Positions 1 through 64,000 of a DNA stretch of 64,000 nt are shown piece by piece. The DNA is from Bacillus sp. ISL-45. GTDB taxonomy: Bacteria; Bacillota; Bacilli; Bacillales; Cytobacillaceae. The translations under genes and the position numbers were made by a program. The notes beneath the pieces were generated by a model, which made no database searches, had not been told where the DNA came from, and saw only the letters and a list, made by a program, of their open reading frames with translations. The stretch is from contig NZ_JAGGQQ010000004.1 in NCBI RefSeq assembly GCF_018613195.1, forward strand, positions 397,375 to 461,374, in the 5' to 3' direction. Position 1 is the stretch's first letter. Each line of letters starts with the position of its first letter.

Positions 1-554
1 TCACCAATCAGTTCCTCAACCCTGTCATTAAGATCTACAATTTCTTTCCTTTGCTGTTCCTCGGATAAATCCCTTAACGATTTGTGATTATATGTATGGT
101 TCCCAATTGGAAAGCCCATTTGATGAATTTGCTTTAGCACTTCCCCTTCTTCTGGAGTGTCAAGGAAGTGGCCATTTACAAAAAAGATAGCTTTTACATT
201 TAATTCTTTTAAAGTTTTGGCCATCTCAAGAGCATTTTTGTCCGGAGCGTCGTCAATTGTCAATAAAACAATTTTTTCATCAGGGTTGTCAATATTTTGG
301 ATAGAAAAATCGCCTTTCATCCTATATTGTGGTGATGCCTGTAATACTTCTTCGCTCTTTTTTTCATCTTCAGCTGGTTTCTCCGCTGGTTCTGCAGCTT
401 CTGTTTCCGGCTTTTCCTCCGCGGCTTTTTCATCTTTCTGGATTTGTTCTTGCTGTTCTTCACTGGTGCCTATTGGCTTCTGTGCTTCTTCTGCAGCCCC
501 GCACCCGGCTAAAATAGCCGAAGCAGCTATCACTGATACTATTGTTTTTTTCAA
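1..554 (-). CDS. Polysaccharide deacetylase lipoprotein (NodB fold), 3' end cut by window
   Basis: Probable secreted carbohydrate esterase of family 4, which removes N-acetyl groups from cell-wall or surface polysaccharide. It starts at a TTG with a GGGAGGGG ribosome site a few bases upstream. A lipoprotein signal peptide ends in the lipobox LAGC (Cys18), so it should be anchored on the outer membrane face. A Glu/Lys/Ala-rich linker (about residues 20-75) leads to the NodB domain. That domain shows motif 1 as TIDDAP (TFDDGP in the family, with the two metal/catalytic Asp kept) and motif 2 as NHTYNH, whose two His bind the metal. The C-terminal part of the domain lies outside the window, so later motifs cannot be checked. 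The substrate is unknown; peptidoglycan is a reasonable guess. Confidence 0.85.
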   Translation of the reverse strand, partial: MKKTIVSVIAASAILAGCGAAEEAQKPIGTSEEQQEQIQKDEKAAEEKPETEAAEPAEKPAEDEKKSEEVLQASPQYRMKGDFSIQNIDNPDEKIVLLTIDDAPDKNALEMAKTLKELNVKAIFFVNGHFLDTPEEGEVLKQIHQMGFPIGNHTYNHKSLRDLSEEQQRKEIVDLNDRVEELIG

Positions 555-626
555 GACTTTCCCCTCCCGCTGGTATATCTTTGCTGACAAAGCTGATGGA
601 TTATAATTTTTTACATGCTCAGTTTT

Positions 627-860
627 TCAGGAAATAAAGGACATTGTCATATGAATCGACCCATAAATAGCCAGGCTCAAAACCGTTATAAGAAATGTTT
701 TCCTTGTGGATTTCATTATATGATTGCCGATTATTATGGCTAAATAGAAAAATACCAAGAACATAATACCATTATAAATCGGATGATCGTGTTTGGATAG
801 CCATTCTATTAAGGTATACCCACTCCAGATAATGAATTGAAGCAGCATAACTGCATACAC
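627..860 (-). CDS. Small membrane protein of unknown function
   Basis: Protein of about 77 residues with two or three hydrophobic segments separated by short charged loops (LSKHDHP, MKSTRKT), so probably an integral membrane protein. I do not recognise the family. The GTG at 860 is chosen because GGTGGAGGG lies 8 bases before it; an ATG seven codons upstream (881) is in frame but has no ribosome site. It faces the lipoprotein gene at 1081 divergently and precedes the deacetylase gene on the same strand, about 70 bp away, so the two could be co-transcribed. Confidence 0.5.
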   Translation of the reverse strand: MYAVMLLQFIIWSGYTLIEWLSKHDHPIYNGIMFLVFFYLAIIIGNHIMKSTRKTFLITVLSLAIYGSIHMTMSFIS

Positions 861-1080
861 TTTCAAACCCTCCACCACCATGTCTAAATTATCTTATTCC
901 CAAGTCACGTTAGGTTAAACATTCAGATCTTTTTACTAGTATATGTCCTGATGATTAGGATATTTTTCAATTATGTAACAAATCAATAACATTCCATTCT
1001 TTTGGAAATTGCTATGATAGAATATGGACAAACAGTTACATGGTGAAACAACATTCCGAAAAAAAGTGAGGCAAAGATAA

Positions 1081-1458
1081 ATGAAAAGCTTGTCTTTTGT
1101 TTTTGTCGCAACGTTCCTATTTCTCACGGCTTCTTGCAACCCAGTCAACGATTCAGATGAATTGGAGCTCAATGGAGATATTAAACAAGTCGTTTTCTTT
1201 TCTGATGATGAGAACTATAGACAGGAAGCATCCTATTATGATGCTATTATAGAATTAAAGAAAGAATACCCTTCCGCATTCGATGATATTGTTGTCATTC
1301 CTGCTGCCAATGCCAATAAATACTATGACCTTTTTAAGGTAAAACAATTTCCTGCCATCCTGATTGTCCATCAGGACCAGGTCCTTGCCAATGTGAATGG
1401 CAATGTTACAAAGGACCAGATCATCGAACCATTATCAGCAGTTTTAAATAATGAATAA
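1081..1458 (+). CDS. Small lipoprotein with thioredoxin-like sequence
   Basis: Protein of 125 residues with a lipoprotein signal peptide (lipobox TASC, Cys19). The mature part resembles a thioredoxin fold without active-site cysteines: a strand VVFFSDD, a helix with ELKKEYP, then KVKQFPAILIV, which contains the typical cis-proline strand, and a C-terminal helix. The start has GTGAGG about 8 bases upstream, and a strong intrinsic terminator follows the stop. B. subtilis has a small peptidoglycan-associated lipoprotein, Slp, just downstream of pdhD, and this gene occupies the equivalent place but on the opposite strand to pdhD. Orthology with Slp is a guess from position and size. Confidence 0.75.
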   Translation: MKSLSFVFVATFLFLTASCNPVNDSDELELNGDIKQVVFFSDDENYRQEASYYDAIIELKKEYPSAFDDIVVIPAANANKYYDLFKVKQFPAILIVHQDQVLANVNGNVTKDQIIEPLSAVLNNE

Positions 1459-1460
1459 AA

Positions 1461-1492
1461 AAAGTCCTTTCCTGATGGAAAGGACTTTTTTT
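1461..1492 (+). terminator. Intrinsic terminator after the small lipoprotein gene
   Basis: AAAGTCCTTTCC pairs with GGAAAGGACTTT across a 4-base loop and is followed by a run of T, immediately after the stop codon. Confidence 0.9.
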
Positions 1493-1533
1493 AATTCAAA
1501 ATCAGGAAGAACTTTTCAATTTGAGAATTGTCC

Positions 1534-1646
1534 AGCTCCTGCGCCTAGCCAGTTTTCATCCCTGCTAGAGCTTCTCGAGTGTCTTGCGAGAAGCGTTAGC
1601 TTTGAGCAGCTCGAGACGCTTCGGGGCTGATCAAGGCGCTTACGCT
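1534..1646 (-). repeat. Dispersed repeat R1, short form, copy a
   Basis: Read on the minus strand it begins AGCGTAAGCGCC and ends GGCGCAGGAGCT, so the ends form imperfect terminal inverted repeats. It starts 7 bp past the pdhD stop codon. Copies lie at 8240, 20318, 24157 and 47536. Its base composition is visibly richer in G+C than the surrounding DNA. Confidence 0.85.
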
Positions 1647-1653
1647 ATTCATA

Positions 1654-3063
1654 TTATTTTACTATATGAATCGGATTACCAAGTGCTACCTCTGCAGCTT
1701 CCATCGTAATCTCACCGAGAGTTGGGTGAGCGTGGATTGTCATTGCAAGGTCTTCAGCAGTCATGCCTGCTTCGATTGCTAATCCAAGCTCTGCGATCAT
1801 GTCAGAAGCATTAGGTCCAGCAATCTGCGCACCGATGACAATGTCATCTTCTTTACGTGTGATCAGCTTCAAGAAGCCGTCTGTCTGGTTAAGTGATAGT
1901 GCACGGCCATTTGCCGCGAATGGGAACTTAGATGCTTTAATATCAATGCCTGCATCTTTCGCTTCTTTTTCAGAGTAGCCTACTGATGCTAATTCTGGAT
2001 CTGAGAAGACAACTGCCGGAATAGCCAGGTAGTCGATTTCTGAAGGATGTCCAGCGATTGCTTCAGCAGCAATTTTACCTTCGTAAGAAGCTTTATGGGC
2101 TAGTGGCGGCCCTTCGACAATGTCACCGATCGCATAGATGTTGCTTACGCTTGTACGGCACTGTTTGTCGATTTGGATAACGCCGCGATCAGACATCTCG
2201 ATGCCTACCTGCTCAAGGCCTAGTTCGTCCGTGTTAGGCTTTCTTCCTACCATGACAAAAACGTAGTCTGCTTCGATATTCTTTTCTTCACCGTTTGCTT
2301 CATACTTAACTGTTACGCCAGAGTCAGTCTCGTCAACACCTTTCGCAAGTGCCTTAGTAATGATCTCTGCACCCTTCTTCTTAAGGTTTCGTTTTACTAA
2401 TGCTGACATCTGCTTTTCGAATCCATTAAGAATTTCGTCTGCGCCTTCAAGAATCGTTACTTTAGTGCCAAAGCTTGCGTATGCTCCGCCAAGCTCAGTA
2501 CCAATGTACCCGCCGCCAATAACAACAATGCTCTTTGGAAGCTCCTGGAGGTTAAGTGCTCCTGTTGAGTCAAGTACGCGCTTGGAGTACTTGAAAGCTG
2601 GGATTTCGATCGGACGGGATCCCGTCGCAATGATTGCATTTTTGAATGTATATGTCTGTGCTGAATTTTCATCCATAACACGAATCGTATTGGAATCGAC
2701 GAAATACGCTTCGCCTCTTACGATATCGATTTTGTTGCCTTTCAATAAACCTTCAACGCCGCCTGTAAGTTTTTTAACTACTCCAGCCTTAAACTCCTGA
2801 ACTTTAGAGAAATCAAGCGTAACGTTTTCCGCTTTGACACCCATATCTTCAGAATGCTTAGCGTTTTCGAATCTGTGTCCTGCAGAAATCAAAGCTTTTG
2901 AAGGAATACATCCCACGTTCAAGCACACTCCGCCAAGAGTTGCTTTTTCCACGATTGTTACTTTTTGGCCTAGCTGGGCAGCGCGAATCGCTGCCACATA
3001 TCCGCCAGGGCCGGCACCAATGACAAGAGTATCAGTTTCGATTGGAAAATCTCCTACTACCAT
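1654..3063 (-). CDS. pdhD: Dihydrolipoyl dehydrogenase, E3 of the pyruvate dehydrogenase complex
   Basis: FAD flavoprotein of 469 residues that reoxidises the lipoyl groups of E2 and passes electrons to NAD+. An N-terminal FAD-binding [10 protein letters not shown] lies near residue 17. The redox disulfide motif CLNVGC has Cys47 and Cys52, the NAD-binding GGGYIGTE is mid-protein, and the C-terminal HPTLGE supplies the His446-Glu451 pair that acts as base on the partner subunit. Length is normal for the family. It is the last gene of pdhABCD, 3 bp after pdhC, with ATG preceded by GGAGGGG. The same E3 usually also serves other 2-oxo acid dehydrogenases. Repeat R1 copy a follows instead of a recognisable terminator. 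Confidence 0.98.
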
Positions 3064-3066
3064 TTA

Positions 3067-4437
3067 TTACCCCTCCATTAACAATAGTTCTGGATCGTTC
3101 AACAGGCGCTTGATGTGGTTCAATGCATGCTGTGCAGTAGCGCCGTCAATCATTCGGTGATCGAAGCTTAAGGAAAGCGCCAATACAGGAGCGGCAACTA
3201 TCTCACCATCTTTAACAACTGGCTTCTCAGCAATGCGTCCGATACCGAGGATCGCTACTTCCGGATGGTTGATGACTGGAGTGAACCACTGTCCGCCAGC
3301 AGAGCCGATGTTCGTGATTGTGCAAGAAGCACCCTTCATTTCATCAGGTGACAGCTTTCCGTCACGAGCTTTACCAGCTAACTCATTAATTTCATTAGAG
3401 ATTGAGAATACGGATTTGCGGTCAGCTTCTTTTACGACTGGAACAAGCAAGCCTTTTTCCGTGTCCGCAGCAATTCCGATATTGTAATAGTGCTTGTGAA
3501 CGATTTCGCTTGTAGCATCATCTAATGATGTGTTCAATGCTGGATATTCACGCAATGCACTTGTTAATGCTTTTACCACATAAGGAAGGAATGTAAGCTT
3601 GATTCCTTTATCTGCAGCTACTTCCTTGAACTTCTTGCGATGAGCGACAAGCTTTGCTACATCCACTTCGTCCATTAGTGTAACATGTGGAGCTGTATGC
3701 TTGGAATTAACCATTGCCTTAGCAATCGCTTTTCTGATTCCGCTCATCTTTTCGCGTGTCTCAGGGTATTGTCCTTCTGGAATCGCCTGAGCCGCTGCAG
3801 CTTTAGGTGCCTCATCAGTTTGTGCTGCCTGTGCTTGATCTGCTTGTGGTGCAGCTGCTGCAGGAGCACCTCCGCTTAGGAAGCTGTCGATATCATCCTT
3901 CACGATGCGGCCATTCTTGCCTGAACCAGCAACCTGACGAATGTCAACGCCTTTTTCACGTGCATATTTACGGACAGATGGCATTGCCACGATATTACGG
4001 TTTGGGTCAACCTCTGCTTGTGGTGCAGCTGCTGCGCCAGCACCAGTCTGGCCTGCAGGAGCAGGAGCATCTGCTGCTTCTTTCTCGATTTTTTGTCCGG
4101 ATTCTAAAGTAGATTGAACCTGGGCTTCTGTCTTTTCCTGTTTAGGCTGTTCAGCAGGTGCATCTTCTTCTTCACCTTTGAATTTAAGGTGCTCGTAGCC
4201 AGGAGCGTCGAAGGTTACAAGAACCTGTCCTACTGTTGCTACTGTTCCTTCTTCTACTAAAACCTCTTCGACTGTACCAGCTACAGGTGAAGGAATTTCT
4301 ACTACTGCTTTGTCATTCTGCACTTCGCAAAGTACATCGTCTTCCTGAACTTTATCGCCAGGTTTTACGAACCATTTGACTATTTCACCTTCGTGAATAC
4401 CTTCACCGATGTCTGGCAGCTTAAATTGGAATGCCAA
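3067..4437 (-). CDS. pdhC: Dihydrolipoyllysine acetyltransferase, E2 of the pyruvate dehydrogenase complex
   Basis: Core protein of the complex (456 residues); it carries acetyl groups on lipoyl-lysine and transfers them to CoA. Domains in order: one lipoyl domain (residues 1-78) with the modified Lys43 in [10 protein letters not shown]; an Ala/Pro/Gln/Glu-rich flexible linker; a peripheral subunit-binding domain around 150-190 ([14 protein letters not shown]); a second Ala/Gln-rich linker; and the catalytic acyltransferase domain ending in DHRMIDG with active-site His427 and Asp431. A single lipoyl domain is normal for Bacillus E2. The start is a TTG after AGGAGGG. It lies 50 bp after pdhB and 3 bp before pdhD. 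Confidence 0.98.
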
Positions 4438-4487
4438 TGGAATTCACCCTCCTAAGTTTTTCAACCTTATTAATTTCAGTATTTAAT

Positions 4488-5465
4488 TTAGAACGTAAGT
4501 ACTTTTTTGGCTGTTGCAATTACATCTTTGTAGTTAGGCAGCCATACAGATTCTGCTTGAGAGAATGCGAAAACTGTATCTGGAGCTGTCACACGCAATA
4601 CTGGTGCCTCAAGGCTCAGGATTGCACGATCATTGATTTCTGCAACAATCTGTCCGGCCATACCAGCTTGTTTTTGAGCTTCCTGCACGACTATCGCTCT
4701 TCCTGTTTTTTCAACAGAAGCGATGATTGTTTCAATATCGAAAGGCATTACAGTTCTTAAATCGATTACTTCTACAGAGTATCCTTCTTTTTCAAGTTCT
4801 TCTGCTGCCTTTAATGATTCATGGACCATAGCGCCATAAGTGATAATGGACAGGTCTTTCCCTTCACGCTTAACATCTGCTTTCCCTAGAGGGATTGTGT
4901 ATTCTTCCTCTGGTACTTCCTGACGGAAAGAGCGGTAAAGCTTCATGTGCTCTAAGAAAATGACTGGATCATTATCGCGGATTGAAGAAATCAACAATCC
5001 CTTTGCGTCATAAGGAGTTGAAGGAATTACGACTTTTAGGCCAGGCTGCTGTGCGACCATTCCTTCAAGGCTGTCAGCGTGCATTTCTGGAGTATGTACG
5101 CCTCCCCCGAATGGCGAACGGATCGTAACAGGTGAGCTGTAGCGGCCGCCTGAACGGTAACGCATACGAGCCATTTGCCCTGCAATAGAATCCATAACTT
5201 CGAAGACAAAGCCGAAGAATTGGATTTCAGGAACTGGACGGTAGCCTTGCAGCGCAAGACCAATTGCCAATCCGCCGATACCTGATTCCGCTAGAGGTGT
5301 ATCGAATACACGGTCTTCACCAAATTCATTTTGCAGGCCTTCAGTAGCACGGAATACACCGCCGTTTACGCCTACGTCTTCCCCGAATACAAGTACGTTT
5401 GGATCGTTCTTCATCTCTACGCGAAGAGCGTCTGTAATTGCTTGAATCATTGTCATTTGAGCCAT
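4488..5465 (-). CDS. pdhB: Pyruvate dehydrogenase E1 component, beta subunit
   Basis: Protein of 325 residues, the standard E1-beta length. With PdhA it forms the thiamine-diphosphate E1 heterotetramer that decarboxylates pyruvate and acetylates the E2 lipoyl group. Family stretches seen include [18 protein letters not shown] near the N terminus (with the Glu that activates ThDP), [33 protein letters not shown], and the C-terminal half with [12 protein letters not shown]. The start codon is 3 bp past the pdhA stop, and the ribosome site AAGGAG lies inside the end of pdhA, which suggests translational coupling. Confidence 0.98.
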
Positions 5466-5468
5466 GGC

Positions 5469-7140
<1,672 letters not shown>

Positions 7141-7170
7141 AAAAAAAGCCGCTTAATCTCAAAGCGGCTC
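7141..7170 (-). terminator. Intrinsic terminator after the ykyA-type gene
   Basis: On the minus strand AGCCGCTT pairs with AAGCGGCT and is followed by seven T, 13 bases after the stop codon of the gene at 7183. Confidence 0.9.
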
Positions 7171-7182
7171 ACTTCTCACTCA

Positions 7183-7857
7183 TTATTTTTCCTGATTTGA
7201 ACTAACTTCTATTCCAGCATTTTTGTAAAAATCCATCTTCTCTTGATTATACTGGTCTGTCTTATCATTGAATTCCTGATTGTCATTCAAGACAGTTTCA
7301 TATACTTCATTCACTTTATTGATCTGTTCTTCAAGTTTTTCAAAGCTTAATTCCTTATCTTTAAGCATTTCATAAAGCTCTTTGTCATATTGAAGGCCTT
7401 TTTTATAATTTTCGTACAGCTTATCGTGGGTTTCATATCTTTCTTTCATAGTTGCCTGCAGTTCAGTTGCCTGCTTCTTTAGGTTTGCGTCATCAATTTC
7501 CTCGATGATTTCATCTACTTTCCCAAACTCTTTTTCGGATTCATCTATACTTTCTTTTTCTTTCTCAATATGCTCTGCGCGTTTGTCAGCTAAAGCAAGC
7601 GCCTCATCTGCCAGCTTCACAATTTGATCATATTCCTTCATTCCAAGTGAAATGATTTTCTCATAAATCTCTTTTTCCTTCTTTTCCAGCTCAACAAGTG
7701 GGTCCTGCTGGTCCTCAAACCCCTTTTCAATTGAAACAACCTTTTCAAGTGCTTCAAACATCTTCTCTTCTGGTGATTGCTTGTCCAGACACCCAGCTAG
7801 ACTGAAAACTCCAGCCATCATAATAATAGCTAAACTTATTTTTTTGACTATGGACAA
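7183..7857 (-). CDS. ykyA: YkyA-type cell-wall-binding lipoprotein, coiled-coil
   Basis: Lipoprotein of 224 residues; the signal peptide ends in LAGC (Cys23). The mature protein is almost entirely Glu/Lys-rich helix with heptad character, so an extended coiled coil on the outer membrane face is expected. Length, composition and place between def and pdhA match B. subtilis YkyA, assigned to a putative cell-wall-binding lipoprotein family of unknown role. Translation starts at a TTG preceded by GAGGAGG. It has its own terminator, so it is not simply part of the pdh operon. The biochemical function is unknown. Confidence 0.85.
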   Translation of the reverse strand: MSIVKKISLAIIMMAGVFSLAGCLDKQSPEEKMFEALEKVVSIEKGFEDQQDPLVELEKKEKEIYEKIISLGMKEYDQIVKLADEALALADKRAEHIEKEKESIDESEKEFGKVDEIIEEIDDANLKKQATELQATMKERYETHDKLYENYKKGLQYDKELYEMLKDKELSFEKLEEQINKVNEVYETVLNDNQEFNDKTDQYNQEKMDFYKNAGIEVSSNQEK

Positions 7858-8026
7858 AATAATAACCTCCTCATTAATACCAATTTTACTATAGCGATTG
7901 CGGCGAGATTTGACAACAGATATGAAAATTCGCGGGATGAATTGTTAAGACTGGAAGTGGCGTATGCTTGTCCTTACCCTATATATATACCTACCTCTGG
8001 CTGTTTATGCTCTAGGCTTAAGCCTA

Positions 8027-8054
8027 TACCTATATTTTTCTCTTGCATAGGCTA
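8027..8054 (+). promoter_or_regulatory. Sigma-K-like promoter for the YjcZ-type gene
   Basis: AC at 8028-8029, then 16 bases, then CATAGGCTA at 8046-8054. This matches the mother-cell sigma-K pattern (AC, 16-17 bases, CATAnnnTA) and lies about 50 bp before the start codon of a spore-associated protein. Prediction only. Confidence 0.5.
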
Positions 8055-8105
8055 TAGCAATCGACCGATTTAAGGGCGAAAAACACAATTGAGGAGGTTT
8101 TCCTG

Positions 8106-8231
8106 ATGCACGGTTACGGATATGGATGTGGTTATCCTGTTGCAGGAGCAGGATATGGTAGTGGATTCGCTTTGATTGTCGTATTGTTCATCCTTCTGAT
8201 TATTGTTGGCTGCGCCTGCTGGAAGTTTTAA
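8106..8231 (+). CDS. YjcZ-family sporulation protein (SscA-like), 41 residues
   Basis: A very short gene: an N-terminal Gly/Tyr/Cys-rich head ([11 protein letters not shown]) is followed by [19 protein letters not shown], the hydrophobic tail typical of the YjcZ family, and ends CACWKF. Members are tiny spore-assembly proteins made in the mother cell and often occur in several copies per genome. GAGGAGG lies about 9 bases before the ATG, and a sigma-K-like promoter precedes it. Two cysteines in the C-terminal CAC and one in the head are unusual compared with the glycine-rich members I recall. Repeat R1 copy b starts 9 bp after the stop. Confidence 0.88.
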
Positions 8232-8239
8232 TTAGTAAT

Positions 8240-8584
8240 AGCGTAAGCGCCTTGGTCAACCCCGATAAGCGCTGCCCGCCTATAACGCCACGTCCTGTGG
8301 CTGGCGGGTCTAGCATATCGTGTGCCACGGATGGCCTGCCGATGAAGTCGCTCTTTGACTTCATTTGCAGGACCGAAATCGAAAAGTATAGCCGACTGCC
8401 CAGAAACGCAGAAACTGGAGACTCCGCCAAAGAAGCGCTTTTTGCTTCTGCCGGCGGAGTTGAAGTTTCGGAGTTTTTAGGAGGCGACACTAGATAAACG
8501 ACTCGAGCTGCGCAAAGCTAACGCTTCTCGCAAGATACTCGGAAGTAGCACAAGCAGAGATGAAAACTGGCTAGCGCTGGAGCT
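8240..8584 (+). repeat. Dispersed repeat R1, long form, copy b
   Basis: Runs from AGCGTAAGCGCC to CTAGCGCTGGAGCT; the outer 13 bases of the two ends are imperfect inverted repeats. The middle holds further inverted repeats, for example GCCCGCC/GGCGGGT near 8270-8310 and a CTCCGCC/GGCGGAG pair around 8433-8460. Open frames inside are not convincing genes. It fills the gap between the YjcZ-type gene and def; the remaining 140 bp hold nothing I recognise apart from the def ribosome site. Confidence 0.85.
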
Positions 8585-8726
8585 GGACACCAATCTTAAG
8601 GCTAAATGCTTTCTTATGCAGTTAAGAAAGAGGGAGGGCAAGTCCCTCTCTCTTTTAACATTTCTAGTTAACTTTTTACTGTTCATTTGTTAGACTTAAC
8701 ATTATTACATACTAGAGGTGAAGTTA

Positions 8727-9281
8727 ATGTTGACGATGAATGATATCGTCCGTGATGGACATCCCGTGCTCCGAAAAGTCGCGGAAGAGGTTCCTATGCC
8801 CCCTTCACAGGAAGATAAGGAAGTGCTTGAAAGCATGATTGAATATGTTAAAAACAGCCAGGACCCAGAAGTTGCCCAAAAAAATGGGCTCCGTCCCGGA
8901 ATCGGTCTTGCTGCACCACAAATAAATGTATCGAAAAGAATGATTGCTGTTCATGTAACTGACGAAAAAGATAATTTATTGAGCCATGCCCTTTTCAACC
9001 CAAGAATCATCAGCCATTCAGTGGAACGTTCCTACCTTGCAGCCGGTGAAGGATGCCTGTCAGTTGATGAGTCGATCCCTGGATATGTGCCGAGATATGC
9101 CAGGATAACCGTAAAAGGAATAGATCTTGAAGGAAATGAAGTAAAACTTCGCCTAAAAGGCCTGCCAGCGATTGTCTTCCAGCATGAAATCGATCATTTA
9201 AACGGCATCATGTTTTACGACCACATCAATAAACAAGATCCATATACAGAAATTCCCGATGCAAAACCAGTTGAAAGATAA
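8727..9281 (+). CDS. def: Peptide deformylase
   Basis: Metalloenzyme that removes the N-formyl group from nascent proteins. All three family motifs are present: GIGLAAPQ (58-65), EGCLS with metal-ligand Cys110 (108-112), and HEIDH with metal-ligand His153/His157 and catalytic Glu154. Length 184 and sequence fit the long Gram-positive type-2 enzyme DefB/YkrB. The ATG at 8727 follows GAGGTG by 6 bases; a GTG three codons upstream is inside that site. Synteny with ykyA, pdh, ykrA and rnjA matches B. subtilis. Confidence 0.97.
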   Translation: MLTMNDIVRDGHPVLRKVAEEVPMPPSQEDKEVLESMIEYVKNSQDPEVAQKNGLRPGIGLAAPQINVSKRMIAVHVTDEKDNLLSHALFNPRIISHSVERSYLAAGEGCLSVDESIPGYVPRYARITVKGIDLEGNEVKLRLKGLPAIVFQHEIDHLNGIMFYDHINKQDPYTEIPDAKPVER

Positions 9282-9309
9282 AAGCCGAATCCTGAGATTC
9301 GGCTTTTTT
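9282..9309 (+). terminator. Intrinsic terminator after def
   Basis: AAGCCGAAT pairs with ATTCGGCTT around a short loop and is followed by T, directly after the stop codon. Confidence 0.9.
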
Positions 9310-9364
9310 GTGGCTTTAACCACTTTAATAACATTGAAGGCATAAGCTAAATCAAAGTCATTTA

Positions 9365-9655
9365 TGACAGGTTTCCGGTTTCACCCTGTTAACCTGTCTA
9401 AATTGCGATGTTTTCTTAACAGCTTTCCTCTGGTTTGATTCGAACCTGTCTTTATTCCGGTACATTTTTGCCAGCTTTTTCTCTAAATGGGCTTAAACCT
9501 GTCATAATTACCACGGTTTCTTGACAGCTTTTCAGGTTTTTGGCTCAAACATGTCATAATAATCACGGTTTCTTGACAGCTTTTCATTATTACACCGTCA
9601 ACATGTCATAATTCCGGGGGGTTTCTTGACAGCTTTTCCTGCATCCCGCTCAAAC
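9365..9655. repeat. Tandem array 1 of hairpin units, period 52-53 bp
   Basis: Diverged units begin at CTGTC/ATGTC positions 9394, 9446, 9499, 9551 and 9603, with a final start at 9656, so successive spacings are 52, 53, 52, 52 and 53 bp. In the best units CTGTCA pairs with TGACAG 23 bases later, with a conserved TTTCTTGACAGCTTTTC segment. The array lies between the def terminator and MITE copy A, and its last unit is fused to the MITE at a shared CTGT. Confidence 0.85.
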
Positions 9656-9835
9656 CTGTTTTCGTAAAGATTGTTGTTAAAATCCTAAAGCCGATTTTAA
9701 CGTAATGTAAGCCATTTTGCAGGTCGGTATTTAGTTTGCATGCTCTTTTCTCACAAAAGAATCAACTTTTCGAATAAAAATAGGCCATTCAATCCTATTT
9801 TGTAGTCAATAGCAACAAAGTTTGAGAAAAGAGCT
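9656..9835. mobile_element. MITE copy A (left end recombined)
   Basis: Same about 180-bp element as at 34852, 38194, 49734 and 59437. The left end has lost the first bases of the terminal repeat by fusion to tandem array 1. Internal inverted repeats GTTAAAATC/GATTTTAAC and GCTCTTTTCTCA/TGAGAAAAGAGC are kept. The right end abuts the ykrA stop codon (9841-9843). Confidence 0.85.
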
Positions 9836-9840
9836 TTATT

Positions 9841-10611
9841 CTAAATCAAATCCAGCTCTTTCAAACCGTGCCAGATTCCATCGTCATCTACATCCCGGGT
9901 AACCATATTAGCGAGTTTCTTCAATTCAGGAACAGAATTGCCCATGGCAACCCCTGTACCGACTGCTTGAATCATCTCAAGGTCATTCAACCCATCACCA
10001 AAAGCGTATACATCTTCCCGTTTGAAACCTAATCGCTCCACCATCTTCTTGATTCCTTCCGCTTTAGACCCTCCCGCTGGCAGAATATCAACAGAGTATG
10101 GATGCCACCTGATAAAGTTAAACTCAGGATAGGTCTCCCTATAATACTTTTCCTGGCCTTCTTCGCAGAACAATAGCGTTTGGTAGAGGTCCCGATCTAC
10201 ATAAAATCGGTCATCATGTTCAGGATGGGCGAACTTCAGGTCACCCAGGCTTTTTTCAATGTATTCGTGGTGCTTCACTGATGATTTCATCGTCATATTG
10301 TTCATAAAAACGACTGGATGGCCCTTATCTGCAGCTTCAAAATAAAGTTCTTCTATCTTTCCATTATTCAATGGATTCTGGCTGATTGGCTCCCCTTCAA
10401 ACACAACATATTGTCCGTTAAAACTTACAAAAGAATCGATCTCCAGCTCTTCTCTCAGGTATTCGAACATAAATGGAGCCCTCCCTGTAGCAATGGCTAC
10501 AAAAACCCCATTATTTTTTAATGTAACAATTGCCTCTTTTGTAGAATCCGGCAGATTTTTATCATGGTCCAACAGTGTACCATCTATATCAAAAAATACG
10601 ATTTTGCTCAT
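9841..10611 (-). CDS. ykrA: Cof-type HAD-IIB phosphatase, YkrA
   Basis: Cytoplasmic HAD-superfamily phosphatase of 256 residues. Motif I is DIDGT (8-12, nucleophile Asp8 and acid/base Asp10), motif II is ATGR (41-44), motif III is the Lys in GGSKAEGIK, and motif IV is GDGLNDLEM. The cap between motifs II and III is the alpha/beta type of subclass IIB (Cof/YidA/YwpJ). Such enzymes hydrolyse sugar phosphates or flavin/PLP-type phosphates; the substrate is not known. Position beside def and rpoY-rnjA matches B. subtilis ykrA. The stop codon falls in the 8 bp next to MITE copy A. Confidence 0.92.
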   Translation of the reverse strand: MSKIVFFDIDGTLLDHDKNLPDSTKEAIVTLKNNGVFVAIATGRAPFMFEYLREELEIDSFVSFNGQYVVFEGEPISQNPLNNGKIEELYFEAADKGHPVVFMNNMTMKSSVKHHEYIEKSLGDLKFAHPEHDDRFYVDRDLYQTLLFCEEGQEKYYRETYPEFNFIRWHPYSVDILPAGGSKAEGIKKMVERLGFKREDVYAFGDGLNDLEMIQAVGTGVAMGNSVPELKKLANMVTRDVDDDGIWHGLKELDLI

Positions 10612-10738
10612 GATCTTCTCCTTCGATGCTATGATTAAATTATTTTCTTACTTATTGAGCTGTATTATGTAATCCCGGTAGTCTACCAAATCGTTGCGTG
10701 CATGTACAGAAATAAGAAGTCTAAATCTGTGTCAAAAC

Positions 10739-10757
10739 AATGACAATTTGTGTCATT
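10739..10757. promoter_or_regulatory. Perfect inverted repeat upstream of ykrA
   Basis: AATGACA-ATTTG-TGTCATT is a perfect 7-base inverted repeat, and another TGTCA occurs 10 bases to the left. It lies about 130 bp before the ykrA start codon and about 150 bp before the small peptide gene on the other strand, so it could be an operator for either. Confidence 0.35.
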
Positions 10758-10907
10758 CCATCAATACCCATGAAAAAATTTGCTATTTCATCATATAATA
10801 TAAACAAAAAGATAGGAATTTGAAAAATAATCTTAGTTAAACTTTTCCTTGTTTACTTTACTTTGGACAAGGATAGTTTAAAATAAGAACTAAGGAGATG
10901 ATCCACT

Positions 10908-10979
10908 ATGTTAAAGAAGCTAAGAAAGAAGCTTTTAAAACAGTGGAAAGATTTGCTTCGAAAAAAAACAATCGCTTAA
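10908..10979 (+). CDS. Putative 23-residue basic amphipathic peptide
   Basis: A complete tiny gene: AAGGAG 11 bases before an ATG, 23 codons, stop, then an intrinsic terminator 6 bp later. The product has ten Lys/Arg, one Asp, and Leu/Trp/Ile at helical spacing (LKKLRKKLLKQWKDLLRK), so it should form a strongly cationic amphipathic helix. I do not recognise a family. It could be a membrane-active or toxin-like peptide, or a ribosome/RNA-binding peptide. It sits between divergent ykrA and the rpoY-rnjA operon. Confidence 0.55.
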   Translation: MLKKLRKKLLKQWKDLLRKKTIA

Positions 10980-10985
10980 CTTTTT

Positions 10986-11019
10986 GAGCCCTTCAAACTT
11001 GCGAAGGGCTCCTTCCTTA
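10986..11019 (+). terminator. Intrinsic terminator after the 23-residue peptide gene
   Basis: GAGCCCTTC pairs with GAAGGGCTC, followed by a C/T-rich tail, 6 bp after the stop codon. Confidence 0.8.
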
Positions 11020-11114
11020 TTGTAAATTGGTTAATAGCGGAAAAACATGGCACGATGGATAATAACAATGGTGACATTGTTAATTTTTATATATGGCGGA
11101 TTTCGTTTATTGTT

Positions 11115-11192
11115 TTGACAGAGTTATGCTTTACCTACAAAATCAGTTCGTCTACCTTTGGTATATCCCAGGCAGGGAATCGCATAACTCTG
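11115..11192 (+). promoter_or_regulatory. Putative rpoY-rnjA promoter with a flanking 11-bp inverted repeat
   Basis: TTGACA at 11115-11120 is followed after 17 bases by CAAAAT, a possible sigma-A promoter with a good -35 and weak -10. The 11-base arm CAGAGTTATGC (11119-11129) overlaps the -35 and spacer, and its exact complement GCATAACTCTG lies at 11182-11192. The arms could be an operator pair or, if transcription starts further upstream, a stem closing a structured leader. Confidence 0.4.
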
Positions 11193-11256
11193 CAAAATGT
11201 GTCATCGGAAATTGCCTATAAAATAGAAAAAGTTAATTTAAGGAGAGAGATTTTTA

Positions 11257-11469
11257 ATGATTTTTAAAGTTTACTTCCAGGAATCCAACAAGCAAGTACC
11301 AGTTCGCGAAAAAACACAAACCATTTATGTGAAAGCCGACACTGAAAGAGATGTAAGGACAAAAATAGCTGATCGCCAATATAATATTGAATATGTCGAG
11401 GCAGTTGAGGGTAACTATTTTGAGTATGAGAAACAAAAAGAAAACTTTGAAGTATTGGAGATCGAATAA
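11257..11469 (+). CDS. rpoY: RNA polymerase epsilon subunit
   Basis: Small acidic protein of 70 residues matching the YkzG/RpoY family, a Firmicutes-specific RNA polymerase subunit bound near the secondary channel side. Recognisable stretches are the N-terminal MIFKVYFQE, the central VKADTERDVR and the C-terminal YFEYEKQKENFEVLE. AAGGAGAGAG precedes the ATG. It lies 3 bp upstream of rnjA, the conserved two-gene arrangement in Bacilli, so the polymerase subunit and the main 5' exonuclease are co-expressed. The leader contains an unusual inverted repeat. Confidence 0.95.
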   Translation: MIFKVYFQESNKQVPVREKTQTIYVKADTERDVRTKIADRQYNIEYVEAVEGNYFEYEKQKENFEVLEIE

Positions 11470-11472
11470 TTT

Positions 11473-13140
11473 ATGAAATTCGTTAAAAATGACCAAACAG
11501 CCGTTTTCGCGCTCGGTGGACTAGGCGAGATCGGCAAGAATACCTATGGGGTGCAGTTCCAGGATGAAATCATCCTGATCGATGCCGGCATAAAATTCCC
11601 AGAAGATGAATTACTGGGTATCGATTATGTTATCCCCGACTATTCCTACCTGGTAAAAAATGAAGACAAAATTAAGGGCCTGTTCATTACCCATGGCCAC
11701 GAGGACCACATCGGCGGTATCCCTTATTTGCTGCGCGAAATCAATGTTCCAATCTATGGCGGCAAGCTGGCACTCGGCCTGATCAAAAACAAGCTTGAAG
11801 AGCACGGTTTGTTGCGAAAAGCGAAGCTGATCGAAATCAAGGAAGACGACATTATCAAGTTCCGTAAAACTTCGGTCACTTTCTTCAGAACAACACACAG
11901 TATTCCCGATTCATATGGTGTAGTAGTGAAAACGCCTCCTGGCCAAATTGTCCACACAGGCGATTTCAAGTTTGATTTTACACCGGTAGGTGAACCAGCC
12001 AATTTGACAAAAATGGCTGAAATTGGCAAAGAAGGTGTCCTTTGCTTACTTTCGGACAGTACAAATGCCGAGGTTCCGCACTTCACGATGTCTGAACGCC
12101 GTGTTGGCGAAAGCATTCATGATATTTTCCGAAAAGTGGATGGACGGATCATCTTTGCTACTTTCGCTTCCAATATCCACCGCTTACAGCAGGTTGTTGA
12201 AGCTGCGGTCGCAAACGGCAGAAAAGTTGCCGTATTCGGACGGAGCATGGAATCAGCGATCAATATCGGACAAGAACTTGGCTATATCACTGCGCCAAAG
12301 GATACATTCATTGAAGCACAGCAAATCAACAGACTCCCTGCCAACCAGGTAACAATCCTTTGTACCGGAAGCCAGGGCGAGCCAATGGCTGCTTTATCAA
12401 GGATTGCGAACGGTACACACCGCCAAATCCAAATTCAGCCTGGCGATACAGTAGTGTTCTCGTCTTCTCCGATCCCTGGTAATACCATCAGCGTTAACAG
12501 GACAATCAACATGCTGTCACGTGCAGGTGCAGATGTTATCCACGGTTCATTGAATGACATCCATACTTCAGGACACGGTGGTCAGGAAGAGCAGAAATTG
12601 ATGCTTCGTCTGATCAAACCGAAATACTTTATGCCAATCCACGGGGAGTACCGCATGCAAAAGATGCATACGAAACTCGCTACTGATTGTGGAGTTGCTA
12701 AAGAGAACTGCTTTATCATGGATAACGGTGAAGTACTTGCTCTTGGCGATAACGAGGTTGGCGTAGCCGGGAAGATTCCTTCCGGCAATGTCTACATTGA
12801 CGGAAGTGGAGTTGGCGATATCGGGAACATTGTTCTTCGCGACCGCCGAATCCTGTCCGAGGAAGGCCTTGTTGTTGTAGTAGTTAGCATCAATATGAAG
12901 GAATTCAAGATTGCTGCAGGTCCTGACCTGATTTCACGCGGGTTTGTCTATATGCGCGAATCTGGCGACCTGATCAACGACGCACAAAGCCTGATCAATA
13001 AGCACTTAAATAAAGTAATGGAAAGAAAAACAACTCAGTGGTCAGAAATCAAAAACGAAATCACTGATACGCTTGCACCTTTCCTCTACGAAAAAACAAA
13101 ACGCCGTCCAATGATCCTGCCGATCATTATGGAGATTTAA
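11473..13140 (+). CDS. rnjA: Ribonuclease J1
   Basis: Metallo-beta-lactamase/beta-CASP nuclease of 555 residues, the same length as B. subtilis RNase J1. It is a 5'-to-3' exonuclease and endonuclease central to mRNA turnover and 16S rRNA 5' maturation. The zinc motif [10 protein letters not shown] gives His74, His76, Asp78 and His79. The beta-CASP insert follows, with SDSTNAE and later SGHGGQEE, and the C-terminal domain ends in [12 protein letters not shown]. It overlaps no neighbour but begins 3 bp after rpoY and ends in a strong terminator. Confidence 0.98.
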
Positions 13141-13143
13141 AAG

Positions 13144-13177
13144 AAAAACCGTTGCGAGTGTCGCAACGGTTTTTTTG
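13144..13177 (+). terminator. Intrinsic terminator after rnjA
   Basis: AAACCGTTGCGA pairs with TCGCAACGGTTT around a 4-base loop, followed by T residues. Confidence 0.93.
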
Positions 13178-13278
13178 ACGCCTTGTTCAGGAAAACACAA
13201 TTTCGTTGTGAGTCATTACAAGTGTTTCCTACCCCTGTTCAGCAGCCTAACCTATCAAGGCACTTGCACTTCTTATCC

Positions 13279-14229
13279 TCAGCTATCGGAATCTACATTA
13301 TTATTTTGTCCTTGCACAGCTTTCTTTCTGACAAAATATATGATGGCAGCCACAATCACTCCTACAATTATGAGGATAGGGAGGTTGCCAATAAGGAAAA
13401 CAATGATTCCTGAGCCTGCCGCCAGCAGGATGTTGATATTATCAGCAAACTGCTTTTTAATTTTTTGCCAGGTGTTCAAGCTGTCGTTATCTATTTTCGG
13501 GACTGGCACTTCATTTTCTTGCAGAGTGATGGTAACTGTTGAAAGTGCCGTCTGGTTTTCGAGGTATTTCTTCCTTCCCGCTATTTGTTCAATCTGTTCC
13601 TGAACATCTGCCAGGTCCGATGAAATCTTCAAGAGATCCTCTGTTTTCTGAGCCCCTTTCATAAACTCAAGTAATCTGGCTTCGACAGCTCTTTTCGATT
13701 TTAACCTGGATTCCAGGTCTACATACTCCTCAGTAACGTCCTGACCGCTCACACGGCGATTGTTAACTTGAACAGAAAGACCTTCGGCGTCAGTTAAGAA
13801 TGCCTGGAAATGTTCCTGTGGGATTCTGAATGTCATCGTGCCACTTTGCTGCTCGTCATCATAACGGTTCGAATCAGATTGTACTATATAGCCATTGTAA
13901 CGCTTGACCTTTTCTTCAAGGGCACTTCGCGCATTTTCAAAATTTTTAACCCTGATATCCATTTCAGCATTATAGACGACCATCCGCTGAGCAGCCGATT
14001 CATCCGCACCCTTGTCGGACTGTCCCTCTGCTTCCGGTTTCTCTCCAGCGTCAGCAACTTGTTTTTCATCTTCTGAAAAGCTATTTTCCTCATTTACATT
14101 TTCCATGTCAGCAGCAGAGTTCATATCACCTTCAGAACTCATCTTACTATTTTCCTGTGACATCCCCCCGCTGCAGCCTGCCAGCAAAAGTACAAACAAA
14201 ATACTCATAATAAATACTTTTTTCAACAA
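13279..14229 (-). CDS. DUF4349 lipoprotein with C-terminal membrane anchor
   Basis: Protein of about 316 residues. A lipoprotein signal peptide ends in LAGC, then comes an acidic low-complexity linker (Ser/Glu/Asn/Met). A domain of the DUF4349 type begins YNAEMDIRVKNFENARSALEE and continues through a coiled coil with EYVDLESRLKSKRAVEARLLE. A transmembrane segment (about 20 residues rich in Ile/Val/Gly) and a short basic tail end the protein. It would thus span the space between a lipid anchor and a membrane helix. The TTG at 14229 is used because GGGGG lies 7 bases upstream; the next codon is also TTG. Function unknown. Confidence 0.85.
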   Translation of the reverse strand: MLKKVFIMSILFVLLLAGCSGGMSQENSKMSSEGDMNSAADMENVNEENSFSEDEKQVADAGEKPEAEGQSDKGADESAAQRMVVYNAEMDIRVKNFENARSALEEKVKRYNGYIVQSDSNRYDDEQQSGTMTFRIPQEHFQAFLTDAEGLSVQVNNRRVSGQDVTEEYVDLESRLKSKRAVEARLLEFMKGAQKTEDLLKISSDLADVQEQIEQIAGRKKYLENQTALSTVTITLQENEVPVPKIDNDSLNTWQKIKKQFADNINILLAAGSGIIVFLIGNLPILIIVGVIVAAIIYFVRKKAVQGQNNNVDSDS

Positions 14230-14343
14230 TGAAAGGCCCCCTTGAAACACTTCTATTTATGAATTTGACGGTAACTCTGTTAAAAAGTTACAGAATGCAT
14301 CTTAAAGTGGATGCCCCCCTCTTAGCCGTATCAAAAATACTGC

Positions 14344-14370
14344 AAAAAAAGCCTTCACGAAGAAGGCTTT
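14344..14370 (-). terminator. Intrinsic terminator after the ABC exporter operon
   Basis: On the minus strand AGCCTTCTTCGTGAAGGCT forms a hairpin followed by seven T, just after the stop codon at 14377. Confidence 0.9.
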
Positions 14371-14376
14371 CTACAT

Positions 14377-16194
14377 TTACACTGCATCTAGCATATTGAA
14401 TTGTGCTTTGACAAGGTGATGATATTCTCCTTCAAGGTCCATAAGCTGGTCATGATTGCCCTGCTCGATGATCAAGCCATTCTCTAGCACGAAGATATTA
14501 TCCGCTTCCCTGATGGTCGATAGTCTGTGGGCAATGATGATAGCCGTGCGGCCGTTCAACAGTGTTTTTAGAGCCTTTTGGATTTTCATTTCTGTTTCGG
14601 TATCAATGCTCGCTGTCGCTTCATCCATAATCAGGATTCGTGGGTTAGCAAGCAACGCCCTGGCGAATGAAAGGAGCTGCCTTTCACCGACTGAAAGGAT
14701 ATTACCCCTTTCTTCCACTTCTGTCTTATATCCATTAGGCAGCTTCTTAATGAATTCGGCTGCTCCTACAGCTTCTGCAGCAGCTATTACTTCTTCCTCT
14801 GCAGCATCCGGCCTGCCGAACAGAATATTATCGTAAATTGTTCCAGAAAAAATAAAGGTGTCCTGCAGTACGATACTGATATGCTTCCTCAGGCTGCCTA
14901 TAGAGACTTCTTTTAGGTCATGACCGTCAACCAATACCCTGCCCGAAGTAGGATCATAGAACCGGCTGATTAAATTGGCAATCGTTGTCTTCCCTGATCC
15001 TGTATGACCAACGAGGGCAACCGTCTGTCCAGCCTTCATTTCGAGGCTGATCCCCTTAAGCGCCGTTCTCTTTTCATCATATGAGAAGACGACTTTATCA
15101 AATTTAATTTCTCCTCGCATTTCCTCGAGCTCAACCGGATGATCAGCCTCAGAAACAATCGGCTTCTCGTCAAGAAACTCGAAGATCCGTTCCGATGAAG
15201 CCATCCCCATCAATAACTGGTTATATACCTGGCCCAGCCTAGAGATTGGTTCCCAGAACATACCAAGATAGAAGGCGAAGGAGACGAATACACCAATTGA
15301 GATCGTTCCATTTTGGATCAAACTCGCTCCATACCAAATTAATACTGCTGTACCAAGTGCATTGGTCAGTTCAACCATCGGACGGAACATCGCATTTTTC
15401 TGTGAAGCCGACTTCCAGCTCTGGAAGGTCTCATCGTTTACTCCATCAAAAAAAGCCATGTTTTCCTTTTCCTGCGTAAAAGATTGTGTAACCCTGATAC
15501 CCTGGATACTTTCATTCAGGTGGGAATTTAACTTGGATTGCTTCATGCGAACATCCTGCCAGGAGCGCCTGATGTTTTTTCTCAGCTTTGTTGAGATCAG
15601 GAACATGATCGGTAAAATAATCATGATTGCCAGTGTAAGCTGCGGACTTAACGAGAACAGGATAAAGAAGATGCCGACCAGCAGAACAATGTCCATCAAT
15701 AAGTTGATGACACCATTGGTGAACAATTCCTGAAGGGAATTGATGTCATTCATGATCCGCACGAGTATGGATCCAGCTGAACGCTGGTCAAAAAAGCGAT
15801 GCGATAGATTTTGCACATGCGTGAATAAATGTTTACGCAAATCATATATAACATTCTGGCCTAATTGATTCATCCAGCGGATTCTGTAAATGTTCGCAAT
15901 ATAGGAAGCTGTATAAAGCCCCCCTATGAGCGCGACCAGCCAGAAAAGCATAGTGACGTCTTTATTTTTAACGGCTCTGTCAAGAGTGTAGATCCCAATC
16001 AGAATTGGGATTGTCAGTCTTACTGCTGTCGTGATTAAAACCATGGCAATCGACAGCGGCACAAGCGTCTTTTTATATGGGAGCATATAACCAAAAAGCC
16101 TCAACATCTGTTTCCAGTTAAAAGGCTTATCAATAACCTGGTCAGTAGAATAGTGGAACCTTTTCAAAACTTGAGAGTTACCTTTCTTGCTCAA
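14377..16194 (-). CDS. ABC exporter half-transporter, YfiC-type subunit with variant signature motif
   Basis: Type IV (type I exporter fold) half-transporter of 605 residues: six membrane helices (about 40-325) fused to a nucleotide-binding domain. Walker A is GHTGSGKT (396-403) and Walker B is ILIMDE with the catalytic Glu525 present. The ABC signature is LSVGE (500-504) instead of LSGGQ. With the upstream half-transporter it should form a heterodimer of the YfiBC/BmrCD class, exporting lipophilic compounds; the substrate is unknown. It starts at TTG after GGGGGG and lies 82 bp after its partner. Confidence 0.93.
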   Translation of the reverse strand: MSKKGNSQVLKRFHYSTDQVIDKPFNWKQMLRLFGYMLPYKKTLVPLSIAMVLITTAVRLTIPILIGIYTLDRAVKNKDVTMLFWLVALIGGLYTASYIANIYRIRWMNQLGQNVIYDLRKHLFTHVQNLSHRFFDQRSAGSILVRIMNDINSLQELFTNGVINLLMDIVLLVGIFFILFSLSPQLTLAIMIILPIMFLISTKLRKNIRRSWQDVRMKQSKLNSHLNESIQGIRVTQSFTQEKENMAFFDGVNDETFQSWKSASQKNAMFRPMVELTNALGTAVLIWYGASLIQNGTISIGVFVSFAFYLGMFWEPISRLGQVYNQLLMGMASSERIFEFLDEKPIVSEADHPVELEEMRGEIKFDKVVFSYDEKRTALKGISLEMKAGQTVALVGHTGSGKTTIANLISRFYDPTSGRVLVDGHDLKEVSIGSLRKHISIVLQDTFIFSGTIYDNILFGRPDAAEEEVIAAAEAVGAAEFIKKLPNGYKTEVEERGNILSVGERQLLSFARALLANPRILIMDEATASIDTETEMKIQKALKTLLNGRTAIIIAHRLSTIREADNIFVLENGLIIEQGNHDQLMDLEGEYHHLVKAQFNMLDAV

Positions 16195-16276
16195 AATCTT
16201 CCCCCCTGTACATTATAGATAACTGATCCGGTATGAACGAAATGACGAACATCTATCAATCATCCCTTTTTGAATT

Positions 16277-18025
16277 TCAGCCAGTTTGCGATACTTTTTG
16301 GCGGTCCTTAAATTGTATATCGTAGATTTTTTGATATGTTCCGCCATTCTTGATCAGTTGTTCATGGGTTCCACGCTCAGCAATTGCCCCATTTTCAAGC
16401 ACGAGAATTTCATCTGCGTGCTTAAGGGAAGAAATGCGGTGTGCGATGATAAAAGTCGTCCGTCCCTTCATGACTTCCAGGAGTGCTTGCTGGATCTTGA
16501 ATTCAGTTTCCATATCTACTGCACTTGTGGCATCATCAAGGATCAAGATACTTGGATTGACACAAATCGCCCTGGCAATCGCGATTCTTTGCTTTTGGCC
16601 GCCAGACAGCCCCATTCCTCTTTCCCCAAGGATCGTATCATACCCATCCGGCAGTTCCATTATAAAACTATGTGCCTGCGCCCTTTTTGCGGCAGCAATG
16701 ATTTCCTCCATCGTTGCCTCTGGATTGCCATAAGAGATATTGGCTTTAATCGAGGAAGAAAAAAGGAAGGACTCCTGGAGGACAATCCCTATGTTGCTGC
16801 GAAGTGAACGAATTGAATAATCCTTAATATCCAGGCCATCAATCAGGACTTGGCCAGCGACCGGCTCATAAAACCTAGTCATCAGCTGAGTAATGCTTGT
16901 TTTTCCAGAACCTGTCGACCCAATCAACCCAATTGTCTGGCCAGGACGTGCTTTAAAGGTAATATTATATAAAGCTTCATTTTCATCATCGCCATAACGG
17001 AGTGTTACATTATTGAACTCTACGTCTCCTGAGAGTTTTTCAACCTGAAGGGCCCCACGCTTCTCTTCAATCTCCTCATCAGCTTCAAGAATCTCCAATA
17101 ATCGTTCCCCTGATGCTTTGGATTGGGAAAACAGATTCACAACGAATCCGAGGTTCATGATTGGCCACATGATGTACCAAACGAGGCTGTAGAAAGCCAC
17201 CAGCTCTCCCGGCAGCAAAGATTCATTCATGACCAGGAAGCCACCGTATCCTAAAAGCAGGACAACACTTAAATTCCCCAAAAACTCCATTAAAGGGAAA
17301 TACTTCGCCCAGATTTCCGAAGTGAATAAATATTGATCTTTATAATTTCCATTTGAGGAATTGAATCTGCCAATCTCATAATCTTCACGAGAAAGAGACT
17401 TTACAGTGTTGATTCCGCTTATATTCTCCTGAACCTTGGTATTCAGTTTCCCAAACGACTTCCGGATCCCCCTGAACGCCGGATGGACTGCCCTGTCAAA
17501 CTTATACACGACTACAGCAAGGAAAGGCAGTGTAGCGAGAGTCACAAAAGTCAATGAAATAGAATAATAGAACATAACGGTAAAACTAATACCAATTAAG
17601 AGGACAAAACGAATCAACTCCGAGAAGCCAAAGCTTAGGAAAAAGCGAAAGCCTTCCACATCTGCAGTAAGCCTTGACATTAAATCACCTGTCTTCGCAT
17701 TGTCGTAATAACGGAAAGAAAGGAACTGAAGCCTTTCATAAAGCGAGTTTCTCAGCTTATAGACAGAATGAATGCCAAACAGATCTCCTGTATATTGATA
17801 AATGTAGGTACAGATACCTTTAACGACCATGGATCCCACAAAACCGGCAGCAAGAAGTGGAATCAGATCATACCGTCCTCCAATGACGGCTTCATCGATT
17901 GTAAGCTGCAGGATCATCGGATAAACCACGGTAATCGCTGTTACAATCAACATAAATAATATTGACCATATAAAGTAATTTTTAAAAGGCCAATAATATT
18001 CTTTTAATTTTTTGAATGTCTCCAT
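16277..18025 (-). CDS. ABC exporter half-transporter, YfiB-type subunit with degenerate Walker B
   Basis: Half-transporter of 582 residues: six membrane helices followed by a nucleotide-binding domain. Walker A is GSTGSGKT (369-376) and the signature is canonical LSGGQ (473-477), but the residue after Walker B is Asp498 (ILILDD), replacing catalytic Glu. Paired with the downstream gene, which has Glu but a variant signature, this gives one complete and one degenerate ATP site, the hallmark of asymmetric heterodimeric exporters. Sizes match the B. subtilis YfiB/YfiC pair better than YheI/YheH. First gene of the operon, with ATG after GGGGGG. Confidence 0.93.
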   Translation of the reverse strand: METFKKLKEYYWPFKNYFIWSILFMLIVTAITVVYPMILQLTIDEAVIGGRYDLIPLLAAGFVGSMVVKGICTYIYQYTGDLFGIHSVYKLRNSLYERLQFLSFRYYDNAKTGDLMSRLTADVEGFRFFLSFGFSELIRFVLLIGISFTVMFYYSISLTFVTLATLPFLAVVVYKFDRAVHPAFRGIRKSFGKLNTKVQENISGINTVKSLSREDYEIGRFNSSNGNYKDQYLFTSEIWAKYFPLMEFLGNLSVVLLLGYGGFLVMNESLLPGELVAFYSLVWYIMWPIMNLGFVVNLFSQSKASGERLLEILEADEEIEEKRGALQVEKLSGDVEFNNVTLRYGDDENEALYNITFKARPGQTIGLIGSTGSGKTSITQLMTRFYEPVAGQVLIDGLDIKDYSIRSLRSNIGIVLQESFLFSSSIKANISYGNPEATMEEIIAAAKRAQAHSFIMELPDGYDTILGERGMGLSGGQKQRIAIARAICVNPSILILDDATSAVDMETEFKIQQALLEVMKGRTTFIIAHRISSLKHADEILVLENGAIAERGTHEQLIKNGGTYQKIYDIQFKDRQKVSQTG

Positions 18026-18078
18026 TCATATCCCCCCCTTTGGAAAATTAGAGATTGTTAAGGCAATAATGGTTTGTT

Positions 18079-18104
18079 TCCTTCTTCGTACGTGTAGGAA
18101 GGAA
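18079..18104. promoter_or_regulatory. Inverted repeat upstream of the ABC exporter operon
   Basis: TTCCTTC and GAAGGAA flank a 12-base centre, about 60-80 bp before the start codon of the first exporter gene. It could be an operator or a leader hairpin; no regulator is encoded next to it. Confidence 0.25.
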
Positions 18105-18328
18105 TCGTACCCCCAACCTTGTAAAAATAGCAACGCGCAGAAAAAAATTGGAAAAGCTTAGCAAAAAAGAAAAGCACGTATACATTAATATATCGAGTTT
18201 CGAAATATTTTTCCAGTATTTTTTAGAATTTTTATATTTTTTTGTATATGGAAATTATCAGATTTTAACTGAAAAAGGCAGGCGAAATGGTGTTGGACTT
18301 TGGAATCAAAGGAATCAGAAGGCCTCGA

Positions 18329-18628
18329 TAGGACAAGCTTGTGGTCATAACAGAGAAAAGTGTCCGTTAGGTGAGCTATATCGGACAAACTCGTTGTCTT
18401 TATGCAGAAAAATGTCCGTTAGAAGGGCTCTATCGGACAAAAACGTGGTCTTTATTCAGAAAAAGTGTCCGTTCGAAGGGCTATATCGGACAAACTCGTG
18501 GTCCTTATGCAGAAAAATGTCCGTTAGAAGGGCTCTCGGACAAACTCGTGGTCTTTATGCAGAAAAGTGTCCGTTAGAAGGACTCTATCGGACAAACTCG
18601 TGGTCTTTATGCAGAAAAGTGTCCGTTA
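18329..18628. repeat. Tandem array 2 of hairpin units, period 50-53 bp
   Basis: Well-conserved units begin at TGTCCGTT positions 18361, 18413, 18466, 18518, 18568 and 18620 (spacings 52, 53, 52, 50, 52), with a partial unit on the left. In each, TGTCCG pairs with CGGACA 21 bases later; the fifth start is one short because the preceding unit has lost two bases in the loop (CTCGGACA). A reading frame runs through the array but is out of register from unit to unit, so it is not a repeat protein. The array ends at the 3' end of the redoxin gene. Confidence 0.92.
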
Positions 18629-18643
18629 AACCCTCAAAAGGAT

Positions 18644-19099
18644 TCATTCTTCCTTTTCCATTTCTTCGAGAACTCTGATCACACGTTTTTCAAGCATCTT
18701 TAAACCGCTTCCGCCAGCCTGAAAATGCCTTAACAAACCATTATGATCAAAAAGGTAGTAAGCTGGTACATATTGATTCTCAAACGCGTCCGTCAATATG
18801 TGGTCATGATCAATAAAAATGGGCTGGGACATGCTGTGTTCAGCTGCCACCTGTTTGATTTCTTTGATATTCATGTCTTTTTCTGACCGTGGCATATGGA
18901 CAGCCACCACATTCAGATTATCTTTATATTGATTGCGCAGTTCATTAACCGATGGCATTGCTACCTTGCATAGATGACAGCTGATTGACCAAAAGTGAAT
19001 CAGAGTCGGCTTTTCACCAACCAGCTGTTCTCTAGTAACCTCTCCATTGAGCCATTCAGCGGCCCCGTTTATTTCAGGCATAGGTTGACGCAATCTCAT
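18644..19099 (-). CDS. TlpA/ResA-like thiol-disulfide redoxin
   Basis: Thioredoxin-fold protein of 151 residues with the redox pair Cys41-His-Leu-Cys44 in FWSISCHLCK, and VPAYYLFD supplying the cis-Pro strand. The insert with VHMPRSEKD follows the AhpC/TSA-TlpA pattern. No signal peptide or membrane helix is present, so it seems cytoplasmic, unlike membrane-attached ResA. The ATG at 19099 is chosen because AAAGAGGTG lies 7 bases before it; upstream in-frame codons include a Cys-containing leader with no ribosome site. It is co-oriented with dapL, about 70 bp downstream of it. Partner proteins unknown. Confidence 0.88.
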   Translation of the reverse strand: MRLRQPMPEINGAAEWLNGEVTREQLVGEKPTLIHFWSISCHLCKVAMPSVNELRNQYKDNLNVVAVHMPRSEKDMNIKEIKQVAAEHSMSQPIFIDHDHILTDAFENQYVPAYYLFDHNGLLRHFQAGGSGLKMLEKRVIRVLEEMEKEE

Positions 19100-19167
19100 A
19101 TTGAACACCTCTTTTTTGGAATGGCAATTACACTGTATCACTAAGCCAGATTGAAAAGTTCATAGGT

Positions 19168-20292
19168 TTATTTGCTTTTATACTCAATATACTCAGTCAG
19201 CAGGTCAATTGCTGTCTTGATGGCGTCCTCATCGGGGTCAAGCCTGGCATGATGAAGTCCATGATCCGAATGAACACCGAGCCAGAACATGAAGCCAGGG
19301 ATCTCTTTAAGCATATATCCAAAATCTTCTCCAGTCATTGCTTCTTTACAAACAATTACGTTGATCTTCTCTTTATCCTCAGCAAAGGCGATAAAGTCAC
19401 GTGCTAATTCTCCATTATTATAAACTTGATGATACATGGCACCATAGTCTATTGAAGTCTTGCATTGATAGCCTATTTCGATACCTTTAACGAGTGCTTC
19501 AATCCTTTCCTTAACTCTCGCCATAGATTCTACAGAAAGTGTGCGGATTGTCCCTTCTAGCCTTGCTGTTTCAGCGATGATATTTTGAACCGTGCCTCCG
19601 GTTATTTTGCCGATTGTTACAACAGCACTGTCGAGTGGATCCACATTTCTAGAAACAACAGACTGAAGCTGGTTCACAAGAGCACAAGCGGCAACGACCA
19701 TATCATTAGTTTGGTGAGGATAAGCAGCATGCCCTCCCTTCCCCTCAAGGTCAATAAACAATTCAGAAGTATTGGCAAAAAGCAGACCTTCTCTAGTTGC
19801 AATCGTGCCAACCGGATATTCCGGAGCGATATGCAGGGCAATGATCATATCCGGCTTCCATTCCTGCATGATGTCCGTTTTAAGCATTGGCTCGGCACCA
19901 CCGGGACCTTCCTCTGCAGGCTGGAAAATGAACAGCAAATGATCATCAATAGGGTGAGCAAGGAAGTATGAAATCAATCCAAGGGCAATGGACATATGAA
20001 AATCATGACCGCATGCATGCATCTGCCCTTCATGAAGTGATTTGAATTCCAAGCCGGTTGCTTCTGTGATCGGAAGACCATCGATATCAGCTCTGTAGCC
20101 AATCGTCTTTTTTGGATTCATTCCTTTGATCCTGACAAAAATCCCTGTCTTCCATGTCTTTATTTCCAGGGTATCCTGAGGAAGGCTGCTTAGATAGTCA
20201 AGGAGATACGCCTGGGTTTTAAACTCCTTGAAACCCAGCTCAGGAATTTGATGCAAATCTCTTCTAATTTTAACGAAAGTAGTAAAATCCAT
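19168..20292 (-). CDS. dapL: N-acetyldiaminopimelate deacetylase
   Basis: M20-family metallopeptidase-like deacetylase of 374 residues (B. subtilis YkuR type). It removes acetate from N-acetyl-LL-diaminopimelate in the acetylase branch of lysine/meso-DAP synthesis. Seen: N-terminal [12 protein letters not shown], metal ligands in ACGHDFHM and [10 protein letters not shown], then [10 protein letters not shown] and the C-terminal TGEDFGYML. The next gene upstream is dapH, giving two consecutive pathway steps. The start at 20292 follows AAGGGGAGAG; an upstream in-frame extension would be encoded inside repeat R1 and is rejected. R1 copy c separates it from dapH, which may affect co-transcription. 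Confidence 0.94.
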
Positions 20293-20317
20293 AGAGTTCT
20301 CTCCCCTTATTAAGAAA

Positions 20318-20606
20318 AGCGCAAGCGCCTTGGTCAGCCCCGACAAGCGCTGCCCGACAAGAACGGCACTTCCTGTGGCTGTCGGGTCTAGCACGTCCTG
20401 TGCCTCGGAGGGCCGACCATTGAAGTCGTTCTTTCACTTCATTGGGCGGACCGAAATCGAAAAGTATAGCCGACTGCCCAACTCCGACATGCGTTGGAGG
20501 GCCTGACAGTGAAGTCGCCCTTTGACTTCATTGGCAGGACCGAAACGTCTCGAGGAGTTAGGAGCCGCAGCTAGACAAGCGACTCGAGGGGCTAGGCGCT
20601 GGAGCT
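20318..20606 (+). repeat. Dispersed repeat R1, intermediate form, copy c, between dapH and dapL
   Basis: Starts AGCGCAAGCGCC and ends GGCGCTGGAGCT, with the outer 13 bases as imperfect inverted repeats. Internally it shares the GACAAGCGCTGCCCG, AAAGTATAGCCGACTGCC and GACTCGAG blocks with copies b and e but with a different middle. It occupies nearly the whole gap between dapH and dapL, its left end 25 bp upstream of the dapL start codon. Confidence 0.88.
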
Positions 20607-20644
20607 GGACAATTATCGAAGTAATATATTTCTCCTATCACGTA

Positions 20645-20677
20645 AAAGAAAGCGCGGACTACGATCCACGCTTTCAT
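20645..20677 (-). terminator. Intrinsic terminator after dapH
   Basis: On the minus strand GAAAGCGTGGA pairs with TCCGCGCTTTC, followed by a short T-run. It lies between dapH and repeat R1, so dapL may depend on read-through or its own promoter. Confidence 0.75.
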
Positions 20678-20685
20678 GCTTGCTA

Positions 20686-21396
20686 TTAAAGCTGGCGAAG
20701 CTCCTGCTTGATTTCAGTTTTTGATTTCGTTTTCTCGTCGATTTCCTTGATGACACGTGCTGGTGTTCCGGCTACAACTGTGTATGGAGGAACATCGTCG
20801 ATTACGATTGCGCCTGCAGCGACTACCGCACCCTTACCTACTGTGACACCCTCAAGAACAACAGCATTCGCTCCGATCACTACATCATCTTCAACAACAA
20901 CAGGCTTTGCTGATGGCGGCTCGATAACTCCAGCAAGTACAGACCCTGCACCAATGTGGCAGTTCTTGCCGACTGTTGCACGTCCTCCTAGTACTACGTT
21001 CATGTCGATCATCGTACCTTCACCTACAACAGCACCGATATTAATGGATGCACCCATCATAATAACAGCATTGTCGCCGATTTCAACCTGGTCCCTGATG
21101 ATTGCACCTGGCTCAATACGAGCCTTGATATTCTTCATGTCCAACAAAGGAATTGCCGAATTTCTTCGGTCATTTTCAATGACATAATCTTCAATTTTAG
21201 CCTGGTTTGCTTCGATTGCCGGATTGATTTCAGCCCACTCACCGAAAATAACGCCGGTGTTGCCTGTGATGAACGTCTGGGTATTGTCGCCAAAGTCGAT
21301 TCCTTCAAGGTCACCTTTAATATATACCTTTACCGGAGTAGCTTTTTTGCTATTTTGAATAAACGAAATAATTTCATTAGCATCCATCATTTTCAT
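20686..21396 (-). CDS. dapH: 2,3,4,5-tetrahydropyridine-2,6-dicarboxylate N-acetyltransferase
   Basis: Left-handed beta-helix acyltransferase of 236 residues. It acetylates tetrahydrodipicolinate with acetyl-CoA, committing it to the acetylase branch of DAP/lysine synthesis. An N-terminal alpha/beta domain ([13 protein letters not shown]) is followed by hexapeptide repeats ([46 protein letters not shown]) with the conserved PPSAKPV loop. The C terminus ends [11 protein letters not shown]. The ATG at 21396 follows GGAGG by 8 bases; a TTG five codons upstream overlaps it. Very close to B. subtilis YkuQ/DapH throughout. Confidence 0.96.
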
Positions 21397-21543
21397 ATAC
21401 TTTGCCTCCAAATTATGTATGTATTTGCCCCATTCCGCTAGCGTGCTGCTCTTTTATAGAATTAATCTGCTAAAGCAACAACACGGAAAACAGCCTATTC
21501 TAAAAATTACTTTAACAAACAAAAGTTTTTAAAACAAGAAAAA

Positions 21544-22437
21544 CTATTTATCTGTTTTCTTGGTCTCAACAATATGTTCTTTAATGATATCAATGAAGGC
21601 CTGGACTTGCTTCAATCGGAAGGCCGATTCATATCCCAGAAGCCAGGTGTCCCTTCCTAAAGGTTCATTGTTTTCATCGCGAAGCGGGACTTTAAAGATG
21701 TCCTTTTCCGCCCCATTCAGTGTTATTGCCGGAAGAATTGCGTAACCGATTCCGTTGAAGGTCATCTGTTTACATGTTTCAATCTGATCGACAATGATTG
21801 TTCTTTTTGGTGCTGTCTGGAATTGCCTTAACCACCAATCCTGTATTTCCTGGTAGTAATTCGAATCACTTTTAAATTGGATAAACGGCCGGTCTGTATC
21901 CAATACTTGTTCAGGACTTGTTATTTCCGTATCGACTAAATACAGACTGTCCTTAAATAAGTGGATCTTGACACCTTTCCAGTCCGGTGTACCCCTTATA
22001 ATCCCGATGTGCACCTGATCTTCGTATAGTGCCTTAGATATTTCACTGCTCCAGCCAGTCACAAGTGATATTTTTGCCTGAGGGTAGCGGTTTACGTATT
22101 TCTTCAAGACCTGTGGCAGCCAGTTTTGGCCAACGATAGATGCAACGGCTATTTTAAGGGTTCCATACACCTCTGAATTTAATGCATGAATGGATTCCCT
22201 TGCTTTTTCCTCCCTGGCAATGGTGTCGTTGACAAATTGGATGACGACCTCTCCCGCAGGCGTCAATGTCAGCCCTTTCTGGGAACGGAGAAATAGCTTG
22301 GTACCCCAATCTTTTTCGATCGATTGCAGTCTTTGGGACAAAGCGGGCTGTGATACAAATAATCTCTCCGCTGCCTTCCTCATATTCATTTCCTGAGCTA
22401 GTACAGACAACAGATGGAACTCCGAAATAGATGACAT
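21544..22437 (-). CDS. ccpC: LysR-family regulator CcpC
   Basis: Transcription factor of 297 residues with an N-terminal winged helix-turn-helix (MRKAAERLFVSQPALSQRLQSIE, residues about 17-39) and a LysR effector domain. In B. subtilis CcpC represses citrate synthase and aconitase genes (citZ, citB) and responds to citrate. Identity with that protein is evident over long stretches, including GTLKIAVASIVGQ, VHIGIIRG and the C-terminal GRDTWLLGYE. It sits next to dapH and darB, as ccpC (ykuM) does in B. subtilis. The ATG follows AAGAGGTCG. It is likely a monocistronic gene. Confidence 0.92.
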   Translation of the reverse strand: MSSISEFHLLSVLAQEMNMRKAAERLFVSQPALSQRLQSIEKDWGTKLFLRSQKGLTLTPAGEVVIQFVNDTIAREEKARESIHALNSEVYGTLKIAVASIVGQNWLPQVLKKYVNRYPQAKISLVTGWSSEISKALYEDQVHIGIIRGTPDWKGVKIHLFKDSLYLVDTEITSPEQVLDTDRPFIQFKSDSNYYQEIQDWWLRQFQTAPKRTIIVDQIETCKQMTFNGIGYAILPAITLNGAEKDIFKVPLRDENNEPLGRDTWLLGYESAFRLKQVQAFIDIIKEHIVETKKTDK

Positions 22438-22486
22438 AACTCGACCTCTTAATAAGTATTTCTTATATTATTAATTACATTATAAT

Positions 22487-22514
22487 AAAAAACTGCAGAA
22501 ATCTGCAGTTTTTC
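22487..22514. terminator. Hairpin terminator between the MFS gene and ccpC
   Basis: AAAAACTGCAGA and TCTGCAGTTTTT form a symmetrical hairpin with A/T tails on both sides. It most likely ends minus-strand transcription from the MFS exporter. Confidence 0.75.
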
Positions 22515-22559
22515 GTTTTAAAGCTATTGCTGGAACTCCCCTTTTATTATTTTTGACCA

Positions 22560-22637
22560 CTATGCAGGGGTGTTCCTTTTACTGATTTCATCACATTTCT
22601 TCTTTTTCGGGCATTGCAGGTGAACCTCTTCTAACAT
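22560..22637 (-). CDS. Possible 25-residue peptide downstream of the MFS exporter
   Basis: ATG five bases past the MFS stop codon, with GAGGAAG about 11 bases upstream inside the end of that gene, opens a 25-codon frame with a run of lysines and two cysteines (LQCPKKKKCDE). A terminator follows 45 bp later. It may be a coupled small gene or chance; no family recognised. Confidence 0.22.
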   Translation of the reverse strand: MLEEVHLQCPKKKKCDEISKRNTPA

Positions 22638-22642
22638 GTTAA

Positions 22643-24136
22643 TCAAACTTCCTCTTTTTTAGGCAGGAATAAGATGAACAGCAAACTGACAATAGCAAAA
22701 ATGAATACGACAATGTATACCGAATGAAGGGCGTTTGTCAGCGCATCCTGCAGGAGTGCTTTTAAGTCTGCCGGAAGCTTCATCCTCTCTGATTCATTGA
22801 GCAGGACATTCGCTGCATCTATCGAGAGATCCTGACTTGCTGCTCCATTGCTTTTCATGTAGCTCAAGATACTGCTGTTCAGAACTCCTCCGAGCAAGGC
22901 AGCTCCCACTGTATTGCCCAGGTTCCTCATGAACATATTGGCTGCTGTCGCGATCCCTCTTTGCTGCCAGGCAACAGTACTTTGGATGGATACAATGAAT
23001 GCGGTACTGGTCAGCCCCATACCCACTCCGACGAAAAACGACCCAGCTGCTGCCCATAGAGGTCCAGCTTCAGGCGTCAGGGTAACAAACAGGATACTGC
23101 CGAGTATCAATGCGGCACCGCCAAATAAAGAAGTCTTGCGATAGCCGATACTCAATAGCAGGCGACCGCTGAGAGCCGAAGCAATCGGCCAACCTATTGA
23201 CATGGCCGTCAGCGTAAAACCTGCAACAATCGGAGATTTTTCCATGACTCCCTGTACAAATGCAGGCAAAAAGCTGGAAATGCCAATAAGCATGACACCG
23301 GTTGTCAGAGAAGTCATATTGGCAATGAATATCGACCGTTCCCGCCAAATATTAAATGGCATCATCGGCTCTTCTGCCCTTCTCTCTTGAATTATAAAGA
23401 GAATCAAGGTCAGTACGCTCAAGCTGATCAGGCCGATTGTTTTTGGAGACGTCCATGCCCAATTCGCACCCGCTTCGACCAGGATAATCATTAGTGAGCT
23501 AATTGCCACAGTAAGAAAAACCGCACCAGGATAATCGATCTTATGCTTCTTTTTCTCAATATCTTCATGAAGGTAAAGCCAGAGTCCCGCTATAGCCAGG
23601 ATTCCGAGCGGAACATTGATCCAGAAAACATATCTCCAGCTTGCATATTCCACCAGCAAGCCTCCAAGCGCCGGTCCCGATACAGCTGAAATGCCCCATA
23701 CACTGGAGAGATAACCCTGTATCTTCGCCCTTTCTGCCCTGGAATAGATATCCCCAACAATGGTGGTGGCAATCGGCATGACTGCACCAGCCCCAAACCC
23801 CTGAATGAACCGGTATAGAATCAGCATTTCCATCGTTTCAGCCGTCCCGGATAAAATCGAACCAATCAAGAAGATGATAATACCAAATGTTAAAATTGGC
23901 TTCCTGCCAAATAAATCCGATAATTTGCCGTAGATAAGAACAGTAACAGCATTCATCAGCAAATAAGCAGAGAAAACCCAGCTATATAATGCAAAACCGC
24001 CCAGATCACCGACGATTGCGGGCATAGCTGTAGACACAATCGTTCCTTCAACAGCTCCCATGAACATGGCAAGCATGACTGTTGCCAGCACAAAAGAGCG
24101 TTTTGTTTCTTTCCTTTTTTGTTCAGCCTGTCCCAT
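22643..24136 (-). CDS. MFS multidrug exporter of the DHA2 (14-helix) family
   Basis: Membrane transporter of about 497 residues, drug:H+ antiporter type. Motif D1 is seen as GAVEGTIVSTAMPAI in the first helix, motif A as GKLSDLFGRKP after the second, and a motif C-like GPALGGLLVEYASWRYVFWINVPLG marks exporters. The length and two extra central helices indicate the 14-TM DHA2 class (LmrB, EmrB and Mdr relatives). The start at 24136 follows AGAGGTG by 6 bases; a longer frame has no ribosome site. R1 copy d begins 20 bp upstream of the start codon, so its promoter must lie in or beyond that repeat. Substrate unknown. Confidence 0.92.
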   Translation of the reverse strand: MGQAEQKRKETKRSFVLATVMLAMFMGAVEGTIVSTAMPAIVGDLGGFALYSWVFSAYLLMNAVTVLIYGKLSDLFGRKPILTFGIIIFLIGSILSGTAETMEMLILYRFIQGFGAGAVMPIATTIVGDIYSRAERAKIQGYLSSVWGISAVSGPALGGLLVEYASWRYVFWINVPLGILAIAGLWLYLHEDIEKKKHKIDYPGAVFLTVAISSLMIILVEAGANWAWTSPKTIGLISLSVLTLILFIIQERRAEEPMMPFNIWRERSIFIANMTSLTTGVMLIGISSFLPAFVQGVMEKSPIVAGFTLTAMSIGWPIASALSGRLLLSIGYRKTSLFGGAALILGSILFVTLTPEAGPLWAAAGSFFVGVGMGLTSTAFIVSIQSTVAWQQRGIATAANMFMRNLGNTVGAALLGGVLNSSILSYMKSNGAASQDLSIDAANVLLNESERMKLPADLKALLQDALTNALHSVYIVVFIFAIVSLLFILFLPKKEEV

Positions 24137-24156
24137 ATACACACCTCTAAAAGAAA

Positions 24157-24272
24157 AGCGCAAGCGCCTTGCTCAGCCCCGACAAGCGACTCGAGCTGCT
24201 CAAAGCTGACGCTTATCGCAAGATACTCCAGGATGCCCTCTCAGGGATGAAAACTGGCTAGGCGCTGGAGCT
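24157..24272 (+). repeat. Dispersed repeat R1, short form, copy d
   Basis: AGCGCAAGCGCCT at the left and AGGCGCTGGAGCT at the right form 13-base terminal inverted repeats with two mismatches. At 116 bp it is nearly the same length as copy a and lacks the central block of copies b and e. It lies directly upstream of the MFS gene's ribosome site. Confidence 0.88.
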
Positions 24273-24315
24273 AGACACTAATCAGAGTAATAAAGTTTAT
24301 TCTTTCTTATACAGT

Positions 24316-24347
24316 AAAAAATTCAGCCCCCGAATCCGGGAGCTGCC
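24316..24347 (-). terminator. Intrinsic terminator after darB
   Basis: On the minus strand CAGCTCCCG pairs with CGGGGGCTG and is followed by AATTTTTT, 8 bases past the stop codon. Confidence 0.85.
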
Positions 24348-24355
24348 TTATGATA

Positions 24356-24802
24356 TTATTTCTTATTATACCTTTTTACTTGTTTGCTCAATTTCAGCAG
24401 GACAGTCCGCCTTGTCAGAATACCCTCAAATATACCAGAGTCATCTTCTATACAGAGGAAGGGGTGATCAACAAGAAGGTCCAGTGAGGATTTAAGCGTT
24501 GAGTGGATGTTGATTCTTGGTATTTTTGTATTCATGGCTTCTTCTACTCGCTTCCTCTCAAGCTGCTCAAACTCGATTCTTTGGAGGCCGAGAATTGAAT
24601 CCATTATGATAGGTGTACTGATTAAACCCATTAGACGATAATGAGGATCAAGAACAGGAATCGCAGTATACCCGCTCTTCGTTAAAACAAGCAGTGCGTG
24701 CTCCAGACTATTGCCAACTTGAACATGGGCTACGCGTTCAGAAGGAATCATCAGGTCTTTAATTGACACTTCCAAAAACTCACCGCTGTAAAGACTAATC
24801 AT
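24356..24802 (-). CDS. darB: CBS-domain c-di-AMP receptor DarB (CbpB, YkuL)
   Basis: Cytoplasmic protein of 148 residues built of two CBS motifs (about 14-70 and 85-140). In B. subtilis the homologue binds cyclic di-AMP and, when free, stimulates the (p)ppGpp synthetase Rel and pyruvate carboxylase, linking potassium/c-di-AMP state to stringent response and anaplerosis. Diagnostic similarity: VAHVQVGNSLEHALLVLTK, then GYTAIPVLDPHYRLMGLI and RIEFEQLERKRVEE. The neighbours ccpC and ykuJ match B. subtilis order (ykuJ, ykuL, ykuM). It has its own ribosome site (GGGAG) and terminator. Confidence 0.92.
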   Translation of the reverse strand: MISLYSGEFLEVSIKDLMIPSERVAHVQVGNSLEHALLVLTKSGYTAIPVLDPHYRLMGLISTPIIMDSILGLQRIEFEQLERKRVEEAMNTKIPRINIHSTLKSSLDLLVDHPFLCIEDDSGIFEGILTRRTVLLKLSKQVKRYNKK

Positions 24803-24913
24803 GGCGAAAACTCCCTAAAATGGATTTCTTTCCATTACATTTTACCACATTATAAATGAGGGTGCTTTTATTTAGTTTACTCCCGGAAAACGAGATATTA
24901 AGCAAAATTCAAA

Positions 24914-24938
24914 CAAAAAAGGACCACAGAAGGGTCCC
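24914..24938 (-). terminator. Intrinsic terminator after ykuJ
   Basis: On the minus strand GGGACC pairs with GGTCC around CTTCTGT, followed by TTTTTTG. Confidence 0.8.
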
Positions 24939-24952
24939 ATTGTTATTGATGA

Positions 24953-25189
24953 TTACTGAATAAGATCAAAGATCTCAATTGTAATCATATCAATGTTGTC
25001 GAATTGATATTTCTTAGGCTTTTCCTTGTCATTGTATATTTCCAATTCGTATGTTTCAGTTTTTGGATGGTATGTAACCTGGCATTTACGCTCACCATTC
25101 ACTTCAAAAAAGCGTTGAGCAGGCTCTCCTCCATTGGACTGCTCTTGCAGATTCTTTAAACGAGTGATTATTCCCTGAAGCTGTGACAT
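24953..25189 (-). CDS. ykuJ: YkuJ-family small protein
   Basis: Small cytoplasmic protein of 78 residues matching B. subtilis YkuJ: MSQLQGIITRLKNLQE at the start, then RFFEVNGERKC, and at the end YQFDNIDMITIEIFDLIQ. An N-terminal helix is followed by an antiparallel sheet. A structure is known for the family but no function. It lies between darB and a divergent metallo-hydrolase gene; GAAAGGAGAG precedes the ATG, and a terminator follows. Confidence 0.92.
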   Translation of the reverse strand: MSQLQGIITRLKNLQEQSNGGEPAQRFFEVNGERKCQVTYHPKTETYELEIYNDKEKPKKYQFDNIDMITIEIFDLIQ

Positions 25190-25374
25190 TATGCTCCCTC
25201 TCCTTTCAAAACAAAAACCAATAACTTATAAATAGATTTTGCAATTGGCCTATTTATATCCATGTAAAATGATTTCAGAATTTTCTATACACAATTCTTT
25301 ACATGTCAATATTAACAGAATAAAATAATGTCAGAAGATGTACAAGTAAAAGCTTTGAGAAAAGGAGTGATTTT

Positions 25375-26337
25375 TTGAAAAAACCAGTGCAGCTATCTGA
25401 AAATGTCTTTCTGATCGATGATTTTGATTTAAGTATGCCTGAACGGACAGGTACATACGTATTAACAGAAGATAAGGTCACGCTCATCGAAACATCCGCT
25501 AGCCCGTCCATTCCCTATATCCTTGAAGGCTTACAAACACTAGGAGTATCCCCTGGAGATATTTCATACATAATCGTGACACATATACACCTTGATCATG
25601 CTGGCGGAGCGGGGCTAATGTTACAGCACTGCCCGAATGCGAAAGTAATTGTACATCCCAAGGGTGCCAGGCATCTTGCTGATCCTTCAAGATTGATCAT
25701 GGGTGCAAAAGCCGTATATGGCGACAAATTTTCACAACTTTTTGACCCAATCGTTGAAATACCGGAGGATCGCCTGATGATTAAAGGTGAAGGCGATACA
25801 GTAAAAATAAGCGATAAGCTTACACTGAAGTTTTTAGATACTCCTGGCCATGCCAACCACCATTTCAGTATCTATCATCCGCTCACAAACGGAATTTTCT
25901 CTGGTGACACTGCCGGTATTTTTTATCCGCAGCTTGACCGCGAAGGAATCGAGTTCTACCTGCCTACAACTTCACCTAACCAGTTTGATCCTGAAAAGAT
26001 GGTCCAATCCATCAGCCGTTATAAGGACCTCAAAATAGAGCGAATTTATTTTGGACATTATGGCATGTCTGAAAATCCGGCTGAAGCTTTCAGGCAAGTG
26101 GAGAGTTGGCTTAAAGTTTTCATTGAAGAGGCAAAACATTCTGTATTGGAAGAAAAACATCCAGAAAAGCAAGTTGAGCAGATTACACAGAAACTTTATG
26201 ATAAAATTAAAACTCACTTGACCCAGCGAGGGCTGACAGACAACCATCCAATATATGAACTGCTGTATCTGGATGTGAATGTCAGTGCCATGGGGCTGGT
26301 CCATTATTTGAACAAAACTACCGGGGGAACTAAATAA
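25375..26337 (+). CDS. Metallo-beta-lactamase fold hydrolase
   Basis: Protein of 320 residues with the MBL zinc signature HIHLDHAGG (His70, His72, Asp74, His75), a later GHANHH for the next zinc His, and SGDTAG with the bridging Asp. The C-terminal third is helical and extends beyond the core. It is related to the generic MBL-fold hydrolases annotated near glyoxalase II; the substrate cannot be told from sequence. The start is TTG with AAAGGAG upstream. The glutaredoxin-like gene follows 1 bp after the stop, so the two form an operon, hinting at thiol chemistry. Confidence 0.88.
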   Translation: MKKPVQLSENVFLIDDFDLSMPERTGTYVLTEDKVTLIETSASPSIPYILEGLQTLGVSPGDISYIIVTHIHLDHAGGAGLMLQHCPNAKVIVHPKGARHLADPSRLIMGAKAVYGDKFSQLFDPIVEIPEDRLMIKGEGDTVKISDKLTLKFLDTPGHANHHFSIYHPLTNGIFSGDTAGIFYPQLDREGIEFYLPTTSPNQFDPEKMVQSISRYKDLKIERIYFGHYGMSENPAEAFRQVESWLKVFIEEAKHSVLEEKHPEKQVEQITQKLYDKIKTHLTQRGLTDNHPIYELLYLDVNVSAMGLVHYLNKTTGGTK

Positions 26338-26338
26338 A

Positions 26339-26578
26339 ATGAATGAGATCATTATATACACCCAGAACGACTGCCCTCCTTGCCAAATCATTAAGATGTT
26401 CCTGAGTGAATTCGGCTTCTCGTATACAGAGAAAAATATCTCCCTGAATGACCAGAGCAAGCTTGAACTGACGGAGATTTACAATTCCTATTCCACGCCA
26501 ACCATCGTGATTGGAGAAGAAATCATCACAGGCTTTGATCTTGAAAAGTTGAAGCGAGTTTTGGATATCAACGAGTAG
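26339..26578 (+). CDS. Glutaredoxin-like protein (CPPC motif)
   Basis: Thioredoxin-fold protein of 79 residues with an N-terminal Cys12-Pro-Pro-Cys15 active site in IYTQNDCPPCQ, and STPTIVIGEEIITGFD giving the cis-Pro (TP) strand and the GF segment of glutaredoxin/NrdH types. It probably acts as a cytoplasmic disulfide reductant, in a bacillithiol-using organism possibly a bacilliredoxin-like or NrdH-like role. The start codon is 1 bp after the upstream stop. A bidirectional terminator follows and is shared with the convergent gene. Confidence 0.9.
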   Translation: MNEIIIYTQNDCPPCQIIKMFLSEFGFSYTEKNISLNDQSKLELTEIYNSYSTPTIVIGEEIITGFDLEKLKRVLDINE

Positions 26579-26606
26579 CGTTGAGTTTAACAGAAAGATA
26601 AAAATA

Positions 26607-26636
26607 AAGCGTGAAATCTGATCAGATTTCACGCTT
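26607..26636. terminator. Bidirectional terminator between convergent genes
   Basis: AAGCGTGAAATCTGATCAGATTTCACGCTT is a perfect palindrome lying between two stop codons; the tail is better on the minus strand (AAAATAAAG read in reverse). Confidence 0.85.
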
Positions 26637-26642
26637 CGTTCT

Positions 26643-27314
26643 TTATAATAACCCGAAAAACAATGTCCTGTTTTCATTCCTGAAAATGACTCCCAACTCC
26701 ATGAACGTCTTCAGCGTGGAGAAATTCGGTCCAAACACAGTTTCTCTGATCATTTCCTTGTTCTCAGTTTCAGGCTTTGAAGCTTGTTGCTGCTCCTTCG
26801 CTTTTTCCGGATAGGCTTTATTGATTACTTCCTGGGGAACTTCATTATATAAATATTGAGCTACCTTCCAGTCACCATCCTCAATAACCAGTTTCAATCC
26901 TTCATAATGGTCTTCATAGCCTACTGGTCCTTCAGTATTCCCAGGAAAAAACTCGACGACATAAATTTCATTCTTCATTTCAACCACTTTCGTCTTTTCT
27001 GAAAAAGCGTAAAACGGAATGTAATATGGGGCGAAATCTGTTCCATAAGTCTGGTATTCATTTTCCTGTCCAACTACATTCTCATCAATAAAACGAGACT
27101 TATAGTCTTCTGTAAAATAAGGATCCAATACAGCTTCAATTTCTTCCATCGTCCTGGCCTTTTCACTTAAGGAAACCTGTGAATCAAAAGCCTTTCCGAG
27201 GAATGCAAAAACGTCTTCCCTGCCATCCAAATCTGAGTCAGCAAACGCATTGGCCGGTACCAAAAATAATAAAGATGATATAAACAAAAATAATAGCTTT
27301 GACCGCTTGTCCAT
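26643..27314 (-). CDS. Secreted protein, possibly DUF3993
   Basis: Exported protein of 223 residues. The signal peptide has a KRSK start, a hydrophobic core and AFADS, suggesting cleavage after AFA. The mature region holds alternating helices and strands (FAFLGKAFDSQVSLSEKART, then PYFTEDYKSRFIDEN and WKVAQYLYNEVPQE), consistent with an NTF2/DUF3993-like fold; I am not certain of the family. A Lys/Glu/Gln linker leads to a short hydrophobic C-terminal tail. GGAGGAGGGG precedes the ATG. Function unknown. Confidence 0.7.
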   Translation of the reverse strand: MDKRSKLLFLFISSLLFLVPANAFADSDLDGREDVFAFLGKAFDSQVSLSEKARTMEEIEAVLDPYFTEDYKSRFIDENVVGQENEYQTYGTDFAPYYIPFYAFSEKTKVVEMKNEIYVVEFFPGNTEGPVGYEDHYEGLKLVIEDGDWKVAQYLYNEVPQEVINKAYPEKAKEQQQASKPETENKEMIRETVFGPNFSTLKTFMELGVIFRNENRTLFFGLL

Positions 27315-27502
27315 TTTTTCCCCTCCTCCATGATGACTAGTAAATACAATTTTACCAACATTTACACGGTATGATTATGAAATTCATTCGTAAAATAACC
27401 ACAGCATCTGACACGATACCTGTTTTACAATATCAATTTACCCTTAACTGACTCGAACTAACGCAAATGTTAAAAAATTTGTAGTATGATCAGGAGCTTT
27501 TC

Positions 27503-27532
27503 AAAAAAAAAATAACCCCCGTTTTGGAGGTT
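27503..27532 (-). terminator. Intrinsic terminator overlapping the stop of the gene at 27531
   Basis: On the minus strand AACCTCC pairs with GGGGGTT around AAAACG, then a run of T. The hairpin begins at the stop codon itself. Confidence 0.8.
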
Positions 27533-27776
27533 AATATCCGGTTCCTGTGGTCACCGCAAAATAAACGATGAACAACAGGGCTATGGAGATGACGATTATA
27601 TAGGTTAAAAAAATCGGGTTTCGAATGTAAGCGTGCTCCTGTACAGCCCCTGGGACCTGAGAATCCAGGTTGCCTTGAGCTCTTTTCTGCCCCTTTCCAA
27701 AAGTCCAGGTATAGAAAAGGCCGGCAACCAGCACCCCTGCCCCCGCCAATAAAAGCATTGTCATATATATACTCAT
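27531..27776 (-). CDS. Small two-helix membrane protein
   Basis: Protein of 81 residues with an N-terminal membrane helix (LLLAGAGVLVAGLFY), a polar loop (GKGQKRAQGNLDSQVPGAVQEHA) and a second helix (FLTYIIVISIALLFIVYFAV). AAGGGGG precedes the ATG, and the terminator overlaps the stop codon. It is probably a monocistronic gene on the ykuI side. I do not recognise the family; helical hairpin proteins of this size often act as accessory subunits. Confidence 0.7.
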   Translation of the reverse strand: MSIYMTMLLLAGAGVLVAGLFYTWTFGKGQKRAQGNLDSQVPGAVQEHAYIRNPIFLTYIIVISIALLFIVYFAVTTGTGY

Positions 27777-27849
27777 AAAAATCCCCCTTTATAGAAGGCT
27801 GTATATATAAATTGTACATATTTCAATTTACTATGCGCTTTTCTGTTTG

Positions 27850-29058
27850 TTAAAATAACCCTTCACGTTCATTAAGAAAAGATGCGCTTAAATCGACAAA
27901 TAAGAATTCAGCTCCATTCAAAGGCAATGAGAACGTCCGGATTACCTCCCCCGTTTCAATATCACTGTATCGATCTGACAGGATCCCCTTTTTCCCTGTT
28001 CTCATTCTAATAATGTTTTCAAGAAAATAAGGTCGCCAGCTCCAGTTCTTATCCAGGTACTTTGGCTGCAGAATCCAATGCTCACCTGTTTTATAAAGGT
28101 TAGGTGACAGCTGGAAGCCGTCTTCGTCACATATATACATACGGAATGCGATGCCATCAAGGCTTTCTCCAATTGCCATCAGGAATTCACTAGGATTTTG
28201 CCCTTTTTTATTTCGGCTTATCAATTCCTGGAACTTCATGTTCAACTCGATTCGCAAATCAAAAAAAGAGTGAAGCCGTTTCTTCTCGGATAAGATAAAC
28301 CCATGTATTTCTGCCTTTATTTTTTCCTTTAGAATATCTTTTGCTACTAAACTTCGCTGAGGTTTTCTTAGATAATATCCTTGATAAAACCTGCCTCCGT
28401 TCTTCCAGGCAAACTGCAGCTGATACGGCGTTTCAATGTTTTCAAACAAAAGTGTCGCGCCAATTTTGCGGGCAAGGATCGATAAAGAATGAAGGACATC
28501 CAGATAGGCAGGCCCTGCATTGTTTGATCTTAGCGAGGACATATCAATTTTTAGAATTTCTGGTTCAATGCCAGCTATTCGCTCAAAATATCTGCTTTCA
28601 CTGCCGACTTGGGCCATCGCAATTTTTATTCCAAAGGATTTGTAATAATTGATTAGATGCTCAATATGGCTTTGTACATTACGATCAGATATTTCAAGCA
28701 CTATGTGCTCAGGCCTCAACCCTTTATCATGGAATGAAAGGAGCAATTGCAAAAATCCCTCTCCATCATCCACCATCAATAATCCAGCATCCTTGTTGAC
28801 AAACCATAAAAGGTCCTGGTCACCTGAGCGTGACGCTATTTCCATCGCTTTAGAAAAAACGACATTTTCCACTTCAATCCGGTACTCTTCAGGAATTGTA
28901 TCATCCTGAAAAAAAGACCCGAGACTGATTTCCTCATTTCCGCTTATATACCGGCCTAAAACTTCATATCCAATGATTTTATGCTCCTCCGCATTAAAAA
29001 TCGGCTGAAAAAAAGGGACGACATGTTCAAGGTCGGTTAAAATATCCAGAGCATCCAA
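27850..29058 (-). CDS. ykuI: YkuI-type degenerate EAL protein with C-terminal PAS-like domain
   Basis: Cytoplasmic protein of about 403 residues. The N-terminal EAL domain has EVL for EAL (32-34) and AQVG where active phosphodiesterases have the DDFG loop. It keeps LEIS, LKID and the FENIET glutamate. The C-terminal YkuI_C domain includes PKYLDKNWSWRPYFLENIIRMR and ends in ADLS-like FVDLSASFLNEREGLF. B. subtilis YkuI binds c-di-GMP but is not active alone; loss of the DDFG aspartates here suggests a receptor role. The start is uncertain: TTG 29058 or ATT 29064 follow GGGAGG, while a GTG at 29130 has no ribosome site. Confidence 0.88.
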   Translation of the reverse strand: MDALDILTDLEHVVPFFQPIFNAEEHKIIGYEVLGRYISGNEEISLGSFFQDDTIPEEYRIEVENVVFSKAMEIASRSGDQDLLWFVNKDAGLLMVDDGEGFLQLLLSFHDKGLRPEHIVLEISDRNVQSHIEHLINYYKSFGIKIAMAQVGSESRYFERIAGIEPEILKIDMSSLRSNNAGPAYLDVLHSLSILARKIGATLLFENIETPYQLQFAWKNGGRFYQGYYLRKPQRSLVAKDILKEKIKAEIHGFILSEKKRLHSFFDLRIELNMKFQELISRNKKGQNPSEFLMAIGESLDGIAFRMYICDEDGFQLSPNLYKTGEHWILQPKYLDKNWSWRPYFLENIIRMRTGKKGILSDRYSDIETGEVIRTFSLPLNGAEFLFVDLSASFLNEREGLF

Positions 29059-29256
29059 TTCAATCTGAAACCTCCCTAAAACCTGCAAAATTTTGTTGCG
29101 CTCCACAACGTTTTTAAAAGTTCTTACCACTAATTTGATATGAATAATTTTATCATATTATGAGTATTCCCTCAGTTACACTGTTTCCATTTTCCTCAAG
29201 TTATAAAATCATCGTGATAACCTAAAATAAATACAAGCTTATGGAAGGATGATGAC

Positions 29257-30042
29257 ATGAAAAAGTGGCATTTCATCGGCATTCTTCTTCCATTGCTTGG
29301 ATGCAGCCACGGCTCGCCCGCCGAAAATGAAGCACAAATTCAACAAAACAACAATGAACCCATCATTATTGAAAGTCCTGAGCCAATTCAGGAAATGGCG
29401 GTCCCAAACCCTAAACAGAAGCAAGGCCAACACCCACAACGGAAAAGTAAGCCATTACTGAACGTACCCTTGATAAGGCAAAATCCAGAATTAAAATACG
29501 GTTGTGAAGTGACCAGTCTGGCGATGATGCTGAACTTTGCCGGAGCTGATACAAATAAAATGAGGCTTTTCGAGGAGATACAAAAAGATAATGATCCTCT
29601 GAAAAGATCTGCAAATGGAGATATTTTGAGTTGGGGAAACCCAGCTGAAGGTTTTGTTGGAGATATGACCGGTAAACACGCAGGATATGCGGTCTTCGAT
29701 AAACCAATGATTGATTTGATCAATCGTTATTTACCAGGCAGGGCCGTCAATTTTACGGGCAAGGACTTCGAAACAGTACTTGACCATGTATCTGCTGGTT
29801 ATCCAGCAGTTGTATGGACTACCGGCGATTATCTGCTGCCCGACCGCTGGGAATCCTGGACGCATGGCAATGAGGTCATCAAGACGCCACTAGACCTGCA
29901 CGCGGTAGTCCTGGTCGGTTTCAATGAAACAACGGTCTACTTGAACGACCCTCTGTCTGGCCGAAGACAGGTGCCAGTAAACAAGACTCGATTTATACAA
30001 ACATGGAAAGCGATGCAATCAAGAGCAGTCAGTTACCGATAA
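29257..30042 (+). CDS. C39-like cysteine peptidase lipoprotein
   Basis: Lipoprotein of 261 residues; the signal peptide ends in the lipobox LLGC (Cys16). A Gln/Pro/Lys-rich linker (about 20-65) leads to a papain-like C39 domain with catalytic Cys83 in YGCEVTSLAMML, His215 in DLHAVVLVGF and Asn230/Asp231 in NDPLSG. It lies outside the membrane and is not fused to a transporter, so a role in processing exported peptides or the cell wall is more likely than bacteriocin export. AAGGATG precedes the ATG. A terminator follows. Confidence 0.88.
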   Translation: MKKWHFIGILLPLLGCSHGSPAENEAQIQQNNNEPIIIESPEPIQEMAVPNPKQKQGQHPQRKSKPLLNVPLIRQNPELKYGCEVTSLAMMLNFAGADTNKMRLFEEIQKDNDPLKRSANGDILSWGNPAEGFVGDMTGKHAGYAVFDKPMIDLINRYLPGRAVNFTGKDFETVLDHVSAGYPAVVWTTGDYLLPDRWESWTHGNEVIKTPLDLHAVVLVGFNETTVYLNDPLSGRRQVPVNKTRFIQTWKAMQSRAVSYR

Positions 30043-30050
30043 GTGATAGG

Positions 30051-30086
30051 ATAAGGCTGGATGTTTATTCCGGCCTTGTCTTTTTA
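30051..30086 (+). terminator. Intrinsic terminator after the C39-like peptidase gene
   Basis: AAGGCTGG pairs with CCGGCCTT around a 9-base loop, followed by GTCTTTTT. Confidence 0.75.
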
Positions 30087-30125
30087 TTCACCTCTATTCA
30101 CAGGAACTTTTAAAGGCAATTCCTT

Positions 30126-30350
30126 CTAATTTTCTCTCCTCTTTTTCAGAAGCGACCTATGAAGCTTTGCAAGTGAATGGACGACTGTCCTTTTCTTATT
30201 GAACCCTTTTGCGCTTACACTTTCACCATTATAGACGGCTACTGCATTTCCCCATGTTCCTAAATGATTAAAACCGTACACAAAAACTTTTATATATCCA
30301 TTTTTTGCTGGAATAAAAATCATTTCCATCTGGAGTTCATGATCACCCAT
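30126..30350 (-). CDS. Hypothetical small protein, basic C terminus
   Basis: Protein of 74 residues, unrecognised. The N-terminal half is beta-rich (LQMEMIFIPAKNGYIKVFVYGFN) and the C terminus is strongly basic (GFNKKRTVVHSLAKLHRSLLKKRREN), so it may bind nucleic acid or the ribosome. The ATG at 30350 follows GAGGTG by 6 bases, which is good evidence for expression. It converges with the C39 peptidase gene and faces ykuE divergently. Confidence 0.6.
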   Translation of the reverse strand: MGDHELQMEMIFIPAKNGYIKVFVYGFNHLGTWGNAVAVYNGESVSAKGFNKKRTVVHSLAKLHRSLLKKRREN

Positions 30351-30535
30351 CCACAACACCTCAATTCTGCTTTAGCTAAAAAGGGCTTGTCATATTTCCT
30401 TTCTCTTCCCTTATGTCGTGTCGTAAAAACACCCAAACTTCATGATTAGGGACCTTTCCCTAAAATGGCACTTCTATTTTCCATGTATGTTTGCTAGTAT
30501 AGTAGAGAAAATCAGGGGATAGGTTGGTATTTTTC

Positions 30536-31417
30536 ATGTCTGAACAAATCACTCGGAGGACTTTTATTAAAAAGGCAGTTGGAACCGTATTAACTGCTGC
30601 AGGACTCGGCACAGGGGGCTATTTCTATGCCCGTGAAGTCGAACCCCGCATGCTTGATATTACCCGTCATACTATTAAAAATGCGGCGCTGCCATCCGGG
30701 TTTGATGGAGTGAGGCTTATTCAGTTCAGTGATACCCATATTGGATTCCAGTATACGATGGAACAGCTGAAGCAGTTGATCACCCAAATCAATAAGCTGA
30801 ACCCTGACCTGATCGTTTTTACAGGGGATTTACTAGATGACCCAAGACATTTTGGTGAAAAAACCAGGCTTATTTCCATATTGAGCCACTTGAATGCGCC
30901 TCTCGGAAAGTTTGCCGTATACGGAAACCATGACCATGGCGGCTACGGTTCAGATTTATATAAACAGATCATGGAACAATCAGGTTTCTCTTTATTACTG
31001 AACACCTCAGCTAATATCAAGCTACTTGATGGCAGTTCGATTTGGATAGCCGGAATCGATGATGCTATGCTCGGCAGGCCTGATTTGAACACGTGTATGG
31101 CCAACATACCAAACAACTCATATACCATCCTCTTATCCCATGCACCTGACAAAGCAGAAGAAGCTGCAGAACATCCCATACAATTGCAGCTGAGCGGTCA
31201 CAGCCACGGAGGACAAATCCAGATCCCATTTTACGGCCCACTGGTCACACCGCCTTTTGCCGAAAAATATGTGGAGGGTTTTTATACTGCAGGCCGCAAC
31301 AACAGTCTTACACTATACGTGAATCGCGGCCTTGGAACGACCAGGCTTCCTTTCAGGTTTTTATCACAGCCTGAACTTGCGATTTTCACCTTTAAAAGTG
31401 AAAAAACAAGCAGCTGA
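30536..31417 (+). CDS. ykuE: Tat-exported metallophosphoesterase YkuE
   Basis: Calcineurin-like phosphoesterase of 293 residues. The N terminus TRRTFIKK is a perfect twin-arginine motif (Arg7-Arg8) before a hydrophobic Ala/Gly segment, so folded metalloprotein export by Tat is expected; B. subtilis YkuE is a known TatAyCy substrate bound in the wall. Metal-binding motifs: SDTHIG, FTGDLLDD, GNHDHGG and SGHSHGGQ. The ribosome site is weak (GGATAGG about 11 bases upstream). It converges with the c-di-GMP gene, and the stop codons of the two abut. Confidence 0.93.
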   Translation: MSEQITRRTFIKKAVGTVLTAAGLGTGGYFYAREVEPRMLDITRHTIKNAALPSGFDGVRLIQFSDTHIGFQYTMEQLKQLITQINKLNPDLIVFTGDLLDDPRHFGEKTRLISILSHLNAPLGKFAVYGNHDHGGYGSDLYKQIMEQSGFSLLLNTSANIKLLDGSSIWIAGIDDAMLGRPDLNTCMANIPNNSYTILLSHAPDKAEEAAEHPIQLQLSGHSHGGQIQIPFYGPLVTPPFAEKYVEGFYTAGRNNSLTLYVNRGLGTTRLPFRFLSQPELAIFTFKSEKTSS

Positions 31418-31433
31418 TCAGCTGCTTGTTTTT
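31402..31433. terminator. Palindromic bidirectional terminator centred on two stop codons
   Basis: A perfect 32-bp palindrome (AAAACAAGCAGC-TGATCA-GCTGCTTGTTTT). The central TGA (31415-31417) ends ykuE and the TCA beside it is the reverse complement of the stop codon of the minus-strand gene. Each strand therefore encodes its last codons in the hairpin and provides the T-run for its own termination. Confidence 0.93.
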
Positions 31434-33535
31434 GGTTTCAGAATGAACTTCTCCTCTGCTTCCTCCGCCCTTAATGGTCTGGCAAAAAAGAATCCCTGTG
31501 CTTTTTCGCAATCGGCATTTGTCAGGAAATCAACCTGGCTCTGCTCCTCGACCCCTTCCGCAATCACTTCCATGCCAAGACTGTTGCCAAGGTGGATGAT
31601 CGTCGTAATGATTGCGGCATCCTTGCCGCTGTACTTTATATCCCTTATAAAACTTTGGTCAATTTTCAATACATCAATCGGGAACTGTTTCAAATAACTA
31701 AGCGAAGAATATCCTGTGCCAAAATCATCTACCGAGATTTTTATACCCAATTCCTTCAACCTTTTCAGGGTTGGGATCGTCTCTTTTGTATCCTGCATGG
31801 CACCCTCGGTAATTTCAATCTCCAAAAGCGATGGATCAATCTTATGCTTCTCAATCGAATTCTTGATGACCCGGACTAAATCCAGCTGCATGAATTGCTT
31901 GGGAGAAATATTGATAGCGATTCTGATTGGTTTCCCTGTTTTCTTCGTCCATTCCTTGATTTGTCGGCATGCCCTGTCAATAACCCAGTTGCCAATCGGG
32001 ATGATCAATCCAGTGTCCTCTGCAAGCGGGATGAATTCGGCTGGTGAAATAAAGCCCAGCTCACTGTTGTTCCAGCGCAGCAATGCTTCAAAGCTGGATA
32101 TCTCATTGGTAACTAAATTGATTTGGGGCTGATAATAGAGTTCAAGTTCGTTTCGTTCAATCGCTTTTCGCAAATGTGCTTCGAGCGTTATAACATTAAC
32201 ACCGGTTGACTGCATGTCCGAGCGATAAAATTGATAATGGGCCTTTCCTTTTTCTTTTACGCTATATAAGGCTTCATCAGCATATTTAATCAATGTTTCT
32301 GCATCTTTGCCATCATTCGGAAAAAGGCTGATACCAATACTTGGTGTGATATAATACTCCTGGGAATTGAAATAAAAAGATTCATTGAACCTGCATAATA
32401 CTTTTTGCGCAAACTCCCCGGCACCATTCCTGCCTGTCTTTTCCAGGACAATGATGAATTCATCGCCTCCCTGTCTGTAAACAGTACAGTTTTCTTTTTG
32501 GATGTCAATCAACCGGTCTGCTACTTGCTTTAAAATCTGGTCACCAACAAGATGCCCAAGCGTATCATTTAAGTACTTGAAACGGTCTATGTCCAGAAAC
32601 AGCAATGCAAATTCTGCTCTTTGCTTTTTTACATTTTTCACAAGACTATCCAGTTGATCCAAGAGCGCGCGCCTGTTGCGCAAACCTGTCAGCTGGTCAT
32701 GGAATGCCATGTACTTAATAAGTTCGGTGCTTTTCGCCTGCTCAGAAAGATCTCGGATAATGATATACATACCCTTTATTTCAGAATGGATCACAATGGG
32801 GATCGTCTTCAAGTGAACCGTAAGGAAATTACCTTTTCGGTGCATGAACCGACAATCGAGCGATTCTTTAGCATTCCCTAATTTCGTATGTGATAAGACC
32901 TCGTTAAAAGTCGGCAAATCACTTTCACATATCAAGCCACTGATTTTTTTCGATTTAAGCTGTTTGACAGTATAGCCTGTCAATAATTGAGCAGCCGGGT
33001 TGACATCCAATATCTTCCCCTTCAAATCAATTGAAAAGACTGCATCCAGATTATGGTCAATGAGTGAGCGATACCGTTGCTCGCTATCAATCAATCTATT
33101 CTTTTCTTTGAAGTTTTCTGTCATATCCCTAGTGACTGCTACAACATATTGAACTTTCCCGTCAGCTGCCTTGATTGGGGTCAACAGGGTCTCGCCAAAA
33201 ACCTGCTTGTCATTCTCCAAGTCTACCTCATCATGGAAAACAACTTCCACTCCCTCTTTCACTGCCTTTACATACTGTTTTTTCAAAGGGTTCAGATGAT
33301 CTTGGGGTAAAACCTCGTCCATCGTCCTGCCGATATCATGTGCAGCCATCCCAGCATGGAGCAGTCCGTTCTCATTGGCAAATAAATAACGGAATTGATT
33401 ACCCGGTTCGACCTTCATGATAAAAACAAGGTCCTTTACATGTTTAAAGATGATATCTGAAATCATCTGTTCTATTTTTGTCGAAGCAGTATTGCTTCTT
33501 AGTTTAGATTTTCTTGATTGCTTACTCTGATTCAT
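31418..33535 (-). CDS. PAS-PAS-GGDEF-EAL cyclic di-GMP signalling protein
   Basis: Cytoplasmic protein of 705 residues with no membrane helix. Two PAS-like domains (about 25-140, and 152-265 with NPAAQLLTGY) precede the GGDEF domain (280-440; intact GGDEF at 356-360) and the EAL domain (450-700; EALLRW at 483, DDFGTGYSSL, KIDQSFI, AEGVEE all intact). It can thus in principle both make and break c-di-GMP; no RxxD inhibitory site is seen before GGDEF. The PAS domains suggest control by a small ligand or redox cofactor. It is near YkuI, a second c-di-GMP domain protein. Confidence 0.93.
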   Translation of the reverse strand: MNQSKQSRKSKLRSNTASTKIEQMISDIIFKHVKDLVFIMKVEPGNQFRYLFANENGLLHAGMAAHDIGRTMDEVLPQDHLNPLKKQYVKAVKEGVEVVFHDEVDLENDKQVFGETLLTPIKAADGKVQYVVAVTRDMTENFKEKNRLIDSEQRYRSLIDHNLDAVFSIDLKGKILDVNPAAQLLTGYTVKQLKSKKISGLICESDLPTFNEVLSHTKLGNAKESLDCRFMHRKGNFLTVHLKTIPIVIHSEIKGMYIIIRDLSEQAKSTELIKYMAFHDQLTGLRNRRALLDQLDSLVKNVKKQRAEFALLFLDIDRFKYLNDTLGHLVGDQILKQVADRLIDIQKENCTVYRQGGDEFIIVLEKTGRNGAGEFAQKVLCRFNESFYFNSQEYYITPSIGISLFPNDGKDAETLIKYADEALYSVKEKGKAHYQFYRSDMQSTGVNVITLEAHLRKAIERNELELYYQPQINLVTNEISSFEALLRWNNSELGFISPAEFIPLAEDTGLIIPIGNWVIDRACRQIKEWTKKTGKPIRIAINISPKQFMQLDLVRVIKNSIEKHKIDPSLLEIEITEGAMQDTKETIPTLKRLKELGIKISVDDFGTGYSSLSYLKQFPIDVLKIDQSFIRDIKYSGKDAAIITTIIHLGNSLGMEVIAEGVEEQSQVDFLTNADCEKAQGFFFARPLRAEEAEEKFILKPKTSS

Positions 33536-33735
33536 CTAACCATCCTCATTCCAGAAGTACAATTGTACCTGGTACATGACTCCGAACTAGTGTTATTCCT
33601 ATTTTACCTTTTCAAAAAAGGAAAAACGATACTATTTTTTTAATTTTTACAAGTTTCGCTAAAAAGCGACAATTAATGACCATAAGGAGCCCTCCTCAAA
33701 AAACCGGCATACACTGCATTAGAGGAGGAGATTTT

Positions 33736-34233
33736 ATGTATCATATTGTTAAAAGAGGCGAGACGCTGGCAGTGATTGCCGCAAATTATCGCAGGCCGCT
33801 TCAACAAATCCTGGCAGCAAATCCTGGTATTACAATTCCTTCACTTATCTATCCTGGGCAGCGAATCGTAATTCCGGGACTTCCTGACCCAGCTACTATT
33901 CCTTACTCGATTTCGGTATCATTGGGCAGCAAAAGGCTTACACTTTTTCACTCCGGGAGGCTGATAAAATCCTATCCCGTTGGCATCGGGAAAATGCTGA
34001 CGCAAACTCCTGTCGGCGAATTTGTGATTGTAAACAGAGAACCTGATCCCGGCGGCCCATACGGCTCAATGTGGCTGTCGTTATCAAAACTGGGTTATGG
34101 CATTCATGGGACAAATAATCCAGGATCAATTGGCAAGGCTGTTTCGAAGGGATGCATTCGTATGCATAACCAAGATGTGCTGGAGTTGGCCCGGCAAGTA
34201 CCGAATGGAACTAGAGTAACTATCACACCATAA
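33736..34233 (+). CDS. L,D-transpeptidase with N-terminal LysM (YkuD type)
   Basis: Peptidoglycan-linked enzyme of 165 residues. A LysM domain ([18 protein letters not shown] to GQRIVIPG, residues 1-48) binds the wall, followed by the YkuD catalytic domain with His124 in YGIHGTN and Cys140 in SKGCIRMHN. It forms 3-3 or lipoprotein-type crosslinks; the B. subtilis homologue Ldt is found in the spore. No signal peptide is visible, as in that protein. The ATG at 33736 follows GAGGAGGAG; upstream in-frame ATGs lack such a site. No neighbour is co-transcribed. Confidence 0.95.
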
Positions 34234-34339
34234 TTCTCCATCGGAAGGCTTCTATTTCTCAATCAGCCAAATTAAGGGTATAATGATATTAGATAGTTTT
34301 TATACACAAATGCCGTAATAATGAAAGGAGCCTATCCCA

Positions 34340-34810
34340 TTGAATAATGAAAGGAACAAGATCCCCTCACTCCGCCCAACGATCGAGAACCTCTCACAAG
34401 CAATCTTCACTGTTAACCGTCATGCCAAGACTGCTCCTAATCCGAAGTTTTTATATCAGTTAAAACATGATGCGATTAAAAAAATGCTTGCTGAAGGCAA
34501 AGCTAAAAAAACAGGACTCCATTTTTCAAACAATCCGAGAAACAGCCAGCAGCAATCAGACGTTTTGGTGGTTTGCGGTGAGTACACATTCCACATCCCG
34601 CCGTCTAAACAGGACTTCGAGCAGCTTCCCCACTTAGGAAAACTCGATCAGTCAGTGAGGAATCCAAGGGCCTCCATTTCATTGACCAGCGCGAAAAAGC
34701 TATTGTCATCCTACACAGGCCTGAAAGAGTCCAACGAAACCGCCGGAGCAGGCAAGACGAGGAAATATGCCAAACCTGTATTCAAAAAGCTTGGAGAACG
34801 GTATCCATAA
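34340..34810 (+). CDS. ykyB: YkyB-family protein
   Basis: Protein of 156 residues closely matching B. subtilis YkyB: AIFTVNRHAKTAPNPKFLY near the N terminus, GLHFSNNPRNSQQQSDVLV in the middle and KPVFKKLGERYP at the C terminus. The conserved Arg/His/Asn-rich segment suggests a nucleic-acid or nucleotide site, but no function is established. It starts at TTG with AAAGGAG upstream. It converges with cheV. The terminator after it is followed by a MITE insertion. Confidence 0.92.
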   Translation: MNNERNKIPSLRPTIENLSQAIFTVNRHAKTAPNPKFLYQLKHDAIKKMLAEGKAKKTGLHFSNNPRNSQQQSDVLVVCGEYTFHIPPSKQDFEQLPHLGKLDQSVRNPRASISLTSAKKLLSSYTGLKESNETAGAGKTRKYAKPVFKKLGERYP

Positions 34811-34838
34811 AAGAAAGCTGGAAAATCAGCTTTCTTTT
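34809..34838 (+). terminator. Intrinsic terminator after ykyB
   Basis: AAAAGAAAGCTG pairs with CAGCTTTCTTTT around GAAAAT; it overlaps the stop codon and lies 5 bp before the MITE target duplication. Confidence 0.9.
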
Positions 34839-34851
34839 ATGCTTTTCTATA

Positions 34852-35194
34852 AGCTGTTTTCGTAAGGCTGTTTTCGTAAAGATTGTTGTTAAAATCCTAA
34901 AGCCGATTTTAACGTATTATAAGGCCATTTTGCAGGTCGGTATTAAGTTTGCATGCTCTTTTCTCACAAAGGAGTCAATTTTTCGAAGAAAAATGGGTCA
35001 TTTAATTTTATTTTGTAGTCAAAAGCAACAAAGTTTGAGAAAAGAGCCTTTCGTAAGATTGTTGTACGTGATAAAAAGCCATTTTGCAGTTCGAATTAAG
35101 TGTGCAAGATCTTTTCTCATAATTTTTTGTGAAAAAACATTGGTTATTCAATCCTATTTGGTAGTCAATAGCAACAGAATTTGAGAAAAGAGCC
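34852..35194. mobile_element. MITE copy B: tandem pair, flanked by TTTCTATA duplication
   Basis: The 8-bp sequence TTTCTATA occurs at 34844-34851 and again at 35195-35202. Between them are a full-length copy (about 34866-35047) preceded by a 14-base partial end repeat, and a second, shorter copy (about 35048-35194) that lacks the GTTAAAATC/GATTTTAAC hairpin. The right duplication contains the cheV stop codon (35198-35200). No coding capacity. Confidence 0.93.
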
Positions 35195-35197
35195 TTT

Positions 35198-36100
35198 CTA
35201 TAAAATTAATTCATCGATCTTCAGTACCAGTTCACTAATCTCTGGCTTGCTGATCTGTGCATCCGCCCCCACTACACTCCCCTTATGTCGCAGTTCATTC
35301 GTAATCAAGGATGAAAAAATGATAACAGGAAGTTTTTGAAGAACCGAGTGCTCTTTTATTCTTTTTGTCAGGTGATGTCCATCCATTTGCGGCATTTCTA
35401 TATCTGTGATTACCAGTTGAACTGACTTTGAAAAGACGTCAGTATCCACTGCCAGGTGTTCAAGATAGGTTATGGCATCATGGCCATTCTCAAAGAATTC
35501 AAGATACTGGAATCCTGCTTCACTCAAGGTGTCATGAAGCATTTTCCTTAACATTGCAGAGTCTTCCGCAATCACGATCCTTTTCGTAGAGCGTTCCCTG
35601 GGACCAAGTTTGTTGACATCGCTAACCTTGATTCCAGACTCAGGGTTGATTTCAAGAAGGATTTTTTCAAAGTCAAGGAATAGTACCATTTCCCCTCCTA
35701 GCTTGATTACTCCGATAATTTGGCTCTCCTGGCCCTGATACATGTCTGATGGCTTCTCAATCTGAGACCAGGAGATTCGGTGGATTTGTGAAACCGCATG
35801 GACATGGAACACTGTCTTGATCTGGTTAAATTCCGCAACGATGAACTTATCCAACTGTGGATTTGTTGATTCCTTAAGCCCTAGCGCCGCTGAGACATTG
35901 ATGACTGGCAGCACTTCGCCCCTCAGCTCCATAATTCCTTCAACAAACGGATGAGCGTTAGGAATCGCCACCACCGGAACTGGGTTAAGAATTTCTTTCA
36001 CTTTCATGACATTTATCGCAAATTTATTCTGGCCTATGCCAAATTCGACAATTTCCAGTTCATTCGTGCCTGATTCTAATAATATACTGCTATCATTCAT
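35198..36100 (-). CDS. cheV: Chemotaxis coupling protein CheV
   Basis: Cytoplasmic chemotaxis protein of 300 residues. The N-terminal CheW-like domain (about 12-155; NELEIVEFGIGQNKFAINV, VEGIMELRGEVLPVI) links receptors to CheA. The C-terminal receiver domain has acidic Glu179/Asp180, phospho-acceptor Asp233 in ITDIEMPQMDG and Lys in ISKPE. In B. subtilis CheV phosphorylation mediates adaptation. Place beside ykyB and patA matches B. subtilis. Its stop codon is within the target duplication of MITE copy B, so any natural terminator has been displaced by the element. Confidence 0.95.
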   Translation of the reverse strand: MNDSSILLESGTNELEIVEFGIGQNKFAINVMKVKEILNPVPVVAIPNAHPFVEGIMELRGEVLPVINVSAALGLKESTNPQLDKFIVAEFNQIKTVFHVHAVSQIHRISWSQIEKPSDMYQGQESQIIGVIKLGGEMVLFLDFEKILLEINPESGIKVSDVNKLGPRERSTKRIVIAEDSAMLRKMLHDTLSEAGFQYLEFFENGHDAITYLEHLAVDTDVFSKSVQLVITDIEMPQMDGHHLTKRIKEHSVLQKLPVIIFSSLITNELRHKGSVVGADAQISKPEISELVLKIDELIL

Positions 36101-36401
36101 AAAGATCTTCCTTCTCGTTATAGAATTAGTACTATATACCTCTTATCGGCAGGATGATTTAAACTGTTTAGTTAATAAAACTGGATCGGCTATAGTAGTC
36201 GACATGGTAAGACCTGCATGGAAAAAATACAGAATCAAACCAAATAAAAAAGCAAACCGAAAGCTCGGTTTACTCCTCTTATTTAACGCAAGTTTTCCAT
36301 TGATTGCTGCTTGTTGAACATAGCCTTGCTTCCGCAGCTTATAAGCGGGGGAAACGATAGAATTGGTCAGTTCAAGCAACCTGGATACGAAAATAGCTTA
36401 A
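36101..36401. other. Gap between dinB-like gene and cheV
   Basis: About 300 bp with no convincing gene. A minus-strand hairpin terminator is at 36245-36274. The 12-codon frame MFNKQQSMENLR just before it has no good ribosome site. The cheV promoter should be near its right-hand start but is not obvious. Confidence 0.4.
36245..36274 (-). terminator. Intrinsic terminator downstream of the DinB-like gene
   Basis: On the minus strand GTAAACCGAGCTTTCGGTTTGC forms a hairpin followed by TTTTTTA. It lies about 130 bp past the DinB-like stop codon. Confidence 0.8.
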
Positions 36402-36866
36402 TCATTTAACTATTGTCCAGCCTAATACCGAATTTACCTGATTTTGATGGTGAAGGTCGTGCTCGATAAAATCCATGATATACGTACCGACCGTCATGTG
36501 GTGATCAGAAATTTTGAATGCCACAGCCAACTTGTCATTGTCCATTTCTTCAAGCATCTTTTGGAACTGTCCTCGAACAGCAAGAAGGCTATCGAGAATC
36601 TCTTCTTTTGGGGTACATTCTGCGTATTCCTGGGCCCGTTCGTTGACCTTTTGAAAATCAGGATAGGATGGCAGTTGAGCTCCTTCTTTGAAATAAGGAA
36701 ACCTTTCCTCTAAAGAGTATTGATCCCAGAAAAGCAGATGCGATACAACTGCTGCTACAGACCACTGCCCTAATGGCATGTTCCACTCTGTGTCCGTTAG
36801 GCCCTTTAGTGATTGGATCCATTCGCTAAAATGTGTATAATGTTGTTTCATCTGTTCTAAATTCAA
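36402..36866 (-). CDS. DinB/YfiT-family putative metal-dependent protein
   Basis: Four-helix-bundle protein of 154 residues. The family's metal-binding His residues appear in VSHLLFWD (helix 2) and in the C-terminal IEHDLHHQNQV. QWSVAAVVSHL is a typical DinB core. Family members include thiol transferases that use bacillithiol or mycothiol, and many of unknown function. The ATG follows GGAGAG. It lies divergent to patA, and a terminator is found downstream. Substrate unknown. Confidence 0.88.
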   Translation of the reverse strand: MNLEQMKQHYTHFSEWIQSLKGLTDTEWNMPLGQWSVAAVVSHLLFWDQYSLEERFPYFKEGAQLPSYPDFQKVNERAQEYAECTPKEEILDSLLAVRGQFQKMLEEMDNDKLAVAFKISDHHMTVGTYIMDFIEHDLHHQNQVNSVLGWTIVK

Positions 36867-37006
36867 TCTGAATCTCTCCTTTTGTTTAGTTCTTCAATTT
36901 ATATTCGCTCCCCAGATGAAATAACCTTTTGCTTAAGCAGACGAATTTTACAACTTTCCGGTCCATCATGTTAAAATAGTGATATTCAATCGGAGGGATG
37001 AAAGAA

Positions 37007-38149
37007 GTGGAACATTTAATTAACAATAGGGTGAAGAATATAGAAATATCAGGGATCAGAAAATTCTTTAATATGGTGGCAGATGTGAAAGATATGGTTT
37101 CTCTCACCATCGGTCAGCCTGATTTTCCGACACCAGAACATGTCAAGGAAGCTGGGAAAAAAGCAATTAATGAGAACGTCACTACATATACACATAATGC
37201 TGGACTGATCCAGCTAAGAAAAGCTGCAGCTGATTTTTATCGTAAAAAATATAATGTTGAATATTCAGCGGAGCATGAAGCGATCATTACTGTTGGAGCA
37301 AGCGAGGCTATTGATATCACTTTCAGGACCATACTTGAAGAAGGCTGTGAAGTTATCATCCCAGGGCCTGTTTATCCCGGGTATGAACCAATCATCAAGC
37401 TCTGCGGTGCCGAACCAGTCTATGCTGATATCAGGAAAACACAATTCAGGATGACGGCAGGGTTGATTGAAAGCCTGATCACAGATAAAACAAGATGTAT
37501 CGTACTCCCCTATCCTTCAAACCCAACAGGCGTCAGCTTGAATGAGGAGGAACTTAAAGAAATAGCCCAGCTGCTTGAGGACAAGGACATCTTTGTCCTT
37601 GCTGATGAAATATACAGTGAACTCGTTTATGAGCAAAGGCATGTTTCAATTGCCCAGTTCATAAAGGAAAAAACAATTGTCATCAACGGACTTTCCAAAT
37701 CCCACTCGATGACAGGTTGGCGGATAGGGATGCTGTTCGCGCCTGAGTATTTGGCCAAGCATATTTTGAAAGTGCATCAATACAATGTAACTTGTGCAAC
37801 CTCGATCTCGCAAATGGCTGCTTTAGAGGCCCTGACAGCTGGGATTGATGATGCGTTGCCAATGAAGCAGGAGTATGCTTCAAGGCGGGATTATGTATTC
37901 AGCAGACTCCAGTCTATGGGCCTTGATGTAATCAAGCCTGAGGGCGCGTTTTACTTCTTTATCAAAATTCCAGCTTCCAATATTTCATCATTTGATTTTT
38001 GTATGGAATTAGTCAATGAAGCAAAATTGGCAGTGGTTCCAGGGAGTGCTTTCTCTGAATTTGGAGAGGGCTATTTCCGGCTTTCATATGCGTACTCGAT
38101 GGATACGCTAAAAGAAGGGCTCAATCGTTTGGAAAGTTATTTGCGATAA
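37007..38149 (+). CDS. patA: PLP-dependent aminotransferase A
   Basis: Fold-type I class I/II aminotransferase of 380 residues, corresponding to B. subtilis PatA. The PLP lysine is in SKSHSMTGWRIG, preceded by DEIYSEL (Asp for the pyridine nitrogen) and YPSNPTGV. Family members of this type accept N-acetyl-LL-diaminopimelate, which would fit the dapH-dapL pathway in this window; this is inference from family knowledge. GTG at 37007 is used: GGAGGG lies 9 bases before it, and MEHLINN aligns with the B. subtilis N terminus. An ATG three codons upstream overlaps the ribosome site. It has a strong terminator. Confidence 0.94.
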   Translation: MEHLINNRVKNIEISGIRKFFNMVADVKDMVSLTIGQPDFPTPEHVKEAGKKAINENVTTYTHNAGLIQLRKAAADFYRKKYNVEYSAEHEAIITVGASEAIDITFRTILEEGCEVIIPGPVYPGYEPIIKLCGAEPVYADIRKTQFRMTAGLIESLITDKTRCIVLPYPSNPTGVSLNEEELKEIAQLLEDKDIFVLADEIYSELVYEQRHVSIAQFIKEKTIVINGLSKSHSMTGWRIGMLFAPEYLAKHILKVHQYNVTCATSISQMAALEALTAGIDDALPMKQEYASRRDYVFSRLQSMGLDVIKPEGAFYFFIKIPASNISSFDFCMELVNEAKLAVVPGSAFSEFGEGYFRLSYAYSMDTLKEGLNRLESYLR

Positions 38150-38156
38150 AACTCGA

Positions 38157-38190
38157 AAAGCCGTTCCTCGTCAGCAGGAACGGCTTTTTA
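38157..38190 (+). terminator. Intrinsic terminator after patA
   Basis: AAAAGCCGTTCCT pairs with AGGAACGGCTTTT. Its T-rich tail is part of the TTTTATTA target duplication of MITE copy C. Confidence 0.93.
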
Positions 38191-38193
38191 TTA

Positions 38194-38376
38194 GGCTCTT
38201 TTCTCAAACTTTGTTGCTCTTGACTACAAAATAGGATTGAATGACCTATTTTTCTTCGCAAAGTTGACTCTTTTGTGAGAAAAGAGCATGCTAACTTAAT
38301 ACCGACCAACAAAATGGCCTACTATTACGTTAAAATCGGCTTTAGGATTTTAACAACAATCTTTACGAAAACAGCC
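38194..38376. mobile_element. MITE copy C, flanked by TTTTATTA duplication
   Basis: A 183-bp element in the opposite orientation to the other copies. It starts GGCTCTTTTCTCAAACTTTG and its other end is the reverse complement of GGCTGTTTTCGTAAAGATTG. TTTTATTA flanks it exactly at 38186-38193 and 38377-38384. The left duplication is the patA terminator tail and the right one contains the stop codon of the small gene at 38382. Confidence 0.95.
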
Positions 38377-38381
38377 TTTTA

Positions 38382-38558
38382 TTATCCCTTGTATTTTCCG
38401 TTATTTTTGGGGGCTTTCTCTTTTTTTGCTTTATCCTTATGGATCTTATTAGTCGCAGCACTGCCAATCTCATGTGAGAATTCAGAATCAATGACTGCAG
38501 AATCAAAACCCTTCTTGTTCTTTTGCTGCGGGTCATTCTTTTTCGTCCTTTTAGCCAT
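38382..38558 (-). CDS. Small basic Lys-rich protein, 58 residues
   Basis: Short gene with an excellent ribosome site (AAAGGAGGGG) before ATG. The product is rich in Lys, Asn and Ala: a basic head (AKRTKKNDPQQKNKKG), a conserved-looking core FDSAVIDSEFSHEIGS and a basic tail. The composition resembles minor small acid-soluble spore proteins, and FSxE-type cores occur in small Bacillus proteins such as YfhD, but I cannot assign a family. The TAA stop lies inside the target duplication of MITE copy C. Confidence 0.7.
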   Translation of the reverse strand: MAKRTKKNDPQQKNKKGFDSAVIDSEFSHEIGSAATNKIHKDKAKKEKAPKNNGKYKG

Positions 38559-38619
38559 AAAAATCCCCTCCTTTAGGTTATAGTATCTTACCTGGAGAGG
38601 GGTCTATGACTAGCAAATA

Positions 38620-39501
38620 TTATGATTGTTTCCAGTACTTATATAGCGCCTGAGTGCCGCTGTTTTCTTCGCCTTTTTCCGCGAGTTGTTCATATAGCGA
38701 CAATGCCAAAGAAAGTCCTGGTACTTCCATATCCATCCGCTTTGCTTCATCCAGGGCGATTTTCATATCCTTGATAAAGTGCTTGATGTAAAAACCGGGC
38801 TCGAAATTATCATCGATCATCCTTGGTGCCAGATTGGAAAGCGACCAGCTCCCTGCAGCACCCGTCGATATGCTCTTCAATACGGTCTCTGGATCAAGAC
38901 CCGCTTTTTCAGCATAGATCATAGCTTCGCATACTCCGATCATATTGGAAGCAATGGCGATTTGGTTGGACATTTTTGTATGCTGCCCGGCACCTGCTTC
39001 TCCCTGGTGAACAATATTTGTTCCAAGGATGTTAAGCAGTGGTTCTACCTGAAGAAAAGCCTCATCATCGCTGCCCACCATGATGGCAAGCCTTGCTTCG
39101 CGGGCACCGATATCACCGCCGGAAACAGGCGCATCAATTGCATGAATCTCTTTCTCTATTGCCTTTTCGTAAATTTCTTTTGCAAGGGAAGGAGTCGACG
39201 TGGTCATATCAATTAAATAACTGCCTGGCTTTGCATTAGAGATAAGGCCGTCTTCCCCCAGATAAATTTCTTCCACGTCTGAAGGGTAACCGACAATCGT
39301 AAAAACGACATCAGCCTTCTGTGCTACCTCACGTGGGGAGTCTGACCAGACAGCTCCCCTTTCCAGCAAATTAGCCGCCTTTTCCCTCGTCCTTGTAAAA
39401 ACAGTGAGCTGATAGCCCGCATCAAGCAGATGCCCTGCCATGCTTTGTCCCATAACGCCTGTTCCAATAAAGCCAATTACCGTATCTTCTTTAGACAGCA
39501 T
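38620..39501 (-). CDS. ykwC: Beta-hydroxyacid dehydrogenase family oxidoreductase, YkwC
   Basis: NAD(P)-dependent enzyme of 293 residues in the 3-hydroxyisobutyrate/tartronate semialdehyde family. The Rossmann motif is IGFIGTGVMGQSMAGHLL (Gly-rich at about 10-20), the substrate-binding signature is DAPVSGGDIGA, and the catalytic Lys lies in GQHTKMSNQIAIAS. The C-terminal helical domain keeps GAAGSWSL. The substrate is not known. ATG at 39501 follows AAGGAG by 5 bases; an upstream in-frame ATG lacks a site. Close to B. subtilis YkwC, with ykwB as divergent neighbour. Confidence 0.92.
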   Translation of the reverse strand: MLSKEDTVIGFIGTGVMGQSMAGHLLDAGYQLTVFTRTREKAANLLERGAVWSDSPREVAQKADVVFTIVGYPSDVEEIYLGEDGLISNAKPGSYLIDMTTSTPSLAKEIYEKAIEKEIHAIDAPVSGGDIGAREARLAIMVGSDDEAFLQVEPLLNILGTNIVHQGEAGAGQHTKMSNQIAIASNMIGVCEAMIYAEKAGLDPETVLKSISTGAAGSWSLSNLAPRMIDDNFEPGFYIKHFIKDMKIALDEAKRMDMEVPGLSLALSLYEQLAEKGEENSGTQALYKYWKQS

Positions 39502-39555
39502 ATGTACTCCTTCTTCCCTTTTCAATTTTACCTATATTTTAACATTATAAATTGC

Positions 39556-39583
39556 AAAAGGCCGAGAATTTACTCCTCGGCCT
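39556..39583 (-). terminator. Isolated hairpin with short T-tail upstream of ykwC
   Basis: GGCCGAG pairs with CTCGGCC, followed on the minus strand by TTTTGC. No clear gene ends here; it may end an unannotated short transcript or form a ykwC leader hairpin. Confidence 0.45.
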
Positions 39584-39770
39584 CCAGAACGTTCTACCAT
39601 TTTATGCGCAATAATATTGTACCCTGTCATAAACACATCCAAACCTATTAAATTGATTATTGCTAAATACATCAGGCTGAATTCCAATATAAAAATTTCG
39701 CATTGTACGATTTGACCTTGCATTAAAAATCTTCTTATACTAAGTCTATACTATATTTAGAGGTGCGGAT

Positions 39771-40436
39771 ATGTTTTATAAAGAGCTTTATGTATATGAC
39801 GGCAACAGACCGTTAAAAGCAATCATTCGTAATTATACAAAGGATGATTTTGAGCAGTTGATATCGGTACAAAAGGAAGCCTTCCCGCCTCCTTTTCCAG
39901 AAGAACTCTTATGGAACACCGAGCAGCTGGCCAATCATGTAGATTTATTTCCCGAAGGTGCCCTCTGTGTGGAAGTCGGAGGTAGAATCGCGGGTTCCAT
40001 TACTGGACTGGTTGTTCATTTGATAAAAGGCGACGAAGATCATTCGTGGGAAGAAATAACCGATAACGGCTATATAAGGAATCATGATCCGGAAGGCAAT
40101 ACTCTTTACATTGTCGATATTTGCATAAGTCCGGCTTACCGCAAACTTGGTCTTGGTAAATGGATGATGCAATCTATGTATGAGACGGTCGTGCAATTAG
40201 ATCTTGAAAGACTTTTGGGCGGCGGAAGGATGCCAGGATACCACTTGCATTCCGCAGACTTGTCCATTGACCAGTATGTAGAAAAGGTACTTAAAGGTGA
40301 ATTGAAGGATCCAGTCGTTTCCTTTCTGCTGCGCTGCGGACGTACACCGGTCAAACCAGTAGCAAATTATCTTGAGGACGAAGAGTCATTGAATTACGGG
40401 ATGCTGATGGAATGGAAAAACCCCTTTAAAGCTTAG
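39771..40436 (+). CDS. ykwB: GNAT-family N-acetyltransferase, YkwB
   Basis: Acetyltransferase of 221 residues. The GNAT core includes RNYTKDDFEQLISVQKEAFP (motif C/D region), YIVDICISPAYRKLGLGKWMM (motif A, acetyl-CoA pyrophosphate loop R-K-L-G-L-G-K) and a C-terminal extension of about 70 residues. It is the equivalent of B. subtilis YkwB; the acceptor is unknown. TAGAGGTG precedes the ATG, and a terminator follows the stop. It is divergent from ykwC and convergent with ptsI. Confidence 0.9.
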   Translation: MFYKELYVYDGNRPLKAIIRNYTKDDFEQLISVQKEAFPPPFPEELLWNTEQLANHVDLFPEGALCVEVGGRIAGSITGLVVHLIKGDEDHSWEEITDNGYIRNHDPEGNTLYIVDICISPAYRKLGLGKWMMQSMYETVVQLDLERLLGGGRMPGYHLHSADLSIDQYVEKVLKGELKDPVVSFLLRCGRTPVKPVANYLEDEESLNYGMLMEWKNPFKA

Positions 40437-40438
40437 AC

Positions 40439-40463
40439 GCTGCCTATCCGGCAGCTTTTTTTA
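40439..40463 (+). terminator. Intrinsic terminator after ykwB
   Basis: GCTGCC pairs with GGCAGC around TATCC, followed by seven T, just after the stop codon. Confidence 0.88.
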
Positions 40464-40500
40464 TTCTTTGCCAAAAGAGGTTCGCTATCAAGACTTCTGA

Positions 40501-40590
40501 ACCTGTCTGAAGCTGCTCCTTCTTCTGACAGCTTTTCTGCTTTTCCCTGCAAACCTGTCTGAAGTTACTCTTTCTTTTGACATTTAAAAG
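40501..40590. repeat. Tandem array 3, two units, period 52 bp
   Basis: CTGTCTGAAG occurs at 40503 and 40555. In the first unit CTGTC pairs with GACAG in a 29-base span, exactly as in array 1, and the CTTCTGACAGCTTTTC block is recognisably the same family. It lies between the facing terminators of ykwB and ptsI. Confidence 0.8.
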
Positions 40591-40597
40591 ACTTAAA

Positions 40598-40628
40598 CAA
40601 AAAAATGCCGGCTGATAAACAGCCGGCC
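40598..40628 (-). terminator. Intrinsic terminator after ptsHI
   Basis: On the minus strand GCCGGCTG pairs with CAGCCGGC around TTTAT, followed by ATTTTTTTG; it lies about 110 bp past the ptsI stop. Confidence 0.88.
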
Positions 40629-40737
40629 AAATCTGGGGGAAAATGAGAATGATTAGCTTAATTAAAGTCTAACCAAAGTGCTTACTCATTTATACCCGCC
40701 CTATATAGCGTAAAACATTTTTTATATTACAATTACG

Positions 40738-42453
40738 TTACAAAGAAATAGCTTGGTTTACTGCTTCAACCACTTCTTCAGTCGTACTCATGTTCAACAC
40801 ATTTGAAGCCAGCTTTTCCATATCGGCTTTGTTTAAGTTTCTGATCAATGAGCGTGCTTTCAGGATTGAAGAGGCACTCATCGAGAACTCGTCAAGGCCA
40901 AGTCCAAGCAGAATTGGAATTGCCGTTTCGTCACCGGCCATTTCTCCGCACATTCCAGCCCATTTACCTTCTTGATGAGCTGCATCAATGACCATTTTTA
41001 CGAGACGAAGAATGGATGGGTTGTATGGCTGATATAAGTATGATACTTGCTGGTTCATCCTGTCCGCTGCCATCGTGTATTGAATCAAGTCATTTGTTCC
41101 GATGCTGAAGAAGTCTACTTCCTTCGCAAACTGATCTGCAAGGACTGCAGTAGAAGGAATTTCAACCATGATGCCGAGCTCGATATGGTCAGCAACCTCG
41201 ACGCCTTCCTGGATCAATCTTGCTTTTTCTTCTTCAAGCATTGCTTTCGCTTCCCTGAACTCGTTCAGAGTAGCGATCATCGGGAACATAACTTTCAGGT
41301 TTCCATGAACACTAGCTCGCAAAAGAGCGCGCAGCTGCGTACGGAAAATATCCACTTCCTCAAGGCACAGGCGGATTGCCCTGAAGCCAAGGAAAGGATT
41401 CATTTCTTTAGGCAGGTTCAAGTATGGAAGCTCTTTGTCTCCGCCGATATCAAGAGTACGGACCACGACTGGTTTGCCTTCCATTCCTTCAAGCACTGCC
41501 TTATATGCTGTATATTGTTCCTCTTCAGTAGGAAGCTGGTCCCTGTCCATATAAAGGAACTCTGTACGGTAAAGACCTACACCCTCGCCGCCATTTTCAA
41601 CTACGCCCTTCAAATCTTTAGGTGTACCGATATTAGCTGCAAGTTCAACATGATGGCCATCAGCTGTTACAGACTTTTCGTTAACAAGTTTAGCCCATTC
41701 AGCTTTTTGCTTCTCGAAATCTTCTTGAATCTTCTTATAAGCTTCAAGCACTTCAGGAGTTGGATTGAAGTGAACTTCGCCCTTCAATCCGTCAACAACG
41801 ACGAGATCCCCGTTGTTGATTTCTTCTGTAGCTGCCTTTGTGCCTACAACTGCCGGAATTTCCATTGAACGAGCCATGATTGCTGAATGGGAGGTACGGC
41901 CGCCGATGTTCGTTGTAAATCCTTTTACAAACTGGCGATTCAATTGAGCAGTATCTGAAGGAGTCAAATCTTCCGCCACGATGACTACTTCTTCAGCAAT
42001 CATGCTAGGATTAGGAATCTGGATACCTAACAGATGGGCTAACACCCGTTTTGTGACGTCACGGATATCTGCCGCCCGTTCTTTCATATATTCATTGTCC
42101 ATGGATTCGAACATGCTGATGAACATATCAGCTGTTTCTTTTAATGCAAGCTCTGCATTAACATTTTCCGTTTTGATTTTGTCTTCGATGGGTGAAATCA
42201 ATTCTGGATCGCTCAATACTAGAAGGTGAGCATCAAAAATCGCTGCTTTATCAGCTCCTAAAGCAGTTCCCGCATGATCGCGGATTTTTTCCAGCTCAAC
42301 TTTTGCTGTCTGAAGCGCTGACTGAAAACGGGCAATTTCTTCAGCGGGAGCGTCTATTGTTTTTTTTTCAAAAGAAAAGTCCGGTTCTACCAGCTTATAG
42401 GCTTTGGCGATCGCAATGCCGTTTGAAGCGGCAATTCCCTGGAGAAAGCCCAT
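40738..42453 (-). CDS. ptsI: Phosphoenolpyruvate-protein phosphotransferase (PTS enzyme I)
   Basis: Cytoplasmic enzyme of 571 residues that takes phosphate from PEP onto His189 ([12 protein letters not shown]) and passes it to HPr, the first step of all PTS sugar uptake. The N-terminal HPr-binding/His domain (1-240) is followed by the PEP-binding barrel with [23 protein letters not shown] and the catalytic Cys in GMCGEMAGD. Normal length. The start codon shares one base with the ptsH stop, indicating coupled translation. Confidence 0.98.
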
Positions 42454-42719
42454 TATTCAGCTAAACCTTCTTTTTTCAAAGTTTCTTCTAAAGTATTAAG
42501 AGCGTCTTGCTCATCGCTTCCTTCAGCAATGATCGTGATTTCTGCTCCCTGGCCGATACCTAATGACATTACACCCATGATTGACTTAAGGTTAACCTTT
42601 TTTTCTTTATATTCTATGTGTACTTCTGAATCGAACTTGCTTGCAGCCTGTACCAGCATCGTAGCAGGGCGTGCGTGGATTCCTGTTTCAGCAACAACCT
42701 TGAATTGTTTTTGTACCAT
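42453..42719 (-). CDS. ptsH: Phosphocarrier protein HPr
   Basis: Protein of 88 residues. It accepts phosphate from enzyme I on His15 ([10 protein letters not shown]) and delivers it to sugar-specific EIIA. Ser46 in [13 protein letters not shown] is the HPr-kinase site through which CcpA-dependent catabolite repression works in Firmicutes. AAAGGAGAATG lies before the ATG. No ptsG lies upstream, unlike the ptsGHI arrangement of B. subtilis, so this ptsHI pair must have its own promoter in the 316-bp gap. Confidence 0.98.
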
Positions 42720-43035
42720 ACTATATCATTCTCCTTTTAAATAGATAATTAAGATGACCATACATGATGCCTTTCCAAACTAAATGGTTCAATTCAGCGA
42801 AAGGTCAAAACTCAGGCCTAGCCAAAATGATATTTGTATTTTACCCATTTGTATTGTTCTTTCACACCATATATTGTTTCCAATCATTTCCGAAGAAGTT
42901 TGGATTGGCATCCCACACAAAAGAATAGCATTTTGCATAGTCATAGACAATGAAAAAACATTGATTTTTAAAGGTTTAGAGTCATTTTTTTCAGTAAAAC
43001 GTTTTCATTTTATCGAAATTGTGACAAAAAGTATT
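42720..43035. other. Gap upstream of ptsHI
   Basis: Gene-free, A+T-rich 316 bp that must contain the ptsHI promoter. It holds the cre-like palindrome at 42994. On the minus strand TTGTCT and TATTCT separated by 17 bases form a weak candidate promoter about 200-230 bp before ptsH. I see no antiterminator target hairpin. Confidence 0.4.
42994..43007. promoter_or_regulatory. cre-like palindrome (CcpA site) upstream of ptsHI
   Basis: On the minus strand TGAAAACGTTTTAC fits the CcpA consensus TGWAANCGNTNWCA at all but the last two positions and is nearly self-complementary. It is about 275 bp before ptsH and 30 bp after the stop codon of the upstream gene. Confidence 0.35.
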
Positions 43036-44289
43036 TTAACGTCTGAAAAGGTGTTTAAAGTTTTCCTTCAAACTTTTTTTGCTCTCTTCCTTCTTTAATT
43101 TTTCCAATGCATTGATTTGCTTTTTTACCTTCTTTATTTCGTCTTTGAACCAGCCATCCGATTTTTCGTCCAGCTGCTCACCGTACCTGACCTTTTCATA
43201 CGTCTGGATTGTCCGTCGGTCATATTGTATGCTAAGCCTGTCGAACCATTCTTTGACATCTTCATGGTTAAGCCGGCCCAGTTCCTTTTTCTGGGCATAT
43301 TTTTCAAGCTGAAAGATTTCCTTCCTTATATTGTTTTCAGGGGCCGCTTTCTGCCTCCTTGTAAACTCTACGCTATTTGCCCCTTCGATATGGGCAGTGA
43401 TTATAAATCCTGCTTCTGCTGCTTCTTCCTCCTTCTGCCTGCTGAAAAGACTGGTTTTTTTATAAATGAAATAAAATCCAATGCCAATCAGGGCAGCGAA
43501 AAGAATAGGTCCCCAAAAATCCGGGTCGAAAACCTGCCTGGCCTGCTTAATTGATGTTTCATTTTCCATATTGAGCAGATTTTCAGAAAATACTTTGTTG
43601 GCTCTGGCCTGCATATCCGCAGAACCAATCCATGCAAAAAAGGGATACAGCAGCATGGAAAGCGTCCATCCTGCCAATTGCAGTACAAAAAAGAAAATGT
43701 CTTTTAATATTCCTCTTCCGAAAGTTAATACCGCAACAAGGAGCAGAATAATCCCCAGCAGCTTCGAGTAGGTGGCTGCAAATCTCTTTTTCAAGGCCTG
43801 TTCGATATCAATCCACTTTAGCAAAAATTGCCCTGACAATATAAACAGCAGCTGGAAGAGAAGAAGGAATACAATTTGGATCAAGTATGAGCCGCCATAA
43901 AAATAAGCAAGCGGCGAAAGGAATACCCCAATCAAAAAGGTGAGAACAAGCCAGACACTTTCTGATTGACTCGTTGAATCCTGGTGAAACTTAAGTACTC
44001 TCCAAAAAATGAATATTGCCATAATCCCTGTATAAAAGTTCTCAAGATTGCTCAAATTGCCTGCAACAAAGAGAAGCGGCATAACTACAAGAAGATAAAA
44101 AGGCTTCGCTAGACGTGGCTTCAGCACCAATAAAAACGTGAAGAGAATGGAGGCTGCAGCGGCTATTATCATAGTTGAAAACAATGGCATTCGTTGTGAT
44201 GATAATAAATGAAATACCACCAGAATCAGGCTTACAAAAGTCCACTCTATAAAAAAGCGAAAAAAAACATTTAAGACACGGCTTTTCAT
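43036..44289 (-). CDS. Multi-helix membrane protein of the MoxR-DUF58 operon (DUF4129-like)
   Basis: Protein of 417 residues. About eight hydrophobic segments in the N-terminal half are followed by an extracytoplasmic or cytoplasmic loop with VFDPDFWGPILFAALIGIGFYF, then a last helix and a Lys/Glu-rich soluble tail (HEDVKEWFDRLSIQYDRRTIQTYEKVRYGE) that resembles DUF4129 domains. In B. subtilis the equivalent gene (yebA) also carries a transglutaminase core; none is seen here. It overlaps the DUF58 gene by 4 bases. Its role with MoxR/DUF58 is unknown. Confidence 0.8.
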   Translation of the reverse strand: MKSRVLNVFFRFFIEWTFVSLILVVFHLLSSQRMPLFSTMIIAAAASILFTFLLVLKPRLAKPFYLLVVMPLLFVAGNLSNLENFYTGIMAIFIFWRVLKFHQDSTSQSESVWLVLTFLIGVFLSPLAYFYGGSYLIQIVFLLLFQLLFILSGQFLLKWIDIEQALKKRFAATYSKLLGIILLLVAVLTFGRGILKDIFFFVLQLAGWTLSMLLYPFFAWIGSADMQARANKVFSENLLNMENETSIKQARQVFDPDFWGPILFAALIGIGFYFIYKKTSLFSRQKEEEAAEAGFIITAHIEGANSVEFTRRQKAAPENNIRKEIFQLEKYAQKKELGRLNHEDVKEWFDRLSIQYDRRTIQTYEKVRYGEQLDEKSDGWFKDEIKKVKKQINALEKLKKEESKKSLKENFKHLFRR

Positions 44290-45482
44290 TTGCTCGCCAC
44301 ATCCTTTAAAATAATGTTCATCGGTTCCAGTAATGCATGTTCATTATGCGTTTTTAGCTCGAATAACTGTACGCCCGCATGTGTCCATTCCTGTATATAG
44401 GCATCTGCTCCTCTTGTACGGATTCCTGCATGGATCATGGTCGGCGCAATCGGCAAATGCCGCTTGTAAAAGAACAGCAGCTGTTCATATGGAATCGTTG
44501 GGGAATGAAAATCGGCAATAGCCAGCAGGTCAAGCAGCTTTTGCAAGTGGTCCTTTCCAGACCCCAATGGCAGGTAGGTAAATGGAGTAAATCCAGCAGA
44601 CCTTATATTCATGCATAGCGAGAAGGGAATATTTCTTCGGTTAAAGAAGTAAGCCATTTCCGCTGTACTGCTCATCAAAAATTCCAGCTTGCCAGTAACT
44701 GAAAAACCATCTGAAATATTAATGAACAATACGGCACCTGCTTCATTAATTCGTTCATATTCCTTCGTCTGCAAAATCATTTTCCTGGCACTTGCTTTCC
44801 AATTAATCCTGTTAAAGCTGTCTGTCGGGAGGTAATCCCTTGTACCTATTGGTCCCATATTGTCTTCAAATAGTGAAAAGAATGATGGATTCTGGCCTGG
44901 CTTAATTGACTTATGCTTATCCAAATTTTTCACCGAAATAGTTTGAGGATAGACGAGCGCCTCGATATTGATAACGTCGGAGAACTCAAGAATTGTATCT
45001 CCGAAACCAAAGAAATGAGGGATGTTGAGCTCCATTTTCCTTATCTTTGATAATCCTCGCTTTTCTGCGGCAAATGGAACTTTGATATTAATCCTTTCTC
45101 GCTGTCCAACCGAAAACGGCAGGCTTATATCGACTCTAGAAGAATGAATATGATACTCGCCCGTAACAGGTACAACTGCACTATCAAAATAAATGGAGAG
45201 ATTCCCTTTCATGATTGGAAGACCTTGATTGTGAAATTGCAGGCTCCACTCTCCTTTGTCCCCGATAAAGAAGCGATTCCGTTTACGTTCATTATCAAAA
45301 AACAAGCCTTCTCCTATATGCTTCAGATAATAGGAATTCCCTCCAGCGATAAATAGGATCATCATGCCGACTCCGAACATCAGCCAGGAATTTATGTAAA
45401 AGCTTGCGATCAGTAATAGAATCCCGAGAAAAGCCAATATGGATAGAAAGCGGTCCTCGATAACGATTTTTTTCCATTGCAT
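44286..45482 (-). CDS. DUF58 domain protein
   Basis: Protein of about 398 residues. Two N-terminal membrane helices (about 12-50) precede a long beta-rich region and the DUF58 motif GTRDYLPTDSFNRINWKASAR, followed by a VWA-like stretch with FINISDGFSV. DUF58 proteins accompany MoxR AAA ATPases and are thought to act in metal insertion or assembly of exported complexes. The ATG at 45482 is used (GAGG 9 bases upstream), starting 4 bp after the MoxR stop; a longer frame overlapping MoxR is possible. Middle gene of a three-gene operon. Confidence 0.9.
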   Translation of the reverse strand: MQWKKIVIEDRFLSILAFLGILLLIASFYINSWLMFGVGMMILFIAGGNSYYLKHIGEGLFFDNERKRNRFFIGDKGEWSLQFHNQGLPIMKGNLSIYFDSAVVPVTGEYHIHSSRVDISLPFSVGQRERINIKVPFAAEKRGLSKIRKMELNIPHFFGFGDTILEFSDVINIEALVYPQTISVKNLDKHKSIKPGQNPSFFSLFEDNMGPIGTRDYLPTDSFNRINWKASARKMILQTKEYERINEAGAVLFINISDGFSVTGKLEFLMSSTAEMAYFFNRRNIPFSLCMNIRSAGFTPFTYLPLGSGKDHLQKLLDLLAIADFHSPTIPYEQLLFFYKRHLPIAPTMIHAGIRTRGADAYIQEWTHAGVQLFELKTHNEHALLEPMNIILKDVASK

Positions 45483-45486
45483 GGGC

Positions 45487-46431
45487 TTAAACCTCAACTT
45501 CAACAGGGAGAGGAATGGATTCCAGCAACTCTTCGACTACTTTTTCGGGAGTCATTGTCAGCGATGACTCCGCAGATAAATAAATTCTGTGTCCTAACAC
45601 GAAGGGAGCCATCTCTTTTACATCATTCGGTACCACATAATCTCGACCCTTAATCAGCGCCCTCCCTTGGGCAGCCTTTACTAATGCAAGCGTCCCCCTC
45701 GGACTGATTCCTAGCTCGATCGAAGCATGGTTCCTTGTTTTTCGTACAATCTGTAATAGATAATCTTCAACAACCTCAGTTAACTTCACATTCATGATTT
45801 CCTGTTTCAATGAATTGATATCCTCTTCACTAATAATCGGTTTGACTTCCTTGGCTGATGTTCCAAACCTATGTTTCTTGATCATTTCTCTCTCTTCATT
45901 CACTTCTGGATACCCGAGGGATAACTTAATAAAGAAGCGATCCATCTGCGCGACCGGAAGCTGGAATGTCCCCTGCTGTGATTCCACTGGATTCTGGGTT
46001 GCGATTACAAGGAAGGGCGTTTTCAAGGGGATAGTGTGGCCGTCAATTGTAACCTGGTGTTCTTCCATCGCCTCAAGCAAGCTGGATTGAGTCCTAGGGG
46101 TAGCGCGATTGATTTCATCTGCAAGCAGAATATTGGTGACAATTGGACCTGGTTTTAATTCGAACTCCTGAAGTTTAGGATTAAAAAACTGGATTCCTGT
46201 AATATCACTAGGCAATACATCAGGTGTAAACTGAACCCTCGAGAAATGTCCGCTTATTGCACGTGCAAATGTTTTAGCAAGCAATGTTTTCCCCGTCCCT
46301 GGTACACTTTCCATAAGAATATGGCCATTATTCAAAAGGGCAATCACCATCAACTCTATTTCATCGTCCCGTCCGACCACATTTTTACCTATTTCAATTT
46401 TTAGCTGCTCTAGTTTATTTGCCATTTCCAT
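45487..46431 (-). CDS. MoxR-family AAA+ ATPase
   Basis: Cytoplasmic ATPase of 314 residues. Walker A is ESVPGTGKT (near residue 40), Walker B is LLADEINRA, sensor 1 is VIATQNP and the arginine finger region is ISPRG with a C-terminal lid. MoxR ATPases act as chaperones that remodel partner proteins, usually encoded with DUF58/VWA proteins as here. GGGGG lies 9 bases before the ATG. It leads a tight operon with the DUF58 and membrane protein genes; the target complex is not known. Confidence 0.95.
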   Translation of the reverse strand: MEMANKLEQLKIEIGKNVVGRDDEIELMVIALLNNGHILMESVPGTGKTLLAKTFARAISGHFSRVQFTPDVLPSDITGIQFFNPKLQEFELKPGPIVTNILLADEINRATPRTQSSLLEAMEEHQVTIDGHTIPLKTPFLVIATQNPVESQQGTFQLPVAQMDRFFIKLSLGYPEVNEEREMIKKHRFGTSAKEVKPIISEEDINSLKQEIMNVKLTEVVEDYLLQIVRKTRNHASIELGISPRGTLALVKAAQGRALIKGRDYVVPNDVKEMAPFVLGHRIYLSAESSLTMTPEKVVEELLESIPLPVEVEV

Positions 46432-46540
46432 CCATTTGTTCCCCCTATTGTGAATGTTCTATTGGTTACGATTGAAAGACTTATGAAAAGTTTACCATCA
46501 GGAAATAAAAATGTGAATTTACAACCATTTTTATCCAAAT

Positions 46541-46569
46541 AAAAAGGAGCACTTTTTTTTAAGTGCTCC
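46541..46569 (-). terminator. Intrinsic terminator after the Spo0E-like gene
   Basis: On the minus strand GGAGCACTT pairs with AAGTGCTCC around an A-run, followed by TTTTT. Confidence 0.88.
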
Positions 46570-46577
46570 CAATAAAT

Positions 46578-46751
46578 TTACTTTGTTAAAAAGAACCGTT
46601 CTTCCTGAACTACATTTAAGAGTTTATCCAGCTCCTGGCTTGCTGAAATAGTCTGTACGCTTAGAAAACCTGTTTCCTTCGCGGCTGAAATCATTTCTCT
46701 CCGTTTGAGTTCGATTTCTTCCATTAGCCTTTCAGGAGAAAATGTTTCCAT
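46578..46751 (-). CDS. Spo0E-family aspartyl-phosphate phosphatase
   Basis: Small protein of 57 residues with the Spo0E family pattern: two helices joined by a short turn, with IELKRREMISAAKETGFLS and then the signature SQELDKLLN (conserved Ser/Gln-x-Leu-Asp). Such proteins dephosphorylate Spo0A~P and so restrain entry into sporulation; several paralogues (Spo0E, YisI, YnzD) occur per genome. GAGGTG is 8 bases before the ATG. It has its own terminator and lies upstream of the MoxR operon. Which paralogue it represents cannot be told. Confidence 0.88.
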   Translation of the reverse strand: METFSPERLMEEIELKRREMISAAKETGFLSVQTISASQELDKLLNVVQEERFFLTK

Positions 46752-46847
46752 CAGCGATCACCTCACCAGTACATGTTAATATTTTACTACTATTCCACAA
46801 ATAGGGATAGTAAAATTTACAGTGACGGACCACTTTTTCTTTGTTAT

Positions 46848-47042
46848 TTAGCTCCTCGCCTCATCTATATATGTAAAGATGACATCTCCGCCCCTTTGAG
46901 CGATTCCCCTGAAATGTTTGAAATCCTCCCTTTTCACCAGAAATTCGCGAAATTCCATGAAATCCTGTTTAGCGACAAAGATTTCCTCTACTTCTTTATT
47001 TTTTAAACTTTCCAGCATTCTAATAGCCTGTTCTTTATCCAA
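46848..47042 (-). CDS. Small conserved-looking protein, 64 residues
   Basis: Starts at a TTG 6 bases after GAGGTG; an in-frame GTG three codons upstream lies within that site. The product is charged and helical with a short beta end (MLESLKNKEVEEIFVAKQDFMEFREFLVKREDFKHFRGIAQRGGDVIFTY). No transmembrane or known domain was recognised. It is monocistronic. Small proteins of this kind occur widely in Bacillaceae, but I cannot name it. Confidence 0.65.
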   Translation of the reverse strand: MDKEQAIRMLESLKNKEVEEIFVAKQDFMEFREFLVKREDFKHFRGIAQRGGDVIFTYIDEARS

Positions 47043-47337
47043 GTGAACCACCTCGAGTTTCTTATACTATGACTATTTTATCTTCTAGTGATGAATTTGC
47101 AAATTCATCTGTCATGTTTCTTGATTGGTAGGAAGGGAATGAAATGGTAACATAATTATTTTTTTCTGGATGGAAATGTAATTATTTTATATAATAGGTT
47201 ATATAAATTGAATTTTCTAACTTTTATAAAATGAAAATTTCGTGAACATTCAAATTTAATGCGAATTTTCCTTTACGCTAGTTAAAAATTAAGGCAAAAT
47301 GTTAGTAATTCGAAATATAACGAAGGAGCGAGTTTAT

Positions 47338-47526
47338 TTGAAGAAAGCCGAAGTTGGAAATGTAATCGAATTCAAAGAAGGACTGCAAGGTGTCGTAGAG
47401 AAGGTAAATGAAAACTCAGTAATTGTTGATTTGACATATATGAACAATTTCCGGGATCTGGAGCTCGATCAACGCACTGTCATCAATCATAAAAACTATA
47501 AAATTGTTAAAGATGCAGCCTACTAA
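47338..47526 (+). CDS. ykvS: YkvS-type DUF2187 protein
   Basis: Protein of 62 residues: KKAEVGNVIEFKEGLQGVV, then KVNENSVIVDLTYM, then TVINHKNYKIVK. It is a small beta-barrel of KOW-like character, matching B. subtilis YkvS (DUF2187). The conserved NHKNYKI end is typical. Function unknown; the fold suggests RNA or protein binding. The start is TTG at 47338, 9 bases after AAGGAG; longer in-frame starts lack a site. R1 copy e begins 10 bp after the stop. Confidence 0.9.
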   Translation: MKKAEVGNVIEFKEGLQGVVEKVNENSVIVDLTYMNNFRDLELDQRTVINHKNYKIVKDAAY

Positions 47527-47535
47527 CCTAGAAAT

Positions 47536-47879
47536 ACGCAAGCGGCTTGCTCACCCCCGACAAGCGCTGCCCGCCTAAAACGCCACATCGTGTGGCTGGC
47601 GGGTTTACACGTCCTGTGCCTTAGAGGGCCGAACAGAGAAGTTGTTCTTTGACTTCATTGTCAGGACCAAAATCGAAAAGTATAGCCGACTGTCCAGAAA
47701 CGCAGAGACTGGAGACTCCGACGGCAGAAGCGCTTTTTGCTTCTGCCGTCGGAGTTGAAGTTTTGGAGTTTCTAGGAGGCGGCACTAGACAAGCGTCTCG
47801 AGCTTCTCAAAGCTAACGCTTCTCGTAAGATACTCGAGGAAGCAGTTTCAAGGATGAAAACTGGCTAGGCGCTGGAGCT
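47536..47879 (+). repeat. Dispersed repeat R1, long form, copy e
   Basis: Starts ACGCAAGCGGC and ends GGCGCTGGAGCT. It has the same block order as copy b, including AAAGTATAGCCGACTG and the GACAAGCG, CTCGAG and GATGAAAACTGGCTAGGCG blocks, at almost the same length (344 versus 345 bp). The inverted CTCCGACGGCAGAAGC/GCTTCTGCCGTCGGAG arms at its centre are perfect, whereas copy b has a diverged version. Confidence 0.88.
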
Positions 47880-47953
47880 AGACACTGTTCTAGTGTAATA
47901 TTTTTCACTTTATTATAAAGATACCCAAAGCAGCCTGAGCTGCTTTTTCTGTT

Positions 47954-48070
47954 TTATCTTTTAGTTTCCTTACCTGCAAGTTCTTTAAATGACTTTACTT
48001 TTCCATGCGGGTGCTGATCCTGCTTGCGCACAGTCCAATTACGCTCTCTCTCGCGCTTTGATTCTGACAT
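47954..48070 (-). CDS. 38-residue DUF6254-like protein
   Basis: Short gene with TTGGAGGGAAG before ATG. The product is basic and tryptophan-containing: SKRERERNWTVRKQDQHPHGKVKSFKELAGKETKR. The RxWTVRKQxQxPHGKVKSxxEL pattern fits small Bacillus proteins of the DUF6254 type as I remember them; this assignment is from memory and moderate. No function known. A small GCAGC/GCTGC hairpin follows the stop codon. Confidence 0.68.
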   Translation of the reverse strand: MSESKRERERNWTVRKQDQHPHGKVKSFKELAGKETKR

Positions 48071-48196
48071 GACCTTCCCTCCAATCAAATCTTCGTGCAA
48101 TATTACTATTCCCCAACTGAAAGAAATCATTTCCTTACAATTTTAATGAATTATTTGGTACAATAAATTTTGTTTCTGGAAAGGGGTTTATGTAGA

Positions 48197-48808
48197 ATGA
48201 AGAATTGGATGGCGGATCGCAGACTGATTAGTGGGGTTTTGATCGCGCATCTTCTTATGTTTTTTACCTTCGAAGATAAAAACGTATTCTGGTATATATT
48301 CACAGCTTCGATGCTGGTTCTGATCAGTTATTCCATCATACACGAAGAAATCGAGGACAACACTTCAACACTTTCTTACTTAACGCTTGGGATTGCTTCG
48401 GGTCTTGGTTTATTTGGCCTCTTTTGGCTTGGAAGCTTCCTGATCGAGTTGTTAAATTTGCCTTTCGCCAATCAAATCTCGCGTCTGTACAACAGATTCT
48501 CACCTGATTTATTCTGGCATTACCTTGTCCTGGTGTTAATCCTGGCTCCCGGCGAAGAAATCTTTTGGCGAGGATTTATCCAAAAACGACTTAGCAAATA
48601 CTTTAGTGTGAAAATGTCGATTAGTTTTTCTGTTTTATTATATTCTTCTGTCCACCTCTATTCTGGTGAGTTTATTTTGGTTTTAGCCGCAATAATTGCT
48701 GGACTGGCCTGGAGTATTTTATACGCATGGAAACGGAGCATGCCGCTTGTTATAGTCTCCCATATCGTATTTGATTTATTATTATTTGTTTTTCTTCCAC
48801 TTAACTAG
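48197..48808 (+). CDS. CPBP-family intramembrane glutamic protease
   Basis: Membrane protein of 203 residues with about five or six helices. The CPBP (CAAX protease and bacteriocin-processing, Abi) motif is PGEEIFWRG with Glu120-Glu121 and Arg125. The second motif is SVHLYSG (His) and the third SHIVFD (His plus Asp). In Gram-positives such proteins act in bacteriocin self-immunity or as intramembrane peptidases; here no bacteriocin gene is adjacent. AAAGGGG precedes the ATG at 48197. A strong terminator follows. Confidence 0.9.
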   Translation: MKNWMADRRLISGVLIAHLLMFFTFEDKNVFWYIFTASMLVLISYSIIHEEIEDNTSTLSYLTLGIASGLGLFGLFWLGSFLIELLNLPFANQISRLYNRFSPDLFWHYLVLVLILAPGEEIFWRGFIQKRLSKYFSVKMSISFSVLLYSSVHLYSGEFILVLAAIIAGLAWSILYAWKRSMPLVIVSHIVFDLLLFVFLPLN

Positions 48809-48835
48809 TGATTACCTCAACAGATATTACCCTAA

Positions 48836-48875
48836 AAATGACCCATGCCAACTCTGGCTCATGGGTCATTTTCAT
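48836..48875 (+). terminator. Intrinsic terminator after the CPBP gene
   Basis: AATGACCCATG pairs with CATGGGTCATT around an 11-base loop, followed by TTCATT. Confidence 0.88.
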
Positions 48876-48996
48876 TATTGTCCAATTTGCCTGTCCATGG
48901 TATTTTGTAAATGCGACAAAGTATTGTAACTTTCGTTATTCTATTCCGTCTAAAAATGTAGAAATCACCATATGAAATAACAGGGGGCATTTAGAA

Positions 48997-49656
48997 ATGA
49001 ACAAATTAGTAAAACCTTTAGCAATTATCGGATTGTCAACCATTATCATTGCAGGCTGCGGCTCTCCGGAAGAATCGAAGTCGACAGATAAGGCACCTGC
49101 AGCCCAGCCGGCTGCTGCGCCTGAAAAAAATGAAGAAAACCAGCAGACAACAGATCAGGAAAATAATAATAACGAAGAGGGCTTAATCCGGGTAATGGAG
49201 CAAAATATTGCCTATACAGTGGATGGCGAACAAAAAGAACAGACTGCTTTCTTAAAACACAATGACAATCAAAACTACTCTATGTATGTTCTGCCTGAAT
49301 ATGAATTATCAGCAGAAGAACCCAACAAAGACGTTCTGATGTGGACTGAGGACGACAGTGTATTCATGAGGATAGAACTGATTCCAAATGACGCAGAATG
49401 GGCCTTAGTCGAAGAGAATTCCAAAGCACAGCTAGCTGCTGTCGGTGCTGAAGTGAATGAAGCACAAACACCTGAAGATCCATTCTTCAACAATGCATGG
49501 GCAATGGAAACCAAAAATGAATCAGACGTCGTAACTACGTATTTAATTAAAAATGAAGAACAACCATTAAAGCTTACTTTATTCACAAAAGAAGGTGCAG
49601 ACCACCGCAGTGCATTCTTAGAAATGGCCAAGACCATTATGAAAGAGAATAAATAA
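48997..49656 (+). CDS. Lipoprotein of unknown function
   Basis: Protein of 219 residues with a lipoprotein signal peptide (lipobox IAGC, Cys21). A long low-complexity linker rich in Ala/Pro/Glu/Asn/Gln (about 22-62) is followed by a single globular domain of about 150 residues with alternating beta strands (IAYTVDGEQKEQTAFLKH, YSMYVLPEYEL, VFMRIELIP). I do not recognise the domain. The linker suggests it crosses the cell wall. GGGGG lies before the ATG. It has its own terminator, whose T-tail was used as target by MITE copy D. Confidence 0.8.
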   Translation: MNKLVKPLAIIGLSTIIIAGCGSPEESKSTDKAPAAQPAAAPEKNEENQQTTDQENNNNEEGLIRVMEQNIAYTVDGEQKEQTAFLKHNDNQNYSMYVLPEYELSAEEPNKDVLMWTEDDSVFMRIELIPNDAEWALVEENSKAQLAAVGAEVNEAQTPEDPFFNNAWAMETKNESDVVTTYLIKNEEQPLKLTLFTKEGADHRSAFLEMAKTIMKENK

Positions 49657-49699
49657 TACAAGATAAGTTAATCGAAGTGTAATTATACATTCTCATCAT

Positions 49700-49730
49700 A
49701 AAAAGAAGGGGCAGTTCCCCTTCTTTTTTA
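49700..49730 (+). terminator. Intrinsic terminator after the lipoprotein gene
   Basis: AAAGAAGGGG pairs with CCCCTTCTTT around CAGTT. The tail forms part of TTTTATTT, the left target duplication of MITE copy D. Confidence 0.9.
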
Positions 49731-49733
49731 TTT

Positions 49734-49914
49734 GACTGTTTTCGTAAAGATTGTTGTTAAAATCCTAAATCCGATTTTAACGTAATATAAGGCATTTTGC
49801 TGGTCGGTATTAAGTGTGAATGCTCTTTTCTCACATAAGAGTCAACTTTGCGAAGAAAATAGGCCATTCAACCCTATTTGGTAGTCAATAGCAACAAAGT
49901 TTGAAAAAAGAGCC
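49734..49914. mobile_element. MITE copy D, flanked by TTTTATTT duplication
   Basis: A 181-bp element with ends GACTGTTTTCGTAAAG and the reverse complement of GGCTCTTTTTTCAAAC. TTTTATTT occurs at 49726-49733 and 49915-49922. The right duplication contains the stop codon (49917-49919) of the convergent YkvI-type gene, and the left one is the tail of the upstream gene's terminator. Confidence 0.95.
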
Positions 49915-49916
49915 TT

Positions 49917-50960
49917 TTATTTATTCACATTAACTGGTTTCATCCATAACAAGACAATAAAAATTAAACTGATGTAGCCAAAAACCGGATAAAGGATGGA
50001 AAGCAGCGTTCCATAATCAATCAAGCTGATGAAATAACAAATTAAAAAGAGCAGTGAGACGACAAGCAGGCTTGGCAGCTTGATATACTTTTGAATTTGC
50101 CTTTCCAGACCAAAAATATTACCAATTACCGAGGTGAAAATTTCCCCATATACAATCAAGACAAAAATCCAGTATAGACCAGCAGCAAGCTGTTTCATTA
50201 CAACAGCCATCGGAATCTCAAATGTTTCGAATCCAGGCAGCATAATTAAAGTCAAATGGCTTGAAAGCAAAATTAAGGTAAGTGCTATCCCGCCCAGGAT
50301 TCCACCCCATTTTACAGTATGATCGTCTTTCATCTCGGCTGCTACAGGAACCAGGACTGCCTGGGCAAGCGACAGGTTCAGCGCTGTATATGAAAATGGT
50401 CCGATCACAGCCTTCCAGCCATCCTCTGCATATGGAATAAAAACGACCTGTTCAATAAATCCAGGCAATTTAACTGACAGGAAGAATAAGATCAGACTGA
50501 ACAAGATCATCATCGGCACGACAAAAGTGTTCACAGCAAAGACGCCCTTTAAGCCGACAACCATGACGGCAAGTGACAGTGCAATCGTGACAAAGATCCC
50601 CAGGGACTTAGTCATTCCAAGCTGCTCTTCAAAAACTGCCCCTGCACCTGATAACATAACGGCACAAACTCCAAGCAGCATAAACAGCATCATAATATTG
50701 ATGATTCTGCCAAAAAACTTCCCAAATAAATGAACATTCATTTCTTCGTATGAATGGGCACCGATCGCCGCTGCGATGCGCATCAATTTTGCACCCATAT
50801 ATGTAAGAATATATCCCGCCATGAAAACACCAATTAATCCAAAAAGTCCAAAGCGGGAAAAGAATTCGACGATTTCCCTCCCTGTCGCAAAGCCGGCTCC
50901 CACAACAGTACCGACATAAACAGCAGCGATTTGAAAGGCAGCACCCCAGTTTGTCTTCAA
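49917..50960 (-). CDS. ykvI: YkvI-family membrane transporter
   Basis: Integral membrane protein of about 347 residues with some ten helices; the first carries AAVYVGTVVGAGFATGREIVEFF, a LeuT-fold APC-superfamily type start with a broken helix (GAGFATG). The family (COG3949, YkvI) is predicted to transport amino acids or related compounds; no substrate is known. TTG at 50960 is used because GGAGGGG lies 7 bases upstream; the longer frame would translate that site. It is divergent from clpE. Its stop codon lies in the MITE target duplication. Confidence 0.9.
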   Translation of the reverse strand: MKTNWGAAFQIAAVYVGTVVGAGFATGREIVEFFSRFGLFGLIGVFMAGYILTYMGAKLMRIAAAIGAHSYEEMNVHLFGKFFGRIINIMMLFMLLGVCAVMLSGAGAVFEEQLGMTKSLGIFVTIALSLAVMVVGLKGVFAVNTFVVPMMILFSLILFFLSVKLPGFIEQVVFIPYAEDGWKAVIGPFSYTALNLSLAQAVLVPVAAEMKDDHTVKWGGILGGIALTLILLSSHLTLIMLPGFETFEIPMAVVMKQLAAGLYWIFVLIVYGEIFTSVIGNIFGLERQIQKYIKLPSLLVVSLLFLICYFISLIDYGTLLSILYPVFGYISLIFIVLLWMKPVNVNK

Positions 50961-51073
50961 AGCGTTCCCCTCCCTCCTTCTCAATATATGTCAGGATAGA
51001 CAAACCATGACGAGCTTTTTTTAAAAGGTAATTAAACACAATCTCTACTAAAAATTACCATAGGCAAATATCT

Positions 51074-51101
51074 TGAAAGTCAAAAAAGGTCAAAGTATAA
51101 T
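51074..51101 (+). promoter_or_regulatory. Sigma-A promoter of clpE with CtsR operator in the spacer
   Basis: TTGAAA (51073-51078), 17 bases, TATAAT (51096-51101). The spacer and part of the -35 are occupied by the direct heptad repeat AGTCAAA-AAA-GGTCAAA (51078-51094), the classic CtsR operator. CtsR bound here would block RNA polymerase until heat or protein stress. Confidence 0.9.
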
Positions 51102-51112
51102 AAAGTTAAATT

Positions 51113-51129
51113 GATCAAAGTTAGTCAAA
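51113..51129 (+). promoter_or_regulatory. Second CtsR operator upstream of clpE
   Basis: GATCAAA-GTT-AGTCAAA is a second tandem heptad 12 bases downstream of the -10 box, with one mismatch in the first heptad and a third GTCAAG close by. Multiple CtsR sites are typical for clpE, the most tightly repressed clp gene. Confidence 0.8.
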
Positions 51130-51188
51130 GTCAAGAATGATTATAATTGATCATATATAAGAATTAACTTTTTGAAGGAGGAATTTAA

Positions 51189-53345
51189 ATGCTTTGCCAA
51201 AATTGCCATGAGAAAAACGCTAATATCCAATTGAGAGTAAATTTAAACGGTAATCAGAAGCATTTAATGCTCTGCGAAGATTGCTACAAAAAAGAAAAAG
51301 AAAGATTAGGTGCTTCCTTTGGCAGCCAGATGCCTGGTTTTCAAGACTTTGGAGGCTCGCCTTTTAATGATATGTTCAAACAGTTTTCAGGCAATATGAA
51401 TAATCAAAACCCTGATCATAACCATTCATCTGGTGCTGCGAAAACTGCTGGCGGTGGAAATGGCTTCATCGATCAATTTGGGAGAAACCTCACCCAAATC
51501 GCAAAAACCGGTTTGATTGACCCGGTAATAGGACGAGACGAAGAAGTAAAACGAGTCATCGAGATTTTAAATAGAAGGAATAAAAATAATCCTGTGCTGA
51601 TTGGCGAACCAGGCGTAGGTAAGACTGCCATCGCTGAAGGACTCGCTCTTAAGATTGTTGAAGGCGATGTGCCGGATAAGCTGAAAAGCAAGGAAGTCTA
51701 TTTGTTAGATGTCGCTTCAATGGTTTCGAACACAGGTATCCGCGGGCAATTCGAGGAAAGAATGAAACAGCTCATTTCTGAATTACAGGCTCGCAAAAAT
51801 ATCATTCTGTTTATTGATGAAATTCACCAGCTTGTTGGTGCAGGGTCTGCTGAAGGATCAATGGATGCCGGCAATATCCTGAAGCCAGCACTCGCCCGCG
51901 GTGAGCTCCAAGTAGTCGGTGCAACAACTCTGAAGGAATATCGCAAAATTGAAAAGGATGCGGCGCTCGAAAGACGCTTCCAGCCAGTACATGTATTGGA
52001 ACCGACAGTGGACGAGGCTGTGGAAATCCTGAAGGGAATTCAGTCGAAGTACGAAGATTTCCATCAGGTATCCTTTTCGGAAGAAACAATCAAGGCATGT
52101 GTACAGCTTTCACACCGTTATATCCAGGATCGTTTCCTTCCTGACAAAGCGATTGATTTAATGGACGAAGCTGGCTCTAAGCTTAACCTTGTTTCTGATT
52201 ATACAAATAAAAGCGATGCTGAAAACCGCCTTGCTGAAATCGCAAAGGAAAAGGAAGAGGCCCTGAAACAGGAAGACTATGAAACAGCTGCAAAGCTTCG
52301 TGATGAGGAATCCAGGCTTGAAAAGGCATTAAATGAAAATGGCAATACGGCACGTCCTTTGGTCACTGTCCATCATATCCAGGAAATCATCGAAAAGAAG
52401 ACGGGAATTCCGGTAGGTAAACTCCAGGAGGACGAGCAAGTAAGGATGAAGAATCTTGTCGGAAACCTTAATGGCAGGGTAATCGGACAAGTAGATGCCG
52501 TCCAGAGAGTAGCCAAGGCAATCCGCCGCAGCCGTGCAGGCCTGAAATCTAAAAACCGTCCGATTGGATCCTTCCTATTCGTCGGACCAACTGGTGTCGG
52601 TAAGACAGAATTGACAAAGACGCTGGCAGAAGAGCTGTTTGGCACTAAAGATGCCATGGTTAGACTGGACATGAGTGAATATATGGAAAAGCACAGTGTG
52701 TCCAAGCTGATTGGATCACCTCCTGGTTATGTAGGCCACGACGAAGCGGGCCAGCTGACCGAAAAAATAAGGCGGAATCCTTACAGCATTATTCTGCTGG
52801 ATGAAATCGAGAAGGCACATCCAGACGTCCAGCATATGTTCCTGCAAATCCTTGAAGATGGCCGCCTGACTGACAGCCAGGGCCGTACTGTAAGCTTCAA
52901 GGACACAGTCATCATCATGACAAGCAATGCCGGAGCCGGTCACAAAACAATCAAAGTAGGATTCGATCAGAGCACAGCTGTCAACGAATCAAGTATCCTG
53001 GATTCATTGGGAGGCTTCTTTAAGCCAGAATTCCTGAACCGATTCGACAGCATCATCGAGTTCAAGGCACTTGAAAAAGAACATTTACTTCAAATTGTTG
53101 ACTTAATGCTTTCTGAACTTAAGGATACACTTTCGGAGCAGAACATCACTCTTGAAGTCGAGGATGAAGTAAAGGATAAGCTTGCAGAGCTGGGATACCA
53201 TCCTGCATTTGGCGCACGCCCTCTTCGCCGCTCCATCCAGCAGCAGCTCGAGGACTCCATTGCCGACTTCATCCTTGAAGACCCGGGTGCAGTAGAACTG
53301 AAAGCAGTCATCGAAAATGACGCAATCATGATTAAGCGAAAATAA
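51189..53345 (+). CDS. clpE: ClpE, ATP-dependent Clp protease ATPase subunit
   Basis: HSP100 AAA+ unfoldase of 718 residues that feeds proteins to ClpP and also destabilises CtsR. The N-terminal zinc finger has Cys3/Cys6 and Cys29/Cys32 (CQNC...CEDC), diagnostic for ClpE and absent in ClpC. A Gly/Asn/His-rich linker leads to AAA-1 (Walker [19 protein letters not shown]). A UVR-like coiled coil ([22 protein letters not shown]) separates it from AAA-2 (Walker [30 protein letters not shown]). GGAGG precedes the ATG. Two CtsR operators lie upstream and two hairpin terminators downstream. Confidence 0.98.
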
Positions 53346-53352
53346 CGACCTC

Positions 53353-53387
53353 GAAGGTTCGGAGCAGATCCGAACCTTCTTTTTTTC
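53353..53387 (+). terminator. First intrinsic terminator after clpE
   Basis: GAAGGTTCGG pairs with CCGAACCTTC, followed by seven T. Confidence 0.92.
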
Positions 53388-53399
53388 ATCTTCTGTTAA

Positions 53400-53436
53400 A
53401 CCGCTTTGCTGCCTGGTGGGCAGCAGAGCGGTTTTT
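53400..53436 (+). terminator. Second intrinsic terminator after clpE
   Basis: ACCGCT-T-TGCTGCC pairs with GGCAGC-AG-AGCGGT with a small internal mismatch, followed by TTTTT. Confidence 0.8.
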
Positions 53437-53680
53437 GGATCTATGGCACAACTCTTAAAGGAAACGTGATTTTCTTGACAGCTTTGGTTGCCTCTATACT
53501 TTTTAACATGATCAGTCTAGCGTCCCGTTAAAAGAGACTTGTTAACCGTGTTTGTTTAGTTGTTCTCGCGGACCAATCAAGAAGAAAATATATAATAATT
53601 TTAGCAGTTTAAAAATGAAATATACATAGAAGACATATAGAATAAGAGCATAACTTTTTCCAATGAAATGAGGTAAAATT
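53437..53680. other. Leader region upstream of the swrC-type gene
   Basis: About 240 bp without a gene. It holds a solitary TTTTCTTGACAGCTTT segment (from about 53471) like the conserved part of tandem arrays 1 and 3, and further on an A+T-rich stretch that must include the RND-pump promoter; TTGACA and TATACT here are only 14 bases apart, too close for a normal sigma-A promoter. Confidence 0.35.
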
Positions 53681-56600
53681 ATGGGGTTTCTCACAAGATT
53701 CAGTCTCAAAAATGCTTTTGCTGTATTTATCATTTCCTTTTTGTTAATACTCGGAGGCCTGTATTCCTTCACTCGCCTGAAGGTCGACTTACTGCCGAAT
53801 ATCGAGTTCCCGCAGCTTTCTGTTGAAGTCATTTATCCGGGAGCATCGCCTCAGGATATCAATGAACAAGTGACAGAAAAACTGGAAACTAAATTCAAAG
53901 GAATTGATGGACTCAAGAAAATCCAGAGCTCTTCCTATGAAAGCATCGCAATCATCAATCTTGAATTCCCTTTCGATACTGAATTGGATGATGCTGAACA
54001 GCAGGTCAATTCCTTCATCAAGGAGGCAGGACTTCCTGAAAATGTAGAAGCAAATGTCAACCGCTTTTCATTTGGCACATTCCCAATTTTCAATATTTCT
54101 CTGTTCGCAAAAGGAGATCAAGACCTCGAAAAGCTTGTGAACGATGAAATTATCCCTGAACTGAATAAAATCCAGGGAATCAACAGTGTCTCAGTTGGCG
54201 GTATGACTGAGGAGATCCTCCAGATTACTGTTGATCAGGAAAAGGCTGCCCAGTTTGCGCTTAGCCTGAATGAAATTAAAGAAAGTATCAATGCCAAAAA
54301 ATTCAGCTTTCCAGCTGGCAACTTGAATGAAAACGAAATCCAAGTGCCGGTAAGGGTCCAGGAAAAAATTGAAGAAATCAATGAACTCGAAAACCTGGTG
54401 ATGCAGTCAAAATTCGCCCCTAATGCACCGCAAGTTAAACTGGGGGATATTGCCTCAATTAAGGTTGCAACCGAGAAACCGGAAATCACCCGCTACAATG
54501 AAAAAGAATCTTTATCGATGGCAATTACGAAAAAGCAGGATGCCAATACGGTTGAAGTTGCCGAGAAGGTTCTGGCAGTTATAAACAGCTATGACGACCG
54601 GCTTGAATACGCGATTGGTTTCGATTCTGCAGAAGGAATTGAAAAGTCGGTCAATACCTTGGTTAAGGAAGGCTTGCTTGGAGCCCTGTTTGCTTCGATC
54701 GCCGTACTGATCTTCCTCAGGAACTTCAGGGCGACAATCATTGCGATTGTGTCGATTCCGCTTTCGTTATTGATTTCGTCGATCTTTTTAAACCAGCTTG
54801 ATATTTCATTGAACATCATGACACTTGGCGGTATGGCAGTAGCAGTTGGCCGGGTAGTCGATGATAGTATCGTCGTTATTGAGAACATCTTCCGGAGAGT
54901 CCGGAAAGCGAATAAAGACATGACAGATGATTTGATTCAGGATTCCACTAAGGAAATTCTGAAGGCGATCACATCCTCAACCATAACCACGGTTGTTGTA
55001 TTCCTGCCGTTAGGACTTGTCGGGGGAATTACCGGGGAATTCTTTTTGCCATTCGCTTTGACTATTGTTTTTTCCTTGCTAGCATCATTAATCGTAGCCG
55101 TCACAATCGTCCCGATCCTGGCAAAATTCTCATTCAAGAAGGTTCCTAAGGAAGAAAAAGAAGGTGCGCTCCAAAAAGCCTATGCACCTTCAATCAAATG
55201 GTCATTGAACCATAAGGCACTAGTCATCATCCTCTCGATTGCCCTGCTTGCGGGTTCAGGATTCCTTGTCAAAGGCCTTGGTTTCACGTTCATTCCTAAC
55301 GAGGAGCAAAAACTGCTGGTGGCTACTTTCCAGCTGCCTTCTTCTACTTCACTTGATAAAACGAATGAAGTATCTTTGAAGGTCGAAAACATGTTCGCAG
55401 AACAAACAGAAATTAATGATGTTACCGTTGGAATCGGCAGCCGGGACTTCCAAACCGGCCTCAAACGACAAAACCAGGCGAACTATTTTATCAGTCTGGG
55501 AGATGGCGTAAGTGTTTCCGAGTTTATACCTGAGCTAGAAAAAGAAATGGAAAATATCGTTCTATCAATAGAGCCAGATGCCAAAATCGGTATCCAGGAA
55601 CAATCCACAGGCGGTCCGCCATCTAATAATAATGTCAACATTGACTTGTACTCTACTGATTTGGCTGTCTTGCAGGACGCGGCTGCCAGGGTAGAAGATT
55701 ACATGATGAAGCAGGAAGACCTAAAATATGTATCCAACAATTTTTCTGAGAAACAAAAGCAAGTGATTGTAGATATCGACCCTGAAAAGTCTGCTCAATT
55801 AGGGGTTTCCGGGTTCCAGGTTCTTGGTACCATAACTGATAAAACGAAGCCCGTAGACGCTGGTTTAATGAAACTGGGCGGTGAAGAACGACGTGTTTCC
55901 ATAACCTATGATGAAAAATCCGAAACAATAGAGGATCTCAAGAATACGGTGATCTTCACACAACAGGGACCAGTCCCGATCACTGAAATAGCCAGTATCA
56001 CTGAAACGGAGGCATTCACTTCGATCCAAAAATTAGATGGCAAGATATTCGCCCGCGTTTCAGCACAAATTGATTCAAATGATATCAGGGCTGTTTCGAA
56101 TGCCGTTATAGATGGCGTCCAAAATGACATTGAACTGCCTGATGATGTTTCCCTTGAAGGCGGGGGCGGCAGTGATGAGACCGTTGAAACATTCACACAA
56201 TTGGGAATTGCGATGATCGTGGCCATCGGACTTGTGTATTTGACCATGCTGATCACATTCGGTCAGGCAAGGATTCCGATTATTATTCTCTCATCCTTGA
56301 TTTTCGTCCCAATCGGCTCCTTGCTTGGACTATGGATTGCCGATGAACCTATGTCAGTTAGCGTCATGATTGGATTGCTGATGCTAATAGGGATTGTTAC
56401 AACCAATGCGATTGTCATGGTGGACCGGATTGGCCAGAACCGGACAGAGAAAGGAATGCCTATCCGCGAGGCGCTTGTTGAAGCAGGAATCACGAGGCTG
56501 CGGCCAATCCTGATGACGGCCTTTGCTACGATCGCTGCATTGATTCCATTGGCTCTCACTACTTCATCTGGCACCCTGATCTCAAAAGGGCTGGCAGTAA

Positions 56601-56707
56601 CCGTAATTGGAGGGCTCACCTCCTCCACCCTGTTGACGTTGATCCTGATCCCTGTTATTTATGAGGTTTTTTTCTTCAGACAGGTGAAAAAAGAACGCAG
56701 CTTATAA
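53681..56707 (+). CDS. swrC: RND-family efflux transporter, SwrC/YerP type
   Basis: Large membrane pump of 1008 residues in the HAE1 (AcrB-like) family found singly in Bacillus. The topology is one N-terminal helix, a large extracytoplasmic porter loop (about 35-320), helices 2-6, an amphipathic linker, helix 7, a second large loop (about 530-830) and helices 8-12. TM4 keeps the proton-relay pair in VGRVVDDSIVVIENI. In B. subtilis SwrC exports surfactin and gives tolerance to it. No MFP or outer-membrane partner is adjacent, as expected for a Gram-positive. AATGAGG precedes the ATG. Confidence 0.93.
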   Translation: MGFLTRFSLKNAFAVFIISFLLILGGLYSFTRLKVDLLPNIEFPQLSVEVIYPGASPQDINEQVTEKLETKFKGIDGLKKIQSSSYESIAIINLEFPFDTELDDAEQQVNSFIKEAGLPENVEANVNRFSFGTFPIFNISLFAKGDQDLEKLVNDEIIPELNKIQGINSVSVGGMTEEILQITVDQEKAAQFALSLNEIKESINAKKFSFPAGNLNENEIQVPVRVQEKIEEINELENLVMQSKFAPNAPQVKLGDIASIKVATEKPEITRYNEKESLSMAITKKQDANTVEVAEKVLAVINSYDDRLEYAIGFDSAEGIEKSVNTLVKEGLLGALFASIAVLIFLRNFRATIIAIVSIPLSLLISSIFLNQLDISLNIMTLGGMAVAVGRVVDDSIVVIENIFRRVRKANKDMTDDLIQDSTKEILKAITSSTITTVVVFLPLGLVGGITGEFFLPFALTIVFSLLASLIVAVTIVPILAKFSFKKVPKEEKEGALQKAYAPSIKWSLNHKALVIILSIALLAGSGFLVKGLGFTFIPNEEQKLLVATFQLPSSTSLDKTNEVSLKVENMFAEQTEINDVTVGIGSRDFQTGLKRQNQANYFISLGDGVSVSEFIPELEKEMENIVLSIEPDAKIGIQEQSTGGPPSNNNVNIDLYSTDLAVLQDAAARVEDYMMKQEDLKYVSNNFSEKQKQVIVDIDPEKSAQLGVSGFQVLGTITDKTKPVDAGLMKLGGEERRVSITYDEKSETIEDLKNTVIFTQQGPVPITEIASITETEAFTSIQKLDGKIFARVSAQIDSNDIRAVSNAVIDGVQNDIELPDDVSLEGGGGSDETVETFTQLGIAMIVAIGLVYLTMLITFGQARIPIIILSSLIFVPIGSLLGLWIADEPMSVSVMIGLLMLIGIVTTNAIVMVDRIGQNRTEKGMPIREALVEAGITRLRPILMTAFATIAALIPLALTTSSGTLISKGLAVTVIGGLTSSTLLTLILIPVIYEVFFFRQVKKERSL

Positions 56708-56712
56708 TGATG

Positions 56713-56740
56713 AAGCCCGCATGAAGATGCGGGCTTTTTT
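56713..56740 (+). terminator. Intrinsic terminator after the RND-pump gene
   Basis: AAGCCCGCAT pairs with ATGCGGGCTT around GAAG, followed by TTTT, right after the stop codon. Confidence 0.92.
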
Positions 56741-56760
56741 AATAAGATTTAAATTTGAAA

Positions 56761-56925
56761 GATACCCTTCTACAAGTATATCCACTCTCATAAGGGTACC
56801 GTTCCGGCCGAATGATACCCTTGTGCAAGCTTTCCCGCCTCCATAAGGCTACCGTTCCGGTCGAATCGTACCCTTATGCAAGCTTTCCCGCCTCCATAAG
56901 GGTACCGTTCGGACGAATGATACTG
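56761..56925. repeat. Tandem array 4 of hairpin units, period 53 bp
   Basis: TACCC occurs at 56763, 56816 and 56869 (spacings 53, 53), and the related TACTG start is near 56920 (51). Within the best unit TACCCTTAT pairs with ATAAGGGTA 27 bases later around TTTCCCGCCTC. The sequence is unrelated to arrays 1-3, yet the period is the same. It lies between the facing terminators of the RND pump and the oligopeptidase. Confidence 0.88.
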
Positions 56926-56955
56926 AATCCATTAATGAAAATTAAAAAATTAAAT

Positions 56956-56997
56956 AAAAAACTGCAGACAAACCGATTCTTATCGTTTGTCTGCAGC
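56956..56997 (-). terminator. Intrinsic terminator after the oligoendopeptidase gene
   Basis: On the minus strand CTGCAGACAAACGAT pairs with ATCGGTTTGTCTGCAG, followed by TTTTTTATTT. Confidence 0.92.
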
Positions 56998-57020
56998 CTG
57001 AAATTGCCACGATTCTTTTT

Positions 57021-58715
57021 TTACAGCTTACTGTCGTCAACTGAATCAAGCCAGCTCTCGATTTCACCAATTACTGACTGGACGCATCCTTCTTCAAATG
57101 GAGAAATCAGGTTTGCTTCCTTAACTAGGTCAGTGAAAGCCATGCTTCCTCCCAGCTTGCACAGGTTAGCATAGTCTTTCCATGCTTCTGCCTGGTTTTC
57201 TCTTGAACGCTTCCAGAATTGGAAAGCACAAATCTGCGCAAGCGTGTAATCGATATAGTAGAAAGGTGAATTATAGATATGGCCTTGTCGCTGCCAGAAT
57301 CCGCCTGCTTCTAAATAAGTGTTTCCGTCATAGTCTTTATGCGGAAGATACTTCTTCTCGATCTCACGCCATTGCTGCTTTCTTTCTGCAGGTGTAGCTT
57401 CAGGATTCTCATAAACCCAGTGCTGGAATTCATCGACAGAAACTCCGTATGGCAGGAATAGCAGCGCACTGCTTAGATGCGAGAATTTATATTTATCAGT
57501 ATCCTCTTTGAAAAATAGTTCCATCCATGGCCATGTGAAGAATTCCATGCTCATCGAGTGGATTTCACAAGCCTCATAAGTAGGCCAGTTATATTCCGGA
57601 ATCTCAAAATGACGGCTTGAATATACCTGGAAGGCATGGCCTGCTTCATGTGTCAGGACATCGATATCACCAGAAGTTCCATTAAAATTTGAGAAGATGA
57701 ATGGTGACTTATAATTTTCAATGTATGTGCAATAGCCTCCGCCTGCTTTCCCTTTCTTCGCGACCAGGTCCATCAGATTGTTTTCATTCATGTAGCGGAA
57801 AAATTCACCTGTCTCAGAAGATAGCTCCTCATACATTTGCTGTCCATTTTCAATGATCCACTCAGGACTTCCCTTTGGAGCGGCATTACCGGTTTTGAAA
57901 TCGAATGGCTCATCATAGTACTTTAATTCCCCGACTCCTATACGATTCTTTTGACGTTCCTTAAGCTTCGAGGCGACCGGAACAATGTATTTATGGACCT
58001 GGTCCCTGAATGCCGCTACCATGCTGCTGTCATAGTCAGTACGGAACATGCGGTAGTATGCCAGCTCTACAAAGTTGCTGTAGCCAAGCTTATGGGCCAT
58101 TTCTGTCCTGACTTTAACAAGATCATCATAAATACGGTCAAACTCTTCTCCATGCCCAGAAAAGAATGCAAATTTTGCTTCACTTGCTTTCTTTCTTGTT
58201 TCGCGATCTTTAGATTCGGTGAAAGGATCAAGCTGCGCGAGGGTTCGCTCTTCACCTTCAAACATGATTTTTGCAGAAGCAACAAGCTTTGTATATTCAG
58301 TTGAAAGCTTATTTTCCTTTTGCATCAAAGGAACGATCTCCTGTGAAAACTGCTTTAATTGTGCTTCGGCAAGAGCGAAAAGCTGTCGTCCCCATTTGGC
58401 TTCAAGTTCATCGCGAAAAGAAGAGGAAACAAGTGCTTCATAATATTTTGTCACCAAACCCTCCACCTGCGGCGCCAGTTCATCCAGGAAATCCTGTTCT
58501 TCCTTATAGAATTCATCCTCGGTATCGATTGAATGGCGGATATAGCATAGGTTGAACATGGTGCCAACATCATTCCGCAAATCATTGATCCCATTCATGG
58601 CTGTGCTTTGCTCCTCAACAGAACCAGCATTTTTAAATTGTTCAAGCAGTTTATCGAATTTGGCGGTGACTTCATCCAAATTCGGGCGAGTATATGTATA
58701 TTGCTCGAAATTCAC
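57021..58715 (-). CDS. M3-family oligoendopeptidase (PepF-like)
   Basis: Cytoplasmic zinc metallopeptidase of 564 residues that trims oligopeptides. The active site is LTHEAGHAFQVYSS, the HExxH motif, with the third zinc ligand Glu in YEACEIHSMSMEFF. The N-terminal helical domain with EQYTYTRPNLDEVTAKFD covers the cleft, as in the family. It is somewhat shorter than the about 600-residue PepF of lactococci, but similar M3B enzymes of 560-570 residues are common in Bacillus. The start is GTG after AAAGGGGG. It is a single-gene transcript with its own terminator. Confidence 0.94.
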   Translation of the reverse strand: MNFEQYTYTRPNLDEVTAKFDKLLEQFKNAGSVEEQSTAMNGINDLRNDVGTMFNLCYIRHSIDTEDEFYKEEQDFLDELAPQVEGLVTKYYEALVSSSFRDELEAKWGRQLFALAEAQLKQFSQEIVPLMQKENKLSTEYTKLVASAKIMFEGEERTLAQLDPFTESKDRETRKKASEAKFAFFSGHGEEFDRIYDDLVKVRTEMAHKLGYSNFVELAYYRMFRTDYDSSMVAAFRDQVHKYIVPVASKLKERQKNRIGVGELKYYDEPFDFKTGNAAPKGSPEWIIENGQQMYEELSSETGEFFRYMNENNLMDLVAKKGKAGGGYCTYIENYKSPFIFSNFNGTSGDIDVLTHEAGHAFQVYSSRHFEIPEYNWPTYEACEIHSMSMEFFTWPWMELFFKEDTDKYKFSHLSSALLFLPYGVSVDEFQHWVYENPEATPAERKQQWREIEKKYLPHKDYDGNTYLEAGGFWQRQGHIYNSPFYYIDYTLAQICAFQFWKRSRENQAEAWKDYANLCKLGGSMAFTDLVKEANLISPFEEGCVQSVIGEIESWLDSVDDSKL

Positions 58716-58837
58716 GGTATTGCCCCCTTTATCTTTATAAGGGAAGTATTATCCCCATCCCTTTCCTATTCTACGAATATTCCCTTTATCCCTTTTTATA
58801 CCTGGCACTTTCCATAAGTTTTTCTGAAAAAAACAAT

Positions 58838-58862
58838 AAAAAAACGGCATATGCCGTTTTTA
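58838..58862 (-). terminator. Intrinsic terminator after the MarR-type gene
   Basis: AAAAACGGCATATGCCGTTTTT is a perfect palindrome with a longer T-run on the minus strand. It overlaps the stop codon of the gene at 58860. Confidence 0.9.
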
Positions 58863-59297
58863 ATATTTGCTTACAGAAAGGCCCAGCTTTTTTAGCAACT
58901 CAATCGCTGAGTCTTTTTCATCATCATTCAGGCTGTCCATAAGTTCGTGGATCAACGCGCTGTGTTCAGGAAAGATTTCTTCTATTAGTTTTCTTCCATC
59001 ATCGGAAATTTTCGCATAGGTGACTCTTCGATCTTTTGGACAGGCTACCCGATTTAAATAGCCTTTTTCTTCAAGCTTATCGACTACATAGGTAATACTG
59101 CCGCTTGCCAGCAGGATCTTTCCCCCTATTTGCTGCAACGGCTGTTCGCCTTTGTGGTATAAAAGCTCTAAAACAGCAAATTCTGTCGGGTTCAGTCCAT
59201 TTCTTTGGATGACCTTGTTCACCTTCTCATTGACAGCCCTGTACGCTCTGGACAATACAATGAATAACTTCAAAGATTTTTCTGTCTCATTGTTCAT
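58860..59297 (-). CDS. MarR-family transcriptional regulator
   Basis: Dimeric winged-helix regulator of 145 residues. The DNA-recognition region is GEQPLQQIGGKILLASGSITYVVDKLEEKGYLNRV, followed by the wing with CPKDRRVTYAKISDDGRKLI. N- and C-terminal helices form the dimer interface. No Cys at the usual redox position is present, except in the wing (ACPKDRR), so an OhrR/SarZ-like thiol mechanism is uncertain. An inverted repeat in the gap upstream (59412-59428) is a possible operator. The divergent neighbour across MITE copy E is the LemA gene. Confidence 0.92.
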   Translation of the reverse strand: MNNETEKSLKLFIVLSRAYRAVNEKVNKVIQRNGLNPTEFAVLELLYHKGEQPLQQIGGKILLASGSITYVVDKLEEKGYLNRVACPKDRRVTYAKISDDGRKLIEEIFPEHSALIHELMDSLNDDEKDSAIELLKKLGLSVSKY

Positions 59298-59411
59298 ACA
59301 ATTTCATTCCTTTACCTTAAACGACTAATCCATAACTAGAGTATATCTGAATTTGTTGTTTTTATCAGTATTTCCCTTAATTTTATCTGAAAAACTAAAT
59401 AAAGTCCTTCC

Positions 59412-59428
59412 AGAGGAACCATTCCTCT
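59412..59428. promoter_or_regulatory. Inverted repeat between marR-type gene and MITE copy E
   Basis: AGAGGAA-CCA-TTCCTCT is a perfect 7-base inverted repeat about 115 bp upstream of the MarR gene, suitable as a dimer-binding operator or a hairpin. It lies directly beside the MITE target duplication. Confidence 0.35.
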
Positions 59429-59436
59429 AAAGCAAA

Positions 59437-59632
59437 GGCTGTTTTCATAAGGCTGTTTTCGTAAAGATTGTTGTTAAAATCCTAAAGCCGATTTTAACGT
59501 GATCAAAAGCCATTTTGTAGTACGAATTAAGTGTGCAAGCTCTTTTCTCATCATTAGCTTTAATTTTTTGAAGAAACATAGGTCATTCAATCTTATTTTG
59601 TAGTCAATAGCAACAAAGTTTGAGAAAGAGCC
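59437..59632. mobile_element. MITE copy E, flanked by AAAGCAAA duplication
   Basis: A 196-bp element with a doubled left end (GGCTGTTTTCATAA then GGCTGTTTTCGTAAAG) and right end GAGAAAGAGCC. AAAGCAAA flanks it exactly at 59429-59436 and 59633-59640. It is the only copy in a divergent rather than a convergent gene gap (marR-type gene and lemA). Confidence 0.95.
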
Positions 59633-59731
59633 AAAGCAAAAGAGAATATCCTCAGCTATAAGTTTAAAACCCTCACAAATGAGGGAAAAATACGGGCATC
59701 ACCAAACAACTAAGAATTTGGAGTGGCTAGA

Positions 59732-60301
59732 GTGAAAAAAGGATTAGGAATTGTCATTGGTTTATTAGTCTTACTAGGAATTTTCATCATGATGGGAGTT
59801 GGCAGCTATAATAACTTCGTTGCCGAGGAAGAGAATGTCAATCAGGCATATGCCCAGGTAGAGAACCAGCTTCAGCGTAGACTTGACCTCATCCCAAACC
59901 TTGTCAATTCGGTCAAGGGATATGCAGCTCATGAAAAAGAAGTAATCCAATCCATATCAGATGCTCGCGCAACATTAGCAGGGGCGAATACGCCGGAAGA
60001 ACAGGCAACTGCTAATGCCGAATTGTCCGGTGCCTTAAGCCGCTTGCTTGTCGTTGTTGAAAACTACCCAAACCTGAAAGCGGATAGGCAGTTCACCCAG
60101 TTGATGGATGAGCTTGCCGGTACGGAAAATAGACTGGCTGTGGCAAGAAAGGATTACAATGATCAGGTATCCGTTTATAACAGGAAAGTAAAGCAATTCC
60201 CAGGTGCACTCATCGCTAACATAACAGGTTTCGACGAAAAGGAATACTTCAAGGCGGACCCTCGGGCACAGGAAGCCCCCGAGGTTGACTTTGGAGGCTG
60301 A
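59732..60301 (+). CDS. lemA: LemA-family membrane protein
   Basis: Protein of 189 residues: one N-terminal membrane helix (LGIVIGLLVLLGIFIMMG) followed by a long four-helix coiled domain. Family motifs are EENVNQAYAQVENQLQRRLDLIPNLVNSVKGYAAHE and the C-terminal FNRKVKQFP-like YNRKVKQFPGALIANITGF. The N terminus is expected outside and the bulk extracytoplasmic. Function is unclear, though LemA is almost always paired with TPM proteins, as here (2-bp gap to the next gene). GTG 59732 follows GGAG by 8 bases; a GTG three codons upstream is inside that site. Confidence 0.93.
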   Translation: MKKGLGIVIGLLVLLGIFIMMGVGSYNNFVAEEENVNQAYAQVENQLQRRLDLIPNLVNSVKGYAAHEKEVIQSISDARATLAGANTPEEQATANAELSGALSRLLVVVENYPNLKADRQFTQLMDELAGTENRLAVARKDYNDQVSVYNRKVKQFPGALIANITGFDEKEYFKADPRAQEAPEVDFGG

Positions 60302-60303
60302 AG

Positions 60304-61035
60304 ATGAGCATAAGTAGGTTCCCTGGCCTGGCGGCAATACTTGGCTTCCTCCTATTGCTGCTTCCCACCGGGGCAATCGCCGCACAAAATGAGATACCTG
60401 CACCAGTTGGGGATATATATGTCCAGGACTTCGCCAATGTTTTAAGCGAAAACGAGAAAATACAGTTAAAAAATATTGGAAGGTCGATTGACGATCAGAC
60501 TACTTCTCAGATTGCTGTCCTTACTGTAGACTCAATCGGCGAGTCAAGCATTGAGGAATACTCTGTCGAAGCTTACCGTAAATTCGGGCTTGGAACGAAG
60601 GAAAATGATAACGGCGTTCTGCTAGTGATAGCCATGCAGGAAAAGAAAATCAGGATTGAAGTCGGATATGGACTTGAAGGAATCGTCCCTGATGGCAAAG
60701 CTGGACGCATCCTTGATGAATATGCCATTCCACATTTACAAAATGGCCAGCCTAACCTTGCTGTCATGAATACGTATCAGGCGCTTGCCAACGAGGTATC
60801 AGGTACAAATGAATTCGGCAGTGGACCCCGTGATGTTCAGCAGCAAGACCTGCCAATACCATCATGGCTGCTCGTCATCATCGTAATTGGCGTCATTGTC
60901 CTCGATTTTATGTTCTTCGGCGGGACCCTAACCTACCTGCTGCTTTCGATTATATCGAGAGGCGGCGGTGGCGGCGGACCTCGAGGAGGCGGCGGCGGTT
61001 CATCCGGAGGCGGCGGTGCCAGCCGTGGTTGGTAA
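60304..61035 (+). CDS. TPM-domain protein with Gly-rich C terminus (YgcG-like)
   Basis: Exported protein of 243 residues. The signal peptide ends around AIAAQN. The TPM domain (about 30-165; DIYVQDFANVLSENEK, VLTVDSIGESSIEEYSVEAYRKFGLGTKENDNGVLLVIA) is followed by one membrane helix (LLVIIVIGVIVLDFMFFGG), and the tail is almost only Gly/Ser with Arg, ending GASRGW. TPM domains have been described with phosphatase activity and in photosystem repair; their bacterial role with LemA is not settled. It is the second gene of the lemA operon, with a terminator after it. Confidence 0.92.
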   Translation: MSISRFPGLAAILGFLLLLLPTGAIAAQNEIPAPVGDIYVQDFANVLSENEKIQLKNIGRSIDDQTTSQIAVLTVDSIGESSIEEYSVEAYRKFGLGTKENDNGVLLVIAMQEKKIRIEVGYGLEGIVPDGKAGRILDEYAIPHLQNGQPNLAVMNTYQALANEVSGTNEFGSGPRDVQQQDLPIPSWLLVIIVIGVIVLDFMFFGGTLTYLLLSIISRGGGGGGPRGGGGGSSGGGGASRGW

Positions 61036-61045
61036 ATTGACAAAA

Positions 61046-61076
61046 TACCAGAGCGCGATTGCTCTGGTGTTTTTTG
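61046..61076 (+). terminator. Intrinsic terminator after the lemA-TPM operon
   Basis: ACCAGAGC pairs with GCTCTGGT around GCGATT, followed by GTTTTTTG. Confidence 0.88.
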
Positions 61077-61096
61077 TCTATACTAAGATACTCTAG

Positions 61097-62089
61097 TTAA
61101 CCAATATTCACAATCGGCTGCTTGCTCCTAATCCTAACTGCGATTTCATCCATCATACCCTTCAATTTTTCGTCCCTATCCTCTGGGGCGATTTTTTTAT
61201 GGAGAACTGCGTACAGTACAATATCACGAAGCATCAGGAACAATGGGACTTGTTTCTTCCAGCCGTCTGGCAGCAGGTTCGCTTTTTGATACCCTTCGAT
61301 AAAAGCATTCAGAAATACTTTCCCAAAACGGTTTCGCTCTTCTTCCTCGCTGGCAGGGATCCGGTAAAGGATAGAATAGTACAGAGGGATTGCGATATCT
61401 GAGGCGAACCAGTGGTAACTCGCATCATCAAAATCAAAAACATGAATTTGTTCTCCATCATAAAAAAAATTCCCTGAGTGGATGTCAGTATGGATGATAC
61501 CGTAATTATTCATATTTATCGGAAGCACGGAAATTGCGGCAATCACTTCTTTGGCGTTTTCTACTAATACCCTCTCGTCAGAAGGGTAATATTTTTCAAC
61601 TGATAAAAGTTCGTCCTCATCCCAGCTGCTGCGTGCTTTTATGTCTTCAGATGGCTTATAAGATTTTGTGGCTTGATGCATCCTTCCTGTCGTTTCTCCC
61701 CATTTTTCGAACAACTCTTCATTGAATTTTTCTGACCGCACACTGACTGCAGCACCTGGCGCTTTAGCAAATAAACAACCATAAAATTCGCTTCTATCTT
61801 CTGCCAGAATTTCTTCTGCCAAAAGTCCGTTTTTGGAGGGGAAAACTTCCGGAACAGACAGACCTTGGTTGTTTAGATGTCTTATCCAGTCCAATTCGGA
61901 TAAAACCTCATCCTTGCTCCGGTGGGAACTGTGTGTGAGCCGCATGATATATGGATGACCATTTCTATATGTTTCAAAAACATAATTCTCAAAATCACCA
62001 AGTTTTTTCACTTCCCTCTCCAAGCCAAACCGATCCAGAAAATCATTTAAAATCTCCTGGTTCATCAATGAACTCACGGCTTTTTCCAT
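61097..62089 (-). CDS. Aminoglycoside/homoserine-kinase-like phosphotransferase
   Basis: Cytoplasmic kinase-like protein of 330 residues, APH/ChoK superfamily. The catalytic loop is IIHTDIHSGNFF (HxDxxxxN type) and the metal-binding motif is VFDFDDASYHWF. The N-terminal lobe includes NYVFETYRNGHPYIMRLTHSSHRSK with the ATP-binding Lys/Arg. Members phosphorylate small alcohols or antibiotics; nothing here predicts the substrate, and resistance should not be assumed. GAGGGGG precedes the ATG. Monocistronic; no co-oriented neighbour. Confidence 0.88.
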   Translation of the reverse strand: MEKAVSSLMNQEILNDFLDRFGLEREVKKLGDFENYVFETYRNGHPYIMRLTHSSHRSKDEVLSELDWIRHLNNQGLSVPEVFPSKNGLLAEEILAEDRSEFYGCLFAKAPGAAVSVRSEKFNEELFEKWGETTGRMHQATKSYKPSEDIKARSSWDEDELLSVEKYYPSDERVLVENAKEVIAAISVLPINMNNYGIIHTDIHSGNFFYDGEQIHVFDFDDASYHWFASDIAIPLYYSILYRIPASEEEERNRFGKVFLNAFIEGYQKANLLPDGWKKQVPLFLMLRDIVLYAVLHKKIAPEDRDEKLKGMMDEIAVRIRSKQPIVNIG

Positions 62090-62234
62090 TCAAATTTCCC
62101 CCTCGGTAATAATCTGTATTTTCTAAATTATATTAGAACATATTTTTCAGCAGAAAAGCTATTTTTATCTCGTGACTTTTTTTGTAAAATGATATGTAGG
62201 AAACCGAAATATTTTTTTTCAGAAGGAGACACTC

Positions 62235-63467
62235 ATGAGCCAATCAGCTGCCGCCGTCAGAGCAAAACCGCAGAACCAAAATGATACAGCGTATAAAATA
62301 CTCTTCATCATTGGATTAGTACATTTACTGAATGATTCTATTCAATCCGTCATTCCCGCGATGTTCCCGATCCTTGAAAAATCGATGGGTCTTTCATTTA
62401 CCCAATTAGGGATGATCGCTTTTTCTTTGAATATTGTCTCTTCCATCCTCCAGCCTTTGATTGGAATGGCAACAGACAAAAAGCCAGTGCCTTATGCCCT
62501 GCCGCTGGGTTTGACCTCGACAATGTTTGGGGTTCTTGGCCTTGCATTTGCTTCGAGTTTTGAGTTTGTTATTCTTTCCGTTTTATTCATTGGACTTGGG
62601 TCAGCTGTTTTCCATCCTGAAGGTTCCCGTGTAGCCTATATGGCAGCCGGTCCGCGCAGGGGATTGGCACAGTCCATATACCAGGTCGGCGGCAATTCCG
62701 GGCAGGCACTTGCCCCGCTGATTACAGCACTTATCCTCGTACCGCTCGGTCAATTCGGAGCAGTTTGGTTTACATTAGTAGCGGCCATAGCCGTTGGTCT
62801 GCTCTTATATATCGCAGCCTGGTACAGCCGTAGATTGGATTATGAAAAATTGGCCGCCAAAGCCAGGAAAGCAAGCGTACAAGTCGGCAAGGGAATCTCA
62901 AAAAATATTAAAATGGCGCTCGTTCTGATACTATTTCTGATTTTTGCCCGGTCCTGGTATATTTCGGGCATGACGAATTTTTACGCGTTTTATGCAATCG
63001 ATAAATATGGCCTTTCGATTACGGAGGCACAAATATTCCTGTTTGCTTTCCTTGTTGCCGGTGCGTTCGGTACTTTTTTCGGAGGCCCGCTGGCAGACCG
63101 TTTTGGAAAGAAAAACATCATATTTCTTTCTATGATTGCAACTGCTCCATTGTCCGCAATTATCCCATTTATGCCATATACAATTGCGTTTGTTCTGCTG
63201 ACGGTAAGCGGTTTTATTCTGATGTCGAGCTTTTCAGTTACTGTTGTATATGCCCAGGAGCTCGTTCCGGGTAAAATCGGTACGATGGCTGGCCTTACAG
63301 TAGGTCTCGCATTCGGTATGGGTGCCATTGGTTCTGTCGGACTAGGATACCTTGCCGACTTGATTGGATTGTCCTTGATGATCATCTGTGTCGGATTCCT
63401 TCCCTTGCTTGGAATTCTGACCATGTTCCTTCCAACAGATGAAAAGCTGGCTGAATGGAACAACTAA
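62235..63467 (+). CDS. MFS transporter of the fosmidomycin-resistance (Fsr) type
   Basis: Membrane transporter of 410 residues with 12 helices. Fsr-type stretches include GLVHLLNDSIQSVIPAMFP in TM1 and GLGSAVFHPEGSRVAYMAAG with the characteristic FHPEGSR loop, plus GGNSGQALAPL. The central loop is basic (KLAAKARKASVQVGKGISK). Homologues export fosmidomycin and related compounds, but the native substrate is unknown. GAAGGAGA precedes the ATG. No regulator gene adjoins it. Confidence 0.92.
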   Translation: MSQSAAAVRAKPQNQNDTAYKILFIIGLVHLLNDSIQSVIPAMFPILEKSMGLSFTQLGMIAFSLNIVSSILQPLIGMATDKKPVPYALPLGLTSTMFGVLGLAFASSFEFVILSVLFIGLGSAVFHPEGSRVAYMAAGPRRGLAQSIYQVGGNSGQALAPLITALILVPLGQFGAVWFTLVAAIAVGLLLYIAAWYSRRLDYEKLAAKARKASVQVGKGISKNIKMALVLILFLIFARSWYISGMTNFYAFYAIDKYGLSITEAQIFLFAFLVAGAFGTFFGGPLADRFGKKNIIFLSMIATAPLSAIIPFMPYTIAFVLLTVSGFILMSSFSVTVVYAQELVPGKIGTMAGLTVGLAFGMGAIGSVGLGYLADLIGLSLMIICVGFLPLLGILTMFLPTDEKLAEWNN

Positions 63468-63570
63468 GCATCAGAAGTGAAAATTAAAATATTCCATTTA
63501 CATTTTTATGTTTAGACATACTTCTGTTAAGGAAAAAAAGAAAGTGAGGATAAAAAGAAGGGAGATCGAC

Positions 63571-63765
63571 ATGTCTAAATTTAAGATTAACTATTTTTTT
63601 GAAAAAGATTTTAAAGTTTCACGTCCAATCGAGGTAGAAAACATTTCAGAAGCCATCCAGGATGCGAAAGATCAAGAGGGGCTGATCGAGTTCACTGGAG
63701 AAGATAATGTTTTTTATAAATTCGATACAAAAGACATTAAGCTTGTTACGATTACAGAAGCTTAA
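63571..63765 (+). CDS. Small hypothetical protein, 64 residues
   Basis: ATG follows GAAGGGAG by 7 bases; longer in-frame starts lack a site. The product is a short alpha/beta protein (KFKINYFFEKDFKVSRPIEVENISEAIQDAKDQEGLIEFTG, then VFYKFDTKDIKLVTITEA). The alternating beta-alpha-beta pattern resembles small DUF-type proteins; I do not recognise it. A strong terminator follows directly. Confidence 0.7.
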   Translation: MSKFKINYFFEKDFKVSRPIEVENISEAIQDAKDQEGLIEFTGEDNVFYKFDTKDIKLVTITEA

Positions 63766-63775
63766 TTATATACAG

Positions 63776-63809
63776 AAAGGGTGAAGCTTTGAGGGCTTCA
63801 CCCTTTTTT
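63776..63809 (+). terminator. Intrinsic terminator after the 64-residue protein gene
   Basis: AAAGGGTGAAGC pairs with GCTTCACCCTTT around TTTGAGG, followed by TTT. Confidence 0.9.
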
Positions 63810-63866
63810 AGGCTGTATTTCACCGGAATTGTCTGCTTACCGAGCGGACAGAGACGTTGCATGCTA

Positions 63867-64000
63867 TTAAATCAATTTAATACGCTCTGCCAGCTCCTGC
63901 TTTTCTTCATCGCTGAACATATTCTCCGCCATTGGGAACAGAATGCTTTCTTCTTTAGCAAAATGGCTCACTAAAGTGTAGTTTGCATTTTTTATCAACT
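63867..64000 (-). CDS. Hemerythrin-like HHE domain protein, 5' part outside window
   Basis: Only the last 44 codons are in the window. HFAKEESILFPMAENMFSDEEKQELAERI, ending KLI, shows the H-xxx-E-x(4)-P-M pattern of the last helices of hemerythrin HHE domains, where His and Glu bind a di-iron site. Such proteins in Bacilli act in oxygen or NO handling. The N-terminal iron ligands cannot be checked here. Confidence 0.75.
   Translation of the reverse strand, partial: LIKNANYTLVSHFAKEESILFPMAENMFSDEEKQELAERIKLI

Follow-up and report, generated by a model that had tools for sequence, protein, structure and literature searches.

Fixed 52-bp period and half-site layout of noncoding tandem arrays in Bacillus sp. 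ISL-45

Subirana and Messeguer are said to have described constant-size 52-nt repeats of Bacillus in J Bacteriol in 2020. Two other systems of palindromic units are the REP/BIME elements, which are intergenic and often lie near gene 3' ends, and sopC of plasmid F, a tandem array whose units of about 40–50 bp each contain a single inverted repeat to which a dimer binds.

The closest described class is that of Subirana and Messeguer (2021, PMC8161180), who found tandem repeats of constant 52-nt length and variable sequence in about 30% of 176 Bacillus genomes. Using a detection rule of at least 4 repeats within 800 nt, they reported 1886 arrays of 51–53 nt with species-specific sequence, stated that nothing pointed to a Cas-like protein, and offered nucleoid binding or a small RNA as guesses. 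Their Table 1 lists repeats of B. selenatarsenatis that also occur in B. subterraneus (now Mesobacillus). Transcripts of B. coagulans repeats appear in a further report (PMC8625621). The repeats have been a puzzle in print since 2020–2021, because only their length seemed to be common to them.

Here we analysed 64,000 nucleotides of Bacillus sp. ISL-45 (the window), together with further loci of this genome and its relatives. The phenomenon of 52-bp arrays is already published; the half-site layout is measured here. Like the published class, the ISL-45 arrays have a repeat length of 51–53 nt (arrays 1–4 of the window and 47/51 of the noncoding arrays sampled), several families per genome and partial conservation between strains. 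They also combine different sequences of the same length with short signals and their reverse in one repeat, though 10/24 arrays without the TGTC layout described below lack a significant inverted repeat. Whereas PMC8161180 reports no sequence conservation, a fixed TGTC-N19-GACA-N25 layout was measured in ISL-45; the N19 part is visible by eye in 5 of the 27 consensus units of that paper's Table 1 (B. coagulans 8_52_18 and 2_52_35, litoralis 42_52_9, thermoamylovorans 30_53_11 and alkalitelluris 71_52_7). Its text contains neither gene context, nor replication orientation, nor the word "intergenic". In a search mostly outside subscription journals, which include the 2020 J Bacteriol paper, we found no publication with the half-site layout or the strand bias.

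CRISPR arrays have identical repeats and unique spacers, but here the whole 52-bp unit repeats, and in the relative's locus L031 the spacers recur, by eye, as four-unit blocks. Centromere arrays of the sopC type also consist of tandem units with an inverted repeat; in ISL-45, by contrast, the sampled third or so of the chromosome holds 47 arrays with many different sequences. REP/BIME elements with their RAYT (Y1) transposases share the intergenic palindromic units, whereas the ISL-45 arrays show no linkage to Y1 genes.

Arrays of the window and their period

The ISL-45 genome comprises 4.6 Mb in 27 contigs. Among the best 80 of 577 relatives, the protein encoded at 11473–13140, presumably RNase J by B. 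subtilis gene order, is 99% identical to that of Bacillus sp. ISL-37 and 98% identical to that of Mesobacillus subterraneus DSM 13966, and judged by this identity ISL-45 is a Mesobacillus-like member of the Bacillaceae. A record titled Chryseobacterium sp. ISL-80 (L036) has 97% identity in the same protein and neighbours syntenic with the window, so that its title is probably a mislabel. We sampled 81 loci of ISL-45 (1.663 Mb, about a third of the chromosome), some of whose ranges overlap matches known beforehand, and a grid of 400 kb at round coordinates. Genes were called by a custom script, not taken from an annotation, and gene distances carry that error; the coding fraction so called was 0.76 in the first 41 loci.

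TRF and a repeat search upheld the coordinates and the 52–53 bp period of the four arrays that a first-pass annotation of the window had described (Table 1). Array 3 was found by the repeat search and missed by TRF, and a stricter TRF run gave shorter extents for the others. The annotation had also called the four sequences unrelated. This does not hold for arrays 1, 2 and 3, which have the TGTC-N19-GACA-N25 layout in common (TGTC-N19-GACA-N25-TGTC starts at 9500, 9552, 18361, 18466, 18568 and 40504), and its observation is in this respect only partly confirmed; array 4 does differ, with GGGT/ACCC half-sites at nearly the spacing of the TGTC/GACA layout. The layout common to arrays 1–3 may reflect common descent or common recognition. 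By the rule of at least 4 repeats, arrays 1 and 2 would enter the published class, while array 4 (3.2 copies) and array 3 (2) would fall below its cut-off. Eight neighbouring genes were scanned against Pfam, and seven received an identity: deformylase, HAD hydrolase, thioredoxin-fold protein, ABC transporter, acetyltransferase, PEP-utilising enzyme and RND transporter.

Table 1. Arrays and associated features of the window
Feature	Position	Strand	Description	Repeat-search spacings (bp)	TRF, looser scoring	Half-site matches	Neighbours
Deformylase intrinsic terminator	9280–9312	+	inverted repeat, then T-run				precedes array 1
Array 1	9362–9659	.	5 to 6 units of 52–53 bp	52, 53, 52; second family 105, 52, 53	9391–9659, period 52	TGTC-N19-GACA 9500–9526, 9552–9578	peptide deformylase terminator (stop 9281); convergent HAD hydrolase gene 9841–10611
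Array 2	18331–18628	.	about 6 units of 50–53 bp; 27-nt hairpins TGTCC..GGACA	52, 53, 102 (= 50 + 52)	18317–18628, period 52	TGTC-N19-GACA 18361, 18413, 18466, 18568	thioredoxin-fold gene 18644–19099 (minus strand), 16 bp from its stop
Array 3	40500–40582	.	two units, 52 bp apart	52		TGTC-N19-GACA 40504, 40556; GACA-N25-TGTC 40527	convergent GNAT acetyltransferase 39771–40436 and PEP-utilising enzyme 40738–42453
Array 4	56757–56923	.	three 53-bp units, ATACCCTTATG..CATAAGGGTA	53, 53	56757–56923, period 53	GGGT-N19-ACCC 56794; ACCC-N26-GGGT 56764, 56870	convergent RND transporter 53681–56707 and 57021–58715 (no Pfam match)
Dispersed repeat, about 180 bp	9653–9846, 34868–35050, 35076–35204 (partial), 38195–38374, 49736–49921					

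The period is not particular to the window. In the 81 ISL-45 loci (1.66 Mb), 47 of the 51 noncoding arrays with a period of at least 47 bp lay at 51 (3), 52 (37) or 53 (7), with one each at 81, 146, 177 and 190, and in the grid sample all 11 arrays with a period of at least 37 lay at 51–53. This concentration is far beyond chance. The first-pass annotation had named a broad distribution of unit lengths as evidence that would count against its own proposal; the distribution in ISL-45 is not broad. The window and 80 loci of relatives gave periods of at least 37 bp at 37 (1), 52 (10), 53 (2), 54 (2), 158 (1) and 333 (1), three rows coming from the window itself and several representing the same slot in near relatives. 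With coding and noncoding arrays counted together, 10 of 13 arrays with a period of at least 43 lay at 51–52 in a genome of the same genus (G028), and 4 of 14 with a period of at least 41 lay at 51–53 in one of another genus (G094).

Individual units are equally regular. Over 201 units of 34 arrays, measured by a script that dropped pieces outside 40–64 nt, the mean length was 52.08 (s.d. 0.75), and 94% were at 51–53. Adjacent units showed 0.03–0.18 indels per substitution across similarity bins, compared with 0.41–0.68 in orthologous intergenic DNA of the same clade, a comparator that includes long gaps and has only 2 pairs in its lowest similarity bin. The size of this difference is uncertain, because the alignment was simple, the comparator gaps were long and TRF prefers indel-poor arrays. 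With that crudeness of alignment, both measures support a constraint on unit length.

A second noncoding period peak in the ISL-45 sample lies at 21 bp (31 rows, from L111–L150, L161–L200 and the window) and may be the published 20–21-nt class. The latter, known from the B. simplex group (PMC8161180), likewise has fixed length, whole helical turns and variable sequence; its unit spans two turns, and that of the ISL-45 arrays five. In Bacillus marasmi (L099:11740–12762), nearly 20 copies of a 52-bp unit directly follow the orthologue of 11473–13140, and the TGTC layout is not obvious in their consensus.

Half-site layout and hairpins

The consensus units of many arrays resemble one another in that TGTC and GACA stand at constant distances. 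In the noncoding DNA of 41 ISL-45 loci, TGTC-Nx-GACA occurred 91 times at x = 19 and 63 times at x = 71, one unit on, and GACA-Nx-TGTC 89 times at x = 25 and 67 times at x = 77, the median in each case being 2. The 20 grid stretches alone had 11 matches at x = 19 and 11 at x = 25 versus 1, and the relatives' 80 loci 28 and 31 versus 2. When coding DNA was included, TGTC-N19-GACA occurred 143 times in the 81 ISL-45 loci versus 9–38 times at other gaps from 8 to 40; 129 of the 143 had another within 110 bp, and 14 stood alone. Inside ISL-45 TRF arrays, N19 separated TGTC from the first GACA after it in 89 of 99 cases. Of 163 pairs of successive sites lying 40–65 bp apart, 154 had a distance of exactly 52 bp. 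From centre to centre, the half-sites are separated by 23 bp over one dyad and by 29 bp over the following one, which add up to 52, and an equal spacing of 26 bp was rejected. At least one TGTC-N19-GACA was present in 23 of the 47 ISL-45 arrays. The proposal that the period is kept while the sequence changes therefore takes a narrower form: in about half of the arrays, half-site positions and period are kept and the spacers vary.

The layout taken twice, a double unit of 16 fixed bases, occurred 349 times in the ISL-45 genome, with 0 matches for the reversed control; in the other genome samples the control gave 0, and once 1. At family level, 75 of 121 genomes had it, spread over 17 of 25 genera. 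An order sample that includes ISL-45 and one congener had it in 14 of 66 genera (18 of 101 genomes), and among the 149 genomes of a phylum sample ISL-45 alone had it. On these counts the TGTC layout is widespread in the order and not seen outside it. The double unit was missing from 46 of the 121 family genomes, including all 13 of genus g2, and any role must therefore be dispensable. The 16-base layout offers a one-line presence marker for any genome, from which a cognate gene would be traceable by phyletic profile, and a defined DNA probe for pull-down.

Hairpins of 27 nt are common among the units. Among the 24 ISL-45 arrays without the TGTC layout, 14 had significant stems, 11 of which cover the half-site position of that layout (shuffle expectation 20%). 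A single family (TACCCTTAT) accounts for six of these 11 arrays and TGTCC variants for two, so that the independent support amounts to about five families. In the other 10, no inverted repeat outdid shuffled sequences at p ≤ 0.1 (60 shuffles per array), and yet the period was kept. The description as hairpin arrays thus suits many arrays and not these 10. Printed matches, judged by eye and not counted, show two types of hairpin in several of the order's taxonomic families: TGTCYNTCAT-N7-ATGANRGACA and TGTCYNNTAGA-N5-TCTANNRGACA. Across genera, the inner arms differ in sequence yet stay complementary, in keeping with a hairpin or cruciform, or with quasi-palindromes repaired by template switching, a process known to correct them.

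Gene context and replication strand

The arrays are noncoding and lie in gene-free DNA. The first-pass annotation had suggested a location between convergent genes, and arrays 1, 3 and 4 of the window do lie there, array 2 being near a gene end. Over the 41 ISL-45 arrays with both neighbours called, 26 were between tandem, 11 between convergent and 4 between divergent genes, compared with 625, 132 and 176 of 933 other gaps of at least 60 bp. The preference for convergent genes is mild (11/41 vs 132/933, Fisher p 0.04; divergent deficit p 0.21) and is not a rule, with 26 of 41 arrays between tandem genes; absorption of supercoils between convergent genes was rejected, since the enrichment is only mild. 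Between tandem genes, 17 of 26 arrays were nearer the upstream stop.

Most arrays do not look like intrinsic terminators: for 4 of the 39 gene ends that lie no more than 220 nt from an array, the array itself held a GC-rich hairpin with a T-run in the direction of the adjacent gene. Array 2 belongs to these four cases, with 5 such structures. Sixteen of the 39 gene ends had an intrinsic terminator before the array, all among the 26 with at least 45 nt of room, and this proportion did not differ significantly from the control (254/535). Between array 4 and its convergent gene, a perfect 12-bp inverted repeat with an 11-nt loop (56962–56996) is possibly a terminator.

Purines are enriched on one strand of the arrays. 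Taking the leading strand as estimated from the GC skew of each locus in all samples, 41 of 47 ISL-45 arrays were purine-rich on it (24/26 tandem, 9/11 convergent, 3/4 divergent, 5/6 unplaced), array 2 being an exception. Other gaps were so in 57–71% (41/47 vs a background of 0.66, p 0.0009), and the mean purine skew on the leading strand was 0.15–0.21 in arrays versus 0.03–0.04 in other intergenic gaps. Mutational strand bias as the cause was rejected, since fourfold sites and other intergenic DNA have a skew of about 0.02–0.04. Among targeted loci from other genera, purines prevailed on the leading strand in 14 of 20 arrays (p 0.12), and in G028 in 8 of 10 (p 0.11), neither being significant alone; the counts were 4 of 5 in G094, where one of the five is a 56-bp repeat within a long open frame, and 1 of 4 in genus g9 (G033). 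Local GC skew tracks gene orientation in the ISL-45 loci (correlation 0.94), and so does the leading-strand estimate derived from it, which leaves the effects of replication and transcription partly confounded. Between tandem genes, 21 of the 26 arrays have their purine-rich strand as the sense strand. Replication is nevertheless favoured, because outside tandem gene pairs 17 of 21 arrays (11 convergent, 4 divergent, 6 unplaced) follow the leading strand. This strand bias is a second, independent clue beside the layout. As to known polar motifs, AGCGG occurred on the leading strand of 2 of the 47 consensus units, and none of the units had the word of SpoIIIE or the Chi word of E. coli.

Proposed phased binding sites and alternative explanations

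These results leave it quite possible, if tentatively so, that the arrays are phased binding sites, about five helical turns apart, for a putative dimeric DNA-binding factor. In the commonest form, each unit has two inverted half-sites, TGTC and GACA, and 52 bp correspond to about five turns of B-DNA; a dimeric factor reading the half-sites would sit on the same face of successive units and could form a cooperative complex in gene-free DNA. Spacers would be free to drift, and arrays to grow or shrink by multi-unit recombination, while half-site positions are kept. The purine-rich spacers of the leading strand suggest a single orientation, relative to the replication fork, in which an array is made, used or maintained, and there might be a nucleoid or replication-linked role. 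This reading is supported by the period, the half-site geometry, the phylogenetic spread, the stem positions, the few indels and the strand counts. It is weakened because only 23 of 47 arrays have TGTC-N19-GACA and 10 of the 24 others have no significant dyad. Complementary inner arms also count against it, because a protein reading only TGTC does not require them, as do the strand bias, which a symmetric dimer does not explain, the patchy presence, the 4/14 arrays at 51–53 in G094 and the 5/27 published units with N19. The first-pass annotation had proposed a protein binding one face of the DNA; the half-site geometry fits such a protein, and none was found. The annotation's interpretation as a whole is partly supported.

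We consider somewhat unlikely a replication-coupled satellite without host function, a 52-bp module multiplied by slippage, template switching or nick-and-copy acting on the template of the lagging strand. Template switching would then keep the arms complementary although their sequences differ, and the period would come from the amplifying machinery and not from selection on use. The turnover among relatives is in keeping with it, as are the strand orientation of the arrays and their patchy presence across genomes. In the deformylase/hydrolase gap, an array is present in the window, L031 and L032, and 32–206 bp without array in L034–L038. The gap at the thioredoxin-fold gene holds three unrelated units: TGTCC units in the window, L031, L032, L033 and L036, in L035 an array of ATAAGGGT, and in L094 a 54-bp unit unrelated to these. 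By eye, the gap in L034 and L038 has no array but an ordinary terminator. In L035, a TGTCC hairpin like one in L036 adjoins the ATAAGGGT array, and the new family therefore seems to have been added beside a remnant of the old. Array lengths vary between near relatives, and L031 has, by eye, a higher-order repeat with a 208-bp block of four units. A satellite alone accounts neither for the recurrence of TGTC-N19-GACA-N25 across the order (14 of 66 sampled genera) nor for the 52 bp held by diverged units. Compared with binding arrays, it is the better explanation of turnover and strand bias and the poorer one of the recurring layout.

A Y1/RAYT transposase as the amplifying machine is not supported and was rejected. 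Its association with the arrays is mild (the pattern is present in 67/102 genomes with Y1 vs 8/19 without, Fisher p 0.07), and at E ≤ 0.001 no Y1 match was found in the array-rich genomes G003 (506), G002 (107), G044 (77), G068 (63) and G086 (41). TGTC-N19-GACA was present in 0 of 18 Y1 loci (14 from eight chosen genomes, four from a family search), and 3 of them had one lone GACA-N25-TGTC. One Y1 transposase gene of ISL-45 (L230, G000:C27:142727–143059) looks RAYT-like; it has on both sides a hairpin with a 17-bp stem, GTGACAGGCACCTCCCA.. / ..GGTGCCTGTCAC, a REP-like pair with GACA-N27-TGTC, unlike the 52-bp units.

Still more doubtful is the wider proposition that many of the "variable" repeats follow one dyad grammar of fixed spacing (23/29 bp, TGTC being dominant and ACCC one variant). 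A hitherto undescribed factor of the order would read this grammar by phased DNA binding, and the fork-oriented arrays would act as directional chromosome-organising or fork-linked elements.

Least likely, and weakest in the ISL-45 genome, is an RNA element: transcription of the arrays would yield hairpin chains joined by purine-rich linkers, which act as such or undergo processing. The 27-nt hairpins, the sense-strand purines between tandem genes and the 52-nt repeats in B. coagulans RNA-seq (PMC8625621) agree with it, and the leading-strand orientation of 17/21 arrays not between tandem genes, the terminator before the array at 16/26 gene ends with room, and a strict 52-nt period that an RNA does not need speak against it. 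Stem mismatches gave no consistent RNA strand: on the leading strand, G-U outnumbered A-C in the loci of other genera (68 vs 18; 11 arrays vs 6, 3 ties; 24 of the 68 from one array), in agreement with an RNA, and was not favoured in ISL-45 (27 vs 42; 6 arrays vs 11, 10 ties). A processed RNA, which the first-pass annotation had listed, is thus not favoured. Against Rfam, neither the window nor the arrays in seven other loci gave a match; the one match in those loci, a T-box leader (L212:18044–18266), lies away from its array.

Array 1 is abutted by a MITE-like dispersed repeat of about 180 bp (Table 1), which has 46 matches in the ISL-45 genome, mostly at 89–96% identity (40 of 157 first-look candidates scored). 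In another locus, L134, this repeat forms, by eye, a 177-bp tandem pair.
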